Origin: Levilactobacillus enshiensis
Lineage (GTDB): Bacteria > Bacillota > Bacilli > Lactobacillales > Lactobacillaceae
Length of the DNA: 64,000 nt
Direction of reading: 5' to 3'
Assembly (NCBI RefSeq): GCF_007115095.1
Contig: NZ_SULH01000008.1
Span: 1 to 64,000 of the forward strand
Part shown: in pieces, positions 1 to 64,000 of the stretch
Position numbering within the stretch: the first letter of the stretch is position 1
Layout of the letters: every line of letters begins with the position of its first letter
Notes under the pieces: generated by a model
Told to the model about the DNA's origin: nothing
Database searches by the model: none
Seen by the model: only the letters and a program-made list of their open reading frames with translations
Program-made: the position numbers and the translations under genes

Positions 1-41
1 AAGCGGCTTTACCGCGGTAGAATACCGTGGCAAAGCCGCTT
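1..41. repeat. Long hairpin at left window edge
   Basis: Positions 1-10 (AAGCGGCTTT) are the exact reverse complement of 32-41. Positions 12-19 also pair with 23-30 through one G-T wobble, so almost the whole 41 bases fold into one stem. No clear T-run follows on the plus strand, and the minus-strand continuation lies outside the window. It may be a terminator of a gene to the left or a mobile-element end. Confidence 0.6.
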
Positions 42-71
42 AGACAGGACTCGAAAAATTATATTATTTTA

Positions 72-88
72 CCTGTCAACTTGACAGG
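72..88. promoter_or_regulatory. Perfect 8+1+8 palindrome, possible operator
   Basis: CCTGTCAA at 72-79 and TTGACAGG at 81-88 are exact inverted repeats around one C. It lies just downstream of the small leftward gene ending at 145. A role as a protein-binding site or a weak hairpin is inferred. Confidence 0.35.
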
Positions 89-144
89 GACTAGTACACT
101 GAAAAAGCTGACTTTTGAGTTATGTTCCTGACCTTTTGCTTGGT

Positions 145-387
145 CTACAGGCGGACGCCAAAGTCGATGAGGTCTAGCTGCTCCAACTTCTCTAGTCGAA
201 ATTGAACATCCTCCACTGTCAGATCAAGACTCCCCATTGGAATAACGGACCCATTTTCCTTAGACCATTCGCATAACCGTTCCAGCAAATCCAAATCAAC
301 ATCGTCAAGCTGGTCAGCAACCTCGTTGACGTGATTAACAAATGCCGCCGGCCCCCCATGGAACGCAAAAATTAATCCTTTAGTCAT
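145..387 (-). CDS. Small hypothetical protein, 80 aa
   Basis: I do not recognise this 80-residue protein. A strong ribosome binding site (AAGGGGGAG) lies 7 bases before the ATG, which supports real translation. The N-terminus is hydrophobic with Gly-Gly-Pro (about residues 5-14). The rest is acidic and probably helical, with leucine-rich stretches such as LDLLERL and RLEKLEQL. No signal peptide cleavage site or catalytic motif is evident. It is the last leftward gene of the accessory block, 192 bases after the kinase-phosphatase-like gene, so it may be co-transcribed or independent. The intergenic stretch 388-579 shows no other gene. Confidence 0.6.
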   Translation of the reverse strand: MTKGLIFAFHGGPAAFVNHVNEVADQLDDVDLDLLERLCEWSKENGSVIPMGSLDLTVEDVQFRLEKLEQLDLIDFGVRL

Positions 388-579
388 TGATACTCCCCCT
401 TAGTAGTCACAGGTACCCTACTGATGAGGATAGCTTACCATTTACTATGAGGACCATGCACAGGATAACTCTTGTCTGGATAGTGCAATTGACGAACTAA
501 CAAAGTTCTTGTTGCTGCGTTTCCAATTTACATTCAGCTTCTAGCCTTATCATTTACTCAATAGGCAATCAACTGGGGT

Positions 580-1872
580 TTAAAAAACACCGGTAATAAC
601 TCGCTTCTGCTCGCCATTCCGCTGGTCAATATGCAACGCAAATCGCCTATCCTCTGCTGTCAAAACGAGATAGCGAAAAGAACTGCCATCCGCATCGGTC
701 AAATTAAAGCTCATCCCTTGATTAGTTACCACATCGCGATCAAATCGATTCCGATGACCGTGAACTGAAATAATGTCCCGAACCGCTTTGGCGTCTGCCC
801 AAACCTTATCGATATCTCGTGAGTAGACAGACTTTCCCGCAACGCTTAGGCCATGGATAAAAACATCTGCGGGCGCAAGGGCAATGCTTTCGGTCAACGT
901 TTTGGGTTTCAACCAGCTCATCACTTGCGTCGGCTCTAACCCAGCATGACTGAATAGAAACTTGCGGCCAGCGAATTTAAGCGCTAGGTATGTGCCCAAT
1001 CCATTAATAAATTGATGAATTTCGTCTTGGCTGACGTGGGCGCGTTCCAGTTGGGGCAAGGTCACCTGCCCAAAATCCTTAGTAGCGGACCGACTCAGCC
1101 GGTGTTCTAGGTACCAGGTCAGCAGGCGATGTTCATGATTGCCGAGAAGATGTAGTCCCGTATTGTATGCCTGCAACGTTCTAATGACCCCCGCTGAATC
1201 ACGACCACGATCAATGGCATCGCCGAGAAACACAACTTCAGTTTGTGAGGATGCTAGTTTTGACAAACGTGATTGCAAATTGTCGGCGTCACCGTGCACA
1301 TCGCTAAAAACCACTAACCGCTTTGTCGTCGCACTTACTTTTCTAAATTGTAGCGGTTGTTGCAAGTCTTGCAGAAACTTATCCAGACCGATGACGGTTC
1401 CCATGGTCGACCAATCTACCGCCGTATACCGTGCTAAGTAGCGCGACCAACGCTGCCGAACCCCATCGTCATAGCCCATAGCAATCGCATCAGCCGGCTT
1501 GATCGGCAAGTCCATCGCATTCACGAATACCACCTTATACCCCCAGGCATCAGCTAGTAAACGACGAAACAAGTGGAGCCGGCTCTTGGATAGCAGATTC
1601 ACGGCTAAAATAACCGTCTCAGCGGAATCGAATCGTTTTCGCAAGAGTTCAGCTAGAATCCGGTCAACCAATGGCACAATGCTCGGATTAACAGAAGTTG
1701 TCAGCTGCCCTTCCTCGTTCAGCAGCAGTTGCGGATTGCCAACCGCCAGTCGCAGACGCTGTTCAGAAATCACCTGTTTTTCCAGCCCGTGAGCCCGCAA
1801 CCAGGATTCTGCCCCTGGTAAGCCTAAATAAGCGTAGATGATTTTTCCGTTTGTCGATTTCTCGTCGCCCAT
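580..1872 (-). CDS. Degenerate Pnkp-type kinase fused to PPP-like metallophosphoesterase
   Basis: This 430-residue protein has two parts. Residues about 185-430 form a calcineurin-like phosphoesterase with all metal-site motifs: SDVHGD (190-195), GDAIDRG (217-223, arginine kept), GNHE (244-247), SHAG (308-311) and HGHR (371-374). Residues 1-180 resemble in layout the kinase half of bacterial polynucleotide kinase-phosphatase (Pnkp). However, the P-loop is reduced to GLPGAES (17-23) and lacks the Gly-Lys-Ser/Thr needed for ATP binding, so kinase activity is unlikely. The phosphatase half could act on RNA or nucleotide phosphates; the substrate is unknown. SD AAGGGAG precedes the ATG, two bases after the stop of the upstream gene, so the pair is one operon. 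The Pnkp ligase domain is absent. Confidence 0.8.
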   Translation of the reverse strand: MGDEKSTNGKIIYAYLGLPGAESWLRAHGLEKQVISEQRLRLAVGNPQLLLNEEGQLTTSVNPSIVPLVDRILAELLRKRFDSAETVILAVNLLSKSRLHLFRRLLADAWGYKVVFVNAMDLPIKPADAIAMGYDDGVRQRWSRYLARYTAVDWSTMGTVIGLDKFLQDLQQPLQFRKVSATTKRLVVFSDVHGDADNLQSRLSKLASSQTEVVFLGDAIDRGRDSAGVIRTLQAYNTGLHLLGNHEHRLLTWYLEHRLSRSATKDFGQVTLPQLERAHVSQDEIHQFINGLGTYLALKFAGRKFLFSHAGLEPTQVMSWLKPKTLTESIALAPADVFIHGLSVAGKSVYSRDIDKVWADAKAVRDIISVHGHRNRFDRDVVTNQGMSFNLTDADGSSFRYLVLTAEDRRFALHIDQRNGEQKRVITGVF

Positions 1873-1874
1873 AG

Positions 1875-2378
1875 TTAACTCCCTTCATCAAGTTCTGCAT
1901 ACCGTCTTTTGATGGCTGTCAAAAATTCGAGTTCCTGTTTAGAATAATCGCTTTCGAAGCCTTCCACATCAAATCCCTTGGGATCATGCGCTAGAAATCC
2001 CAATACCTCACTAAACGACTGCGCTTCCCCCGGCCAGTTGTGTTGACGCGAATTTTCATCCCAGAAGCGAAAGAATAACCCACTCTTCGTGAATGTGCCC
2101 ATGACCCAGTCAATGTCGCCAATCTCAGGACCATCCATCACTCGAAAACTCATGCGTTCCAGGAAGTGCCATCCTAGTGTTCTACGCATCTCTTTTTCTA
2201 GTTTTGTTTTACGATTTTTTCGGCGCCAACGCTGTTGGTATGGCGTATCGACGACCCATAGCTCCTTTTTAGGTAAATAGGTTGGTCGCATAACCCCCTC
2301 ATACTTACGTTCAAAACGTCGATTCTTAAAACTTTGATAGACTAATCGTATTGATTTAAAAATAGTTGTGCCCTCCAT
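1875..2378 (-). CDS. Hypothetical protein in phosphoesterase cluster, 167 aa
   Basis: I do not recognise this protein. The N-terminal third is strongly basic (runs such as RWRRKNRKTK around residues 50-60). The C-terminal half is acidic and aromatic, with a WDENSRQHNWPG stretch near 105-116. It has no signal peptide or membrane segment. It sits between two metallophosphoesterase genes and its stop lies two bases from the next ATG, so co-translation is likely. The start is uncertain: the ATG at 2378 has no good Shine-Dalgarno, and a GGAGG lies just inside the reading frame. It could be a nucleic-acid-binding partner of the neighbouring phosphatases, but that is inference from charge and context only. 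Confidence 0.6.
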   Translation of the reverse strand: MEGTTIFKSIRLVYQSFKNRRFERKYEGVMRPTYLPKKELWVVDTPYQQRWRRKNRKTKLEKEMRRTLGWHFLERMSFRVMDGPEIGDIDWVMGTFTKSGLFFRFWDENSRQHNWPGEAQSFSEVLGFLAHDPKGFDVEGFESDYSKQELEFLTAIKRRYAELDEGS

Positions 2379-2435
2379 TTGCTAACTGGATCTATTGATT
2401 GACCTAATTTTACCAGTGAATCCTGAACACAGAGC

Positions 2436-3236
2436 TTACTTCAGACGATACGCTTCCCAACCGTTTTCTGACCTTTTAAAGGCGGTGTAGTGCCCCGTCT
2501 CAGTATCATACTTCAATATTGGCACAATACCACTCGTATCCGTATGACCATCAACAAAAAAGTGACTATCCCCATCCCAATACACCGCGCCCAAATAGGT
2601 GCTATCATTCGCAACCTCTTCAGAATGAATATGACCACTGACAATATCCTTAAAAAACGATCCCTTCGTTGCAGGAAATTTCTCTGTGAACGTAGAATTT
2701 AACGTGCCCTGCTTCCAAAAGTGTCCAGTCTCTTCATCAATGCCAGCATGAACAAAAATTTGATTTTCGAGCTCATAGTATCGTTGAGCAGTCATCTTTT
2801 GTTTTAGCCAGCTTAATACCTTTTCAGCTCTGCCATTTTGCAGGAGCTTCTCACGAAGCAAGTCGTCTAAAACCCTAGGCGTATGCTCAGTTAGCTGAAG
2901 CGCCTGAGCCATTCTCTGTAACTCAACTTCATTAAAAAAACTCGTCACGGTTTTAAAGTCCACAATGGTTGCTTGACGCCCTTCTGCATCGTCTTTAGGA
3001 AACAGCCAATTACATAACCATTCATCATGATTCCCCAGTAAGGTAACAATCTGACCAGGGTTGTTTCGCTCAAGAGTCATGATTTCGCTTAAAACTTGAA
3101 ATGAGTTGGGCCCGCCGTCCACATAATCGCCGACAAAAATCAACTGGTCGGTGGTCTTCAAGTGTACGCCTGCCAGTGCTTGCTTCATAGCCGGATAACA
3201 CCCGTGAATATCGCTCATTGCGTAGATTACTGACAT
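2436..3236 (-). CDS. PPP-like metallophosphoesterase (variant GDYVDGG)
   Basis: This 266-residue single-domain calcineurin-like phosphoesterase resembles bacterial PPP/Ap4A-hydrolase-type enzymes. Motifs in order are SDIHG (8-12), GDYVDGG (36-42), GNHDE (68-72), VHAG (162-165) and GHIH (201-204), so the two-metal site is complete. The arginine of the usual GDxVDRG motif is glycine here; in PPP enzymes that arginine binds the phosphate. Start chosen at the ATG at 3236, preceded by GGAAAGGAATTAATACG; an in-frame ATG at 3260 lies before this site. It follows another metallophosphoesterase by 51 bases in the same direction. Substrate unknown: protein, dinucleoside polyphosphate or RNA phosphate are all possible. 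Confidence 0.8.
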   Translation of the reverse strand: MSVIYAMSDIHGCYPAMKQALAGVHLKTTDQLIFVGDYVDGGPNSFQVLSEIMTLERNNPGQIVTLLGNHDEWLCNWLFPKDDAEGRQATIVDFKTVTSFFNEVELQRMAQALQLTEHTPRVLDDLLREKLLQNGRAEKVLSWLKQKMTAQRYYELENQIFVHAGIDEETGHFWKQGTLNSTFTEKFPATKGSFFKDIVSGHIHSEEVANDSTYLGAVYWDGDSHFFVDGHTDTSGIVPILKYDTETGHYTAFKRSENGWEAYRLK

Positions 3237-3287
3237 CGTATTAATTCCTTTCCAGGACATCGTCTGAGCACAATCGGCAGTTTCAAC

Positions 3288-4094
3288 TTAATCTTCGACC
3301 TTATCAATCAGCATACCCGTATCACTATCGAATATGCCAATGTTCCCCAGTACTTGTGGGTCACCACCACCTGCGCCACCATCCATTAAATAGCGGGGAA
3401 ATTCCCCGGGATAACGAATGGCATAAATGGAATTGTCAGTCGACTTTATTTTGTCATCCGGAACGTCACTTCCCAGCGAACCAGCGTATTTTCCAGCTAT
3501 CCAACCATTGGCTGTATGTCCCGTAATAATGCTAGTTGCCAGTGGATTCCGGCCAAATATGTGTCTTGGTGAGCCCGCATACCAGTAGTCATCTCGTGCC
3601 CACAACCGATCATCATCGGATGAGTCACGAATCGGATTCTCTAAAGCCAGATTCAATCCAGCATGGACAAAGCACAGCTTGCCTACCGTGTAAGTCAGTG
3701 GCAGTGCTCGCATCCAATCGAGTAACTCATGCTTACGATCCAAGACTAACTGGCGGTCCTGGGTGATACCATTGCTTGCGCCTAAAGATGTCGCAACTGA
3801 TTGTAGTGTGTTGTCACCACCAAACTGCAGCCAATCGCGCCGTTGTGCATCGTCAAAAAAATCTACGGCCGCTTGTTCATGATTCCCCATTAACACAACG
3901 GTCCGTGATGGCTCGGCCAACTGCATCGCGCGAATGTCTTCAATTAAGTCGAACCCCTGATTCACGCCAAAGCAATCAATGTAGTCACCAATCAGGACGG
4001 TCACGGCTTCTGGAAACTGTGCCTGTACCCGCCGCAAACGCGTCAGTGTCCCCAACTGGCCGTGCAAATCTCCCAGTGCAATAACAATTCCCAT
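3288..4094 (-). CDS. PPP-like metallophosphoesterase (variant GDYIDCF)
   Basis: This 268-residue calcineurin-like phosphoesterase has GDLHG (8-12), GDYIDCF (36-42), GNHE (70-73), VHAG (143-146) and GHT (192-194). The phosphate-binding arginine of GDxxDRG is replaced. It is a clear paralogue of the next gene upstream (4351-5160): motif positions match almost exactly, both have VHAGL followed by NPI and D, and both end with GNIG, FD and DTG motifs after a Met/Ile-Asp-Gly-Gly turn. The SD is GAGGAGAG. Tandem duplication is the simplest explanation. Product should be cytoplasmic (no signal peptide). Substrate unknown. Confidence 0.8.
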   Translation of the reverse strand: MGIVIALGDLHGQLGTLTRLRRVQAQFPEAVTVLIGDYIDCFGVNQGFDLIEDIRAMQLAEPSRTVVLMGNHEQAAVDFFDDAQRRDWLQFGGDNTLQSVATSLGASNGITQDRQLVLDRKHELLDWMRALPLTYTVGKLCFVHAGLNLALENPIRDSSDDDRLWARDDYWYAGSPRHIFGRNPLATSIITGHTANGWIAGKYAGSLGSDVPDDKIKSTDNSIYAIRYPGEFPRYLMDGGAGGGDPQVLGNIGIFDSDTGMLIDKVED

Positions 4095-4138
4095 ATCCGC
4101 TCTCTCCTCTACTCACTTCAGAACCTAGGTCTTCACAA

Positions 4139-4364
4139 TCATTCTGCAATGCCACTTAAAAAACGACAACTTGCATGTCCATTTTCACCAATCGCTAGTA
4201 AGCCCGTCACCTCACCCGGACGCTTGGCAATCAGTTCAGAAAACTAACAGCGTGTTAAACACTACGTCTCCAGCGTTAGCTGTCTCTGATGGCGCAATCG
4301 GCTTAATCCCCAAGCCAGCCTCACTTGCTATTGCCCATTTGTCGCTAAATCTATCTATTGTCAT
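4139..4364 (-). pseudogene. Small ORF broken by a one-base frameshift
   Basis: Between two metallophosphoesterase genes an ATG at 4362-4364 overlaps the end of the upstream gene by 14 bases and opens a frame that stops with TGA at 4236-4238. Just before that stop is a run of four T. Removing one T joins the frame to a second open stretch ending with TGA at 4139-4141, giving one product of about 74 residues starting MTIDRFSDKW and ending RFLSGIAE. A recent indel, a sequencing error or a regulated frameshift could explain this. I do not recognise the product. No strong SD was seen, so translation would depend on coupling. Confidence 0.45.
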
Positions 4365-5160
4365 CCTCTATCGCTTCGATCAATCGTCCGGTATCCGCAT
4401 CAAAGACACCAATATTACCCGTATTAATGGTTGGACCAGAATGATTTCCTCCATCAATAAAGAAACGCGCATATTCGCCTTCGTACTGAACGGTCAAAAT
4501 CCCCCGCGGACTCACGCTCCGATTTCGCAGAGTTTCTGCAGCTGCCTGACCATCATAAACGCCCGTTATCAGACTAGTTGGGGTATGGCCAGTAATAATT
4601 GCTTTTTGTAAAGGATTGTGTGCATAGTGGGGATAGATGGCTGTATACCAGTATGGTTCACGGAGCCAAAGCTTCTCGCGTTCCGGGGTATCCTTTATGG
4701 GATTAGCCAGGGTGAGGTCAAGTCCTGCGTGAACAAAGACTAGTTTGCCAATCTGCAGCGTTGTTGGTAACTTTCCCATCCAAGTAATCAGGGGTGCATA
4801 GTCTCTTTTTACCATCCCAATGGCTTCTTCTAAACTACCTGGCGCCTGAGTAGCACCCAACACAGCTTCAGCAATCACGTCATCACCACCTGCCTCCAGC
4901 CAGTAGCTATTTTTCCCTGTCAGGCTTTCGTAAGCATCTTCGTCGTGATTCCCCTTGAGAGCAAATACGTGTTCTGGATCTTTTTGCTGCCACTGCATGA
5001 TTTCTTGTGCAACACTAAACCCTGTATGGTGATGGAAGGAATCTTGGTAATCACCATCGAAGACGATGGGGGCATCTTTAAAGCGATGGCGGATTTTCTT
5101 AACCTTTGGTAGGACTAGCATCTGCCCGTGTAGATCACTGACGGCAATTACGGGTTTCAT
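4351..5160 (-). CDS. PPP-like metallophosphoesterase (variant GDYQDSF)
   Basis: This 269-residue calcineurin-like phosphoesterase is the first gene of the leftward cluster. Motifs are SDLHG (8-12), GDYQDSF (36-42), GNHDE (70-74), VHAG (143-146) and GHT (191-193). As in its paralogue downstream, the arginine after the second metal-binding aspartate is lost, while all metal ligands are kept. The SD AGGAGG lies 9 bases before the ATG. The C-terminal part (DGG, then GNIGVFD) is shared with the 3288-4094 protein. Together with the two other phosphoesterases it forms an unusual same-strand group. Substrate and biological role are unknown. Confidence 0.8.
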   Translation of the reverse strand: MKPVIAVSDLHGQMLVLPKVKKIRHRFKDAPIVFDGDYQDSFHHHTGFSVAQEIMQWQQKDPEHVFALKGNHDEDAYESLTGKNSYWLEAGGDDVIAEAVLGATQAPGSLEEAIGMVKRDYAPLITWMGKLPTTLQIGKLVFVHAGLDLTLANPIKDTPEREKLWLREPYWYTAIYPHYAHNPLQKAIITGHTPTSLITGVYDGQAAAETLRNRSVSPRGILTVQYEGEYARFFIDGGNHSGPTINTGNIGVFDADTGRLIEAIEDDNR

Positions 5161-5249
5161 GATCGTTAAACCTCCTACAATAAGTGTCTTATCAAATTTG
5201 TTTGGTTCTTTAATTCATTTCAGCGTGAACGATTCGCCATTTGGTAGTA

Positions 5250-5278
5250 TTGACCAAACAATAACCTACCCTTAAAAT
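5250..5278 (+). promoter_or_regulatory. Promoter of the duplicated-module gene, with overlapping inverted repeat
   Basis: A -35 TTGACC (5250-5255) and a -10 TAAAAT (5273-5278) are 17 bases apart and read towards the gene at 5300. An inverted repeat TTTGGT/ACCAAA (5240-5245 and 5253-5258) covers the -35 box, which suggests a repressor site. It lies in the divergent region with the phosphoesterase cluster. Confidence 0.5.
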
Positions 5279-5299
5279 TAAAGTTTATGGAGGTGCCCT

Positions 5300-5770
5300 A
5301 TGGAAACACACAACGACAAGTTCAGAAGGTTAGGTGAAAAAAGGCTCAGTCGCATATTCCAAACGATGAATCTCATTGCTAATCTTTCCGACTCACAATA
5401 TCGTTACACGCCAGACGATATTGACGAGCTCTTTATGACCTACCAAAAACTAGGTGAGGCAGCCCGAGCTTACTTTCAAGGCCCTACTCGCTATAATGAA
5501 ATGCCTAGTAGCTTTGCTTTTGATAACACCTCAACCCTTCCACCGGAATTTCAGACGGCTCATAATCGTTTCCGTCGTCTGGCTGAGAAGCGGATGAGTC
5601 GCGTGCTACACGATCTACGTTTACTGACCAATCTTTCTGATCGATCTAACTACACCTTTTCTCCCGAAGAAGTTGACCAGATGTTCACAGCTTACAGCAT
5701 GAAGGGCCTGACCATCGCCGCACTTTTTTCGCCCCGAACAACTGAATTTCACTTTTTGCCCAAGCACTAA
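5300..5770 (+). CDS. Protein with two tandem copies of a helical module, 156 aa
   Basis: The protein contains the same roughly 57-residue module twice, at residues about 4-60 and 88-144. Each copy has a basic start (KFRRLGEKRLSR and RFRRLAEKRMSR), a central NLSD motif, an acidic T/SPDD or SPEEVD turn and an aromatic end. A proline-rich linker joins them. Similar single modules occur in small proteins of lactobacilli and other Firmicutes, often on plasmids or beside DNA-modifying genes, but I cannot name the family with confidence. A GGAGG site precedes the ATG. It has its own promoter and an intrinsic terminator. The basic helices suggest nucleic-acid or protein binding (inference). Confidence 0.65.
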   Translation: METHNDKFRRLGEKRLSRIFQTMNLIANLSDSQYRYTPDDIDELFMTYQKLGEAARAYFQGPTRYNEMPSSFAFDNTSTLPPEFQTAHNRFRRLAEKRMSRVLHDLRLLTNLSDRSNYTFSPEEVDQMFTAYSMKGLTIAALFSPRTTEFHFLPKH

Positions 5771-5786
5771 GCTCTGGGCTTTTTTA
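5758..5786 (+). terminator. Intrinsic terminator overlapping the stop codon
   Basis: GCCCA (5758-5762) pairs with TGGGC (5775-5779), with an inner AGC/GCT extension, and seven T follow. It ends the gene starting at 5300. Confidence 0.7.
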
Positions 5787-5975
5787 GATTCAACTTTCTT
5801 AGATTAGTCCGACTGATGTATACGCTGTGGTATCTAACTATCGCACTGAAGATTATTCCTCTGGACAATCATAATTATACCACTTGTTTGCAGTATATTT
5901 CATTAAATTTCAAATATATATTGAATTAATACTTTCTTTTTGAAAAATCACACGATTCTTAGCCATGAATTCTTA

Positions 5976-6022
5976 TTAAAAAGGGCGCTACCCGACTGAG
6001 ATTTTCAATCGGATAACGCCCT
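5976..6022 (-). terminator. Leftward terminator downstream of the secreted protein gene
   Basis: On the minus strand 6022-6009 pairs with 5995-5982 over 14 bases with two G-U wobbles, followed by TTTTT. On the plus strand the same wobbles would be mismatches, so it works leftward. It most likely ends the transcript of the gene at 6386-7039, leaving a 3' region of about 360 bases (6023-6385) in which I see no convincing gene. Confidence 0.6.
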
Positions 6023-6385
6023 AACCACTTTCAGACATCTGATCAATCGCCTGCATCCGTTTAGAATCCGACCAGGTTCCACGCTCGCCTTAATTCTCTG
6101 CACAACACACCCCAATGACATCACGGCTACAAGCTTGGCCTCAAAAACAAGTCGTGATCTTTTTAGTTTGCCTCTATCTACGCGGCGGATTGTAAGGGAT
6201 GTAGCGCCATGAAATACCAAAAGAAAAAGAGCTTCCAAGAACGCCATGCAGATTGATGACTATCCTACTAGTCAACCAACATCATTCAAGGCATTACTAT
6301 CGAAACTCTTGTTCCACGCAAGTAATTAAAATAAGGCGCGAATGACCGTTACTTTAGTTGGCTATAAACGTAGAGTGCCCACCGC

Positions 6386-7039
6386 TCATTTTAAGTTGAG
6401 CTTTTGACGGCCATCGTAGATCCCAGTAACCAATTTATCGGCTTTTGGTCCTTCATATGCTACGGTCGCAAATGACAACTCAATTTTTCCAACCTTGGTC
6501 ACGCGTTTTCTTGAATACAATAACATCTCAAAGTGACTCTTTTGATGCGGCTTCAAGTAAGAGGAAGCCGAATTAGGGCCGGCCGTAATTGCGTTCTGAT
6601 AAGTCACGTTGACCAACATATGGTTACTCTTACTATTTTTGGCGGAGAATATAAAATTGGACTTCATTGTGTTTTCAAATCCAACAAGGTTGTAATTGGA
6701 AATACCATCCATACTATTCCTCCCAAATCTGTAAAAGCCAGCGTCACTATTATTGTAGGCCGTCCCGGTGACTTTGGCCCAAGTCGCGTATTTTGCATTC
6801 TGGTTTGAAACCTGATAGATATACAAATTATTCAGTCTTATTTTATAATTTGAATTCTTAAAGCGAAATGTTTTTTTAAGTGGATAGGCTTTTTTACTAG
6901 CATAATTTTTATGAACTTTTTTAGCGCCATAGTTTTCATAAAAATTAAAAACCTTTTTCTTTGCTTGAGCCTGTGTTGTCATCCCTAATGTTCCCATCGC
7001 GACCACCATTGCTAGTAGTAAATGCCTTAATTTCATCAT
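6386..7039 (-). CDS. Secreted protein of unknown function, 217 aa
   Basis: A typical Sec signal peptide occupies residues 1 to about 27: MMKLR, a hydrophobic core, then TTQAQA before cleavage. The mature part is very basic and rich in Lys, Tyr, Asn and Ser (for example KKVHKNYASKKAYPLKK). It contains probable beta strands and no catalytic motif that I recognise. Start chosen at the ATG at 7039, after AAGGGTG; a TATAAT -10 box lies just upstream. Divergent from the next secreted protein gene, with 98 bases between them, so the two may be controlled together. A cell-surface or extracellular role is inferred from the signal peptide. Accessory gene. Confidence 0.7.
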   Translation of the reverse strand: MMKLRHLLLAMVVAMGTLGMTTQAQAKKKVFNFYENYGAKKVHKNYASKKAYPLKKTFRFKNSNYKIRLNNLYIYQVSNQNAKYATWAKVTGTAYNNSDAGFYRFGRNSMDGISNYNLVGFENTMKSNFIFSAKNSKSNHMLVNVTYQNAITAGPNSASSYLKPHQKSHFEMLLYSRKRVTKVGKIELSFATVAYEGPKADKLVTGIYDGRQKLNLK

Positions 7040-7137
7040 ATCTAACACCCTTCTTTATACTAAATTATACCGTCTTCGCTAACCATGTTCAAAGCATGAT
7101 GTTTCATGGTAAACTCAAATAAGAGGAGTTGGCTATT

Positions 7138-8010
7138 ATGAAATTAAACAGTAAGCTTAGTATTGTTTTAGGGATAACGTTTGGCATAGCATTGTGTCTG
7201 GAATCTTCCCAATCAGCTCAAGCTGCCACAACGTATACGGTCGTTTCGGAAAAATGGCCCATTGCACGACCAGCGTATCGGGCAAAGTATCCTAGTAAAA
7301 AGGTTGCGCTTTGGAATAAAAAGCACACTAAACGATATGGCTATTTGAATGATCGTCCCAATACAACGTTCTCACGTAGTTCGATTACGGTCCTGCAACA
7401 TAACAATAAAAAAAGCACTTATTATTACGTCAGTGCTGGTGGTACCAAAAGCCATCCTAAGGAAACACTCGGTTATGTTTGGAACGGGTATTTGACCAAA
7501 GGATTAGCAATGGATCTTCTCAAAAGTCGTTATGTTCCATTAGAATCATTCTCAAACAATAAGGACTACGCAAGCTACGTTAACCACTCAAAATCACAAA
7601 AGATTACTCAGGCTTTAGTCAACGCATTACCAAATATGCGGTTAAGCCTAGATTTAACTAACATTGCAGCTTATAAATTCGGAGAAAATATGTCTGACGA
7701 AAATCTATCTCGTCCCGGCATTAAATCTAGCTCTCTAAAGACGAAAAACTACACGCATATCATGTACTTCCCTAAGGTTACTGCCTATTTAAAGCGAAGT
7801 AATACCGTCGCAACCGCTACCCGGCTCAAGCAAGTTAAGCGGATCCTAGCAAAAGACTACGGATTAACTACTGCCAAACTAAACAGTCTAAAGAATTACC
7901 AAATTGGGCTAAACATTGCTGAAAATACCACCGGTAATAAGACCACTGATAACGGTCCTCAAGCCATTAAATTCTATGCTTTTGCTATTGCGCAACGAGT
8001 AAACCAGTAA
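7138..8010 (+). CDS. Secreted surface-type protein of unknown function, 290 aa
   Basis: The N-terminal signal peptide (about residues 1-32) ends SAQA-A. Residues 33-120 are rich in Tyr, Lys and Thr and resemble in composition the cell-wall-associated repeat regions of lactobacillus surface proteins, including a YVWNGYLTKG segment like that seen in small secreted proteins of this group. Residues 120-290 have several helices and a charged character; no enzyme motif is recognised. GAGGAG precedes the ATG at 7138. It lacks an LPxTG anchor, so any wall attachment would be non-covalent (inference). It is divergent from the secreted gene at 6386-7039. Confidence 0.7.
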   Translation: MKLNSKLSIVLGITFGIALCLESSQSAQAATTYTVVSEKWPIARPAYRAKYPSKKVALWNKKHTKRYGYLNDRPNTTFSRSSITVLQHNNKKSTYYYVSAGGTKSHPKETLGYVWNGYLTKGLAMDLLKSRYVPLESFSNNKDYASYVNHSKSQKITQALVNALPNMRLSLDLTNIAAYKFGENMSDENLSRPGIKSSSLKTKNYTHIMYFPKVTAYLKRSNTVATATRLKQVKRILAKDYGLTTAKLNSLKNYQIGLNIAENTTGNKTTDNGPQAIKFYAFAIAQRVNQ

Positions 8011-8080
8011 CGACAATATCGCTTACGAAACTGGCTTTGTGAAATCTAATTTGGTTTAAATTTTAAATGCCTAACTAAAA

Positions 8081-8123
8081 AGCGCCACATATCAGGTTAA
8101 ACACCCACCCGATATGTGGCGCT
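8081..8123 (-). terminator. Terminator of the EEP operon
   Basis: A perfect 13-base stem (8081-8093 with 8111-8123) is followed on the minus strand by TTTTT. It lies between convergent genes and serves mainly the leftward operon starting near 9729. Confidence 0.75.
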
Positions 8124-8172
8124 ATTGAGACGCCCAATAATCCCCAATTAATTACTACTGGTGTATACCAGC

Positions 8173-8850
8173 CTACAATTCTACCCCAATAATTGCATGG
8201 TCTGAGAAAAGATTCTCTCCTTTCACCATACAGGAGTCATCGATGAACACATGCTGATAAGCTCGCCCCTTCCTAATAAATACGTAGTCTAACTGCGTAC
8301 CAAACATGGATGTTGATCCTTCTGGCAAGGCACTCCTAAAATTAGGTAGCCGAACGCTCGTTGCCTGTTCTGGGTTGAAATCACCAATGATCACACTAGT
8401 ACTAGTGTCTCCTTCTCCAAACTCAACAACCTGTCTAAAGAAGTCTTCATAGGTTGGATTACTGGGCTGTGGGAAATGCACCCCAAGAACTGTTAGACTA
8501 TCAAGCTTCAGGCTCATCCACTTTGCTGATTTGGAAACGATTCCAGTTCCATCCTTGGCTCCTTCAAGACGATTATGACGATTCACTGACTTTCTCACAG
8601 CAACAACAACAGCAGCATACCAGCAACGATTAAAGCCTTGGGGGTAGTAAAATACATAGTCGTTTAATAGTGCACAGGATATGAGGCTAAAGATTACCGG
8701 ATCCTCTTCGGTAAAATAAATAATATCTGGGCGTATTGATTTTATCGTATTTATAATTCGAACGGTTCTTAGTTCACTCGAGATATCATTTTCTCGTAAC
8801 ATGGGATGACTTCTCGCTAATGGTGGAATGTTAATAGAAACTATCTTCAT
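8173..8850 (-). CDS. Endonuclease/exonuclease/phosphatase (EEP) family protein
   Basis: This 225-residue protein has the fold signature of the EEP superfamily (DNase I, exonuclease III, inositol-phosphatase relatives): SIN near residue 6, TEED (47-50), VHFP (124-127), IIGDFN (154-159), LDYVF (187-191) and the terminal SDHAII (216-221). These supply the metal-binding acids and the His/Asp catalytic pair. It has no signal peptide, so it acts in the cytoplasm, on DNA, RNA or a phosphorylated small molecule; which one cannot be told. It follows the 8881-9651 gene by 30 bases in one operon. It adds a fifth phosphoesterase to this accessory stretch. Confidence 0.8.
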   Translation of the reverse strand: MKIVSINIPPLARSHPMLRENDISSELRTVRIINTIKSIRPDIIYFTEEDPVIFSLISCALLNDYVFYYPQGFNRCWYAAVVVAVRKSVNRHNRLEGAKDGTGIVSKSAKWMSLKLDSLTVLGVHFPQPSNPTYEDFFRQVVEFGEGDTSTSVIIGDFNPEQATSVRLPNFRSALPEGSTSMFGTQLDYVFIRKGRAYQHVFIDDSCMVKGENLFSDHAIIGVEL

Positions 8851-8880
8851 TATTTTACTTAGCTCTCCTTATTAATTATC

Positions 8881-9651
8881 TCAAAGAAAGGGATGATTGG
8901 CCTCTTTCTCAGCCCAATACCACCGAGCCAAGTAAATCAGCTTACGAACTTCAACAGGATCCTGCAATAGCGGTTTACCGGCATCCTCTGCTTGTTGAAA
9001 TCGTTCTCCAAACTCATAAATGGCATCCAGTAACCAAGGATCTTCTAAAAATAAAATTTGACGACAATAATCGCCAATTCCACTAAGTTGATTCCTGAAG
9101 CTTTTTGATTCAAAGGCATTATCCAAGTAAGATTTAAACATTTTCTGCTCATGATGTGTAAATCCTTCAAATATACGCGGTGAATTTTCCGTATAATAGT
9201 GGTTCAATTCCACTAAGAATACGGGCAACCATCGTGACTTAGGCAATCTTCTACCATCAAAAATTGGCATTAAGCTAAAATTCAGATAGCTAGAAGTTCG
9301 TCTAACACAATCTGTCCAAAGATCATTTAATTTTTGTGCTGATTCTGGTTCACTTGGTTGATCAAAAACAGCGATTGGTATTTCATCGAACTTGAAGTCT
9401 AAACTTCCCGTTACCGCAGCTTCATCTCCAAATAACTGACGGCTCTTTGAACCCTGTTTGAATAAGAATGCAACTCCTTTATTAAAGCGAATACTTCCAT
9501 CGCTAAACCAAACATCATCTGAGAACTTCCACTGAACATGGCTATATGTAATCCATAAAAATTCCATTGCAGCCAGTGATGACTCCACATCCGGATGCTT
9601 ATTATTTTCTTTTCTTTCAAAGTTAGTATCTCTAGTAATATCTCGTCGCAT
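8881..9651 (-). CDS. Hypothetical protein upstream of the EEP gene, 256 aa
   Basis: I do not recognise this protein with confidence. It is soluble, rich in Trp, Phe and Asp, and contains conserved-looking stretches such as WTDCVRR, RWLPVFLVELN and LIYLARWYWAEKEANHPFL at the C-terminus. No catalytic signature was seen. The start is uncertain: the GAAGGAG site lies about 20 bases before the ATG at 9651, and internal starts such as MEFLW are possible. A promoter at 9729-9757 drives this gene and the EEP gene. The tight pairing suggests a shared function, perhaps as partner or inhibitor of the phosphoesterase (inference). Confidence 0.6.
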   Translation of the reverse strand: MRRDITRDTNFERKENNKHPDVESSLAAMEFLWITYSHVQWKFSDDVWFSDGSIRFNKGVAFLFKQGSKSRQLFGDEAAVTGSLDFKFDEIPIAVFDQPSEPESAQKLNDLWTDCVRRTSSYLNFSLMPIFDGRRLPKSRWLPVFLVELNHYYTENSPRIFEGFTHHEQKMFKSYLDNAFESKSFRNQLSGIGDYCRQILFLEDPWLLDAIYEFGERFQQAEDAGKPLLQDPVEVRKLIYLARWYWAEKEANHPFL

Positions 9652-9728
9652 AAAATCAGTGATTAGTAACGCACTCCTTCTCTTTGCTTATTCCCCAAAT
9701 ACACGAATTTCTTTCAAACCACTTAGCT

Positions 9729-9757
9729 AGTGTATAATATATCAACGAGATTTACAA
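9729..9757 (-). promoter_or_regulatory. Promoter of the 9651-8173 operon
   Basis: Reading leftward, TTGTAA (9757-9752) and TACACT (9734-9729) are separated by 17 bases. It lies about 80 bases before the first ATG of the operon. Confidence 0.5.
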
Positions 9758-9827
9758 CAGATTTTTATGACCATTTTAGAAAAAGGTGTCCAGATTAATG
9801 CTATTAGCTTTTTTCTTTGTGACATTT

Positions 9828-9862
9828 ATTATTGATGGAGAAATCCATCAATAATATTTTTT
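9828..9862 (+). terminator. Perfect 12-bp hairpin with GAAA loop and T-run before the IS remnant
   Basis: Positions 9828-9839 and 9844-9855 are exact inverted repeats around the tetraloop GAAA, and ATTTTTT follows. The geometry is that of a strong rightward terminator, but no rightward gene lies upstream. It may shield the decayed IS element or come from lost DNA. Confidence 0.65.
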
Positions 9863-9872
9863 GCATTAAAAG

Positions 9873-11215
9873 GTGACATACCACCATCTAGCTTATACCT
9901 ATGAAATCTTCAGTAGTCGTAAAATCAAGAAACTTGCTCGTGAAAATACACCCGCTGGTTGGCTAACTGCCGACCCGGTTCCTTCATATCGAACTATTTG
10001 TCGTTTTTGTATTTCGGATAAATTAGCTAACCTGACACATCAAAGTTTAAAAAAATTAACATCGTTTTTGAAAGATACCGGCGTAATTGACGACGGCACA
10101 TTTACTGATGGGACTAAAATTCTAGCCGATGCCAATAAGTATAGTTTCATGTGGCGGAAGAACACCATCCGTTTTGACAAAATGAATCGGGACCAACTGG
10201 TTTCGATTTTGGGCGAACTCCACGAAGCAAAGCTCATCAGTGAAGTCCCCGCTGGATTTGATCCTATGAAGAGTATGTTGGACGCCGTCATTGGAAAAGT
10301 TGAGGATAAGTTGGTTACCTTAGACGAAGAAGTTCAGGCAATTAGGAAAATCTCACCCAACCCAGCCAAGAAACAGCGACGGCTTCTTAAATCACAGTGC
10401 CGAAAACTAGACCAACGACGGGACAAGATGATTGAACATCAGCAACAGCAAGCAACCTACGGTCAACGAAACAGTTACTCTAAGACTGATTATGATGCCA
10501 TTTGCATGAGGGTTAATGAAGATCCAATGCAAACTAGCCTACAATCTTCAAATCGTAACGAGTAATCAATTTATTACCGGATACAATCTGTTCCAAAAAC
10601 CAACCGGTACACGAACCTTTCCACTATTTTTAGCAAGGTTGAAATCGCAAAATGTGCCTAGTAAAGTCATTGTGGCCGATGTAGGTTACGGTTCGGAAAG
10701 TAACTACCACTATTGCAAAGATGAAATCAACAAACACGTCGTCTTGGTGCCTTATGAGACAATTCGGGAAAGGTAATGAACTGGAATTATTACGATAAAA
10801 GTGACTATTTTGTGGATTCGAAGGGCGTTCGATTAACTTCAAAACCTATCGAAAAAGCACTGATAAATATGGTCTTACACGTAAATTAAAAGAATATGAA
10901 GTCGAAAAATATGATGAAAACCATGAAGAAATCCCAGCCGCCCTAACACCAAAGAAAAATCTTCGTCGAATTAGAGTGAATTAATCCTGTGAATACTTTA
11001 AATCCAAGGAGCGCACACAGCTTTCAAAACCAGAAAATAAGGCTATCTACGGGCTTCGAAAGATTGAAGTAAAGCCAATTTTTGGCAAAATGAAAGCTTA
11101 TTTGCGTTTTAATCGCTACTCAGTCCGTGGTCTAGAGAAGGTTAAAAAGAAAGTGGAATTCTCGTTCTGGCCTTGAACATTCTCAAGTTAGTCTCCACCA
11201 GGAGAATTGTGGCTT
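9873..11215 (+). pseudogene. Decayed IS1182-like transposase
   Basis: The segment encodes pieces of an IS1182-type transposase in different frames: 9873-10565 (DDGTFTDGTK, then ADANKYSFMWRK), 10516-10776 (VADVGYGSESNY), about 10772-10982, and a tail to 11215 (FGKMKAYLRFNRYS). The first roughly 60 codons are missing, at least three frameshifts separate the pieces, and an in-frame stop lies near 10981. It therefore cannot make an active enzyme. The DDE-type catalytic regions are recognisable but split. A terminator hairpin follows at 11236. Confidence in the family is good, from the overall motif order. Confidence 0.8.
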
Positions 11216-11300
11216 AAAAATCAAGAGCATGGAATAAGGCACGAAACTGAAGTTCAGTTTCGTGCCTTATCTTTATCCTACAGAGGCCAGTTATGTCACA
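11076..11300 (+). repeat. IS tail, copy 1 of an inverted pair
   Basis: This stretch, from the FGKMKAY codons to the bases after GAGGCC, is repeated with good identity in inverse orientation at about 11646-11885. The two copies face each other across the small gene at 11381-11518, so the DNA between them could form a large stem-loop or be inverted by recombination. Confidence 0.75.
11236..11268 (+). terminator. IS-internal perfect hairpin
   Basis: AAGGCACGAAACTGAA (11236-11251) is an exact inverted repeat of 11253-11268. The inverted IS copy carries a related hairpin at 11678-11710. This is probably the natural terminator of the transposase gene; the T-run is weak (TATCTTT). Confidence 0.6.
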
Positions 11301-11314
11301 GGCCTCTCAAAATT

Positions 11315-11530
11315 CTCTCACCAACAACGAATATCTTAAGACATTTCTACTTTGTCAAGCTTGAAAGCCTCTGAAAACTATTACTCGTATGGATGATCAA
11401 CTCCCTTATCATCAGTCCAAAAATCGCCGTGCCCGATGGCCCAAAGGTACGCAAATTCTTCCCTTGTGATTTGGGCTTCCTTCTCGTCTTCTTCTTGATC
11501 CTCTTGATCCTCGTACATGATTCCACCTCC
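11315..11530. repeat. Direct repeat copy 1 carrying an intact 45-aa gene
   Basis: From CTCTCACC to the ribosome binding site of the small gene this segment is repeated in the same orientation at 11897-12101. The middle of the repeat, around the 3' half of the small gene, is the best conserved part. Confidence 0.75.
11381..11518 (-). CDS. Small acidic protein, 45 aa
   Basis: The ATG at 11518 is preceded by AAGGAGGTGG at good spacing. The product begins with a run of Asp, Glu and Gln (MYEDQEDQEEDEKEAQ), then TREEFAYLWAIGHGDFW, and ends VDHPYE. I do not recognise the family. The strong SD and the existence of a decayed second copy 580 bases away indicate a genuine small gene that was duplicated together with IS DNA. 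The acidic N-terminus could mimic DNA or bind a basic partner, which is speculation. No promoter was firmly identified; it would lie between 11519 and 11645. Confidence 0.6.
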   Translation of the reverse strand: MYEDQEDQEEDEKEAQITREEFAYLWAIGHGDFWTDDKGVDHPYE

Positions 11531-11645
11531 TTCTAACCTTAATAAGTGTAACATGATTTTAAAAAACGGTCAAGAGAATCTGAAATTCTCACTTTTTGTG
11601 TCCATATAAATCATTTTAACTTTTTATCACTACAGTATTTTATCA

Positions 11646-11885
11646 TGTGACGTATTTGGCCTCTTTAGGATAAAGACAAGGCACGAAATAGAACTTTGGT
11701 TTCGTGCCTTATTTCCACGGTCTTGATTTTTAAGCCACATTTTCCTGATGGAAACCAACTTGAAAGTTTTCAAGGCCAGGATGAGAATTCCACTTTCTTT
11801 TTGGACCTTCTCTAGACCATGGGCTGAGTAGCGATTAAAATGCAAATAAGCTTTCATTTTGTCAGAAAAGAGCTTCAATTCGTAA
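11646..11885 (-). pseudogene. Inverted C-terminal fragment of the IS1182-like transposase
   Basis: On the minus strand this reads LFSDKMKAYLHFNRYS followed by GLEKVQKESGILILAL, matching the C-terminus of the transposase remnant at 11076-11215 but with the frame better preserved. It stands alone, with no upstream part, so it is a fragment. It forms the second arm of the inverted pair and contains the related hairpin at 11678-11710. Confidence 0.75.
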
Positions 11886-11896
11886 GTGAATTAAAC

Positions 11897-12101
11897 CTCT
11901 CACCAATAACGGACATATTAAGACATTTCTACTTTGTCAAGCTTGAAAGCTTCTGAAAGCTATTACTCGTATGAATGATCAACTCCCTTATCATCAGCCT
12001 AAAAATCGTCGTGCCCGATGGCCCAAAGATACGCAAATTCTTCCCGAGTGTCTCTTCCATCTAAATCATCCTCTTAATCCTCGTACATGATTCTACTCTC
12101 C
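11897..12101. repeat. Direct repeat copy 2
   Basis: This is the second copy of the 11315-11530 unit. It has drifted, with two stop codons in the small gene and a weaker ribosome binding site (AAGGAGAGTAG). Confidence 0.75.
11963..12088 (-). pseudogene. Decayed duplicate of the 45-aa acidic protein gene
   Basis: Aligned with the intact copy at 11381-11518, this gene has Gln codon 5 changed to TAA and the Trp codon of GDFW changed to TAG, plus a deletion in the acidic run. The remaining codons (TREEFAYLWAIGH) are unchanged in meaning, so the decay looks fairly recent. Confidence 0.75.
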
Positions 12102-12246
12102 TTACAACTTACAATATTCACACAGTAATGTGTACTGATAAGTTTATTACATCTTTTTGAAGCTTTAATGCCCGTCTCCACGTCTTTTCATGCCCATAAA
12201 TTTCGACAGTGTTTGATTTTTTATTTATTTGGCTTCCAAATTATAC

Positions 12247-12301
12247 TCAAAAAATAACTGTTGCCAGTAATCAAGTAATTTGATTACCAACAAACAGTTA
12301 T
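12247..12301 (-). terminator. Terminator of the double-RHH gene
   Basis: A long stem (12301-12280 with 12275-12254, one bulge) around the AATCAAGTAATTTGATT core is followed on the minus strand by seven T. It lies 13 bases after the stop of the gene at 12314. Confidence 0.7.
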
Positions 12302-12313
12302 CTTAGGATATTC

Positions 12314-12829
12314 CTATTTTTTCAAAGCTAAGATCTCATGCTTTAATTCTTTAAAAAGACTCTCAAAAGTATCTTTGTTTGTTGGAGCAATCAGCTCTGC
12401 CAGTCTGGACTCACAATCGCTTAGGATGCTACCAATATCTCTCGATTCAGAATCAAGTAAAGTTGAATCATTTTGAACTAACATGGCACCTTTAAAAATA
12501 AACTTTAGAGTTACTCCTAAAGTAATGCTTCTAGTCCCCGCAAATTGAGGCAAGTAATACTTATAATTTTGTATAGTTTCTTGCATTTGTGGACTCAATT
12601 GAACTCGAATCCGTAAATCTTTTTCTGTTATTTCCTTTAACGTTTTTATACTGGCTGAAGTGTTATTTATCACTTTATCCCATCGACTTAAGTTAGATAT
12701 ATCATCCAAAGCTTTAGAAATTATCATTGCCTGTGTCATAGGCTTTCCATATGCTTGCTCATAAACATCTCTTAATGCTTGGAAGATTTGTGCTGTTTCT
12801 TTAGATATTCTTACCCGAAGATATTCCAT
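12314..12829 (-). CDS. Possible double ribbon-helix-helix DNA-binding protein, 171 aa
   Basis: Two segments begin with an alternating basic strand followed by helices: LRVRISKETAQ (4-14) with the GKPMTQAMIISKAL turn and helix, and LRIRVQLSPQM (about 72-82) with a similar turn and helix (TRSITLGVTLKFIFK). This spacing is typical of ribbon-helix-helix modules, so one chain could form an intramolecular RHH pair. The C-terminal third is helical. SD AAGGGG precedes the ATG. Single-gene unit with its own terminator, next to lepA and the IS graveyard. Possible role: local repressor or plasmid/antitoxin-type regulator, inferred from the fold only. Confidence 0.5.
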   Translation of the reverse strand: MEYLRVRISKETAQIFQALRDVYEQAYGKPMTQAMIISKALDDISNLSRWDKVINNTSASIKTLKEITEKDLRIRVQLSPQMQETIQNYKYYLPQFAGTRSITLGVTLKFIFKGAMLVQNDSTLLDSESRDIGSILSDCESRLAELIAPTNKDTFESLFKELKHEILALKK

Positions 12830-12942
12830 CTCTACCCCTTACCTTCTTTATATGTCAACGCTGAAAATTCTGTTTTTATTTTACACATACTCAATACAAT
12901 TATTACACACTCATTTATCAGTTTAATATTATCTTTTATCAA

Positions 12943-12988
12943 TAAAAAGCAGTCTCCATTAGGCAAAATCATACCCAATATGGACTGC
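12943..12988 (-). terminator. lepA terminator
   Basis: AGCAGTC(C)...GACTGCT, with inner CCATATTGGG/CCTAATGG pairing, is followed on the minus strand by TTTTT, directly after the lepA stop codon. Confidence 0.7.
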
Positions 12989-12994
12989 TGTTTA

Positions 12995-14827
12995 TTACTC
13001 AGTTTCATCCTCATCAGTCTTCAAAACTGCCATGAACGCTTCCTGCGGGATATCGACCTTGCCGACAGCCTTCATGCGCTTCTTACCAACCTTCTGTTTC
13101 TCCAGCAACTTCATCCGCCGGGTACGGTCACCACCATAAAGTTTGGCAGTCACATCTTTCCGGTAGGCCTTGATGGTCGTCCGGGCAATGATTTTTGCCC
13201 CAATGGCCGCTTGCACTGGAATTTCGAAGTTTTGGCGTGGAATGATCTTCTTCAAGCGGGACGCAATTTCACGACCCCGAGCTGCGGCGAATGTCCGGTG
13301 GGCAATGAAGCTCAGCGCATCGACCTTGTCGCCATTCAGCAACAGATCGATTTTAACCAAGTCGGCTGCCTGATAACCATTCATTTCGTAGTCCAATGAC
13401 GCGTACCCCCGCGTGCTGGACTTCAGCTTATCAAAGAAGTCAAAGATGATTTCTGACAACGGCATGTTGTAGATGATGTTCACCCGGTAGTCGTCCAAGT
13501 ACTCCATCGTCAGGAATTGGCCCCGACGATGTTGGCAGAGCTCCATGACGGCCCCCACGTAATCGTTAGGCGCCATAATCGTTGCCTTGACCACCGGTTC
13601 CTCGATTCGTTTGATGGCGGAAGCCTCTGGCATTTCTGCTGGGTTTTCAACTTCCTTCATCCCGCCGTCCGTCAAGTATGCGTGGTACGTTACGGATGGG
13701 GCCGTGGTAATCAAGTCTAAATCGAATTCCCGTTCAAGCCGTTCCTGAATAACGTCCATGTGCAGCATCCCTAAGAACCCACACCGGAACCCAAATCCTA
13801 AGGCTTGTGAAGCTTCTGGCTCAAACTCCAACGCAGCATCGTTTAGCTTCAACTTTTCCAAAGCCTCACGCAAGTCATTCAACTTAGCGTTGTCAGTTGG
13901 GTACAGCCCGGCATACACCATGGGACTCATCTCCCGGTAACCTGGCAAGGCCTTTTCGGCTGGATCAGCGGCGTTGGTAACCGTGTCCCCAACCCGGGTG
14001 TCGGTAATATCCTTAATGCTGGCCGTGATATAACCCACGTCACCCGCAATCAGGTTATCCCTAGAGATTGGCTTTGGCGAGTTAACGCCGACCTCGGTCA
14101 CCTCATATTCGCTTCCGCTGTTCATTAGACGAATCTTATCGCCCGGTTGAACCGTCCCTTCAAAGAGCCGCACGCTCAGCACAACTCCCCGGTAATCGTC
14201 ATAGACCGAGTCAAAGACCAAGGCCTTCAAGGGCGCGTCCAAAGCACCAGTTGGCGCCGGCACCTTATGGACGATCTGTTCCAGAAGTTCTGGAATCCCA
14301 ATCCCCTTTTTGGCGCTGGCCAGTACGGCATCGGAGGCATCCAAACCGATCACATCTTCGATTTCTTGCTTAACCTTTTCTGGATCAGCGGCTGGCAAAT
14401 CAATTTTATTTACGACGGGCACGATTTCCAGGTTGTCGTCCAACGCCAAGTACACGTTGGCTAACGTCTGCGCCTCGACCCCTTGGGCAGCATCAACGAC
14501 CAAGATGGCCCCTTCACACGCTGCCAGACTCCGTGAGACCTCATAGGAGAAGTCTACGTGTCCTGGGGTGTCGATCAAATGAAACTCATAGTCATGGCCA
14601 TCCTTAGCGTGATAAGTCAATTCCACCGCGTTCAGCTTGATGGTAATTCCCCGTTCACGCTCAAGGTCCATGTTATCCAACACTTGATCTTGCATATCGC
14701 GCTTGGAGATGGTATCCGTTAGCTCCAAGATGCGGTCCGCTAACGTTGATTTCCCGTGGTCAATATGTGCCACAATGGAAAAGTTGCGAATGTATTTTTG
14801 ATGGTTTTTTAATTTCTCAAGATCCAT
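12995..14827 (-). CDS. lepA: Elongation factor 4 (LepA), ribosome back-translocase GTPase
   Basis: This 610-residue translational GTPase, the normal LepA length, binds ribosomes and affects translocation and ribosome biogenesis. G motifs are clear: AHIDHGKST (G1, about 21-29), DTPGH (G3), NKIDLP (G4) and SAKKG (G5). The LepA-specific C-terminal domain is present ([25 protein letters not shown]), which inserts towards the peptidyl transferase centre. It is single-gene here, with a promoter at 14865-14894 and its own terminator. In relatives lepA lies close to dnaJ; here the dlt operon lies between them. Confidence 0.97.
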
Positions 14828-14864
14828 GTTGATTTCCTACTTTCTTAAACGCCATGTCTGGACA

Positions 14865-14894
14865 ATTATACCAAACCAGCCGCCCTAAATACAA
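14865..14894 (-). promoter_or_regulatory. lepA promoter
   Basis: Reading leftward, TTGTAT (14894-14889) and TATAAT (14870-14865) are 18 bases apart, 38 bases before the ATG. Confidence 0.6.
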
Positions 14895-14962
14895 ACTTGA
14901 CGTTAGCCGGCTGACTGCAAGTCACTTCAGCAGTGTAACGTTGACCAAATCTCAAGGCTAAT

Positions 14963-15000
14963 AAAACGGGTTCCCACCATCATTGGCAGAAACCCGTTTT
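14963..15000 (-). terminator. dlt operon terminator
   Basis: AAAACGGGTTTC/GGAACCCGTTTT form a stem just after the dltD stop, followed on the minus strand by TTTTATT. Confidence 0.7.
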
Positions 15001-15010
15001 CTTCACACAT

Positions 15011-16300
15011 TTACTTCGTGTTATTTTCATACTGTTTCAATTGAGACGGTGCCAAGTTTTGCCACTTCGTTGAATAGAACTTATCACTAATCGAATAGGA
15101 TGGTTGTGGCTGTTGCTTGGTCAAGAACGGGTCAACCCGCTTGTCGACTGCCAGCCAACCACGCCAGCCCAAGTGAATCGTGTCGGTCATAAAGTACGGC
15201 ACGTTCCCCTTGTCGCTCAGGTCAACGATGTTGTTGAACCCTTGCGATTGTAATTGATAGTGAATCTTCTGGTCAAATTGCTTCAACATTGACGCGGACA
15301 ACCCTGTGTACTTCTGCCACTTAGCATTGATTGGCGGAATAATAAACATGACGTTCGTGTTCAAGCGGGCAAATTGATCCAGGCAAAGTTGAAAGTCTGC
15401 GAATTCCGGCGACTCGGTATAAGACAAGTTCTTCTGGAAGCCCTTCAACTTTCCCTTCTTCAGTTCCTGTTTCAACCCGTGATTATAAAACTTATCACTG
15501 ATTCGGAATGGGTTGTTTCCCGTTTCTGCTTTCCCAATCTGACCACCAAGTTCATCCAGTGCCGAGTAAGAATAATGAGTGGGTAACTTCTTGGCTTGCT
15601 GGTTGACTCGGTTCAAGTTTTGCGATGGTAGGTCAATACCTGAGAAGAATTGATCCTCGTGGGTCAACATATTCTTGCGTGTTTGCAAGTAAAAACGTTG
15701 ATACTTAGTCAAATTCTTCCCCGCTGCAACCTGTTGCAAGGCCTGGTAGATAAAGTGATCCGAGTTGGCTACTGGCATCTGTAACAGCCGTTTTGCCGCG
15801 TACTGATCAATGGCATCGTGCCGGAAATGGGTCAACCACTCAGTCGTTTGCAGTTGTGAGTAGTAATACCCAAAGGCATCCTTACGCGTCCCATCTTTAA
15901 CAAACCATTGCGGTGAAATCACAAAGACAGCCTTCTTGTTGCGCAATTCACTCTGAATATTTTGCATAACAAAGTATTGAGTCAGGGATTGTGATCCCCG
16001 CGCACCAAGTAGAAACGGTCGGTAACTTCGATTGTACTTCTGAGCTAAGACGGACGGATGCAACGGGTCAAACCGTGACCATTCTGATGACCCAAAGAAT
16101 GGGACATATTTGCCCTTTAACGCTGCGTCCTTAATGTACTTGCCCTTCATCACATTCGGAGAAAGTGAGACGGCCGCTTGGCGTTCCCGATTCGCACTGA
16201 CCTTACTAAGGCCCAACTTGACGGGCATTGCCAACACCGCAAAAACCAGAATTGCCGCGAGTATTAACGGACCAAAGATCCGTAGAAGTCGCTTTGCCAT
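15011..16300 (-). CDS. dltD: DltD, D-alanine transfer protein for teichoic acids
   Basis: This 429-residue protein has one N-terminal membrane segment (about 8-28) and an extracytoplasmic SGNH-hydrolase-like domain, the normal DltD layout. DltD acts on the outer face of the membrane in the final steps of D-alanine transfer to teichoic acid. GSSEW (about 70) holds the family serine, and the Asp/His pair lies near the C-terminus (MTDTIHLGWRGW). The last gene of dltXABCD; its ATG lies three bases after the dltC stop, so translation is coupled. The outcome, a less negative wall, affects cationic peptide resistance and autolysis. Confidence 0.95.
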   Translation of the reverse strand: MAKRLLRIFGPLILAAILVFAVLAMPVKLGLSKVSANRERQAAVSLSPNVMKGKYIKDAALKGKYVPFFGSSEWSRFDPLHPSVLAQKYNRSYRPFLLGARGSQSLTQYFVMQNIQSELRNKKAVFVISPQWFVKDGTRKDAFGYYYSQLQTTEWLTHFRHDAIDQYAAKRLLQMPVANSDHFIYQALQQVAAGKNLTKYQRFYLQTRKNMLTHEDQFFSGIDLPSQNLNRVNQQAKKLPTHYSYSALDELGGQIGKAETGNNPFRISDKFYNHGLKQELKKGKLKGFQKNLSYTESPEFADFQLCLDQFARLNTNVMFIIPPINAKWQKYTGLSASMLKQFDQKIHYQLQSQGFNNIVDLSDKGNVPYFMTDTIHLGWRGWLAVDKRVDPFLTKQQPQPSYSISDKFYSTKWQNLAPSQLKQYENNTK

Positions 16301-16303
16301 TGG

Positions 16304-16537
16304 CTAGGCCAGGCTTTCCACTTTCGCAATGATCTTGTTGGGCGTGTCCCACTCTGACCGCTCAAATTCAGAAACTGGCACGGTAACGTCCAGTTCACTT
16401 TGTAATTGCAATAAGAGTTGTACGGACCCCATGGAGTCGAGTAACCCGCTATCAAACAGGTTGTCGTCCATTGCGCCACTAACATCGTTCCCCGTTAAAT
16501 CGTTCAAAATTTCCAATACAGTTTCTTTGATATCCAT
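16304..16537 (-). CDS. dltC: D-alanyl carrier protein DltC
   Basis: This 77-residue acyl-carrier-type protein carries D-alanine as a thioester on a phosphopantetheine arm. The attachment serine is in the [11 protein letters not shown] motif (about residues 32-42), matching the DSxxS/G pattern of carrier proteins. Residues are acidic and helical, as expected. A GAGGGGGA ribosome binding site precedes the ATG. It receives D-Ala from DltA and hands it over at the DltB membrane protein. Length is normal for Dcp. Confidence 0.96.
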
Positions 16538-16572
16538 GATAATTTCCCCCTCGATGAAATTAATAACCTAAG

Positions 16573-17781
16573 TTAGTTGAACCACAATTTGTTGAGTAAT
16601 CCCGAAAAGATCAGGAAGCTAAAGCAGACCAGGTTGGCGGTCAAGAAGATCGCGAAAATCTGGGTGAAACCGTTATGTGGAATGCTCTTACGATGTTTCT
16701 TCTTGTAGCGCAACCACATATCGTTGACCATTAATGCTACCCCGTGGAACAGGCCGTAAGCGATATAGTACCACGTCACCCCGTGCCAGAACCCCATGAC
16801 TAACATGTTAATAATGTAGGTCACGTTAGCGGTCGTGGTCGGCTTCTTAAAGATCTTATGCTTCATGAACCAGAAGACCAGTCGCATGTAGATAAAGTCA
16901 CGGAACCAGAAGGACAAGGTAATGTGCCACCGATTCCAGAAGTCCTTGATGTTCGGTGACCGCCAGGGTTGATTGAAGTTCATCGGTGTGGCAATCCCCA
17001 TAATATAGGATGTCCCGACCGCAAACAACGAATACCCCGCAAAGTCAAAGAACAAGTCGGCACTGTACGCATACATGTACCCGACCACTGGCCAGGACAG
17101 GTCCAAGAACCCGCCGCGCGAGTGCATCGCCATCAGTTGAAGCTTCGGCATCAGCATCGTTCCAAAGTAGTACGCCAGAACGAATTTGTACAGAAACCCA
17201 ACAAAAATATAGCGAATACCCTTTTGTAACATTCCCAAATATTGTTCACGACTTGGCACGGACCGGTAATCTTTTTCAAACCGCCGGTAACGGTCAATCG
17301 GTCCTGAAGAAATCGTTGGGAAGAAGAGCATAAATTGCAGGAACGTCATCAGATTGTAGTTCTTTAACGTGCCATCCCGCGTCTCCATAATGGTCTGAAC
17401 CGCCCGGAACGTCAGGTAACTGATTCCCAGGAAGCCGATCAGTGACGACTGCCCATTTTCGACGGCCGGTGTCACCTTGACAATGGTTAGCGGTGCAATG
17501 GCCAGAATGACCATTAGATAGAAGAACGGTCCTGAATTTTTATGCCTCCGGTAAACGGCATACCCCCAGGTCAATCCCACCTCGTACAAAATGTAGATGA
17601 TCAAGGCCACCCCTTGGGTCCATTTCGAACCCCCAAAGGTTAAGACCAAGAAGAAGATTGAAATCAACGTTTCGTACAAGCGTGACCGTTTGCCGTACAG
17701 GAGACCAATCATCAGTGGCAATAATGCCACGCCCAACAAGGCGAAATACGTTGGGTTGCCGTAAGGTTCAAACGTCAACAT
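16573..17781 (-). CDS. dltB: DltB, MBOAT-family membrane protein of D-alanylation
   Basis: This 402-residue polytopic membrane protein with about 11 hydrophobic segments belongs to the MBOAT (membrane-bound O-acyltransferase) family and channels the D-alanyl group from DltC across the membrane. The conserved histidine lies in MGFWHGVTWYY (about 335), with the FWNRWHITLSFWFRDF signature about 45 residues earlier. The start overlaps the dltA stop by one base (TAATG), so translation is coupled. Full length, no defects seen. Confidence 0.96.
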   Translation of the reverse strand: MLTFEPYGNPTYFALLGVALLPLMIGLLYGKRSRLYETLISIFFLVLTFGGSKWTQGVALIIYILYEVGLTWGYAVYRRHKNSGPFFYLMVILAIAPLTIVKVTPAVENGQSSLIGFLGISYLTFRAVQTIMETRDGTLKNYNLMTFLQFMLFFPTISSGPIDRYRRFEKDYRSVPSREQYLGMLQKGIRYIFVGFLYKFVLAYYFGTMLMPKLQLMAMHSRGGFLDLSWPVVGYMYAYSADLFFDFAGYSLFAVGTSYIMGIATPMNFNQPWRSPNIKDFWNRWHITLSFWFRDFIYMRLVFWFMKHKIFKKPTTTANVTYIINMLVMGFWHGVTWYYIAYGLFHGVALMVNDMWLRYKKKHRKSIPHNGFTQIFAIFLTANLVCFSFLIFSGLLNKLWFN

Positions 17782-19307
17782 TACTGATTGACCTCGGCAA
17801 TAATGGATTTAATATCAACCTTGCCGTTGGGAGTCATCGGTAGGCTTTCTTTGTAGACGAAACGTTGTGGAATCATGTATTCCATCATGTCACCGCCCTG
17901 TAAATTTTCCTTAATCGCCTTAGTTAAAGCTAATTCACTATCAAAGTTATGGTCGGCCGGAACGACCCAGGCAATCAATTGACTGACCTTATGGTTCCGG
18001 TCATACCGTGGTACTGCAACCCCCACTTGAATATGATCTTCTTGTGACAGGTAATGGTTGACCTCTTCCAGTTCGATTCGGTAACCATGTAACTTAATCT
18101 GAAAATCTGTTCGTCCACGATACATAATCAACCCATTATCCAATTGGACACCTAAGTCTCCTGCCCGGTAAACGGTCCGCCCGTTTAGTGGCACAAAGGC
18201 CTTAACTGTCTTCTCTGGATTGTTTAGGTACCCCTTGGACATCGATGGTCCACAGATCAGCAACTCGCCTTCAGTTCCCGCAGGCACTGGGTTAAGTTGG
18301 TCATCGACCACCATGATCTCCGTATCATCCTTAGCATACCCGATTGGTAAGCGCGGATAATCGGCTAAAATTTGTGCCGTAATTTCAACCTGCGTCACGG
18401 CAACCGTCGTTTCCGTTGGCCCATACGTGTTGAAAATCCGTGCTGCTGGGAACCGCTTGTGTAAGTTCTGTGCCGTGGCGTGCGTTAATTCTTCACCACA
18501 GAACAGAAAGCGGCTTAAGTTTGGATAATGAGCCGCGTCAAATGACGGTTCCATTAAGCAAATATCCACGAAGGATGGCGTGGATACCCACACGTTTAAG
18601 TTCATCGTTGGTAAAGTCTCAAATAATTGCTTGAAGTTATCGGTAACGACCTTCGGTAATGCCACCAGTGTGCCACCAGCGGCTAATGTCGGCCCCCAGT
18701 CCATCACGGATAAGTCAAACGAATAGGGTGCCTGTGAGAGCGTCCGTGGAGCTGCTGGTAAATCAAAGTCATCACTCAGCATCCAATTGACGTAGCTCAA
18801 CAGATTAGCATGTGAAATTTGAACCCCTTTAGGCTTACCCGTCGTGCCCGACGTAAAGATGATGTAGTAGTTCTCATCATCGGTTACGCCATGGTCGACC
18901 TGATAGTCAACGGTCTGATCAAAAATCTCAGCTAACGCACTCGGTGTGATCACCGGTGTTGCTCCTAAAGTTGTTGGCAACTCGCTCACAGCGATTGCTG
19001 CAGCCGGTTGGGCAATTTCATTGATTGTCGTCACTCGTTCCAGCGGCGAATGCGTGTCAATTGGTGCATAGGCATGGCCACTTTTAACGACCCCTAAGAA
19101 GGTCGCCATCATATCGAACGTCTGGCCACCAAACACCATAATGGGTGCCTCACGAGGCAAAGCTAAACCGTCCAGGTGGGCTGCCAAAGCGTCAGAGCGT
19201 TGTTTTAATTCACCGTAAGTGTTCGTGTGTCCTAAATCATCATAAGCAATCCGTTGCGGATCACGTACAGCGATTTCGTCGATCGCCGTGATCATATTTC
19301 TAATCAT
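17781..19307 (-). CDS. dltA: D-alanine:carrier protein ligase DltA
   Basis: This 508-residue adenylating enzyme activates D-alanine with ATP and loads it onto DltC. ANL-superfamily motifs are present: FTSGTTGKPKGV (about 150-161), FNTYGPTETTV (A5) and YRAGDLG; the C-terminal catalytic lysine is in PNGKVD near 498. It is cytoplasmic. GGGGGGGAT precedes the ATG, 54 bases after dltX. The gene is intact and starts the dltABCD part of the operon. Confidence 0.97.
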   Translation of the reverse strand: MIRNMITAIDEIAVRDPQRIAYDDLGHTNTYGELKQRSDALAAHLDGLALPREAPIMVFGGQTFDMMATFLGVVKSGHAYAPIDTHSPLERVTTINEIAQPAAAIAVSELPTTLGATPVITPSALAEIFDQTVDYQVDHGVTDDENYYIIFTSGTTGKPKGVQISHANLLSYVNWMLSDDFDLPAAPRTLSQAPYSFDLSVMDWGPTLAAGGTLVALPKVVTDNFKQLFETLPTMNLNVWVSTPSFVDICLMEPSFDAAHYPNLSRFLFCGEELTHATAQNLHKRFPAARIFNTYGPTETTVAVTQVEITAQILADYPRLPIGYAKDDTEIMVVDDQLNPVPAGTEGELLICGPSMSKGYLNNPEKTVKAFVPLNGRTVYRAGDLGVQLDNGLIMYRGRTDFQIKLHGYRIELEEVNHYLSQEDHIQVGVAVPRYDRNHKVSQLIAWVVPADHNFDSELALTKAIKENLQGGDMMEYMIPQRFVYKESLPMTPNGKVDIKSIIAEVNQ

Positions 19308-19361
19308 TATCTATCCCCCCCAAAGACTCCTCGATTACATGGTTAGTTGTTGACCCCTCAA

Positions 19362-19511
19362 CTAGAACTCGTTGTAAATAAATGTCGAGTTGTTTAACCC
19401 ACTGTAACCGTATAAATAAACTAAAGCCATCAAAATCACAAAGTAGAATGCGGTCCAACCAATGAACGCTACCACTGGCTGATGCCAAAAAGCCAGCCAC
19501 TTTGCTCTCAT
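19362..19511 (-). CDS. dltX: DltX, small membrane protein of the dlt operon, 49 aa
   Basis: The open frame extends further upstream, but the ATG at 19511 with GGGGGTGA at proper distance gives the typical 49-residue DltX: a short basic N-terminus (MRAKWLAFWHQP), one membrane helix and the conserved C-terminus ending YNEF. In lactobacilli the DltX C-terminal peptide takes part in D-alanine transfer outside the membrane. The gene is easily missed or over-extended by automatic annotation. Confidence 0.9.
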   Translation of the reverse strand: MRAKWLAFWHQPVVAFIGWTAFYFVILMALVYLYGYSGLNNSTFIYNEF

Positions 19512-19660
19512 GAAATTCACCCCCAAAATTTGCCAGCTCATTCGTCCCCCGAAGCTGACTACCGATCGATCCTCAAGTCCGGAATCCATTTTTCCGACGA
19601 ATGATTCGGCCCTGAAGAGGAGATTTGTGGCCCCTGCCACACTCCCTATATTCTGAGGTT
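19512..19660 (-). promoter_or_regulatory. Structured 5' leader of the dlt operon
   Basis: A likely promoter (TTGCAA, 17 bases, TAACCT, near 19656-19684) gives a leader of roughly 140 bases before dltX. In it CATTCGTC and GACGAATG (19596-19603 with 19539-19546) can close a large stem right before the ribosome binding site. Part of the same arm (19598-19608, CGAATGATTCG) can instead form its own small hairpin. The two folds exclude each other, which is compatible with regulation, but no known riboswitch was recognised. Confidence 0.4.
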
Positions 19661-19748
19661 ATCATTGCTACCAAGGGATTGCAAACAACACTACTCAACC
19701 TTAATGTTTTCTTTTATTTTCAAAAAACTGAGTTTACTTGTGGGACAC

Positions 19749-19780
19749 AAAAAAGGCCACTGAAAATCTTCAGCAGCCTT
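19749..19780 (-). terminator. Terminator after dnaJ
   Basis: AAGGCTGCTGAA/TTCAGTGGCCTT hairpin followed on the minus strand by TTTTTT; ends the heat-shock operon. Confidence 0.75.
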
Positions 19781-19815
19781 GATAGATTAGTCATTATCGC
19801 ACTTTCGTTTGTTGA

Positions 19816-20964
19816 CTAATTTTCGTTGAATTTATCGCGCATTTTGTTAAATAAGTTACCTTTGCCACTCCCTGTGACATTTTCGCCACTAGCCTTCGCA
19901 AAGTCACGTAAAGCATCCCGTTGCCCTTTGTTCAGGTTCTTAGGGGTAACGACCTTGACCGTCACGTGTTCATCCCCGTTGCCATTACCACGCAAACGAG
20001 GCGCTCCCTTACCGTGCAGACGGAAGGTCGTCCCACCTTGCGTTCCAGCTGGCACCTTGAGCTTGACATCACCATGAACCGTCTTGACCGTCACGTCGTC
20101 ACCCAACGTCGCTTGAACGAACGAAATCTCCTGATTAAAGTAGATTTCTGTGCCGTCTCGCCGGAAGTCCTTGCTTGGTTCTACTTGGAAGATAATGAAG
20201 AGGTCCCCATAGCTCCCACCGTTTTGACCGGCTTCACCTTGACCCTGTAACCGCATTTGTTGACCGTCATCGACCCCTGCAGGGATGGTAACTTCAACTT
20301 CATGCCGTTCTTCTTCATGACCAGAACCGCCACAAGTGGGGCACTTTTCCTTGATTTCTTTACCAGTTCCGTGACAAACCGGGCAAGGTTGTTGACTCTG
20401 CATCCGGCCCAACGGTGTGTTGGTTACCGTTGTCACATAGCCAGATCCATTACACCGAGAACACGTCACGGGTGAGGTTCCTGGCTTGGCACCGTTACCA
20501 CCACAGGTATGACACTGGGCTTCCCGGTTGTACTTGATCTTCGTCTTCTTCCCAAAGATGGCTTCTTCAAACTTCAAGTCCATCTGGTACTGAAGGTCCC
20601 GACCAGGCCGTGGCGCGTTAGGATTCCGCTGGCCACCGCCGCCACCAAAGAATTGGTTGAAAATATCATCGAAACCACCGCCACCAAAGCCACCGCTGAA
20701 GCCGCCTTGTTGACCGCCACCGAAACCACCAAAGCCGCCTTGAGCGCCATCGGCTGATCCATATTGGTCATAGTTAGCCCGTTTTTGTTCGTCACCTAAA
20801 ACATCATAGGCATCCTGAACCTCTTTGAACTTTTCAGCCGCGTCTGGGGCTTTGTTCAAATCTGGATGATACTTCTTTGACAAATGCCGATAGGCTTTCT
20901 TGATTTCTGCTTGGCTGGCATCCTTTGCAACGCCTAATACGCCATATAAATCCGATTGCGCCAT
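19816..20964 (-). CDS. dnaJ: Chaperone DnaJ (Hsp40)
   Basis: This 382-residue type I J-protein stimulates DnaK ATPase and delivers unfolded proteins. It has a J domain with HPD (about 33-35), a Gly/Phe-rich linker (about 75-115), four zinc-finger CxxCxGxG repeats ([32 protein letters not shown]) and two C-terminal substrate-binding beta domains. Last gene of hrcA-grpE-dnaK-dnaJ, 124 bases after dnaK, with a terminator downstream. Normal length. Confidence 0.97.
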
Positions 20965-21088
20965 CTTTTTCCTCCCAATCCATTCCGAAATTTTTCGCTA
21001 CTAGTAAGAATAGCATACTCGAAACAAAAAGCCAAAGCCCCACGGACTCTGACTTCTTGTCTGAACTCTCTTAAGCCAATGGAACGGA

Positions 21089-22978
<1,890 letters not shown>

Positions 22979-22997
22979 TTATAGTTTATTTATAAAT

Positions 22998-23603
22998 TTA
23001 TTGTGCAACGACGACCATTGCTGGTCGAAGAACTCGGTCCTTCAATAGATAACCCTTCTGGAGCACCTTCACCACGGTATCAGCCGTTTGTCCCGCTTCA
23101 ACGGGGACCGACTGGACGGCTTGGTGCTGCGTTGGATCAAACTTTTGACCGATGGCGGAAATTTCCGTCACGTTGTTTCGCTTCAAAGCATCCTCCAAAT
23201 GATCATAAGTCATCTGGACACCCTTCTTCAGCTGTGCGGCGGTATCTTCCGTTGCCTCCACCGCTAAAGCGCGTTCCAAATTGTCGATCACGGGAAGCAC
23301 ATCTTTAGCGAGTTGCTGACCATCATACTTGATCAACGTGGCTTGTTCCTTTTGGAAACGAGTCTGCATGTTCTGCACTTCGGCTTCGGCCCGAAGATAC
23401 TTATCTTCAAAGTCACTTGCCTTTTGTTTCAGTGCAGCGACCTCGGCAGCCGTTGCTACTGGCTTAGCAGCTTCAGTAGCGGCCTTCGAGTCGGTCTTTG
23501 GTTGGTCTTTTGCTTGCGCATCCTTGGCTTTGCCAGCGGATTGCTGTGCGGCGGCTTTAGTCGCCGTTTGGTCATCAGTGGACGGTTGTTGCTTGTCAGC
23601 CAC
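22998..23603 (-). CDS. grpE: Nucleotide exchange factor GrpE
   Basis: This 201-residue co-chaperone dimerises and releases ADP from DnaK. Residues 1-60 are low-complexity (Ala, Lys, Gln, Asp) and probably disordered. A long coiled coil follows (about 60-125), then the beta-wing domain with the family signature near VRVLQKGY-type residues ([23 protein letters not shown]). Located between hrcA and dnaK in the standard Gram-positive order. Intact. Confidence 0.96.
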
Positions 23604-23621
23604 GATAAAACCTCCCTTTCT

Positions 23622-24659
23622 TTACTCGTCGTAAAACCGGTAGTAATCCAGTAGTTTTTTCGCGAGCTCTTCACGAAACGCACCGACAATTCCCAGCATT
23701 CGCGAATAAGGCATTCGCGTGGGCCCTAGAATGGCAATCATGCCACGGCCATGCTGGTTCACATCGTAAGTGGCGGTGATCAAACTGAAGTTCCGTAACG
23801 CATCGTTGGTCATCTCATTACCGATCTGAACGGAGATCTTATCGTCCGGTCGACCTAAGACATTAGCGATGTCGTCGGTCTTGTCGATCAACGAGTACAA
23901 CGACTTCAGTGAATCCACATCGCTATCCTGAGAGAAGTTCAGTAGATTGAGCCGCCCGCCAACGTAGAAGCGTTCTTGGGCTGCCCTGGTCAAAACATCC
24001 CCAAAGATATCCAAGAACCCTTGTGGACTCTGTAGATAATTGGCGATCTTCATCGGAATATCCGCCTGTAACTTCTTCACCACTTCTGGTAAGGTCAAGC
24101 CGACCAATTGATCATTGATCAAACGGACGACCGCCTCCAACTGGTCACCAGTGACGGACTCGTTGACGTCAAATGTTTGGTTCTCCACATCACCACTATC
24201 GGTCACGAGAATGGCCATCACTTGCCGTTTCCCCAATGGGACTAAACGAAATCCACTGAGGCGACTGTCCTTCAACTCCGGCTTCAAGGTGAACGCTGTG
24301 TAACTCGTCAGGTTAGACAGAATTGTCGCGGACTGCGAAATAATTTCGTCAATCTTATGAAAATCCCCGCCTAACGACGATTGAATCACGTCCATATCGT
24401 TGGGTCGCAATGGATCCGGCTTGACGAGATGGTCAACGTAATACCGGTAGCCTTCAACTGAAGGAATTCGGCCAGAAGACGAGTGGGTCTTTTTAATCAG
24501 GCCCAATTCTTCCAACGCCGCCATCTCATTACGAATTGTCGCTGAGCTTACGTGGATGGGCAACTGCTTGGCTAGTGCCTTTGACCCCACCGGAACCCCG
24601 GTGTTAGTAAAGTCGCGGACAACGGCTCGCAGAATCATCATTTGTCTTTCTGAAAGCAT
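23622..24659 (-). CDS. hrcA: Heat-inducible repressor HrcA
   Basis: This 345-residue transcription repressor binds CIRCE operators and is kept active by GroEL. The N-terminal winged helix (residues 1-75: LSERQMMILRAVVRDF, then SATIRNEMAALEELGLI) is followed by the GAF-like HrcA dimerisation domain. Start chosen at the ATG at 24659, with AAGGGGTGATTGTG before it; an upstream in-frame extension would run through the CIRCE operator and is rejected. First gene of its own operon, so it is autoregulated. Confidence 0.97.
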   Translation of the reverse strand: MLSERQMMILRAVVRDFTNTGVPVGSKALAKQLPIHVSSATIRNEMAALEELGLIKKTHSSSGRIPSVEGYRYYVDHLVKPDPLRPNDMDVIQSSLGGDFHKIDEIISQSATILSNLTSYTAFTLKPELKDSRLSGFRLVPLGKRQVMAILVTDSGDVENQTFDVNESVTGDQLEAVVRLINDQLVGLTLPEVVKKLQADIPMKIANYLQSPQGFLDIFGDVLTRAAQERFYVGGRLNLLNFSQDSDVDSLKSLYSLIDKTDDIANVLGRPDDKISVQIGNEMTNDALRNFSLITATYDVNQHGRGMIAILGPTRMPYSRMLGIVGAFREELAKKLLDYYRFYDE

Positions 24660-24675
24660 CACAATCACCCCTTTT

Positions 24676-24702
24676 TTAGCACTCAAACAATACAAGTGCT
24701 AA
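24676..24702. promoter_or_regulatory. CIRCE operator 1 (HrcA site)
   Basis: TTAGCACTC, 9 bases, AAGTGCTAA: the CIRCE consensus with one mismatch in the second arm. It lies between the promoter and the hrcA ATG, in the 5' untranslated part. Confidence 0.93.
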
Positions 24703-24713
24703 GACACATATAT

Positions 24714-24742
24714 AATGTAGCAAAACCCGGTTTTGAAGTCAA
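24714..24742 (-). promoter_or_regulatory. Promoter of hrcA-grpE-dnaK-dnaJ
   Basis: Reading leftward, TTGACT (24742-24737) and TACATT (24719-24714) are 17 bases apart, between the two CIRCE elements. Confidence 0.75.
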
Positions 24743-24759
24743 GAAATCTGGTAGACTTT

Positions 24760-24786
24760 TTAGCAATCTCGGCTATTAAGTGCTAA
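24760..24786. promoter_or_regulatory. CIRCE operator 2 (degenerate HrcA site)
   Basis: TTAGCAATC, 9 bases, AAGTGCTAA has exact CIRCE spacing, with mismatches in both arms. It lies upstream of the -35 box, 84 bases from the first operator, so HrcA could bridge the promoter. Confidence 0.75.
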
Positions 24787-25107
24787 AAAAGTTCTTTTTG
24801 CTTTCGAGTTAACCTTATTTTCATTAAAGCAACCGGGTTCCAACTCTGATTAACTTCGCCATAAGCCATAACCACCGTGACTTTTTCTAGGTAACCTCCC
24901 CCGTTTAAGCTCGACCCATGGCACTTAAACCTGCTCACCTGTAGGTTAACCGTGCCATTCTACCTAAATGGTCACGACTTCGCCACTAATCTATCAACTC
25001 CCAATCTCCGGTTGACACGCTGCCGTACCGCCTTTGCCATGACCAATCAAAAAAGTGACCATCCTCATCAACCTATTCGGCCATCAAGATCATCACTTCA
25101 GTCATTC
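24787..25107. other. Intergenic region between hrcA promoter and ribF
   Basis: About 320 bases without a convincing gene. A stem near 25048-25095 (AGTGATGATC ... GATGGTCACT) followed on the minus strand by TTTTTT looks like the ribF terminator. Nothing further was recognised in 24803-25040. Confidence 0.5.
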
Positions 25108-26061
25108 CTAAATTTTGTTGGCCACGCCTTGAAAGTACTCACGCGTCGCTGCTTCATCTTGCTTTAATTGCACAACCAACGGGTCCACGCCAGCAAACTT
25201 AATTTCGCCCCGTAACCGGTGGTGCCACTCCACTTCGACCGGTTCCCCATATAGATTACCCTGAAAGTCAAGCAGGTTCATTTCAACCGTAATGGGGCGA
25301 TCATCGCCGAAGGTCACGTTTCGACCGACAGAGACCATTCCAGGATACCAGATGGCCCCAACTTTTAGCCGTGCCGTGTAAATACCAATTCCAGGGATCC
25401 ACTCATTTTCTGGCGTCATCACGTTAGCCGTGGGATAACCAATCGTGCGGCCCCGGGCTTCACCATGAACGACGAGGCCATTTGAGCGATACGTGTAGCC
25501 CAGCAACTGGTTGACCTTATCAATGTCACCAGCCTTCATGGCTTGACGAATGCGGCTAGAGCTGATTTTTTCATGACCACTAGCCTTTTCCGCAACCGTG
25601 ACGACCTCAAAACGGTCCTGAGCGTATTCAGGCAACCGTGCCATTGTGGCCACATCCTTTTTTCCATACGTGTGATCAAAACCCGCCACAGCCACGATCG
25701 TATGAAACCCAATCAGGTAGTGATCAACGAACTGTTGTGGCGTCTGGGAAGCAAACTCACCGGTATAGTTGACCAAAAAGACCCGGTCAACGCCCAACCG
25801 GTCCAACTGATGCAGTTTGCGGTCCGTCGTGCTTAAGTATTTACGGTCATCGGCTTCCAGCGGCCGATAGACCAGTGCCGGATGATGGTCGTAGGTCAAT
25901 ACGGCTAACTTGACACCCTTGGCCTGAGCAATCATTTTTGCCCGTTCAATGACCGCCTGATGACCCAAGTGAACGCCATCAAAGAATCCCATGGCGAGGA
26001 CAACTGGCTCATCAGGAATCTGACGTGAATCTAATGGATGATGTATGCGTATAACTTCCAT
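25108..26061 (-). CDS. ribF: Bifunctional riboflavin kinase / FAD synthetase
   Basis: This 317-residue enzyme phosphorylates riboflavin to FMN and adenylates it to FAD. The N-terminal nucleotidyltransferase half has GFFDGVHLGHQ (about 25-35) and a KISSSRIR motif (about 155-162). The C-terminal flavokinase half has GRTIGYPTAN (about 200-210) and the metal-binding PT motif. It lies after truB in the same direction, a common Firmicutes order. No FMN riboswitch was seen in front. Confidence 0.96.
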   Translation of the reverse strand: MEVIRIHHPLDSRQIPDEPVVLAMGFFDGVHLGHQAVIERAKMIAQAKGVKLAVLTYDHHPALVYRPLEADDRKYLSTTDRKLHQLDRLGVDRVFLVNYTGEFASQTPQQFVDHYLIGFHTIVAVAGFDHTYGKKDVATMARLPEYAQDRFEVVTVAEKASGHEKISSSRIRQAMKAGDIDKVNQLLGYTYRSNGLVVHGEARGRTIGYPTANVMTPENEWIPGIGIYTARLKVGAIWYPGMVSVGRNVTFGDDRPITVEMNLLDFQGNLYGEPVEVEWHHRLRGEIKFAGVDPLVVQLKQDEAATREYFQGVANKI

Positions 26062-26083
26062 GGTGAACTTCCTTTACTGAGAA

Positions 26084-26992
26084 TTAATTAACCGTAAACA
26101 TTTTTAGTGGTTTATATTGCTTTTTTTCTGGCACCCACTGGTAAAGGCACTTAGTCCGGCCCTGGTAGGTCAACGCGACGACTGGCGCCGTACTGGCCAT
26201 TTCCTCTGGCGTTAGGAAAACACCATTTTTGACCAGCCCCCACAGCTTATCGGAGAGGGCGACATGGGGGTAATCTTGCAGGGCATAATCGATGGGCCGT
26301 AGAATCGTACTCAGGTCATCCGCAGCCATCGCGGCCTCAACTTGCGCCAAGGTCACCGTCTGGGCCAACGTAAAGCCGCCACTCTTATGACGCGTTAAAG
26401 AAGCCATGACAGCTGGTACACCTAACTGACGGCCTAAATCAACGGCAAGTGTCCGGACATACGTCCCCTTGGAGCACGCCACTTCAAATGCCACCGTTTG
26501 CGTCCCAGCTGCAGCGTCAAACGTCCCCGCATCTGTCAACGAAAAGTGCTCCACGGTAATGGTCCTGGTTGGCCGTTCAACGGTCTCACCAGCTCTGGCA
26601 TACTCATACAACTTACGACCATTCACCTTGACCGCCGAGTACATCGGTGGTGTTTGTTGAATCGTCCCAGTCAATTTGGTCGTGGCTGCAGTCAACTGTG
26701 CCAACGTGAACGGCTGCGTCAGTGGTTGTCGATCAATCACGTCACCGTCAAGATCTTCCGTAGTCGTGGCTAACCCTAGCGTGACGGTTCCCCGGTACAT
26801 CTTTCCGGATCCCATCAGATAAGGCACAACCTTCGTTGCTGAACCGATACAGATCGGCAAAACGCCATCGACGCTAGGATCTAACGTCCCACTATGACCG
26901 ACTTTCTTCGTGTGTAAAATGTGACGCAGCTTAGCAACGCAGTCAAAACTGGTCAAGCCACGTTCTTTGTACAGGGGAATAATCCCGTCCAT
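26084..26992 (-). CDS. truB: tRNA pseudouridine-55 synthase TruB
   Basis: This 302-residue enzyme makes pseudouridine 55 in the T loop of tRNAs. The catalytic aspartate is in GHSGTLDPSVDGVLP (about 34-48), with MYSAVKVNGRKLYEYAR and the C-terminal PUA-like part following. Start chosen at the ATG at 26992, preceded by GGAGG; an in-frame ATG at 27025 would add 11 residues without a good SD. ribF follows after 22 bases. Confidence 0.95.
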   Translation of the reverse strand: MDGIIPLYKERGLTSFDCVAKLRHILHTKKVGHSGTLDPSVDGVLPICIGSATKVVPYLMGSGKMYRGTVTLGLATTTEDLDGDVIDRQPLTQPFTLAQLTAATTKLTGTIQQTPPMYSAVKVNGRKLYEYARAGETVERPTRTITVEHFSLTDAGTFDAAAGTQTVAFEVACSKGTYVRTLAVDLGRQLGVPAVMASLTRHKSGGFTLAQTVTLAQVEAAMAADDLSTILRPIDYALQDYPHVALSDKLWGLVKNGVFLTPEEMASTAPVVALTYQGRTKCLYQWVPEKKQYKPLKMFTVN

Positions 26993-27282
26993 GATGGTGC
27001 CTCCGCTTCTTATCTTCTTAATCATTCGTTTAGGTCATCTGCCACACTTGAACTGACAGCTAAAATACGATCATGTGCATTGCTAAAAAAACCGTACACG
27101 GCGTAACATTTAGTTTACCACAATTTCCTATTTCCTCGCTACTTTGGCCATTCTTCCCGCCACATTCCGCCCCAGATTTGGCAACGGGTTAATCTTCGAC
27201 GAGTGATCCCCAGGGGTTATCGGCTGGTGATTGACAACTCTCCTGAAAACTGCGACGACCACCAACTTCCAAATTTTGGTTC
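26993..27282. other. Intergenic region between truB and the rbfA terminator
   Basis: About 290 bases with no convincing gene. TAAACT (minus strand, near 27112) could be a -10 box for truB-ribF, but no good -35 was found. Nothing else was recognised. Confidence 0.4.
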
Positions 27283-27319
27283 AAAAAAGGCATTGATCAT
27301 CACCGACCAATGCCTTTTA
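27283..27319 (-). terminator. Terminator of the rimP-infB-rbfA operon
   Basis: AAAAGGCATTGGTC ... GATCAATGCCTTTTTT hairpin just downstream of rbfA on the minus strand. Confidence 0.75.
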
Positions 27320-27329
27320 ACGACCGCAA

Positions 27330-27680
27330 TTACTCGCGGTGATGAAGTTCATTTAAGAGTTCATCGATATGACTCCCATAACGGACTGACGAATCCTGTT
27401 CGAAAGTCAGTTCTGGTGTCTTATAGATGCTTAAGCGTGAGCCCAATTCAGAGCGAATCAAACCAGTGGCCTTATTGAGTCCCTGTTGGGTCTTCTCAGC
27501 AGAAGACGCCTTGTCTGATAAAATGCTGTAGTAAATTGTGGCTTGCTGCAAGTCACCAGTGACTTCCACACCAGTAACGGTGACACCCTCGACCCGCGGA
27601 TCGCGGACACGCTTTAGTAAAATATCCGTAACTTCCCGTTGGATCTCTTGTTCCAACCGGCCAACTCGATATTGTGCCAT
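27330..27680 (-). CDS. rbfA: Ribosome-binding factor A
   Basis: This 116-residue single KH-like protein assists late maturation of the 30S subunit and 16S rRNA 5' end processing. It starts YRVGRLEQEIQREV and carries the family's RDPR-VEGVTVTGVEVT strand region. Last gene of the nusA-infB operon, 21 bases after infB. Normal length. Confidence 0.95.
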   Translation of the reverse strand: MAQYRVGRLEQEIQREVTDILLKRVRDPRVEGVTVTGVEVTGDLQQATIYYSILSDKASSAEKTQQGLNKATGLIRSELGSRLSIYKTPELTFEQDSSVRYGSHIDELLNELHHRE

Positions 27681-27701
27681 AGACGTTTTGCCTCCGAATC
27701 T

Positions 27702-30122
27702 TTATTTAACGGGAACTTCCTTCATCACGTAGGCTTCGATAACGTCGTCTACCTTGATGTCGTTGTAGTTCTCGATAGTCAATCCTAGTTCATAACCCAT
27801 CTTAACTTGCTTGACGTCGTCCTTGAAACGCTTCAGACTGCCCAGCTTACCTTCGTAGATGACAACGCCATCACGAATCAAGCGAACGTCACTATCTGAC
27901 GTCACGTAGCCTTCGGTAACCATCCCACCGACGATTGTACCGACTTTAGAAGCATGGAAAATATCCTTAACTTCAATTTCACCGATAACTTCTTCTTCGT
28001 AGGTTGGTTCCAGCATCCCCTTCATCGCCGTCTCGATTTCATCGATGGCGTTGTAGATGACGTTGTGCAAGCGAATGTCGACCTTGTCGCCATCGGCTTG
28101 TGCCCGGGCCTGTGGTGTTGGCCGAACGTTGAACCCAATGATGATGGCGTCTGAGGCTTCAGCCAGAGTAACGTCACTTTCATTGATAGCCCCAACGGCG
28201 GAGTGAATAATGTTGACCCGAACACCGGAAACATCGATCTTCTTCAAACTACCAGCTAAGGCTTCAACGGAACCTTGAACGTCAGCCTTGATGATGACGT
28301 CAACTTCCTTCATTTCGCCTTCCTTAAGGGAATCGAAGAGGTTGTCCAACGTCACATGGCTGGTGTTACCACGTTCCTTGACCAAGGCTTCCTTGGCCCG
28401 TTCTTCACCAGCTGCCCGGGCCGTCTTTTCGTCATCAAAGACGACAAACCGGTCGCCGGCTTCTGGCACATCATTTAACCCGGTGATTTCAACTGGCGTA
28501 GAAGGTACGGCATCTTTGATCCGCCGACCACGTTCGTTGACCATCGTCCGGACACGACCAAAGGTATTCCCAACCACGATTGGGTCCCCAACGTGCAGGG
28601 TTCCTTGTTGAACCAATAAGGTTGCAACGGAACCTTGGCCTTGATCCAAACGTGCTTCGATCACACTACCAGCACCATTTTGAACAGGGTTAGCCTTCAA
28701 TTCAAGCACTTCGGATTGAAGTAAGATCATGTCGAGCAATTCGTCGATGTTCTTCCCAAACTTCGCAGAAATTTCAACGAAGATGGTGTCGCCACCCCAG
28801 TCTTCAGGAATCAATTCGTATTCCGTCAGTTGTTCCATGACGTGGTTCGGGTTAGCACCCGGCTTATCGATCTTGTTCACGGCAACGATGATTGGTGTCC
28901 CCGCAGCCTTCGCATGGTGAATGGCTTCGATGGTTTGTGGCATGACACCATCATCGGCAGCCACGACCAGCACGGTGATGTCGGTAATTTCGGCACCACG
29001 CGCCCGCATTTCGGTAAAGGCCGCATGTCCTGGCGTATCCAAGAAGGTAATTAGCTTGTCATTGTAGTGGACTTGGTAAGCCCCAATGGCCTGTGTGATC
29101 CCACCGGCTTCACCCTCAGTAATGTGAGAATGACGCAAATGATCCAGCAACGTCGTCTTCCCATGGTCAACGTGACCCATGATCGTAACGACAGGTGCCC
29201 GTGATACTTGGTGATCCTTGTTAGCCATTTCGGCGTCAAAGAACTTGTCGATATCACTAACGTCGACTTCAACCTTTTCTTGTGCTTCGATACCATAGTC
29301 GTCCGCTAAGACTTCAATCGTATCCTTGTCCAAGGATTGGTTTTGGTTGACCATGACACCCAACATGAAGAGTTTCTTCACAATTTCAGCTGAAGAACGG
29401 TGTAAGATCTTTGCCAAGTCTTGCGCGTTCATGCCATCCGTATAGACTAAGACTTCTGGTAAAGCCTTGTTCTTACGTTCTGGTGCGCCCTTGTGTTGGT
29501 TCGTATCTTTAATCCGTTGATTCTTCTTATAACGGTTATTATTATTGTTTCGGCGACGGTTATTGCGGTTGTTCCGGTTATTCCGGCCCCCGCGACTGTT
29601 GCTGCTATTGCTACTCCGCCGACCATTACTATTATTTGTATTATTATTCAAGCTTCCACCAAATCTGCCGGTACCGGTATTGTGTTGTTCACTGTGATTA
29701 CTGCCGGTCTGGCCATTATTTTTATTGTTGTTCCGTTGTTGATTATTGTTCCCACTAGCATTTCGGTTACCACTGGCCGCACCATTATTACTGTTGTTAC
29801 TGTGCGGCCGGCTATTGGCTGGCTTCCCCTGATGACTGTTGCCGCCATTAGCAGTTGCCTTATGGGTCGTCTGGTTCCCCGTCCCGTTGCTGTGGTTAGC
29901 CGGCCGAGCAGCCTGCATTTTCACGGGTTGTTTGGCCGAGGATGTTGCTTTAGAGGTTGACTGCTTTGGTTGAAAAGCAGCCCGTAACTGACGTTCTTCG
30001 TTCTCGCCGAGCGTTGACATATGGTTTTTCACCGGAAAGCCTTTTTCTTCGGCCTTCGCGATGATCTGTTTACTGGAGACATTAATTTCTTTGGCGAGTT
30101 CATAAATTCGCTTTTTCCCCAT
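27702..30122 (-). CDS. infB: Translation initiation factor IF-2
   Basis: This GTPase of about 806 residues brings fMet-tRNA to the 30S subunit. It has an N-terminal IF2-N helix domain ([18 protein letters not shown]), then a very long Asn/Gly/Arg-rich low-complexity stretch (about residues 75-215), a second IF2-N domain, and the G domain ([23 protein letters not shown]), followed by domains II-IV. Start chosen at the ATG at 30122 with AAGGAGAG before it. The Asn-rich linker is typical of lactobacilli and not a mobile repeat. Confidence 0.97.
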
Positions 30123-30169
30123 ATCTTCACTCTCCTTCATATTCTACCGATCACGAGAACGTCAGGTGG

Positions 30170-30472
30170 CTACTCTAATAGTTGGTGTAACTTCCGGACA
30201 AATCCCGGATCAGTAATGGCAATGACCGTGCGCGCCGACCCGATGGCCGTGCTCAACTGGTCTTTGGTAAACGATTCATTCAATGGGACATCGTAGCTCG
30301 TTGTTTTGTCACGAAACTGTTTTTGACTTGTCTTACCAGCATCACTGGCCATTAACACAAGTTTCGCAGAACCGTCACGCACAGCAGCTAAGACAAAGGA
30401 TTCGCCGGTGACCAGCTTACCTGCTCGCCGAACCAACCCCAACAATTGTAAAGCGCGCTCAGAATTAGTCAT
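30170..30472 (-). CDS. ylxQ: YlxQ, L7Ae-type RNA-binding protein
   Basis: This 100-residue L7Ae/L30e-fold protein (LGLVRRAGKLVTGE at 10-23, LVLMASDAG near 40) is found in the nusA-infB operon of Firmicutes and is thought to bind kink-turn RNA. Start at the ATG at 30472, overlapping the ylxR end by 8 bases. The open frame extends further upstream into ylxR, but that start is less likely. Confidence 0.9.
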   Translation of the reverse strand: MTNSERALQLLGLVRRAGKLVTGESFVLAAVRDGSAKLVLMASDAGKTSQKQFRDKTTSYDVPLNESFTKDQLSTAIGSARTVIAITDPGFVRKLHQLLE

Positions 30473-30761
30473 TGTTAAATAATTCCCGCCGTGCTTGCTG
30501 ATGGTCAACGTACGCAATGAGATCATCGTAGAATTGATCATCGATTTTAACGCCAAAGGTATGGTCGAAAGTCCGTTCCTGCTTAGCTTTCTTAGCGATG
30601 GCCACATCTAAACTGATGTAGGCGCCACGGCCAGACTGCTTGCCGGTCGGATCGATACTAACCTCTTGTTCTTGGTTCCGGACAATGCGGACCAATTGCT
30701 TCTTGGGCGCCATTTCCCCGGTCACAATATCCTTGCGCATGGGGACTTTCCGTTGTTTCAT
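30465..30761 (-). CDS. ylxR: YlxR, RNA-binding protein of the nusA operon
   Basis: This 98-residue DUF448/YlxR protein has the family signature (RKVPMRKDIVTGEM, then VRIVRN, GKQSGRGAYI). YlxR-type proteins are reported to modulate RNase P (name RnpM) and other RNA processes. It lies between nusA (26 bases) and ylxQ (overlapping), the standard order. Confidence 0.93.
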   Translation of the reverse strand: MKQRKVPMRKDIVTGEMAPKKQLVRIVRNQEQEVSIDPTGKQSGRGAYISLDVAIAKKAKQERTFDHTFGVKIDDQFYDDLIAYVDHQQARRELFNND

Positions 30762-30787
30762 GGACCCAAACCTCCTTAAGGTGGACG

Positions 30788-32059
30788 TTATTCGGCCGTT
30801 TGGTCGTCAGCGTCGCTGGTAGTTTCACTCGTTGGTTCTGCGGCATCCGTCTCAGGTGCGTCATCGGCTTCAGGTGCATCATCAGTGGCGACTGAATCTG
30901 CAGCCGTAGCTGGCGTCACCGTAGCTTCTGCATCAGCCGTCTCAACGTCGTCAGTGGCGACATCTTCGTTATCAGGAGCTACGTCTGCTGACGCGTCATT
31001 TTCCTGATCAGCTTCCATTATAGCAGATGCTTCGGATTCTGATTTAATATCAATCTTATAACCGGTTAACTTAGCGGCTAAACGGGCATTTTGGCCCCGC
31101 TTACCGATAGCCAGGGACAATTGATAGTCAGGAACGACGACTTCACAAGCACGTTCGTTATTGGGATCAAAGATAACATCTAAGACTTCGGCAGGATTCA
31201 AAGCGTTCGCAATAAACTTCGCTTCGTCTTCAGTCCATTCAACGATATCCATGTTTTCGCCACCAAGTTCATTCACGATGGTTTGAACCCGTTGACCACG
31301 GGGACCAACACTCGTTCCCACTGGGTCGATATCAGGATTATTTGAACGAACAGCCACCTTGGCCCGGTCACCAGCTTCACGCGCGATCGCCATGATTTCC
31401 ACGGTCCCGTCGTAAATTTCTGGAACTTCTTGTTCAAACAAACGCTTCAACAAGTCGGCGTGCGTCCGGCTAACGAAGACTTGTGGGCCCTTCGTTGCGT
31501 TTTCAACACGGGTCACGTAAACCTTGATTCGGTCATGAATCCGGTACGTTTCGTTAGGCATTTGATCCTGACGCCCCATCACGGCTTCGACCTTACCTAA
31601 ACTCACGTAAACGAAACGAGAATCTTGGCGTTCAACCTCACCAGTAACGATTTCATTTTCGTATTGGCTGTATTGGTTGTAAATGATGTTTCGTTCAGCT
31701 TCTCGAACCCGTTGCAAAATGACTTGTTTAGCCGTCTGTGCAGCGATACGACCAAAGTTCTTTGGCGTTACTTCAAACTTAATGTCATCGCCCAGTTCAT
31801 AACCCTTGTTGATCGTCAGGGCTTCATCTAAGCTAACTTCCAAGCGTGAATCGTAGACTTGGTCAACGACCTTCTTCACAGCAAAAACGTGAATGTCACC
31901 CTTCCGTTGATCAAAGTTGACTTCAACGTTTTGGGCTTGATCGTAGTTTCGCTTGTACGCTGAAACTAAAGCGGCTTCCAGGGCATCGATCACGATTTGT
32001 TTGTCGATTCCCTTTTCCGTTTCGAGGACGTCTAAGGCCCCCAATAATTCTTTACTCAT
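30788..32059 (-). CDS. nusA: Transcription termination/antitermination factor NusA
   Basis: This 423-residue RNA polymerase-associated factor has an N-terminal polymerase-binding domain, S1 domain (VTGEVERQDSRFVYVSLG), KH1 and KH2 domains (SVGPRGQRVQTIV, IGKRGQNARLAAKLTGYKIDI). It then carries an acidic, Ala/Thr-rich tail of about 80 residues instead of extra repeats. The tail lacks recognisable motifs. Second gene of the rimP operon, 23 bases after rimP. Confidence 0.97.
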   Translation of the reverse strand: MSKELLGALDVLETEKGIDKQIVIDALEAALVSAYKRNYDQAQNVEVNFDQRKGDIHVFAVKKVVDQVYDSRLEVSLDEALTINKGYELGDDIKFEVTPKNFGRIAAQTAKQVILQRVREAERNIIYNQYSQYENEIVTGEVERQDSRFVYVSLGKVEAVMGRQDQMPNETYRIHDRIKVYVTRVENATKGPQVFVSRTHADLLKRLFEQEVPEIYDGTVEIMAIAREAGDRAKVAVRSNNPDIDPVGTSVGPRGQRVQTIVNELGGENMDIVEWTEDEAKFIANALNPAEVLDVIFDPNNERACEVVVPDYQLSLAIGKRGQNARLAAKLTGYKIDIKSESEASAIMEADQENDASADVAPDNEDVATDDVETADAEATVTPATAADSVATDDAPEADDAPETDAAEPTSETTSDADDQTAE

Positions 32060-32082
32060 GGTGTGCTACGCTCCTTATTTAG

Positions 32083-32556
32083 TTAGAACTTGATAGCTAA
32101 ACGGGCTTGCGCAATGGCATCGCGAGGAATCGTCAGGGTCTTAATGCGCCCCTTCAAATTAACCTTGAGATCCATGCTATCATCCGTCAACGTTACTAAC
32201 GTTCCTTCATAAACCTTGCTTTGGCCGATCTTTTGATACAGCGAAACGTGAATGTAATCACCCACGGCTCGTTCAAAATCTTCCGGCTTCTTTAACGGTC
32301 GTTCAGCTCCCGGTGAAGATACCTCCAAGAAGTACGCTTGAGGAATAGGATCTGGATCAAGCGAGTCCATTTTTTCGGACACCTCATCACTGACCATCGC
32401 GCATTCTTCAATGTTGATACCACCAGGCTTATCAATGTAGAGCCGCAGGTACCAGCTCTTACCTTCCTTGACAAATTCAACGTCAACTAATTCAAACTGA
32501 TGCTGCGCCACGATTGGCTGAGCTAGGTCTGTTACGGTCTCGACGACAGTACTCAA
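32083..32556 (-). CDS. rimP: Ribosome maturation factor RimP
   Basis: This 157-residue protein is needed for 30S subunit maturation. Start chosen at the TTG at 32556, which sits behind AGGAGGCGG; a longer reading from 32610 would include the ribosome binding site in the coding part. Residues show the RimP fold ([26 protein letters not shown], then [12 protein letters not shown]). First gene of the nusA-infB operon; its leader contains a terminator-like hairpin. Confidence 0.93.
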
Positions 32557-32584
32557 AAAATTCCGCCTCCTACATTTTTCCATT

Positions 32585-32612
32585 AAAAAGAGTGAGCATT
32601 GACTGCTCACTC
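32585..32612 (-). terminator. Terminator-like hairpin in the rimP leader, candidate attenuator
   Basis: GAGTGAGCA/TGCTCACTC (32612-32604 with 32598-32590) is a 9-base stem followed by TTTTTA on the minus strand. It lies downstream of the rimP promoter and about 30 bases before the TTG start, so transcripts must read through it. Confidence 0.65.
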
Positions 32613-32642
32613 ATTTAAAAAACGAGTTTAACTACAAACACT

Positions 32643-32671
32643 AGAATACACCAGTTCTCCGGCGATTGCAA
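32643..32671 (-). promoter_or_regulatory. rimP-nusA-infB promoter
   Basis: Reading leftward, TTGCAA (32671-32666) and TATTCT (32648-32643) are 17 bases apart. Transcription would begin about 30 bases before the hairpin at 32585-32612. Confidence 0.6.
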
Positions 32672-32686
32672 CCATTGCGCCACCTG

Positions 32687-32959
32687 CTATTCACACGTCA
32701 GCAGGAGCAAAATGAATCCGGCTGCCGTAATAAACTCAAACACCAGAAAGTTCAACCGCGTCGTTGCCATCGCCCGTAAACTGATAGCCTTGATAACCGT
32801 CAGTACAAATGCTGCCAGGAAGTAAGCCACAACCAACGCCAAGAATGGGGTCGCAGCCACGGTTGCCAGAGTGCCGAACAGAATATATCCCAAACCAATC
32901 AAACAATAACCTGCTAGAAAAATCCACCCATCTGGTAAGCCTACAAATCGCCGTAACAT
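32687..32959 (-). CDS. Small membrane protein, 90 aa
   Basis: A hydrophobic protein with probably three membrane helices, of unknown function: LPDGWIFLAGYCLIGLG, then two further segments (ATPFLALVVAYFLAAFVL and NFLVFEFITAAGFILLLL). Start chosen at the internal ATG at 32959, because TATACT (a -10 box, near 33016) overlaps the longer GTG start at 33013. The internal start lacks a strong SD, so the start is uncertain. It lies between polC and the rimP operon. Confidence 0.5.
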   Translation of the reverse strand: MLRRFVGLPDGWIFLAGYCLIGLGYILFGTLATVAATPFLALVVAYFLAAFVLTVIKAISLRAMATTRLNFLVFEFITAAGFILLLLTCE

Positions 32960-33015
32960 GGTGAACACCCGCTTTCGGTAAAGTTTATTAATGGTTCTAT
33001 TATTCCTCACCACTA

Positions 33016-33198
33016 GTATAACATGAAACAGTCGTTTTGTAAGCGGTTACAACTGGTTAATCATACGAGTTTAGCTAGCTCATTTACAGCAATATCGGTT
33101 AAAAGTCGACTGCCCTACGGCTACTAGAGGTGCCGCTTTTATAGCAGTCACTGTTACGTCCGCGACAACCGCCAATTTTTTCCAAAACACGATAAAAA
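33016..33198. other. Intergenic region between polC terminator and small membrane protein gene
   Basis: About 180 bases with no gene seen, but with a possible promoter (TTACAA, 16-17 bases, TATACT) next to 33016 for the leftward small membrane protein. Confidence 0.4.
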
Positions 33199-33239
33199 AC
33201 TGCCGCTGCTATCCAATAGAAACAGATAACAGTGGCAGT
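33194..33239 (-). terminator. polC terminator
   Basis: Stem 33239-33225 with 33213-33199 (one wobble, one mismatch), followed on the minus strand by TTTTTTATC. It comes after the repeat copy and the polC stop codon. Confidence 0.7.
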
Positions 33240-33248
33240 CTTAGGTCG

Positions 33249-33324
33249 TTAACTAAAGGTTGAAAGCTCCAAAGTACGGTTCATGCCTGTTCTACCAACA
33301 ACAGTAGCCCTAAAAGTAGGCAAC
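33249..33324. repeat. Dispersed intergenic repeat, copy 1
   Basis: This 76-base stretch aligns without gaps to 47511-47586 with about three quarters of positions identical. It sits between the polC stop codon and the polC terminator. Shared blocks include TTAACTAAA, GTTGAAAG, CCTGTTCTA and CCTAAAA. Confidence 0.6.
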
Positions 33325-33341
33325 TTGGTAGCCTGGCCGGC

Positions 33342-36300
33342 TTACATCATGTCATCAAACAAGCTCAACTGGTTTTCATCTGGTAACCCAGTTAGAACCC
33401 CATTTTCTGTCATGAAGTCGATAATCGTCTTGGAAACTTTGCCCCGTTTAGCCAAGTCTTCTTTCGAAATAAAGGGGCGGTCGTTTCTGGCAGCCACGAT
33501 TTGCTTAGCGACGTTCAACCCCAGCCCTGGTGCGGCTTGGAACGGTGCAATTAGTGTATCGCCATCAATGATCCAATCGGCCGCATCGGAGCGGTTCAAA
33601 TCGATCATCTTGAACTTGAAGCCACGTTCGAGCATTTCGTTGGCCAGTTCCAGTACCGTCAACAAGTTTTTGTCCTTGGTCGACGCATCCATTCCTTGGT
33701 CATTAATTGCCTTCATCGCTGCCTTCACAGCCGTTTTCCCTTGTGACATGGCCACAACATCGAAGTCGTCAGCCCGGACGGAAAAGTAAGCGGCGTAGTA
33801 AATGATTGGGAAGTAAACCTTAAAGTAAGCCACCCGTAACGCCATCAAGACATAAGCGGCGGCATGGGCCCGCGGGAACATGTACTTGATCTTTAGACAA
33901 GAATCAATGTACCAGTCCGGACAGTCCGTTTGTTTCATCTTCTCTTGCCACTCGTCAGGAATCCCGCGACCCTTCCGCACGTGTTCCATTACTTGGAAGG
34001 AGGTTTCGGAATCCAGACCGAAGTTGATCAAGTCGGTCATGATGTTATCCCGACAACCAATCACGTTAGCAATGGTTGCGGTTCCTGCCTTGATTAACTC
34101 TTCAGCGTTGCCTAACCACACATCCGTCCCGTGGGACAGACCAGAGATTTGGAGCAACTGCGAGTAATTCTTGGGGTGGGTTTCTTCCAGCATTCCCCGG
34201 ACAAAGCGCGTCCCAAATTCCGGCACACCCAAGGTCCCTGTCTTAGACTGGATCTGTTCTGGTGTGACACCCAGCGAATCCGTACCGGAGAACAGGGCCA
34301 TCACACCTGGGTCGTCCATTGGAATCGTCTGCGGATCGACCCCGGACAAATCTTGCAAAGTCCGAATCATGGTCGGGTCATCATGTCCCAGAATATCGAT
34401 TTTCAAAATATTATCATGGATCGAATGGAAATCAAAGTGGGTCGTTTGCCAGGCAGCGGTCTGATCATCGGCCGGATACTGGATTGGTGTAAAGTCATAG
34501 ATCTCCATGTAATCTGGCACAACGATGATCCCCGCGGGGTGTTGACCCGTGGTCCGTTTAACCCCGGTGGCCCCCTTCGCCAGGCGATCAATCTCAGCGC
34601 CCCGGAAAGTCTGTTCCGTATCGCGCTCGTAAGCCTTCACGTACCCATAGGCAGTCTTATCAGCGACTGTCCCAATCGTCCCAGCTCGGTAAACATTCTT
34701 CTCACCGAACAAAACTTTGGTATAGTTATGCGCGATGGGTTGGTAGTCTCCAGAGAAGTTCAAATCGATATCAGGAACCTTGTTTCCTTTGAATCCTAAG
34801 AACGTTTCGAACGGAATGTTGTGCCCATCGCCAATCATCAGCGTGCCACACTTTGGACAGTTCTTTTCGGGTAAATCGTATCCCGAACTGTACTCCCCTT
34901 TGGTGTAGAAGTGCGAGTACTGGCAGTTAGGACAGCGGTAGTGTGGCGGCAAGGGATTAACCTCGGTAATTCCGGTAAATGTCGCCACAACACTGGATCC
35001 AACGGACCCCCGTGACCCAACCAAATACCCATCCTTATTGGACTTGGCTACTAACCGTTGGGCAATCAAATAAATCACGGAGAACCCGTTACCAATGATC
35101 GACTTCAATTCTCGGTCAACTCGATGCTGGACCAATTCTGGTAGTGGATCGCCATACCATGCATGGGCGGTATCCATGGTCCGTTGCCGAATTTCGTCTT
35201 CGGCACCCTCCATTCGAGGCGTATACAGCTTATCCTTCAAAGGATGGACTTCGTCGATATCATTGGCAATCTTCTGCGTGTTCGTCACGACGATTTCTTT
35301 GGCCACGTCTTCGCCCAAATAGGCAAAGTCCGCCAACATTTCGTCGGTCGTCAAAAAGTGCACATCTGGCAATTCTTGCCGGTTCAACGGGTTAGCCCCA
35401 CCCTGCGAATGAATCAGAATTTTTCGATAAATGTAGTCCTCGGGATTCAGGTAGTGCACATCCCCCGTTGCTACAACTGGTTTGTTCAAGTCATGGCCCA
35501 GCTTGACCATATTGCCAACGATTTCTTTCAGGTTTGCCTCATCGGCAATTAAACCGGAGTCAATCAGAGGTTGATAAGCCGCTTTAGGTTGCACTTCGAG
35601 ATAATCGTAGTACTTCGCCTTAGCAGCCGCTTCGACTTGCCCCTTTTGCATCATCGCCGTGAAGACTTCACCCGAAGAACAAGCGGAACCAACGATGATT
35701 CCCTCACGATAGTGGTCGAGCACGCTCCGTGGTACTCGTGGCACCCGGTAGTAATAATCCACGTTGGAAGCAGAAACCAGCTTGAACATATTCTTCAGAC
35801 CCGCCTGCGTCTTCGCAATTAGAATGGCATGACTCGGTCGCGCATGTTTATAGGCATCGTTATCAGTCATGTGATCGTTCAACTGATCATGGTACTGGAT
35901 ATCGTAACGGTCCTCAGCATCCTTCAAGAACAGATAGTTCAAGTGACCGGTCGATTCCGCATCATAGACCGCCCGGTGATGATGTTCCAGGCTCACGTGG
36001 AATCGCTTGGCCAACGTGTTTAACCGGTAACTCTTTAGTGTGGGGTACAAGAACCGCGCCAGCGTTAAGGTGTCGATAATTGGATTACTGATTTCCGACA
36101 TGCCGTGCCGTTGATAACCCGTATTCATGAACCCAACGTCAAACGTCACGTTATGCCCAACGATAATGGCATCGCCACAGAATTCCCGGAAAAGTTTGAA
36201 AACCTCTTCTTCCGACTTCGACCCGGCAACCATGTCATCGGTGATACTCGTCAAATTCGTGGTCTGCTCGGATAGTGGGAACCCCGGATCGATGAACTCT

Positions 36301-37679
36301 TCAAACTGGTCAATGACGTTCTTGTGCTGCATCTTAACGGCTGACAATTCAATGACCTTGTCATAAATGGCAGATAATCCGGTGGTTTCCACGTCAAAGA
36401 CGACGTACGTGGCACCGTCTAATGGCACGTGTGCGCTGTTATATCCAATTGGCACCCCATCATCCACTAGGTTAGCTTCGACCCCGTAGAGCATCTTAAT
36501 ACCGGCCTTAGCACTAGCGTTAAAGGCAGCGGGGAAGCCTTGCACATCGGCGTGGTCCGTAATTGCCAGTGCCGGCATGCCCCATTTTTTCGCTTGTTTC
36601 ACGTAATCTTCAATGGGATTGGTGGCGTCCATCTGACTCATGGTCGTGTGCAGGTGAAGCTCGACTCGTTTCTCATCAGCTGGTGCCGTGTCCTGGCGAC
36701 TAGCATGTTTAACTTCGTTGATGTCGTAGGCGTTCAGTGCCAGATCACGCATAAAGCTATCCTCTTGGACACTTCCCCGAACCTTGACCCAGCTTCCTTC
36801 GGTGACTCCGGCAAATTGGGCCTCATCTTCGGCGCCGCGGGAGAACTTTTTGACCACGATCGATGACGTATAGTCAGTGATCTTAATCGTCAACAATTGC
36901 CGACCAGAACGGAGTTTCCGCACTTCCTTGTCAAAGACGTAACCTTCAACGATGACCGAGCGCTCCTCTTGAACAATGTCAACCATCCGCATGATGGGTT
37001 GATCACCCTTAATGGTCTTCCCAATCTGTGTGGGACCCTCAGCGGCTGGTGTATCGCCCTGACTCTGTCGTTTCTGGTTTGCTTTCTCAATGGCCGCCGC
37101 AGCCTGTTGAGCAAGTTGAGCGTCCGTTTTTTCTTGCCGGGCCTTGAACTCGTCAATCTTAGCTTGTGACCTCGACTCATCGATCATGACGTGAATATTA
37201 AACTTAGGGAAACCCGCGTTGCGGTAGGTATCCTCAATTGGCCCTAACGCCTGATTACTCAAGAAGTCCTTCACGACCTCATTTTGTGCATACAAGAGTA
37301 CCCGGCCATCCGGATCGAGTTCCGGTACCTGGGACTGACACAACTCCTGAATTAAGTTGCTGGTCAGCCCACTATTCTTGACGACCCACTGCCAATAGTC
37401 GCCTAAAGCACGGTTCGTGAGCGTCGGTTCAGCGATTAAAAAGGTATTTTCAACCGTTGCAATCTCCCGAAAGGCCATCTGCAGGTGGTTTTGGAATTCC
37501 GCAAAGGCCGTAAATGGTAAAATACTGGGCACATTTAAATAGAAATGCCACCGCCGTGATTGTTCATGAACCGTCAAGTGGTCAATCGTAGCTGTTTGAA
37601 AGTACGGTTGCTCGGCCGCACTGGTTAAATCTAATTGTTGTAAGAGCTTTTCAAATAAAGCATGGCGATCTTCGTCCAC
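33342..37679 (-). CDS. polC: DNA polymerase III alpha subunit PolC (Gram-positive type)
   Basis: This 1445-residue replicative polymerase has an OB-fold, a PHP domain ([16 protein letters not shown], split by the exonuclease), an internal DEDD exonuclease ([13 protein letters not shown] and [12 protein letters not shown]), the zinc site (CPNCQYSH ... CPKCGTLM), and palm/fingers motifs ([16 protein letters not shown]). It begins with GTG at 37679 behind AAAGGAG. Last gene of the uppS-cdsA-rseP-proS-polC run. Length matches the family. Confidence 0.98.
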
Positions 37680-37788
37680 GAGCGAACTCCTTTCAACTGT
37701 CTTGCTTACAAGTTATCTTGATATACAACTATTACAGATTATCATTCTGCACAGCACCCATTGTCGTCCAACCGATGCGATTAGAATG

Positions 37789-37817
37789 AAAAAAGCCAGC
37801 ATCTTTGCTGGCCTTTT
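37789..37817 (-). terminator. proS terminator
   Basis: GGCCAGCA/TGCTGGC hairpin followed on the minus strand by TTTTTT, just after proS; it separates proS from polC. Confidence 0.75.
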
Positions 37818-37825
37818 CAAGTGTG

Positions 37826-40851
<3,026 letters not shown>

Positions 40852-40951
40852 AGATGTCGTCCCTTCTTCAATTCGTAGTAACTCCCCAACTTTTTTCTCT
40901 GCCACCTAGCATACCCTAAGCACCCTAGACGGCGCAAGCGAACAGCGAGGA

Positions 40952-41740
40952 CTAAATCAAACCGAACAAGTGGATGACTGGCAGTACCAACAGTAAGCTA
41001 TCAAACCGGTCCAAAATACCACCGTGGCCCGGTAAGATCTTCCCAGAATCCTTTACGCCATAGTAGCGTTTCAGCGCAGATTCGACTAAATCCCCAAATT
41101 GACCGACCACAGAGAAGATCAACGTCAATAGGATCATGACGCCTAAACTCAAATGACCCACTGGGAAGAAGTACCAAAAGACACTCCCAACGATGGTCCC
41201 GACAACGGAACCCCCGATAGACCCTTCCCAGGTCTTATTAGGGCTAATGTGCGGTGCCAACTTGTTTCGACCGAACTTCCGACCAATCATATAGGCGCCA
41301 GAATCCGTCGTCCAAACAATAAACAACGCGTACAGCAAGGCAACTAAACTAACCGCTCTGGCAGCAATAAAGAAATGAAACCCGATTCCGATATACAGCA
41401 TGCTCAGGGTAATCACCCCAGCATCGTCAAAGGAGAACCGGTTGCGTGACACCACCGTCCGTAACAAAAGTAACAGCACGAATAGGTACACGATGTACCA
41501 AGGACTCAGGAATTTTGGCAAATCCGCCCACCAACTCTGTGGTGCAATGACTGCTAGAATCCCGATTCCAGAAATAATGGCTTCTGCACTCACCAACAAC
41601 TTCTTGCGCATAATCAGAATTTCCGATAAGGCCACTAGCCCCAGTGCAAATCCCGCAATATCGATCCAAATATGACCCGCAACGATAATGGGAATAAATA
41701 TAATTAAGGCGACAACCGCCGTGATAACCCGTTGTTTCAT
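40952..41740 (-). CDS. cdsA: CDP-diglyceride synthase
   Basis: This 262-residue polytopic membrane enzyme makes CDP-diacylglycerol from phosphatidic acid and CTP. It has about seven membrane segments and the CdsA signature near the C-terminus (SALKRYYGVKDSGKILPGHGGILDRFDS). It lies 26 bases after uppS, the usual operon arrangement. Confidence 0.96.
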   Translation of the reverse strand: MKQRVITAVVALIIFIPIIVAGHIWIDIAGFALGLVALSEILIMRKKLLVSAEAIISGIGILAVIAPQSWWADLPKFLSPWYIVYLFVLLLLLRTVVSRNRFSFDDAGVITLSMLYIGIGFHFFIAARAVSLVALLYALFIVWTTDSGAYMIGRKFGRNKLAPHISPNKTWEGSIGGSVVGTIVGSVFWYFFPVGHLSLGVMILLTLIFSVVGQFGDLVESALKRYYGVKDSGKILPGHGGILDRFDSLLLVLPVIHLFGLI

Positions 41741-41766
41741 CTTCCAAGCTCCTTAGTTTCTTAAAA

Positions 41767-42552
41767 TTACCCCTTAGCGGGCGTCAACCCACCGAACCGA
41801 CGGTGGCGCTGTTGATATTCATAAATCGCTTGTTCTAACGCCGTCTGATCAAAATCAGGCCAGTGTTGTTGCGTAAACACAAATTCACTATAAGCAACTT
41901 GCCACAACATGAAGTTCGACAGACGTTCCTCACCACTTGTCCGAATCAACAGATCCGGATCACGAAGCTCAGCCAGGTCCGCCGTCATCAACTGCTGGTC
42001 AATCGCTACTTCATCAATGGCTGCCGGATCCAACTTACCCGCCTTGACCGCTTCAGCAAGCTTCTGCACTGCCGTAACGATTTCAGCCCGACCACCGTAA
42101 TTTAACGCAAAGTTCAGGACCATCCCAGTACAATTCGCAGTATCGGCAATCGCATCGCGAACGGCCTTTTGCGTTGCCGCCGGTAGCTTATCCGTGTAGC
42201 CCATGACTTTAACGCGAATATTATTTTTGATCAAGTCTGGCACGAACGTTCCAAAGAAGTCGACGGGCAACTTCATGAGGTAATTGACTTCAGCGGTTGG
42301 CCGTTTCCAATTTTCAGTTGAGAAGGCGTACAGCGTCAACACCTTCACCCCTAAATGACTAGCCGCGGTGGCCACCGTCTTCACAGTATCCATCCCTTGC
42401 TTGTGACCGGCGATTCGTGGCAAATGGCGTTGTTGCGCCCACCGGCCATTACCATCCATGATAATAGCGACGTGAGCGGGGATATTGGCTTCATCAAGGT
42501 GAAGCTCTTCCACCTCGCCCGTCGATTGATTTTTATTTAAGAATGAAAACAC
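41767..42552 (-). CDS. uppS: Undecaprenyl diphosphate synthase
   Basis: This 261-residue cis-prenyltransferase makes C55-PP, the lipid carrier for peptidoglycan and teichoic acids. HVAIIMDGNGRWA (about 27-39) holds the catalytic Asp, and the C-terminal RTSGEERLSNFMLWQ signature is present. Start chosen at GTG 42552 with GGAGGTG at proper distance; the longer ATG frame from 42588 is rejected. First gene of this run. Confidence 0.95.
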   Translation of the reverse strand: MFSFLNKNQSTGEVEELHLDEANIPAHVAIIMDGNGRWAQQRHLPRIAGHKQGMDTVKTVATAASHLGVKVLTLYAFSTENWKRPTAEVNYLMKLPVDFFGTFVPDLIKNNIRVKVMGYTDKLPAATQKAVRDAIADTANCTGMVLNFALNYGGRAEIVTAVQKLAEAVKAGKLDPAAIDEVAIDQQLMTADLAELRDPDLLIRTSGEERLSNFMLWQVAYSEFVFTQQHWPDFDQTALEQAIYEYQQRHRRFGGLTPAKG

Positions 42553-42591
42553 AGCGCACCTCCATTGGTCTTTACAACCTCTCATCATAAC

Positions 42592-42621
42592 AAAAAAAGG
42601 GCCGGGAAACTATCCCGGCCC
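42592..42621 (-). terminator. Terminator before uppS
   Basis: GGGCCGGGA/TCCCGGCCC perfect 9-base stem followed on the minus strand by seven T. It ends the frr-side transcript (42659 gene). Confidence 0.8.
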
Positions 42622-42658
42622 CCAAATTGAGCGAAATCTTTAGCTTTTGACCGGCTGA

Positions 42659-43078
42659 TTACTCGATTAACCGCCATTCACCACGTTTAGCATCTGCCAA
42701 CGTGCCGAAGTAGCTTAGCAGCTTGTTGGCGTCATCGGCACTAACTTGGCCTAAGAGGTTCAAGCCTTCCCCAGTTGGTAGTGGGTCAGATAAATCGGTA
42801 ATTTCATTGCCGTTTTCAATCGTTGCCTTAGAGAACGCAACAATCCAATCGTCCCCAATCAATTGGGTTACCACGAAGAACAAGTTGAAGTCATCACTGA
42901 CAAAGGCGGGTTGGGCATACACACCGTCTTGAATTTGTTCCAGTTCTGCACCGTTATAGTTCAAGATTGAAATATTTTCAGCGTTAACTTCGTTGTTCAG
43001 ACGAAAAACCATCTTCCCAAACTCTTCCGTGCCTGGGGTGATTTCTACGTTTTGTTGATCTTGGTTATCTTCTGCCAT
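42659..43078 (-). CDS. Hypothetical acidic protein, 139 aa
   Basis: I do not recognise the family. The protein is acidic and soluble, with no signal peptide. It starts AEDNQDQQNVEITPG and has hydrophobic strands (ILNYNGAEL, FNLFFVVTQLIGDDWIVAFS). It lies between frr and uppS, 28 bases after frr, and shares the transcript that ends at the strong terminator 42592-42621. It could be a conserved lactobacillus protein of this cluster; its function is unknown. Confidence 0.65.
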   Translation of the reverse strand: MAEDNQDQQNVEITPGTEEFGKMVFRLNNEVNAENISILNYNGAELEQIQDGVYAQPAFVSDDFNLFFVVTQLIGDDWIVAFSKATIENGNEITDLSDPLPTGEGLNLLGQVSADDANKLLSYFGTLADAKRGEWRLIE

Positions 43079-43106
43079 CTTAAAACGCTCCTTACTCTAA
43101 TCAGAT

Positions 43107-43664
43107 TTAGTCAGTTAAGACTTCTTTTTCTTTATCAGCTGCAATTGCATCGACACCCTTGATAGCCTTGTCAGTCACCTTTTGGACTTGATCCTCTAGG
43201 TTGTGCAAGTCATCATCAGTGTAATCGCCGTCTTTGTGGCCCTTCTTGATGCTGTCCATGGCGTCCCGACGAACGTTCCGCACAGCAACCTTGCCTTCTT
43301 CGGCAGTGGCCTTTACACGCTTAGCAATTTCCTTACGCCGTTCCTCAGTCAGTTGTGGAATGACCAACCGAATGGCCGTCCCATCATTGGCAGGGGTAAT
43401 CCCAACGTCTGATTCCATGATTCCTTTTTCGATGTCTTCAAGTGCAGACTTATCGTATGGAGTCACCATCAAAATACGAGGTTCAGGAATCGTGATGGAA
43501 GCGACTTGATTCAATGGTGTTTGTGCACCATAGTAGTTCACCATGACCCGGTTTAAAATACTAGCGTTGGCCCGACCAGCACGAATCGTTCCCAATTCAC
43601 GCTTGAGAGCCTCTTCCGCCTTTTTCATCTTTGATTCTGCAGTAGTAATTATCTGATCAGCCAT
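43107..43664 (-). CDS. frr: Ribosome recycling factor
   Basis: This 185-residue protein, with EF-G, splits post-termination ribosomes. A long three-helix bundle begins with the [25 protein letters not shown] segment; the family motif [26 protein letters not shown] is near 120-145. It starts two bases after the pyrH stop, so the two are translationally coupled. Normal length. Confidence 0.97.
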
Positions 43665-43666
43665 AT

Positions 43667-44422
<756 letters not shown>

Positions 44423-44629
44423 CTATCATACTTACCCCCGTTAGTGATAGTCAGGGGGTACGAAATCCCAGGTTTGTCACTAAAAAGTTTTATATCGGGT
44501 ATTCACCCGCTGACTGGTGGTCCGGCAACCATTTTGGTCTCGACGACAACCACACTTATCGCCACCGCACCGAACACTTACTAACATCAGGTGTCAGCTG
44601 TTCGGCAAGCCCGTCAACGCTAATAAAAA

Positions 44630-44658
44630 AGCGTAGGCCCCTTAGCGGAATCTACGCT
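44630..44658 (-). terminator. tsf terminator
   Basis: AGCGTAG/CTACGCT hairpin, followed on the minus strand by TTTTTTATTAG. The rest of 44390-44629 holds no gene; the pyrH promoter is expected there. Confidence 0.7.
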
Positions 44659-44672
44659 TTCTTACGGTTTGC

Positions 44673-45557
44673 TTAACCGTTGATTTGGTCTTGAACTTCC
44701 TTAGCCAGGTCAACAGTTGGCTTTTCGATTCCTTCACCAACTTCGTAACGAACAAAGGTTACTAACTTGCCACCCTTGCTAGCAACGAATTGGCTCACAG
44801 TTTGGTCGCCATCCTTAACGAATGGTTGGTCAGCTAAACTGATTTCGGACAAGAACTTGTGTAAACGACCCTCAACCATCTTTTCGACGATCTTTTCAGG
44901 CTTACCTTCGTTCAAAGCTTCTTGCTTCAATACTTCACGTTCATGTGCTAAACGGTCAGCAGGAATGTCGTCGCGAGAGACGAATTCTGGGTTGATCGCA
45001 GCAACGTGCATCGCAACGTCCTTAGCAGTTGCTTCATCAGCACCGTCTAAGACAACGACAGCAGCGATTTGGCCACCTTGGTGTAAGTAAGCACCGAAGA
45101 CTTGGCCGTCGGTCTTTTTAACAACGGCAAAACGACGTAATTGCACGTTTTCACTGGTAACTTGAGTCGTCTTGATGATGGCTTCGTTTAACGTTTCGCC
45201 ATTGTCAGCCTTCAAAGCTAACGCAGCATCTAAGTCGGCTGGTTGTTGTGCAGCAATCGTGTCAGCAACTTCGTCAACTAAAGCGTTGAACGTGTCGTTC
45301 GTTGCCACGAAGTCAGTTTCTGAGTTAACTTCAACGATGGCAGCGGTGTTTCCACTAACCTTCACCCGAGCTAAACCGTTAGCAGCAACGTTGCCGCTCT
45401 TCTTCTTTGCCTTAGCAATTCCCTTTTCACGCAGGAAATCAATGGCCTTGTCCATGTCGCCTTCAGAAGCAACAAGGGCCTTTTTAGCATCCATCATCCC
45501 AACTTGGGTCTTGTCCCGTAATTCTTTTACTTGTGCCGCAGTGATTTTGCTTGCCAT
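44673..45557 (-). CDS. tsf: Elongation factor Ts
   Basis: This 294-residue protein is the nucleotide exchange factor for EF-Tu. The N-terminal UBA-like domain ([24 protein letters not shown]) and the core with the TDFVA motif ([14 protein letters not shown]) are present. It follows rpsB after 148 bases, which include a hairpin with T-run. Intact. Confidence 0.97.
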
Positions 45558-45594
45558 GTGTAATGGCCTCCTTTTATCAATTCATCTAATTCAC

Positions 45595-45650
45595 CAAAAA
45601 AGACTGACTCAATCTCAGGCCATGAACGGTCCTAAACATTAAGCCAGCCT
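45595..45650 (-). terminator. Terminator-like hairpin between rpsB and tsf
   Basis: A 12-base stem (45650-45639 with 45612-45601, several G-U pairs) is followed by TTTTTT on the minus strand, 38 bases before the tsf ATG. It probably attenuates transcription from rpsB into tsf. Confidence 0.6.
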
Positions 45651-45705
45651 AAGGTGCTTTAAATCTAATATTTGGAAAGTGCCGCGAACGACACCTTGCA
45701 TTTAA

Positions 45706-46509
45706 TTACTTGTTGTCGCCTTCAACGGCGTTAACGATGTCTTCCATCGAGTTGTCAGCGGTCTTCTTGTCGCCCTTAGCGGCATCGGACTTTTGGCCTT
45801 CGAAAGTCTTTTCGTCAACTTGGTCTTCACCCTGACGGCCTTCAACAATGGCATCAGCCATCTTAGAAGTGATCAGACGAACGGCACGGATAGCGTCATC
45901 GTTAGATGGGATAACCACGTCAATTTCATCTGGGTCAGTGTTCGTATCAACCATAGCAACGATCGGAATGTTCAACTTTTGTGCTTCGTGAACAGCGATT
46001 TGTTCCTTGCGAGGGTCAACGATGAACATAACGTCAGGCAACTTAGGCATATCTTCGATACCGCCTAAGAAACGTTCCAACTTGTCTTGAGACTTCTTAA
46101 GTAAAGAAACTTCCTTCTTAGGAAGAACATCAAACGTACCGTCAGTAGCCATCTTCTTCAATGACTTCAGACGCTTGATTCGCGTTTGGATAGTTTCCCA
46201 GTTAGTCAAAGTCCCACCTAACCAACGGTGGTTAACGTAGTATTGACCAGCACGGGTAGCTTCTTCTTCGATAGAGTCTTGTGCTTGCTTCTTAGTCCCA
46301 ACAAACAGAACAACGGCGCCTTTAGCAGCTTCGTCCTTCATGTAGTTGTAAGCAACGTCGATCAACTTCACCGTCTTTTGTAAATCGATGATGTAGATAC
46401 CGTTACGTTCCGTAAAGATGTATTGCTTCATCTTTGGGTTCCAACGACGGGTTTGGTGACCAAAGTGGACACCGGCTTCGAGCAGTTGTTTCATTGAAAT
46501 AACAGCCAT
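45706..46509 (-). CDS. rpsB: 30S ribosomal protein S2
   Basis: This 267-residue S2 protein has the family start [23 protein letters not shown] and the [10 protein letters not shown] and DPRKE motifs. The C-terminal extension (about 225-267) is charged and low-complexity ([20 protein letters not shown]). It is preceded by a promoter and a leader of about 115 bases. Confidence 0.97.
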
Positions 46510-46626
46510 GATAAAATGCCTCCAAATAGTTTTTGATTTCCTCCCCCACGCTCAATTGACTGAAGAACTCGCAAGCGAGCACCCCTCCGGTCATCACGCG
46601 AGGTGTGAATTGGCGCATACGCACCG
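46510..46626 (-). promoter_or_regulatory. rpsB 5' leader, possible ribosomal protein leader
   Basis: The transcript from the 46633-46661 promoter has a leader with GCTCGC/GCGAGT and CACACC ... GGGGTG pairings and outer AATT complementarity. Such leaders often let S2 bind its own mRNA in Firmicutes. Match to a known family was not tested. Confidence 0.4.
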
Positions 46627-46632
46627 AAAGTT

Positions 46633-46661
46633 ATTATACAAAACTGACTGACTAAACACAA
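46633..46661 (-). promoter_or_regulatory. rpsB promoter
   Basis: Reading leftward, TTGTGT (46661-46656), 17 bases, TATAAT (46638-46633). Confidence 0.7.
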
Positions 46662-46688
46662 GCTAAAATCCTAAATTTTCCAATAAAA

Positions 46689-46717
46689 TTGGCTTTCCCA
46701 GAAGAGTATGGTAAACT
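46689..46717 (+). promoter_or_regulatory. Promoter of the HAD phosphatase gene
   Basis: TTGGCT (46689-46694), 17 bases, TAAACT (46712-46717), 30 bases before the ATG at 46747. Confidence 0.5.
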
Positions 46718-46746
46718 GCTTAGGTCACAAATGAGGAGGAAGTAGC

Positions 46747-47445
46747 ATGATAAAAGCGGTCGTCTTCGATGTCGATGACACGCTCTATGACCAAAAGACC
46801 CCCTTCACGGCAGCACTAGCACCGTTACTCAAGTTGCCCGAAGCCACGGATCTCAGTTTGGCCTTTCAAACTTACCGGCAACAAAGCGCCGCCGGTATTT
46901 GGTCTCACGAAGAAATGGCTGTTAAACGGTTGAATGCCGCTTTACACAGTCAAAATATACCCTCGGTGACCACCGAGATTGCCCTAGCTTTCCAAGACGC
47001 TTACTGCGCCGGTCTGCAAAAAATCAAGCTTTTTCCTGGACTAGCCACCGCTTTGGATCAGCTCAAGGAACATTATAAATTAGGCATCATCACCAATGGT
47101 AAAACGCAACACCAATTGGCAAAAGTGATGCAATTAGAGATGCACCGGTGGATCAACCGGGATGCCATCATGACGTCTGAAGAGACTGGGTTGGCGAAAC
47201 CCGACCCCGAGATCTTCACCCTGATGAATCACCGGTTGAACCTCCGTGCGAGTGAAGTCGTTTACATTGGTGACTGCTACAGCATGGATGTTCGTGCAGC
47301 CAAGAAAGCTGGCTGGCAAGCGTTCTGGTTTAATCACCGAAATCTAGCTATGCCTGATGGTGACTGGATTCCGGATCAAACCGTTGGCGATCCATTCGAA
47401 CTGCAGGATCTACTGCTTGCTTTGACCGCCATTGCCGAAACTTAA
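46747..47445 (+). CDS. HAD-superfamily hydrolase
   Basis: This 232-residue phosphatase of the HAD superfamily (YjjG/PhnX-like subgroup) has motif I FDVDDTLYD (8-16), motif II GIITNGKTQ (about 117-125), and motifs III-IV near K and YIGDCYSMDVRAAKKAGW (about 175-192). The substrate is unknown; nucleotide or sugar phosphates are plausible. GAGGAGGAAG precedes the ATG. Single-gene unit. Confidence 0.85.
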   Translation: MIKAVVFDVDDTLYDQKTPFTAALAPLLKLPEATDLSLAFQTYRQQSAAGIWSHEEMAVKRLNAALHSQNIPSVTTEIALAFQDAYCAGLQKIKLFPGLATALDQLKEHYKLGIITNGKTQHQLAKVMQLEMHRWINRDAIMTSEETGLAKPDPEIFTLMNHRLNLRASEVVYIGDCYSMDVRAAKKAGWQAFWFNHRNLAMPDGDWIPDQTVGDPFELQDLLLALTAIAET

Positions 47446-47454
47446 GTCGTATCC

Positions 47455-47499
47455 AAAAACAGTGACACTTTCCTTTCAGGGTAAGTCGTCACTGTTTTT
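47455..47499 (+). terminator. Terminator after the HAD gene
   Basis: AAAAACAGTGAC/GTCACTGTTTTT 12-base perfect arms, works in both directions. Confidence 0.8.
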
Positions 47500-47510
47500 G
47501 TGCGGGTTAC

Positions 47511-47586
47511 TTAACTAAAAGTTGAAAGTTCCGGAGTACTGGCTATACCTGTTCTAGTCACACTAATGGACCTAAAACTAGCTAAC
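47511..47586. repeat. Dispersed intergenic repeat, copy 2
   Basis: Second copy of the 33249-33324 element, same orientation, also lying next to terminators. It is not within a gene. Confidence 0.6.
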
Positions 47587-47664
47587 ATAGGGCTTAAGTC
47601 GCCTTACCAGCCAGCAGACATCCGCACAGATCCTGCTTATACATCAAACACGCCTAATCAAAAC

Positions 47665-47718
47665 GTGGGACTAGCGCTAGTTGAGATACCTCAACCGCCG
47701 CTAGCCCCACATTTTTTT
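47665..47718 (-). terminator. Terminator between HAD gene and ldhD
   Basis: A long stem (47665-47685 with 47690-47710, some mismatches) with T-runs on both strands (ATTTTTTT rightward, GTTTTG leftward); it serves ldhD leftward. Confidence 0.65.
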
Positions 47719-47720
47719 AG

Positions 47721-48716
47721 TTAAAACGCAACTTCATTTTCAGCCTGTCCGGTTTCAATCAATTGTTTATTGTTATTTAACGCATATTGGACCATGTTTT
47801 TCACAGCCGTCTTGGTGTAAAAAGCAATGTGTGGCGTAACCAACACATTTTCCCGTTTCATCAGGTTCTTCAATCGTTCGTCGGGAATCGCATCGAAACT
47901 GCCGAAGTCAGTGTTGAAGATCCCAACTTCATCCTCGTATACATCCAGCGCTGCACCAGCGACCTTGCCACTGTCCAATGCTCGAATCAAAGCATCCGTA
48001 TCGATCAACGCCCCGCGCGCTGGGTTCAAAATCCAGACGTGATCTTTCATCTTCGCAAAGGCCGCATCGTTAAGCATCTTGTTATTGTCCTTGGTTGCTG
48101 GTGCATGTAAGGAAATCACGTCAGCTTGGGCATACAACTCATCCAACGTATCCACGTAGACGCCTTGTTTCTCCAACTCTGGATTGTGGAATACATCGTA
48201 GGCAATGACTTTTGCGCCGAATCCTTGATAGATTTTCATCGCTGCACGACCAATTCGACCGGTAGCAACGACACCGACCGTCATCTTGTTTAATTCATCA
48301 GCAATGTCTGGTGCCCAGGTGAGATCCCCGTTGGCTTGCTTCCGGTCAAACGTTGGCGTCCGCCGCAACAACCGCAGCAATTGCGTCACCGTTAATTCAG
48401 CAATGGCCTCTGGTGAGTAAGCCGGCACATTGGTGACCTTAAACCCATTCCGTTTGACGGCATCTGCATCCACATTATCGACCCCAACGTTACGCAAGGA
48501 GAGATTGGTAACTCCGTTCGCAGCTAACCGGTCAAGAACTTCTGCCGTGTAAGGCTTCTGTTGATAAACGACCGCGCCATCGTACCCCTTTGCGAGGTCG
48601 ACAGTCTGGTCATCCAGTAGGTCTTTGACGGCTGTAACCGTGATACCCTGTTGCTGTGACCACTGTTCTAAGTAAGGTTGTTCATCGTCTCGAATTCCAT
48701 AGGCAATAATTTTCAC
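47721..48716 (-). CDS. ldhD: D-lactate dehydrogenase / D-2-hydroxyacid dehydrogenase
   Basis: This 331-residue NAD-dependent enzyme reduces pyruvate to D-lactate. The Rossmann motif VVATGRIGRAAMKIYQGFGAKVIAYD (about 149-174), the arginine of NPARGALIDTDAL (about 232-244), glutamate near EDEVG and the histidine of VTPHIAFYT (about 296) are all present. Lactobacillus D-LDHs have this length. Single gene. Confidence 0.93.
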   Translation of the reverse strand: MKIIAYGIRDDEQPYLEQWSQQQGITVTAVKDLLDDQTVDLAKGYDGAVVYQQKPYTAEVLDRLAANGVTNLSLRNVGVDNVDADAVKRNGFKVTNVPAYSPEAIAELTVTQLLRLLRRTPTFDRKQANGDLTWAPDIADELNKMTVGVVATGRIGRAAMKIYQGFGAKVIAYDVFHNPELEKQGVYVDTLDELYAQADVISLHAPATKDNNKMLNDAAFAKMKDHVWILNPARGALIDTDALIRALDSGKVAGAALDVYEDEVGIFNTDFGSFDAIPDERLKNLMKRENVLVTPHIAFYTKTAVKNMVQYALNNNKQLIETGQAENEVAF

Positions 48717-48805
48717 AATAAGCTCCTCCTTAGGGTGCTGAACTATCTTAGTTGACTACACAGATTCAGTCTACCATAGACGACAGCGTTTGCTTAGTCA
48801 AACGC

Positions 48806-49081
48806 TTACCCAGTTATGGAGATACCTCGTTCAGCTAAGAAAGCAAGCTTCTTTGCTCGACTTTGATGCTTGAAGGCCCACTCGGCGTGCAAGGCATCGT
48901 GTTTGCTTGCAAACGACTCGCTGTACAGGACTTTCAGTGGACGATGGACCTTCGTATACTTCGCCCCCTTGCCAGCAAGATGGGTGGCAAAGCGCTTCGC
49001 AACATCGGTCGTAAACCCACCGTACAACGAATGATCCGCACAGAGTAGCACATAGAAATAGTAGGCTTTAGTGGCTGCCAT
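48806..49081 (-). CDS. GIY-YIG domain protein
   Basis: This 91-residue UvrC/GIY-YIG-type small protein, YhbQ/UPF0213-like, has [20 protein letters not shown] (about 7-26) and a basic [21 protein letters not shown] stretch. The GIY...YIG signature is present in variant form (YVL ... YGG). Its start overlaps the upstream methyltransferase stop by 14 bases, indicating an operon; the longer frame from 49123 is rejected. Possible role in DNA repair or RNA processing. Confidence 0.85.
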
Positions 49082-49826
49082 AGAGTAGCGCCCCCACTTC
49101 GGCTGAATACTCCCCGTTTTCATCGTAAACGACTAACGGTGCTGGAAAACGTAGGCCACCGGGTTTGCCATCTTTGATTGCTTCGACTAAGACCATGTTG
49201 GCTTCTTTACCTGGTTTAGGATGAACCAGCCGGACACGTTTGGGTGCCAAGCGATTCGCAGTCATCAACTCTAGCAGCTGTAGTAAGCGATCTGGTCGGT
49301 GAACAAAATAGGCCTTCCCGTTCATTTTGAGTAGCCCGCTGGTCGTCGTCACGATTGTCGCGAGATCCGTCGTGATTTCGTGACGGGCGATTGCCAGATA
49401 GGGGTTCGGATTCTTCTGACTCTGCGGCAGGTCAGCAAAGTATGGTGGATTACAGGTGACCACGTCCACGGAGTCCTTGGGAATCCACTGATTGACCGTT
49501 GCCAAGTCCCCTTCGTAGACGGTTAATTGGTCGCCTAAATCGTTCAGAGCAACACTCCGACGTGCCATATCGGCTAAACGGGGTTGGAGTTCGACCTCCG
49601 CAATTTTTCCACGGGTCTGATGACTCATGAACAAGCCTACCGCCCCATTGCCAGCACACAGGTCGACGGTCTGACTCGTCGCGCGCAACGGTAATTTCGC
49701 AAAATTAGCGAGTAATACGGCGTCCAATGAAAACGCAAACACCTCTGGACTTTGAATGATTTGAATATCTTGACTATATAATTGATCGATTCGTTCACCG
49801 GGTCTTAAGGTCGTCACAATCACCAC
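49068..49826 (-). CDS. tRNA1(Val) adenine-37 N6-methyltransferase-like protein
   Basis: This 252-residue SAM-dependent methyltransferase of the YabB/TrmN6 type has SAM motif [16 protein letters not shown] (about 53-68) and the catalytic NPPYF (about 125-129). It probably modifies A37 of tRNA(Val). SD AAGGAAGTGG precedes the GTG/ATG region. Operon with the GIY-YIG gene, the normal Firmicutes pairing (yabB-yazA). Confidence 0.85.
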
Positions 49827-49918
49827 TTCCTTTTCAAATATTTTTCAGATAACTTGCAACCGCGACGCTTTTTTTGCATACTGGATTAAATAGCAACGTT
49901 GCGAGAGGAGTGCGACAC

Positions 49919-50548
49919 ATGTTTTATTCATTTCTACGTGGCTTGATCCGGGCCATTTTATTTTTGGTCAACGGCCGTGCCACTTACTTACACCGTGAAG
50001 ACTTACCGGATGGGCCCTACGTCTTGGTTGGGCCTCACCGAACATGGTTTGACCCGGTTTATTTTGCATTAGCCGCAAGTCCCAGAAAGTTCAGCTTCAT
50101 GGCAAAAGAAGAGTTGTTCCAAAACCCCATTTTCCGATGGCTGCTCTACCATGTCAATGGTTTTTCGGTAAATCGAGATCATCCCGGGCCATCCGCGATT
50201 AAAACGCCCGTCCGGATCTTACGCCAAGGCGACCTATCACTGATCATGTTTCCCTCGGGCTCCCGGCACTCCGCAGAGCTTAAGGGGGGCGCCGCGGTCA
50301 TTGCTAAAATGGCCGGTGTTCCCTTAGTTCCCGCCGTGTATCAAGGACCACTGACCTTCAAACGGCTGTTTTCACACAAACAGGTCACCGTAGCTTTTGG
50401 CACACCAATCACCATCGACCGCAAGCTGAAGCTCAACGAAGAGGGCCAAGCCCAAATCGAAAAACAGATGCAAGCCGCCTTTGATAAGCTCGATCAGGAA
50501 ATCGATCCGAACTTCCATTACGTCGACGTCACTGGCAAAAAAGATTAG
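49919..50548 (+). CDS. plsC: 1-acyl-sn-glycerol-3-phosphate acyltransferase (PlsC family)
   Basis: This 209-residue membrane-associated acyltransferase has the catalytic GPHRTWFDPVYF (variant of NHxxxxD, about 38-49) and FPSGSR (about 101-106, variant of FPEGTR). It makes phosphatidic acid from lysophosphatidic acid. Start chosen at ATG 49919 with AGAGGAG before it; a longer frame from 49874 is less likely. Confidence 0.85.
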   Translation: MFYSFLRGLIRAILFLVNGRATYLHREDLPDGPYVLVGPHRTWFDPVYFALAASPRKFSFMAKEELFQNPIFRWLLYHVNGFSVNRDHPGPSAIKTPVRILRQGDLSLIMFPSGSRHSAELKGGAAVIAKMAGVPLVPAVYQGPLTFKRLFSHKQVTVAFGTPITIDRKLKLNEEGQAQIEKQMQAAFDKLDQEIDPNFHYVDVTGKKD

Positions 50549-50570
50549 TTTTCGCGACTCAGCTACACAA

Positions 50571-50618
50571 AAGACCGCACCGACTAGCCCTAAAGGGATT
50601 AACCGGTGCGGTCTTTTT
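50571..50618 (+). terminator. plsC terminator
   Basis: AAGACCGCACCG/CGGTGCGGTCTT 12-base arms, followed by TTT. Confidence 0.8.
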
Positions 50619-50709
50619 GTCTTTAAGCAGCAGTGTTTGCCTGGCTAGACTTAGATAAGATGGCTTTCGTCTGTGAAGAACTCTCTCTTCTCGCACACTG
50701 AACGACGAT

Positions 50710-52503
50710 CTATTCTGCATGCGCTGCATTTTGCAGTTGAATCATGTCGTAATAGTAGCCATGTTGCGCCATCAACTCATCATTGGTTCCCCGCTCAACG
50801 ATTTTCCCTTGGTTCAGGACCAAAATTAAATCAGCGTTTTGAATCGTGGAGAGCCGGTGCGCAATGGCAATGGTCGTCCGATTCTCTTGAATCCGGTCCA
50901 GCCCATTTTGAATCATTGTTTCGGTTTCGGTATCAACGTTGGCCGTTGCTTCATCTAGAATCAGAATCTTCGGGTCGGTGACCACCGTACGGGCAAATGT
51001 GATCAGTTGCCGTTGCCCAGCAGAATATTCCGTTCCCCGTTCCAAAACGGGAGTGGCGTACCCCTGGGGCAACCGTTCAATGAATTCATCCGCCTGAACA
51101 AAGTGTGCCGCCTGTTGAACTTGGTCATCCGAGATAGCTGGATTGAACATTCGAATATTAGTCTGGATATCCCCATAGAAAAGTTGGGGCTCCTGCAGAA
51201 CTAGTCCCATCTTGGATCGCAATTCTTCGGCTGGGTACTCCCGAATATCGCGACCGTCGATTAAGACCTCGCCGGACTGAAACTCGTAAAAACGCATGAG
51301 CACGTTGATCGTCGAGGTTTTTCCAGATCCTGTTTGGCCAACCAAGGCCACCGTTTGGCCCGGTTCAGCGACAAATGAGACATCCTTTAACACCGGATGT
51401 TCTTGGTCATAAGCAAAAGTAACGTGGCGAAACTCAACTTTTCCTTGCGTAATCTTTGCATCGGCCACGGGGTGCTGGGCTGGTGCGAGGGTTTGGTCAT
51501 CAACTACCTTTAATACCCGCGATCCGGCCACCATCCCATTTTGAAAGTCACTCAGACTGTCCATCATGTTGCTCATCGGACTATAGAAGTTGTTCAGGTA
51601 GGTAATGAAGGCGTAAATAACCCCGGCCGCCACAACTTCGTGTAATCCCCGAATCCCAAAGATGCTCAGAACAATGACCGTTCCTAGCGCGTAGAACAAG
51701 TTAATGATGGGACTCAGCAGTAATGAGTTCGTCCGAATCATGGCTTTACGCGTATCGTAATAGGCCTCATTGGTCTTTTCAAAGTTGGTTGCCGTCCGCT
51801 TCTCTTGCCGAAATTCCTGAATCACACTGATTCCCGTGATGGCTTCAGCAAGCTTCGTGTTCAGTTCGCTCAGTCGTTCCCGCATCCGGCGGTACACTTT
51901 GGAACTGTAGTGTTGGTAATACCAAATTGTTAACGCCAGAAATGGGACCAGAATCAATGTCCACAAAGCAACAGTCATATCGGTAGCAGCCATGGCAATA
52001 AATGACGAGATGACCGCAAAAGTTGCCAACATTAACGTATTTAATAGGGCCCAAAAGTTGGAAAAGGTCATGGTATCGTTCATCAGTCGTGAAAGAATCG
52101 ATCCTCCTGGCGTCTGGTCGAAGTACCGCATGCCCTTTTTATGAAGCTGACTAAATAATTTACGCCGGACATTTTCAAGCATATATTCAGCGCCCATGGT
52201 GCTCGTGTAGTTTTGCCAAAATTGCATGATTGCTCGCGTCACCATACCCAGAAAGTAAAGGCCGGCAAACATCCACATGATGGCCAGCGTTGCATTACTG
52301 GTCCGCAGATAACGGTCCATGTACATTTGCAGCAACCAAGGTAAGAAGACGTTGACCGCACTAATGGTGGCTGAGAGAATGACCGACACGATGAAGAACC
52401 ATTTGTAAGGCGCAGCGAACTTAAACAGGCGACCGATCACCGTGACTTGTTCCTTGGTGGTCATACTGTGAGCCCACGCCGATTCGTAAGGCTTATCTGC
52501 CAT
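50710..52503 (-). CDS. ABC exporter half (LmrD/YheH type)
   Basis: This 597-residue exporter half has an N-terminal six-helix domain (about 30-325) and an ATPase domain. Walker A is GQTGSGKTS (about 390), the signature is YSAGQRQL (SAGQ instead of SGGQ), Walker B is ILILDEATANVDTET. It pairs with the upstream half; asymmetrical heterodimers of this type export drugs, and the altered signature suggests one asymmetric ATP site. Start overlaps the upstream stop (ATGA type). Confidence 0.9.
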   Translation of the reverse strand: MADKPYESAWAHSMTTKEQVTVIGRLFKFAAPYKWFFIVSVILSATISAVNVFLPWLLQMYMDRYLRTSNATLAIMWMFAGLYFLGMVTRAIMQFWQNYTSTMGAEYMLENVRRKLFSQLHKKGMRYFDQTPGGSILSRLMNDTMTFSNFWALLNTLMLATFAVISSFIAMAATDMTVALWTLILVPFLALTIWYYQHYSSKVYRRMRERLSELNTKLAEAITGISVIQEFRQEKRTATNFEKTNEAYYDTRKAMIRTNSLLLSPIINLFYALGTVIVLSIFGIRGLHEVVAAGVIYAFITYLNNFYSPMSNMMDSLSDFQNGMVAGSRVLKVVDDQTLAPAQHPVADAKITQGKVEFRHVTFAYDQEHPVLKDVSFVAEPGQTVALVGQTGSGKTSTINVLMRFYEFQSGEVLIDGRDIREYPAEELRSKMGLVLQEPQLFYGDIQTNIRMFNPAISDDQVQQAAHFVQADEFIERLPQGYATPVLERGTEYSAGQRQLITFARTVVTDPKILILDEATANVDTETETMIQNGLDRIQENRTTIAIAHRLSTIQNADLILVLNQGKIVERGTNDELMAQHGYYYDMIQLQNAAHAE

Positions 52504-54260
52504 TATTGAACGCCTCCCTTCACTTGCGTTTCCAATTGTTGCTGGTTAAACATCCGTTGATACCAACCGTGAGTCGCCATCAATTCATCATGCGTCCCCC
52601 GTTCGATCACGTGACCGTCGTCCAACACGATAATCTCGTCGGCATTCATGACGGAACTCAACCGGTGAGCGGAAATGATGGTTGTTTTGTTGGCCCGTTC
52701 AGCCTTCAGGTTCGCCAGGATCTCGGCTTCCGTTTCCGCATCGACCGCAGATAGCGCATCGTCCAGAATCAACAATTCCGGATTGATCAACAGCGCTCTG
52801 GCAATTGCCAACCGTTGTCGCTGGCCACCAGACAGTGAAATCCCTTCCTCACCGACCTGGGTATCATAGCCAGCAGGTAAGTTGTCAATCTGCCCAGCAA
52901 GGTCGCTTTTGGCCGCAGCCGCCTCGACCTCTTCCTTTGTCGCCTCAGGACGGGCAAAACGAATATTTTCAAAAATATTGGTTGAGAATAGGAAACTCTC
53001 TTGCGGCACGTAACCAATCGCTGGCAAATAGCTGTCCAGAGCGTAGTCTTTGATATTGTGACCCCCAAAGATGATTTCACCATTGTAATTGTCGAACTCC
53101 CGCAGAATCAATTTCATAATCGTTGATTTTCCGGCACCGACCCGCCCCACGATTCCCAGCGTATGCCCGGCTGGTAACGTAAAGTCGATCCGCTTAAGAC
53201 TAGCACCAGCATCGTCTGGATAGTCGAACTGTGAAACGTGATAGTCCAATGTGCCCTGTGGTCGTTCCGTGATGCCGTCCGTCTGGTCAATGATATGCGT
53301 CTTTTGTTCCAAAAGCTCCATGACCCGGTCATAACTGGCATTCCCACGTTCCATGGTGTTAAAGAGCATCCCCACAGCAAACATTGGCCAAACCATCATT
53401 GCCAAGTAGCTAATGAAGGAAACCAAGTTACCGATCGTAATCACGTTGTGGACCACAAAGAGCCCACCCAAGACGATGGTTGCCACGTAGGAAATGGAAA
53501 TGACCAGCGTGATCGACGGGTCAAAGAGTGAATCCAAGCGGTTGACGCGGCGGTTGATGTCGATCGTCCTGTCAACTTGTGAATCGAAATCTGCCACATC
53601 GGCATCATCCTGACCGAGAGCCTTGATGACCTTGATTCCGCTAATGCTTTCCTGAGCCTTGTTATTCAGTCGAGAGAAGGCCGCTTGTGACTCGCCAAAG
53701 GCCCGGTGAATCTTTTGACCCAGATACCAAGAAATAACTGCCAGAAATGGAAACGGAATGATCGCTAGCAAAGTCAACCGCCAGTCGATCAGCGTCATCA
53801 TCGCAATCAACGTCGTACCGCCGGTAATGATGGCATCTGCAAACTGCAGGATACCGCCACCAGCAACCCGTTGGACAGCTTCCAAATCGTTAGTTGCGTG
53901 CGCCATCAAGTCTCCCGTCCGATACTTTTGGTAGAAGACCCGATCCATCCGCATAAAATGGTTAAACAAGCGGTTCCGCAACAGCTGTTCCAGGTGGGCT
54001 GCCCCACCCCAAATTGCATTACGCCAAATATAGCGCGTTCCATACTGCGCCAACGCGGCAAGCGTAATCAAACCGAGATCAATGAGTAATAAACGTCCAG
54101 TCATTGATTGCCCGTGAATGCCGTCCACCATGTTACCAATGATCCGCGGGGGAATAATGGCAATTAGGGCTGTTAACAATAAACCAATGATTCCAGTCAA
54201 ATATCGTCGCCATTCAAGTCGGAAATACCACGACAATTTGCGAAAGATACTCACGAACAC
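52503..54260 (-). CDS. ABC exporter half (LmrC/YheI type)
   Basis: This 585-residue protein has six membrane helices (about 20-310) and an ATPase domain with GRVGAGKST, the canonical LSGGQRQR signature and LLILDDALSAVDAETE. Walker B has Asp-Asp (LDDA) where catalytic Glu is expected, so this half likely carries the degenerate ATP site of the heterodimer. It is the first gene of the pair. Substrate: drugs or lipids, unproven. Confidence 0.9.
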   Translation of the reverse strand: MFVSIFRKLSWYFRLEWRRYLTGIIGLLLTALIAIIPPRIIGNMVDGIHGQSMTGRLLLIDLGLITLAALAQYGTRYIWRNAIWGGAAHLEQLLRNRLFNHFMRMDRVFYQKYRTGDLMAHATNDLEAVQRVAGGGILQFADAIITGGTTLIAMMTLIDWRLTLLAIIPFPFLAVISWYLGQKIHRAFGESQAAFSRLNNKAQESISGIKVIKALGQDDADVADFDSQVDRTIDINRRVNRLDSLFDPSITLVISISYVATIVLGGLFVVHNVITIGNLVSFISYLAMMVWPMFAVGMLFNTMERGNASYDRVMELLEQKTHIIDQTDGITERPQGTLDYHVSQFDYPDDAGASLKRIDFTLPAGHTLGIVGRVGAGKSTIMKLILREFDNYNGEIIFGGHNIKDYALDSYLPAIGYVPQESFLFSTNIFENIRFARPEATKEEVEAAAAKSDLAGQIDNLPAGYDTQVGEEGISLSGGQRQRLAIARALLINPELLILDDALSAVDAETEAEILANLKAERANKTTIISAHRLSSVMNADEIIVLDDGHVIERGTHDELMATHGWYQRMFNQQQLETQVKGGVQ

Positions 54261-54336
54261 CCCTCCTAAAATTAGAATATGATTAAAATATAACGCAGAC
54301 TTTTTAATTTTACCGAAATATTAATAAAATGCAACT

Positions 54337-54371
54337 AAAAAAACTCGCCTCCAAGAAATCTGGAAGCGAGT
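54337..54371 (-). terminator. yneF terminator
   Basis: ACTCGC/GCGAGT hairpin (54371-54366 with 54348-54343) with inner TCCA/TGGA pairs, followed on the minus strand by TTTTTT. Confidence 0.65.
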
Positions 54372-54389
54372 CTGAAAAAACCAAGACGA

Positions 54390-54623
54390 TTATTTCTTAC
54401 GTGGTGAAGACGCATTTTGTTGCATTGCGTTCATCATTTGATGTAATTTCCGTTGGGATGGCTTTTGCCCCATCTGCAACATCATCGCACGTAATTGGTC
54501 TTCGTTAATTGGCGGATTGTCTTTCAGGTATTTCTCCATGTACTTGCGTGCGCCATAAAAGCCACCGGCCGCACAAGCTAAACCGACAGCGATGACGATT
54601 AAGATCCAGATCCAAGTTGCCAA
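54390..54623 (-). CDS. yneF: YneF family small membrane protein, 77 aa
   Basis: UPF0154/YneF protein: one N-terminal membrane helix (TWIWILIVIAVGLACAAGGFYGA) and a basic, helical cytoplasmic part (MQNPPINEDQLRAMM-like segment). Start chosen at the TTG at 54623 behind GGAGGGG; the longer ATG frame from 54656 is less likely. Function unknown; conserved in Firmicutes. Confidence 0.85.
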   Translation of the reverse strand: MATWIWILIVIAVGLACAAGGFYGARKYMEKYLKDNPPINEDQLRAMMLQMGQKPSQRKLHQMMNAMQQNASSPRKK

Positions 54624-54724
54624 GACGATTTCCCCTCCTTCATTGAAGTCATTCATTTAACAATTCTACACAAACTTAAGACAAATTAAAAGCGCGAATC
54701 CCGGAAAAAGACGCGCTTCCGTAA

Positions 54725-54973
54725 TTAATTATCCCGTAGACCCTTTTTTCGTTGAATTTCGCGAACTTTTTCTGGGGTAACTTCTTTCCCGTTTTTATCG
54801 TAGACCTGTAGCATCTCGACCTGACTCTTGAAGCTTTCACGGAACAATTTCAGATATTGCTTCCGCAAGTGATCCCGTTCTGCAGTCTCATCATCAGTTA
54901 AGCCTTCTGCCTTGGCCTTGTGTGCCAGTTCATTGATTCTTGTTAATAGGGTGTCCATTGTTGGTTCTGCCAT
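54725..54973 (-). CDS. ynzC: YnzC family small cytoplasmic protein, 82 aa
   Basis: DUF896/YnzC protein: charged helical hairpin (INELAHKAKAEGLTDDE, then LRKQYLKLFRESFKSQVEMLQVYD, with the RKKGLR end). In B. subtilis the homologue belongs to the SOS-controlled yneA-yneB-ynzC operon; here it lies divergent to lexA. Start chosen at ATG 54973 with AGGAGG before it; the longer frame from 55054 is rejected. Confidence 0.88.
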   Translation of the reverse strand: MAEPTMDTLLTRINELAHKAKAEGLTDDETAERDHLRKQYLKLFRESFKSQVEMLQVYDKNGKEVTPEKVREIQRKKGLRDN

Positions 54974-55149
54974 GAACGATCCTCCTTTAAAATATTTAAT
55001 TGTGTTCGTCGCCGTCACAATCACGGCAACCCGCATGACTTCGCGGTTGGTCAACCGAATAACCCGTTGGCCAGTAGCTGGGGACCCGCCCCGCTTTCAA
55101 GTCACAGTCCATCATATCAGGGTTATTTTCAGAATTCAACTCATTTACC

Positions 55150-55163
55150 CGAACATCTGTTTG
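55150..55163. promoter_or_regulatory. LexA (SOS) box
   Basis: CGAACATCTGTTTG matches the Gram-positive LexA consensus CGAACATATGTTCG with two differences. It overlaps the lexA -35 box, so LexA blocks its own promoter; it also faces ynzC. Confidence 0.8.
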
Positions 55164-55189
55164 AAAACGACGACAACCTATGCTACACT
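55161..55189 (+). promoter_or_regulatory. lexA promoter
   Basis: TTGAAA (55161-55166), 17 bases, TACACT (55184-55189). Confidence 0.75.
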
Positions 55190-55233
55190 AAGACTAAACT
55201 ATACTACGAATGACGAACGAGGTGGCAAAAAAT

Positions 55234-55863
55234 ATGAGCAAAGCTTCTGAAAGTAAACAAATCGCCGTTCTTCGCTTCATTTGGGAACGGGTCAATGAAA
55301 AAGGGTATCCCCCAACCGTCCGCGAAATTGGTGAGGCCGTTGCCCTGTCCTCAACTTCTACAGTTCACGGTCACATCGCCCGCCTGACAAAGAAGGGGTT
55401 ACTGACTAAGGATCCAACTAAGCCACGTGCCCTAGAAATCACACCGGCTGGTTTGGAGGAACTCGGCGTTCACGAAAAGCAAACGCAGATTCCTGTATTG
55501 GGCACCGTTACCGCTGGTGAACCCATCCTAGCCGTTCAGGAAGCCACGGATTACTTCCCGGTTCCACCTGAATTCGATCACGATGAAGACGACCTCTTCA
55601 TGTTGACGATTCGTGGCGAAAGTATGATCAACATTGGCATCTTGAATGGTGATCAAGTCATTGTCCGCCGGCAACAATCTGCCGACAATGGTGACGTCGT
55701 TATCGCGATGACTGAAGAAAACGAAGCTACTTGCAAACGATTCTTTAAGGAAGCCGATCATTTCCGGTTGCAACCCGAAAATGACACCATGGCGCCAATT
55801 ATCTTGAATCACGTCAGCATTTTAGGTAAAGTTGTGGGCCTGTTCCGCGACGATGTTCACTAA
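55234..55863 (+). CDS. lexA: SOS repressor LexA
   Basis: This 209-residue repressor has an N-terminal winged helix ([24 protein letters not shown], about 25-48) and a C-terminal self-cleaving peptidase. Cleavage site Ala94-Gly95 (GTVTAGEP), catalytic Ser130 (RGESM) and Lys168 (ATCKRF) are all present. RecA filaments trigger its self-cleavage after DNA damage. Start chosen at ATG 55234, with GAGGTGG; the longer frame is rejected. Confidence 0.96.
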
Positions 55864-55877
55864 ATTAGGATAAATTG

Positions 55878-55910
55878 AAGGGTCTGAGACTTTTGTCTCA
55901 GACCCTTCTT
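55878..55910 (+). terminator. lexA terminator
   Basis: AAGGGTCTGAGAC/GTCTCAGACCCTT 13-base perfect stem with TTTT loop, followed by CTTATG. Weak T-run. Confidence 0.7.
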
Positions 55911-56001
55911 ATGTTCTCTCAAAACAGGTGTCAAAAAGCAACTGATGGGCAATTAAGGTTATTATCTCCCCTTAATTCCACCCTTTGTTAACGAATCAAA
56001 C

Positions 56002-56442
56002 CTAAAAGACTTTCCCCTGGTAGTGACTCTCAGGAAGTGTGCTGAAATCATATGCTGCCAAAGCTTCAGCTTCACGCAGATAAGCGTGTAGGCCTTCGGC
56101 AATCATCAAGTTTAAGACGGTGTCCTTTTCATGCAGGACCACAACCGGCTTCTGCAGATGGAAGGCGTACCCAATCTCAAAGGCGGTCCCAGAATCCACT
56201 TGGTCGTCTACGAAATCGACTAAAGCGACCACAACATCGGCCTGTTCGATCTCGTGAATATCCATTTGGAAGGTTTGCGTGGCCCATTCAGGCGTGCCGA
56301 CAGTTAAACCGGGAATCTCGCCTAACCGGGGGCTGAAGACGTTGTCAACCCGCGGATTAGCGGCTAAGGCCTTTTCTACGCGTTCAATTCGGGAAATCTG
56401 TTCATCATCAAAAAACGGTCCTGCTAAGTAAACGTTGGTCAC
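56002..56442 (-). CDS. Nucleoside 2-deoxyribosyltransferase
   Basis: This 146-residue enzyme moves deoxyribose between bases. Motifs YLAGPFF (5-11), the PEWATQTFQMDIHEIEQADVVVALVDF region (about 50-77) and SGTAFEIGYA with catalytic Glu (about 83-92) match the NDT family. Common in lactobacilli, which rely on salvage. Single gene, leftward, with no close neighbours in its direction. Confidence 0.9.
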   Translation of the reverse strand: MTNVYLAGPFFDDEQISRIERVEKALAANPRVDNVFSPRLGEIPGLTVGTPEWATQTFQMDIHEIEQADVVVALVDFVDDQVDSGTAFEIGYAFHLQKPVVVLHEKDTVLNLMIAEGLHAYLREAEALAAYDFSTLPESHYQGKVF

Positions 56443-56667
56443 ACTAATCTCCTCATTTCTCTACATTGTCCGTAGCCACCCAAGCTGACAAGGTGGTCGT
56501 CTAACGGGATGACTTTATTATACTGGAAAGCTTAACCTTTTACGACATATTTTTAATTAATATTCGGTTATAAAATGATAATTTAAGCGTTTTCACCCTC
56601 ATATGACCTAATGTTCGACTATTTGAGCAACCAGGTAGTGCCAATTTATTCTGTAACTGATTCATGC

Positions 56668-56673
56668 TATACT
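56668..56673 (+). promoter_or_regulatory. Extended -10 box of the 56737 gene
   Basis: TGC-TATACT gives an extended -10 motif 64 bases before the ATG; a good -35 was not found. A perfect palindrome follows immediately. Confidence 0.5.
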
Positions 56674-56687
56674 AATGAAAATAAGTT

Positions 56688-56707
56688 TGACCAATTTTAA
56701 TTGGTCA
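56688..56707. promoter_or_regulatory. Perfect 9+2+9 palindrome, candidate operator
   Basis: TGACCAATT (56688-56696), TT, AATTGGTCA (56699-56707). It lies just after the -10 box, where a repressor would block transcription or a hairpin could sit at the mRNA 5' end. Confidence 0.5.
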
Positions 56708-56736
56708 TCAACAAGTACCCGTGGGGAGGAACTTTT

Positions 56737-57324
56737 ATGGTTCTTGGCTTTGCCATTATTTGTGGCTTGATCACCATCATTGCTATTTTTTCATTAACAC
56801 TTGCGATTCAACGACACGAATCTAAAGTTGGACCCGGATTGGTTCTGATAATTGCTTTGATCCTAACCGGTTTATCCGTCTGGAAGTTGCCCTACTGGTC
56901 GCATGAACCAGCGGCACCAACCACCAGTCACACCGTTAAAAAGGCAAAATTAAATTCACATTCCGGACGGGCATTTGGTTCTAGCACGACGACCACTGAC
57001 CGCCGGAGTACCGAAAAAAAGATTCAACAACAGTTACAAAAGTCACTGAACAAGATGGGCACCGTCACTTTTGATCATGCTTCAAAGACCTATGAAGTCA
57101 CTGTGACGGATACGAATCTTAAGAAAACGATTGCGGCCTTACAGCAAGATCCTAGTCAAGCCAAAAAGGCAAAGTGGCCACAGTTCGCCAATAGCTTTGC
57201 CAAGACCAGTGCTTCACTGAAAAAGTCATTGGGTAATGGTTACACCTTTAAGATTCGCGTTGGCAGTCAAGCCCCCGTCCTGATCTTTAAGGATGGCTAC
57301 ATCGTTAAGAACAGTTTCGAATAG
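56737..57324 (+). CDS. Membrane-anchored hypothetical protein, 195 aa
   Basis: Two hydrophobic segments near the N-terminus (about 2-25 and 35-52) are followed by a Ser/Thr-rich linker and an external or cytoplasmic domain rich in Lys, Thr and Gln (KKIQQQLQKSLNKMG, KTIAALQQDP). No catalytic motif was recognised. Start chosen at ATG 56737 after GGGGAGG. Its promoter has a perfect palindrome, so it may be tightly controlled. Followed by a terminator. Confidence 0.65.
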   Translation: MVLGFAIICGLITIIAIFSLTLAIQRHESKVGPGLVLIIALILTGLSVWKLPYWSHEPAAPTTSHTVKKAKLNSHSGRAFGSSTTTTDRRSTEKKIQQQLQKSLNKMGTVTFDHASKTYEVTVTDTNLKKTIAALQQDPSQAKKAKWPQFANSFAKTSASLKKSLGNGYTFKIRVGSQAPVLIFKDGYIVKNSFE

Positions 57325-57332
57325 CAAACATG

Positions 57333-57364
57333 AGCTTAGACGAGTCGCGTCTAAGCTTTTTTAT
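57333..57364 (+). terminator. Terminator after the membrane-anchored protein gene
   Basis: AGCTTAGACG/CGTCTAAGCT 10-base stem and TTTTTTATT. Confidence 0.8.
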
Positions 57365-57476
57365 TGGGCTAAGTCTAGGTTGGCAACCCCGACCATTGCC
57401 CATATTCAGCTTCTAACACCTGCTTTTTACCAGAACATCATCAGAATTTGTGGTGGGCATTTAAATCGCCAGAACA

Positions 57477-57491
57477 ATATCAAAGTGATAT
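57477..57491. promoter_or_regulatory. Perfect 6+3+6 palindrome, candidate Arc-type operator
   Basis: ATATCA, AAG, TGATAT in front of the Arc-like gene (30 bases before the ATG), with a further TGATATCA at 57486-57493. Suits autoregulation by a small ribbon-helix-helix dimer. Confidence 0.4.
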
Positions 57492-57520
57492 CATTAAGCT
57501 ATCATCAGGAGGCAATAATT

Positions 57521-57850
57521 ATGGCAAAAGACAAGCAAAAACGTTTTTTACTACGAATGGATGACAGCCTGTTTGAACGCCTATCTAGCGCTGCTGACGC
57601 TGATGGTCGGAGCATCAACGCCTACATCGTTAAATTGCTCTCTCAAGCAGCTCCACATGGGACTTGGGAACAGCGCCAGTTGATTGGCCGTTCGCTTTCT
57701 GGCAAGGAGCTCGACACCAAATCTGGCCTCGTGTTAGTTGCTGGAATTTACTATCGGTATCTTCTCGAATCACCTGCAAAGCCTGATTCCACTGCCAGCT
57801 ATACGATTACGGAGAGTAATGGCAACATCTTAACGCTTAAAAAAATCTAG
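57521..57850 (+). CDS. Arc-family ribbon-helix-helix protein, 109 aa
   Basis: This small regulator has an Arc-like N-terminal half: the KRFLLRMDDSLFERL strand and SINAYIVKLLSQA helix (residues 7-42). The C-terminal half is unlike Arc, with YYRYLLESPAKPD and a short beta-rich end. Start chosen at ATG 57521 after AGGAGG; the longer frame from 57293 overlaps the terminator and is rejected. It is 11 bases before the SPFH gene, so the two are likely an operon. Confidence 0.75.
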   Translation: MAKDKQKRFLLRMDDSLFERLSSAADADGRSINAYIVKLLSQAAPHGTWEQRQLIGRSLSGKELDTKSGLVLVAGIYYRYLLESPAKPDSTASYTITESNGNILTLKKI

Positions 57851-57861
57851 GGGGAATTCAG

Positions 57862-58710
57862 ATGTTCGGAATTAGAATCGTACGTCAAAATAATGAGGGG
57901 TTAGTCGAAACGTTAGGCAAGTACAAACGGAGCGTCACCCCCGGAATTCATTTTTATCTGCCATTGTTTCAAAGAATTCAGACGGTCAGTTTAGCCATGA
58001 CACCACTGGCCCTGCCGAATTATTCGGTGATCACCAAGGATAACGCCGATGTTTCGGCCAGTCTCACGTTGAACTACCACGTCACTAACTCTGTCAAATA
58101 CCAATACGAAAACACAGACTCCGTGGAATCCATGGCACAATTAGTTCGGGGCCACCTCCGCGACATCATTGGTCGCATGGATTTAAACGAGGCCCTGGGC
58201 TCAACGGCGAAAATCAACCAGGAGTTAGCTACCGCCATCGGCGACTTGACCGATACCTATGGCATCAACGTCGACCGAACCAACATTGACGAGTTGACCC
58301 CCTCTAAGGCCATTCAATCGGCTATGGATAAACAACTGACTGCCGATCGGGAACGTATCGCCACTATCGCCAAGGCGGAAGGTGAAGCCAAATCCATTGA
58401 GTTGACGACGAAGGCCAAGAACGATGCCCTAATGGCGACTGCGACTGCCGAAGCTACCGCTACTCGGACCAGAGCCGATGCTGAGAAGTACCGGATCGAC
58501 ACGGTCAACTCTAGTTTGGGCAACGCACAACCGGGATTCTTCGAAAACCAGTCGATCACGGCTTTCAGCGACTTAGCTAAGTCACCGGCCAATGTGGTAG
58601 TGGTTCCCAATGACCACATTGCCGACCTCGGCCAAATTCCAGCAATTGGGGCCGCCCTGAAAAGTGGCTTGGCGACGGCAACACCGCATCAGACACACCC
58701 TAAGGCTTAG
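57862..58710 (+). CDS. SPFH/band-7 domain protein without membrane anchor
   Basis: This 282-residue protein resembles stomatin/HflK-type proteins: the FGIRIVRQNNEGLVETLGKY start and KAEGEAKSIELTTKAKNDAL coiled coil (about 172-215) are characteristic. No N-terminal membrane helix is seen, unlike most bacterial members, though it may attach peripherally. SPFH proteins form oligomeric rings at membranes. SD GGGGG precedes the ATG. Partner and function unknown. Confidence 0.8.
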   Translation: MFGIRIVRQNNEGLVETLGKYKRSVTPGIHFYLPLFQRIQTVSLAMTPLALPNYSVITKDNADVSASLTLNYHVTNSVKYQYENTDSVESMAQLVRGHLRDIIGRMDLNEALGSTAKINQELATAIGDLTDTYGINVDRTNIDELTPSKAIQSAMDKQLTADRERIATIAKAEGEAKSIELTTKAKNDALMATATAEATATRTRADAEKYRIDTVNSSLGNAQPGFFENQSITAFSDLAKSPANVVVVPNDHIADLGQIPAIGAALKSGLATATPHQTHPKA

Positions 58711-58715
58711 AACCA

Positions 58716-58760
58716 AAAAAAGGTGCTCAGATTTCCTAAATGGAAAACCGAACACCTTTT
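58716..58760. terminator. Bidirectional terminator between SPFH gene and mvaS
   Basis: AAAAGGTG ... CACCTTTT arms, imperfect in the middle, with A-run and T-run, between convergent genes. Confidence 0.65.
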
Positions 58761-58764
58761 AGTT

Positions 58765-59931
58765 TTACTGTTTGCGATACTGCCGCTGCTCATGTTGCCG
58801 TCCTGCCAGATAGTAAGTTGCTGTCTCCTCTCCCACTGCGAGTTGAACGTCACGACCGTCATTACTGAGCTGGGCCGCATAAATTTGTTCATATTCCGCG
58901 ACCGAAACCCGGCGCCGATTAGCCAATTGCTGCGCCAACTGTTCTTCGACAAAACCATCACGGAAATTAGGCTGCAATACCCCACTAAAGAACTCGCCCT
59001 CGGCACCGGAACCGTAGCTAAAGAACCCAATGCGTGAATTAGCAGCCAGTTGCCCGTGCCGAAGCAATGACAGGAAGCTCAAATAAAGCGACCCCGTATA
59101 CAGATTACCCACATTGCGATTATCCGCCTGACTAGCTTCAAAAGCAGTCGTCAACTGGGTCTGTTGTTCCGGTGTGGCTTCCGGTAAAATCTGCCGCAAT
59201 CCCTTACGCCCCATTTTAGTAAATGGCATGTGGAAGGCAAAGGCCGCAAAGTCGGCAATTGTTCGCTGCGTCTGTTGTTGATAACCCGTCCAAACCGTCT
59301 TAAAGAAATCCAGATAGACGTTGGTTGAATATTTACCGTCAACTAACGCTTCGGTCCGATAAGTTGGCCGCCAAAAATCCATGACATCTTCGGTATGATA
59401 ACTGCTGATGGTATCCAATGCCAAAATAGTTGGATCAGCAGTCACCAACATGGCCACCGCACCGCCTCCCTGCGTCACTTCACCGGCCGTCCGCAGACCA
59501 TAACGGGCAATGTCAGCGCCGATAACCAACACCTTGGCCTGTGGGTGCACCCGGACATAGTCAGCCGCCAATTGCAGGCCTGCCGTGGCACCATAGCAGG
59601 CTTGCTTCAACTCAATAGCTCGTGTATTTTGTGGTAATCCCAGCAAGTGGGCCAGATAAACGGCCGTTGCCTTGGAGTTGTCGATACCAGATTCGGTACC
59701 GAACAATACCATACCAATTTCTGCTTTAAGTGCCGGTGTCAAGATCTGTTCAGCCGCATTAGCTGCCATGGTGACAACGTCTTGGGTTGGTGGAATTACG
59801 GCTTGCTTTGACTGACCAATGCCAATCAAATACTTATTGGGATCCTCACCTCGTGCAGTGGCAAGCTCCGCCATATCGACATACATTCCGGGCGTATAAA
59901 ACCCCATCTTATCAATTCCTACTACCGTCAT
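58765..59931 (-). CDS. mvaS: Hydroxymethylglutaryl-CoA synthase
   Basis: This 388-residue enzyme makes HMG-CoA from acetyl-CoA and acetoacetyl-CoA for the mevalonate route to isoprenoids. The catalytic Cys is in ELKQACYGATAG (about 105-116), the general-base Glu near residue 79 and the His/Asn region near 233-275 (AFAFHMPFTKMG). It provides precursors that feed uppS. A palindrome at 60011-60033 lies in its upstream region. Confidence 0.95.
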   Translation of the reverse strand: MTVVGIDKMGFYTPGMYVDMAELATARGEDPNKYLIGIGQSKQAVIPPTQDVVTMAANAAEQILTPALKAEIGMVLFGTESGIDNSKATAVYLAHLLGLPQNTRAIELKQACYGATAGLQLAADYVRVHPQAKVLVIGADIARYGLRTAGEVTQGGGAVAMLVTADPTILALDTISSYHTEDVMDFWRPTYRTEALVDGKYSTNVYLDFFKTVWTGYQQQTQRTIADFAAFAFHMPFTKMGRKGLRQILPEATPEQQTQLTTAFEASQADNRNVGNLYTGSLYLSFLSLLRHGQLAANSRIGFFSYGSGAEGEFFSGVLQPNFRDGFVEEQLAQQLANRRRVSVAEYEQIYAAQLSNDGRDVQLAVGEETATYYLAGRQHEQRQYRKQ

Positions 59932-59964
59932 GCCCTGATTCCTCCTGTACGTTTTCCGTTGAAA

Positions 59965-59970
59965 TTATAC
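59965..59970 (-). promoter_or_regulatory. -10 box of mvaS
   Basis: TATAAT on the minus strand, 34 bases before the ATG; -35 is unclear. The palindrome lies about 40-65 bases further upstream. Confidence 0.5.
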
Positions 59971-60010
59971 GCTAACCATACCATTTTAAACGGATAGCTA
60001 GCAAATGTTA

Positions 60011-60033
60011 TTCAATTGTATAATACAATTGAA
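60011..60033. promoter_or_regulatory. Perfect 11+1+11 palindrome upstream of mvaS
   Basis: TTCAATTGTAT (60011-60021), A, ATACAATTGAA (60023-60033). AT-rich and longer than a typical terminator arm, so a transcription-factor site is likelier than a hairpin. It lies between the ppk2 terminator and the mvaS start. Confidence 0.5.
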
Positions 60034-60038
60034 GCTGT

Positions 60039-60062
60039 TAAAAAAAGAAGAGACTCGCTGTC
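60039..60062 (-). terminator. ppk2 terminator
   Basis: AGAGAC/GTCTCT stem with AGCGA loop, followed by TCTTTTTTT on the minus strand. Confidence 0.75.
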
Positions 60063-60079
60063 TCTCCCCTTTTTGCTAA

Positions 60080-60961
60080 TTACAACTCACCCTCTTGTAG
60101 CTGTTTCAGGGTGGTCTTTAATTTTTGTTGGACAGCTGGATCAACCGTTGGGTAAGTCGGGTTCAAATCTTGTAACCGTTTGACCAAAATATTGGAAACA
60201 ATTAATCGGGCAACCCCTTTATCGTCTGCTGGAATCAGGTACCATGGCTGTTTCTTAGTCGCCGTGTTCTCCAGCATTTGAGTGTAGGCCCGTTGATAAT
60301 CCTGCCAGAAAGCCCGCTCCTGCATATCGCTCGGTGAAAACTTCCAATTCTTGCTGGGAACTTCAATCCGCCGTTCAAAGCGATGCGTTTGTTCTTCGCG
60401 TGATAGATGCAAGAAAAACTTGATGGTAATAAACCCCTGATGCCGTAAATACTTTTCAAAGTGGCGGAGATCATGGTACCGCTTATCAAAGAAGGCATCA
60501 TCCACATCGTCAAGCGTCTTCACGCCAGGCAAATTTTGACTTAACAGCATTTCCGGATGGACACGACTGATCAAAACATCCTCATACTGCGACCGATTGA
60601 AGATACGAATCTGGCCTCGTTGTGGTAACGCTTGGTTGATTCGCCAGAGAAAGTCATGATCCAGCTGTAGATGAGTCGGTTGCTTAAAGCTAACAACACT
60701 GGTCCCGGCTGGGTTAAGACCACTAAAGACGTGCCGAATCAGTCCATCCTTACCGGCGGTGTCCATCCCCTGTAGAATGATAATAATGCCATTTTGACGT
60801 TGCGAATACAGTCTGGCCTGTAAATCACTCAGGGTCGCAACGTTTGCCTCTAATGCGGTCGTCATGACGGCCTGTTCTGGAACACGGCTAACCCGCGTCG
60901 CGAGCTGACTTAGGTCAACAGGTGACTCCCCCGTGTAGCGATAACTGCTTTCAGTACTCAT
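60080..60961 (-). CDS. Polyphosphate kinase 2 family protein
   Basis: This 293-residue kinase transfers phosphate between polyphosphate and nucleotides. Walker A is LQGMDTAGKDG (about 65-75), Walker B FNRSQYEDVL (about 125-134), lid arginines in the RRIEVPSKNWKF region. It is close to class III/PPK2 enzymes acting on AMP/ADP, but direction and substrate cannot be told. Start at ATG 60961 with AGGAG 9 bases before. Confidence 0.9.
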   Translation of the reverse strand: MSTESSYRYTGESPVDLSQLATRVSRVPEQAVMTTALEANVATLSDLQARLYSQRQNGIIIILQGMDTAGKDGLIRHVFSGLNPAGTSVVSFKQPTHLQLDHDFLWRINQALPQRGQIRIFNRSQYEDVLISRVHPEMLLSQNLPGVKTLDDVDDAFFDKRYHDLRHFEKYLRHQGFITIKFFLHLSREEQTHRFERRIEVPSKNWKFSPSDMQERAFWQDYQRAYTQMLENTATKKQPWYLIPADDKGVARLIVSNILVKRLQDLNPTYPTVDPAVQQKLKTTLKQLQEGEL

Positions 60962-61135
60962 GCGCATCATCTCCTATGCCTTAAAGATAGCACGCTTTTT
61001 CTTCCTCGTCCCTTGATTTATCAAAAAAATTCTAAGGGATTTGATTTTCCCGTAGCAAAATCTTAGCGTTCCCTCTCATTGCTTGCTATACTAGGGATGT
61101 AACCACTTACGAAGTTGACGAAGGAGTTCCGAAAG

Positions 61136-61798
61136 ATGAAGAAAATTACCGCTTATTTCGTGCGTCATGGTCAAACGATGTTGAATCACTATAACAAAGT
61201 TCAGGGTTGGATCGACTCACCACTGACGGAAAAAGGGCGTGCCGATGCTACACGGGCTGGTAAACAGCTTAAAAATATTCCGCTTGCTGCTGCTTACAGC
61301 AGTGACTCCGGTCGCGCAATTGAAACTGCCAGCATCGCCCTCCGCGAAAATCCCGAAAACATGAATATTGTCTCCTACCAATATCCAGAGTTCCGGGAAC
61401 AATGCCACGGTTACTTTGAAGGAAACGACTTAAACCAGATGTGGCAGTTCGTCGGTGCACAGGTCAAATTGACCTCAGAATCTGACGTCCTCAAGACTTA
61501 CGGGCTGGAAAAAGCCCGTGACTTGATTCACCAAGCTGACCTTTATGGCGAAGCCGAAAGTAACGCCATGTTTTGGGAACGACTGGACCGTGGTTTTGAC
61601 AAACTACGGGCTAACTCTAAGGACGGCGATCAAGTGCTAGTCGTTTCTCATGGGATGACGATTCGTTCCATCGTTGACCGCTACGCACCCGAACTTGATG
61701 AAGGCATTGCGACTATCAACGGGAGTATCACGAAACTCGAGATTACTGATGATGATATCCACGTTGACTTTTTCAACAAAGTTGATTTTCAATCTTAA
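61136..61798 (+). CDS. Histidine phosphatase (phosphoglycerate mutase-like)
   Basis: This 220-residue branch-1 histidine phosphatase has FVRHGQTMLN (8-17), a QGWIDSPLTEKG segment (about 24-35), and the second catalytic histidine in VVSHGMTIRS. Substrate could be sugar phosphate or another phosphoester; glycolytic mutase activity is not assured. Start chosen at ATG 61136 after AAGGAG. Forms a block with the next PspC gene. Confidence 0.85.
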   Translation: MKKITAYFVRHGQTMLNHYNKVQGWIDSPLTEKGRADATRAGKQLKNIPLAAAYSSDSGRAIETASIALRENPENMNIVSYQYPEFREQCHGYFEGNDLNQMWQFVGAQVKLTSESDVLKTYGLEKARDLIHQADLYGEAESNAMFWERLDRGFDKLRANSKDGDQVLVVSHGMTIRSIVDRYAPELDEGIATINGSITKLEITDDDIHVDFFNKVDFQS

Positions 61799-61819
61799 TT
61801 ACCTAGGGAGGAAGCCATC

Positions 61820-62005
61820 ATGAAAAATATTCATCGTTCCGCCTCAAATCGGGTCTTTGCAGGCGTCATTGGCGGTCTGGCTGACCATTTTGATTGGAAC
61901 GTTGGCATTGCTCGTGTTCTGTTCGTTTTACTCGCCATTACGCCAGCGTTCCCTGGAATTATCGCCTACTTGATCCTGTGGATGATCATGGGTGACCCTG
62001 CTTAA
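61820..62005 (+). CDS. PspC-domain small membrane protein, 61 aa
   Basis: Single PspC domain: HRSASNRVFAGVIGGLADHF, then one membrane helix (VLFVLLAITPAFPGIIAYLILWMIMG). PspC-type proteins act in envelope stress responses. It starts 21 bases after the histidine phosphatase stop, with AGGGAGG before the ATG, so co-transcribed. Length is typical for stand-alone PspC in lactobacilli. Confidence 0.88.
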   Translation: MKNIHRSASNRVFAGVIGGLADHFDWNVGIARVLFVLLAITPAFPGIIAYLILWMIMGDPA

Positions 62006-62019
62006 TATTGTTCACGAAC

Positions 62020-62050
62020 ACCAGTCGATAAATTCGATTGGTATTTTTTA
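62020..62050 (+). terminator. pspC-like gene terminator
   Basis: ACCAGTCGA/TCGATTGGT stem with one G-U pair, followed by ATTTTTT. Confidence 0.75.
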
Positions 62051-62168
62051 ATAATTTAATTGACGTTAGAAACCGTTTAATCTACAATTTAAGGTAGCAA
62101 CTTGTTATGCATTGAACAACAGGTCCTTGATTTACGATTTACCCAAAAATCACAAGGAGGTTTCACTC

Positions 62169-62636
62169 ATGGCAAATTCAGAAAAGACTTTAGTATTGGT
62201 AAAACCCGATGGGGTCGCAGAAGGTCACATTGGGGAGATTATTTCACGGTTTGAAAGTAAGCGCTATCAAATTACGGCTTTGAAGGTGCTCAACGCAACT
62301 TCATCCCAATTAGATCAACATTACAGGTACCAAGCAGAGATGCCATACTACGAGGAAATCAAGACGTACATGATGGAAGGCCCAATGGTTGCCATCATCG
62401 TCAGTGGCACGGACGTCGTCAAGGCCGTTCACAACCTCGCTGGCAAGACCCATCCCAACGATGCCCAGCCCGGTACCATCCGTGGTGACTTCGCCCACGA
62501 CTACCCAGATGGCATTCTCCGCAATATCGTGCACACCTCAGATAGCAGGGAAAATGCGCACCACGAAATTGCAATTTGGTTCCCAGAATTAGCAGTTGCC
62601 GCTCACCAAAAGGTTGCCACCACTGCTAAGAAGTAA
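62169..62636 (+). CDS. ndk: Nucleoside diphosphate kinase-like protein
   Basis: This 155-residue NDK, slightly longer than the usual 135-150, converts NDPs to NTPs. Motifs: TLVLVKPDGVAEG (about 7-19), PGTIRGDF (about 98-105) and the phospho-histidine region NIVHTSDSREN (active His in VHTSD, classic form HGSD). An insertion (AHDYPDGIL) lies just before the active site. AGGAGG precedes the ATG at 62169. I recall ndk being absent from many lactobacilli. Confidence 0.85.
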   Translation: MANSEKTLVLVKPDGVAEGHIGEIISRFESKRYQITALKVLNATSSQLDQHYRYQAEMPYYEEIKTYMMEGPMVAIIVSGTDVVKAVHNLAGKTHPNDAQPGTIRGDFAHDYPDGILRNIVHTSDSRENAHHEIAIWFPELAVAAHQKVATTAKK

Positions 62637-62654
62637 ATAACTGGTAAATAGTGA

Positions 62655-62685
62655 ACCACCAATCGAATTCGGTTGGTGGTTTTTT
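62655..62685 (+). terminator. ndk terminator
   Basis: ACCACCAA/TTGGTGGT stem with inner CGAATTCG palindrome, followed by TTTTT. Confidence 0.8.
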
Positions 62686-62726
62686 GCTGGAATTTGCTAT
62701 AATCAAAATAAAGGTGGTGACGGTAA

Positions 62727-62888
62727 ATGAGTTTTCCAGATGATATTTATGAAGCATCTGCTTACGAATGGCTCAAACAACAGGATCTGACAGCCAAGAC
62801 CCCCGCTGAAGTTTCTAAGGCGTTAGCTGAGGCAATTAAGCAAGCTAAAGGTATTTCGAAGTCTAGCGAGAGTCCTTGGGGAAAGTAA
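62727..62888 (+). CDS. Small hypothetical protein, 53 aa
   Basis: ATG at 62727 preceded by AAAGGTGGTGACGGTAA. The product, SFPDDIYEASAYEWLKQQD and a helical Lys/Ala-rich end (EVSKALAEAIKQAKG), is soluble and predicted helical. I do not recognise it. Codon use fits the neighbours. It lies between ndk and a possible SAP-domain gene. Confidence 0.55.
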   Translation: MSFPDDIYEASAYEWLKQQDLTAKTPAEVSKALAEAIKQAKGISKSSESPWGK

Positions 62889-63151
62889 GTGTTCGTTTAC
62901 GTGACTTTAGCGGCTACACTTTGTGTGTCGCCTAATTGACAGTAGTTTCCGTACCAGTAATTAAGTTTCTCTAGCGAACCCATCAAGTCGCTAATACCCA
63001 TCTCCCCTACTGCTTAACAAGATGTGGCAGGGAGCGTATAAATGTAAGCGAATTCGTTGATATATTTATCAGTTTGTCCACTTTGAAAAGATATACCGCG
63101 AAGAACTAATTAAAAGTACTCTAATCTAAACAAAGGACAGGTTTTTAATAA

Positions 63152-64000
63152 ATGGGATTTTTTTCTTGGATTCAAAAACAACTATCCAATCAAAATAAGG
63201 AAACTACTAATTCCGATGAAAAAACTGTTGAACCCTACATTTCTCCTGACAGAGATATGAAAGAGTTCGAGGCACAAGCCCAGAATTTCCCCTCAATGCA
63301 GATAGACAAACGACTAATGCAACCCCTTGAAGAAGATTTGCTTCCTGGAGAAATCATTCTTCTGGAATGGTCCAACCATAAAAGCAAACACGCTAGCATA
63401 CCCGCCTATTTCGAATACGATTATGGCCTCAATGCGGCTATAGACAGGCAGAAACTTATCAGACTAGGTTACCTAACAACTGCATCACCTTCCGAATCAT
63501 TAAAATCCTTACGAGTACCTGAACTAAAAGATATTCTAAGGAACAACGGTCAAAAACTATCAGGAAAAAAGCTTGAGTTAATTCACCGTATCACTGATAA
63601 TATCGACGAGGATCTGTACTCAGCCGCTATTCCAAGTAGATCTCTCGTATGTACGTCTGCTGGTGACAAACTTTTAAAGAAGTACAGTCACTTAGTGTGG
63701 GCTCACAAAAGTAATTCTAAAGACGGCATAATCAGCGTAGCTAATGCCCTGAACCAATCCGTTGAAGAAATGCAGTCGAAACTAGATCATTCCAGAAACC
63801 AGGTAGGACTTACCCAGCACTTTCTGGCGGAACTTACAGATTATGGTGCCAATACTTATGAAATTCTTGGTTCACTTGATATAACAACTTGTGCAAAATG
63901 TGGTGAGATGGATGGAAAGGTATTCCAGACATCTCATGCCAAACCTGGGGTTAACCTCCCGCCTTTTCATGATGGATGTCGATGTGAAATTGTTCCCCAC
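63152..64000 (+). CDS. SAP-like protein with phage head-morphogenesis-type C-terminus (partial)
   Basis: The gene runs off the right edge; 283 residues are visible. Residues about 117-150 (LRVPELKDILRNNGQKLSGKKLELIHRI) look like a SAP domain, a short helix-turn-helix module that often binds DNA. Near the edge, TCAKC (Cys 247 and 250) and PPFHDGCRC (His 273, Cys 276 and 278), with DGKVF between, match the Cys/His C-terminus of phage minor head proteins of the SPP1 gp7/Mu F type. AAAGGACAGG precedes the ATG. No other phage gene is visible. It may be a stray phage gene or a cellular adaptation. Confidence 0.65.
   Translation, partial: MGFFSWIQKQLSNQNKETTNSDEKTVEPYISPDRDMKEFEAQAQNFPSMQIDKRLMQPLEEDLLPGEIILLEWSNHKSKHASIPAYFEYDYGLNAAIDRQKLIRLGYLTTASPSESLKSLRVPELKDILRNNGQKLSGKKLELIHRITDNIDEDLYSAAIPSRSLVCTSAGDKLLKKYSHLVWAHKSNSKDGIISVANALNQSVEEMQSKLDHSRNQVGLTQHFLAELTDYGANTYEILGSLDITTCAKCGEMDGKVFQTSHAKPGVNLPPFHDGCRCEIVPH

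Follow-up and report, generated by a model that had tools for sequence, protein, structure and literature searches.

We describe here a cluster of metallophosphoesterase (MPE) genes in a 64,000-nucleotide stretch of Levilactobacillus enshiensis DNA (contig NZ_SULH01000008.1; the window), a real and patchily inherited gene set that is common to several lactobacilli. Its composition is well supported; as to function, we infer, tentatively, that this multi-phosphoesterase locus of the Lactobacillaceae is mobile and modular, with RNA ends or nucleotides as its substrates and probably a part in conflict with phages. No description of such a cluster was found among the titles and abstract openings of the open-licence literature.

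Four open reading frames of the minus strand encode MPEs: P1 (580-1872), P3 (2436-3260), P4 (3288-4094) and P5 (4351-5160). In a Pfam search they score 46.9, 56.9, 40.8 and 38.6 bits, respectively, against PF00149 (Metallophos; gathering cut-off 21.5 bits, passed by all), and each holds the complete set of (G/S)DxHG, GDxxD, GNH(D/E) and (V/S)HAG with GH motifs, in agreement with a preliminary description of this DNA that had read four PPP-type enzymes with full metal motifs in one leftward run. The four genes are thus confirmed as real, and their grouping is not a coincidence. A genome search for PF00149 gave 13 matches, which together with P4 and P5 (unlisted in that search) make 15 genes; when 15 genes were scattered randomly over an assumed total of 2900, none of 400,000 draws put four or more within five consecutive genes, bearing out the earlier remark that so many in one place is unusual. 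Coincidence is rejected on this test together with the co-occurrence and linkage of homologues across genomes. The genes are separated by 2 bp (P1/P2), 57 bp (P2/P3), 27 bp (P3/P4) and 256 bp (P4/P5). The last gap was thought to hold a frameshifted ORF (4142..4364, minus strand), which proves to be a pair of short fragments, 4364-4239 and 4240-4142, whose frames differ; in separate searches neither matched the other loci compared at E<=0.05, and we therefore reject it as a gene and leave it out of the count. Promoter and terminator scans gave sites no more numerous than in shuffled sequence, and the GC content of the cluster stretch (1-6 kb) is 0.45-0.48, not AT-rich.

P1 (430 aa) is a two-domain protein of the polynucleotide kinase-phosphatase fold, with an N-terminal pseudo-kinase domain (residues ~10-170) that has lost the canonical P-loop and a C-terminal PPP-type metallophosphoesterase (~185-405) whose centre is kept. 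Residues 16-406 match phrog_8238, annotated 'RNA ligase', in a PHROGs search (E 3.2e-34), and the fold matches both the phosphatase and the kinase of C. thermocellum PnkP, so that the proposed link to RNA is, for P1, supported by sequence and fold as a relation to RNA end-healing. None of the six P1 proteins retains a canonical P-loop or the aspartates of the DxxR and FVDST motifs; the P-loop position reads GLPGAES rather than GKS/T in the window, five of the six have no lysine there, and that of G334 has a Lys-Thr two residues out of register, whereas GKST is present in all three full-length comparison enzymes. The phosphatase metal ligands and motifs are retained, including the arginine of GDxxDR (GDAIDRG), and the protein ends ahead of where a ligase domain would begin; that domain is absent.

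The remaining three MPEs have a different signature. The arginine of GDxxDR acts as a phosphate clamp and is needed for phosphomonoesterase activity, as studies of lambda phosphatase and bacterial Pnkp have shown; it is replaced by glycine in P3 (GDYVDGG), by cysteine in P4 (GDYIDCFG) and by serine in P5, and is likewise replaced in the orthologues compared. Since they are without this residue, P3-P5 are predicted to be phosphodiesterases. P3 (274 aa; PF00149 E 5e-15) is ApaH/NinI-like and probably starts at 3236, giving 266 aa, as an AAGGA stands ahead of the ATG there; P4 (268 aa) and P5 (269 aa) match PF00149 at E 4.2e-10 and 2e-9, and the GDYQDS-HHH signature of P5 is invariant in 8/8 sequences. 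All three match phrog_246, from E 1.1e-26 for P3 to 1.2e-19, and P3 and P5 match PPP structures.

Several further genes accompany the phosphoesterases. P2 (167 aa, 1875..2378, minus strand) directly adjoins a phosphoesterase gene in 10 of the 11 bacterial P2 loci read, and may be a partner of these enzymes. Its family is unassigned: it has no match in Pfam (E<=1), PHROGs or NCBIfam (E<=0.1) or PADLOC (E<=1), nor was it matched in named phages or plasmids. Its AlphaFold model is poor (mean pLDDT 58.8) and Foldseek found no match below E 3; its start is tentative, as the ATG has no obvious Shine-Dalgarno sequence. Divergently transcribed beside P5 lies 'rep' (156 aa, 5300..5770, plus strand), a protein of two related halves; in other species a comparable domain makes up the N-terminal part of EEP proteins (fused in loci L035, L036 and L122). 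The window's own EEP (endonuclease/exonuclease/phosphatase) family protein (225 aa, 8173..8850, minus strand) matches PF03372 at E 7.8e-05 with 23 bits, slightly under the 24.5-bit cut-off, its GDFN and SDH motifs are conserved, and the gene is linked to the cluster in 6/9 loci. On the same strand follow a member of the '256' family (8881..9651; linked in 7/9 loci) and a 171-aa protein (12314..12829), which matches DUF6809 under the cut-off (E 5e-5) and is linked in 5/9. Besides P1-P5, the clusters of the various genera repeatedly include MPEs of a second class, an EEP-type phosphatase/nuclease, one Zn-ribbon-like protein and three families of unknown kind.

Clusters of homologous genes are found again in further species and genera, from which we conclude that P1-P5 belong together; the check proposed earlier thus came out in favour of a true gene set, but with the order of the genes shuffled among the four genera in which they are linked, and the members are not the lone housekeeping phosphatases that would have made the cluster an accident. 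When 397 Lactobacillaceae genomes were searched with profiles (taken to be the same sample for P1, P2, P5 and rep), true P5 was found in 7 at E<1e-140, the other 48 of 55 matched genomes holding weaker relatives only and being dropped from the count. P2 was found in 9 of the 397, among them all seven with P5 and two without it (G141 and G318), and all five genomes with this type of P1 are among those seven, the full-length, kinase-intact enzyme of G316 having been dropped from the P1 count. For rep, four strong genomes were counted, leaving out G242, G405, G207, G339 and G091 (E 5e-47 to 6e-7). Across the order, P2 occurs in 2/282 genomes, both Levilactobacillus. The full set is not obligatory, since G005 keeps P2 and P5 beside fragments of P1 and P4 and G375 has a second P4 copy with GSHE instead of GNHE; nor do all members need the cluster, because several Lacticaseibacillus genomes have P4/P5-like genes away from other members, at least 11 of 14 such loci having no other cluster homologue (L102, L103 and L104 lying outside this judgement). 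L064 (a MAG) and G009, whose locus is cut by a contig end, share 95.5% identity in P5, so that these two are not independent. Tree pairings of G009 with G200 in P5 and of L064 with G200 in P4 hint at movement between genera; transfer is suggested, though not firmly shown, by the tree tests (AU p of 0.066 for P5, 0.21 for P4 and 0.034 for rep).

We also compared the location of the cluster and its relatives in phages and plasmids. In the window it lies 3' (downstream) of lepA (12995..14827, minus strand), which bounds a variable site and is present in 35/35 genomes of the genus; no cluster gene was found at the 16 readable lepA-downstream sites of other Levilactobacillus species, and the sites of two close relatives are without the cluster. 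CRISPR-like repeat arrays occupy this site in 2/16 readable genomes and an integrase gene in one, and integrase or resolvase genes occur in loci related to the cluster. P1 is matched by 45 phage records, 43 of them over at least 80% of its length, and by 14 plasmid records, all below 60% identity, and a Herelleviridae phage of L. brevis carries a full-length, P-loop-bearing distant homologue. Relatives of P3 and P5 appear in 352 and 61 phage records, respectively, while 256 was not matched in named phages. Among viral contigs, searched with two short patterns per query, there was no relative of P1, P5, rep or 256, one distant P2-like protein, and 85 P3 relatives, mostly partial.

The phage relatives of P3 and P5 lend weight to the possibility, which we hold to be on the doubtful side, that phage-type phosphoesterase genes merely gather at variable sites as passive cargo with no joint function; gene content that varies and decays, P4/P5-like genes that occur alone and the integrase or resolvase genes of related loci agree with it. 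Against this, P2, rep, 256, the 171-aa protein and the Zn family accompany MPEs repeatedly, across genera and chromosomal locations, and P2 keeps its place next to an MPE in nearly every locus. Recent tandem expansion of a single phosphatase gene, the alternative raised by the preliminary description, finds a footing in P4 and P5, paralogues with 37% identity over their whole length, but P1-P3 and P3-P4 share just 26% and 23% over 170-175 residues, which excludes it for P1 and P3. P4 and P5 moreover fall into distinct clades, both of which include orthologues from four genera, so their split predates the present clusters and represents at most an old duplication; we consider recent expansion very improbable. 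Rather doubtful, too, is a housekeeping role in which the MPEs serve as accessory ApaH/PrpE-like hydrolases that, under stress, clear signalling nucleotides of the Ap4A or another type and take no part against phages: NCBIfam equivalog cut-offs are far out of reach (38 and, for P3 at best, 62 bits against 176 for NF001204; 24.2 against 340 for PrpE), P1 bears a Pnkp-type kinase fold, the set is patchy and missing at the same site in those two close relatives, and an EEP protein with several proteins of unknown kind belongs to it.

RNA repair, also considered at the outset, would have the cluster heal and seal ribotoxin-cut RNAs like Pnkp-Hen1 or a phage Pnkp with RNA ligase. Both domains of P1 have homologous counterparts in the kinase-phosphatase portion of phage RNA ligase proteins, but with the catalytic motifs of the kinase and the ligase domain gone, repair proper is clearly unlikely; a search confined to the PF09414 class of RNA ligase finds none in the eight carrier genomes, and phrog_8238 matches in carrier genomes span just the kinase/phosphatase positions, 2-391 of 737. 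A defence role would fit the site and the patchy distribution, a circumstantial argument, and a PD-Lambda-2_B-like gene lies close to one cluster locus. Known defence families are set aside, as no cluster protein has a convincing PADLOC match: P1-P5, rep, EEP and 256 of the window gave none at E<=1 (PADLOC 2.0.0), relatives and linked proteins other than the 171-aa and Zn families reached at best E 0.0026 (a CorA-like model) and 0.03, and among 29 proteins scanned the only clear match was one flanking gene. We regard as speculative, and fairly unlikely in this specific form, an undescribed multi-enzyme system of lactic acid bacteria against phages or mobile elements, in which pared-down relatives of phage end-healing phosphatases and arginine-less PPP phosphodiesterases, steered by P2 and rep, would break down or wrongly process the RNA ends or nucleotide signals needed by large phages of the same hosts.

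Under the modular phosphoesterase reading that we favour, the linked set would combine several binuclear-metal phosphoesterases, of types also found in large phages, with an EEP phosphodiesterase/nuclease, P2, rep, 256 and the 171-aa protein, and would come and go as an accessory module whose chromosomal site varies. P1 would be an amputated RNA-repair-type enzyme in which the 3'-end phosphatase centre alone survives; the dead kinase domain probably serves in substrate binding or dimerisation, and P3-P5 would act as phosphodiesterases. Jointly, the enzymes would strip phosphoester groups from the ends of RNA or from phosphorylated nucleotides, with phage infection as the most likely occasion. 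Counting against this reading are a cluster stretch that is not AT-rich, the lack of a convincing PADLOC match, tree tests that leave transfer between genera short of firm, members that occur apart from the cluster or in decay, and viral-contig scans without a P1, P5, rep or 256 relative. RNA ends are a battleground of bacteria and phages: tRNAs cut by the host are healed and sealed by Pnkp and Rnl1 of phage T4, as set out in PMC3400036. A chromosomal locus in which just the phosphatase half of such an enzyme is kept, alongside as many as four other phosphoesterases and uncharacterised companion proteins, is an unusual enzyme inventory, unrecognised by PADLOC. The locus is small enough to be cloned whole, a culture-collection carrier exists (L. 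hammesii DSM 16381) and an L. brevis Herelleviridae phage has the full-length P1 homologue, making the question of phage conflict directly testable. Should the cluster not serve defence, P2, rep and 256 would still be defined as phosphoesterase-associated families.

Among known systems, the NinI-like or lambda-type Ser/Thr phosphatases and ApaH share phrog_246 with P3, P4 and P5, which differ from them in being without the arginine of GDxxDR and in falling below the ApaH, PrpE and Ser/Thr-phosphatase equivalog cut-offs. EEP-family proteins recur in clusters of other species by weak PF03372 matches, as do small phage phosphoesterases of the phrog_547 type (E 3.6e-46 for the sMPE of L056); the window has an EEP and no sMPE. 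Relative to Clostridium thermocellum Pnkp of the Pnkp-Hen1 RNA repair system, P1 is without kinase motifs and a ligase domain, and the PF09414 ligase is missing from the window genome. A likeness is also seen to the phage polynucleotide kinase-phosphatase-RNA ligases of PHROG 8238, for example the 781-aa gp053 of Lactobacillus phage 3-521, with whose kinase and phosphatase domains P1 aligns, metal-site motifs in the same order, at low identity (27% to phage 3-521); unlike these phage enzymes, P1 has neither the canonical P-loop and other kinase catalytic motifs nor the ligase domain, and it is chromosomal and sits among other phosphoesterases.

At the start of a contig of this 3.07-Mb genome, four metallophosphoesterases (MPEs) lie in one run on the minus strand, P1 (580-1872), P3 (2436-3260), P4 (3288-4094) and P5 (4351-5160); as the preliminary description stated, each has the full motif set, and all four pass the Pfam Metallophos cut-off. 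It had also called such a number in one place unusual, and we agree: the whole genome yields 13 PF00149 matches, not counting P4 and P5, and four MPEs among five consecutive genes occurred in 0 of 400,000 random placements (2900 genes assumed). The frameshifted ORF it had placed between two of them proved to be two short fragments, each in its own frame and neither with a homologue. The 167-aa protein P2 (1875-2378) matched no family in four libraries (Pfam, PHROGs, NCBIfam, PADLOC); its ATG lacks a Shine-Dalgarno sequence (2340-2378), and the true start may lie further inside the ORF. Two proteins of 220 and 293 aa (6386-8010), of unknown family and probably exported to judge from their N-termini, occupy an AT-rich stretch between the two-halved 156-aa protein rep and an endonuclease/exonuclease/phosphatase-family protein (EEP); nothing similar was noted in related loci, as far as Pfam and one sequence comparison went. 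A short transposase ORF (DUF772, PF05598; 9873-10565), probably a remnant, separates the genes of two linked families, 256 and 171.

The preliminary description had suggested checking whether homologous clusters recur with the same gene order; they do recur, but the order is shuffled. We read nine loci, with full-length MPE genes numbering four in the window, four in L. hammesii DSM 16381, three in Lactobacillus sp. HBUAS51381 (G022), one in G005 (P1 and P4 being fragments only), at least one in L. fuyuanensis (G009), where a contig end cuts the locus, two in L064, a MAG close to it, four in Lactiplantibacillus pingfangensis (G200), five in G375 (one P4 copy with GSHE instead of GNHE) and five in Lacticaseibacillus parakribbianus. 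Family 256 accompanies seven of the nine, EEP and rep six each and family 171 five; recurring extras are a phrog_547-type small MPE (3/9) and a protein called Zn-ribbon-like because of its cysteine residues and a weak match to TFIIS (2/9). Of 11 bacterial P2 loci, 10 have P2 directly beside an MPE and only G141 does not; in G318 a bare pair of P2 and small MPE sits next to a phage integrase gene. Two further Lacticaseibacillus genomes (G242, G405) combine P3, rep and other MPEs, with P1 and intact P5 absent, and in G207, where rep is fused to EEP, the Zn protein is encoded nearby and a resolvase gene adjoins. We also observed, in two Lacticaseibacillus species, a similar-looking pair of unknown proteins close to P3 and rep (L120:2071-4125, 425 + 258 aa; L121:6516-8607, 447 + 201 aa).

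The cluster is patchily distributed. Within the genus, P1 of the window type occurs in 3/35 genomes and P5 in 5/35 (E<1e-110), with weak P5 matches in seven more. Across the family sample, P5 is found in 7/397 genomes (E<1e-140), P2 in nine, including all seven P5 carriers, and P1 in six, or five, all P5 carriers, once G316, a full-length kinase-intact enzyme, is left out; strong rep matches (E<1e-80) fall in four genomes, all P5 carriers, with weaker ones in five more. Because the seven carriers come from four genera, they are not seven independent events. Scanning 84,980 species genomes with a P5 pattern returned eight loci, all titled Lactobacillaceae, a lower bound since G005 and G375 were missed; six are true-type P5, and two (L066, L067) are at 27% with the other cluster genes absent. 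At least 11 loci hold P4/P5-like genes without other cluster homologues within about 12-17 kb.

Levilactobacillus clusters lie downstream of lepA (12995-14827 in the window, minus strand), and their gain and loss at this site is well supported. We fetched the site from 18 of 30 genus genomes without true P5, two of whose contigs end too early; none of the 16 readable sites held cluster genes, the far flank in G030 lying out of reach. Of the three species nearest in LepA, two (G013, G002) are among these 16, and the contig of the third (G008) ends; P1 and P5 are absent genome-wide from all three. Two of the 16 instead carry CRISPR-like arrays (L174:3144-5434 in G034; L175:11957-12655 in G001; repeats of about 28 bases, 61-base spacing), and in one (G028, L169:11939-13075) a phage-type integrase gene (PF00589) adjoins the 3' end of lepA, which hints at a target site for integration. 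In the window, the flank is AT-rich at 6-12 kb, but the stretch with the MPE genes is not. Transfer between genera is only suggested. Among the five Levilactobacillus carriers, cluster proteins diverge more than LepA (P5 60-75% identity versus 95-99%), yet divergence alone shows little, because between G022 and G005, whose P2, P5, EEP and rep share 74-82%, flanking genes range over 97.5, 88.9 and 70.2%. In the P5 tree G009 groups with G200, and in the P4 tree L064 does, but one-clade tests gave p 0.066 (P5), 0.21 (P4) and 0.034 (rep).

By their phrog_246 matches P3, P4 and P5 are members of the bacterial PPP group, and P3 and P5 also have PDB matches; all three lack the arginine of GDxxDR. Studies of C. 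thermocellum Pnkp and of lambda phosphatase reportedly show this residue to be required for hydrolysing monoesters and not diesters; we accordingly predict that P3-P5 are phosphodiesterases. Distant P3 relatives occur in 352 phage records, mostly of Staphylococcus, Enterococcus and Listeria phages (78 covering at least 80% of the query), and distant P5 relatives in 61, of which 59 are Listeria phages and none exceeds 80% coverage. A distant P2-like protein (26% identity; L177:5073-5468) lies on the 109-kb viral contig IMGVR_UViG_3300002597_000001, where BLAST matched no cluster MPE within 5 kb. The G316 enzyme (L059:5684-7879), from another Lactobacillaceae genus, is a chromosomal full-length phage kinase-phosphatase-ligase-type protein with an intact P-loop.

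Most likely, the cluster is an accessory module whose enzymes would target RNA ends or nucleotides during conflict with phages. The case for defence is circumstantial, drawn from the patchiness, from what occupies the lepA site in other genomes, from the relationship of the enzymes to phage proteins and from a gene close to the G375 locus that resembles PD-Lambda-2_B (PADLOC); the cluster proteins themselves had no convincing PADLOC match. The genes may alternatively serve nucleotide clean-up, or may be passive cargo. The enzymes belong to known superfamilies, while the ensemble and its companions P2, rep and 256 appear undescribed in the libraries used; a literature search, judged from listings, found no description of such a multi-MPE cluster. 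Phage T4 uses Pnkp and Rnl1 to heal tRNA cut by PrrC (PMC3400036), and bacterial Pnkp1-Rnl-Hen1, whose phosphatase and that of Pnkp belong to different superfamilies, repairs ribotoxin damage (PMC4411300). P1 looks like such a healing enzyme stripped of kinase and ligase.
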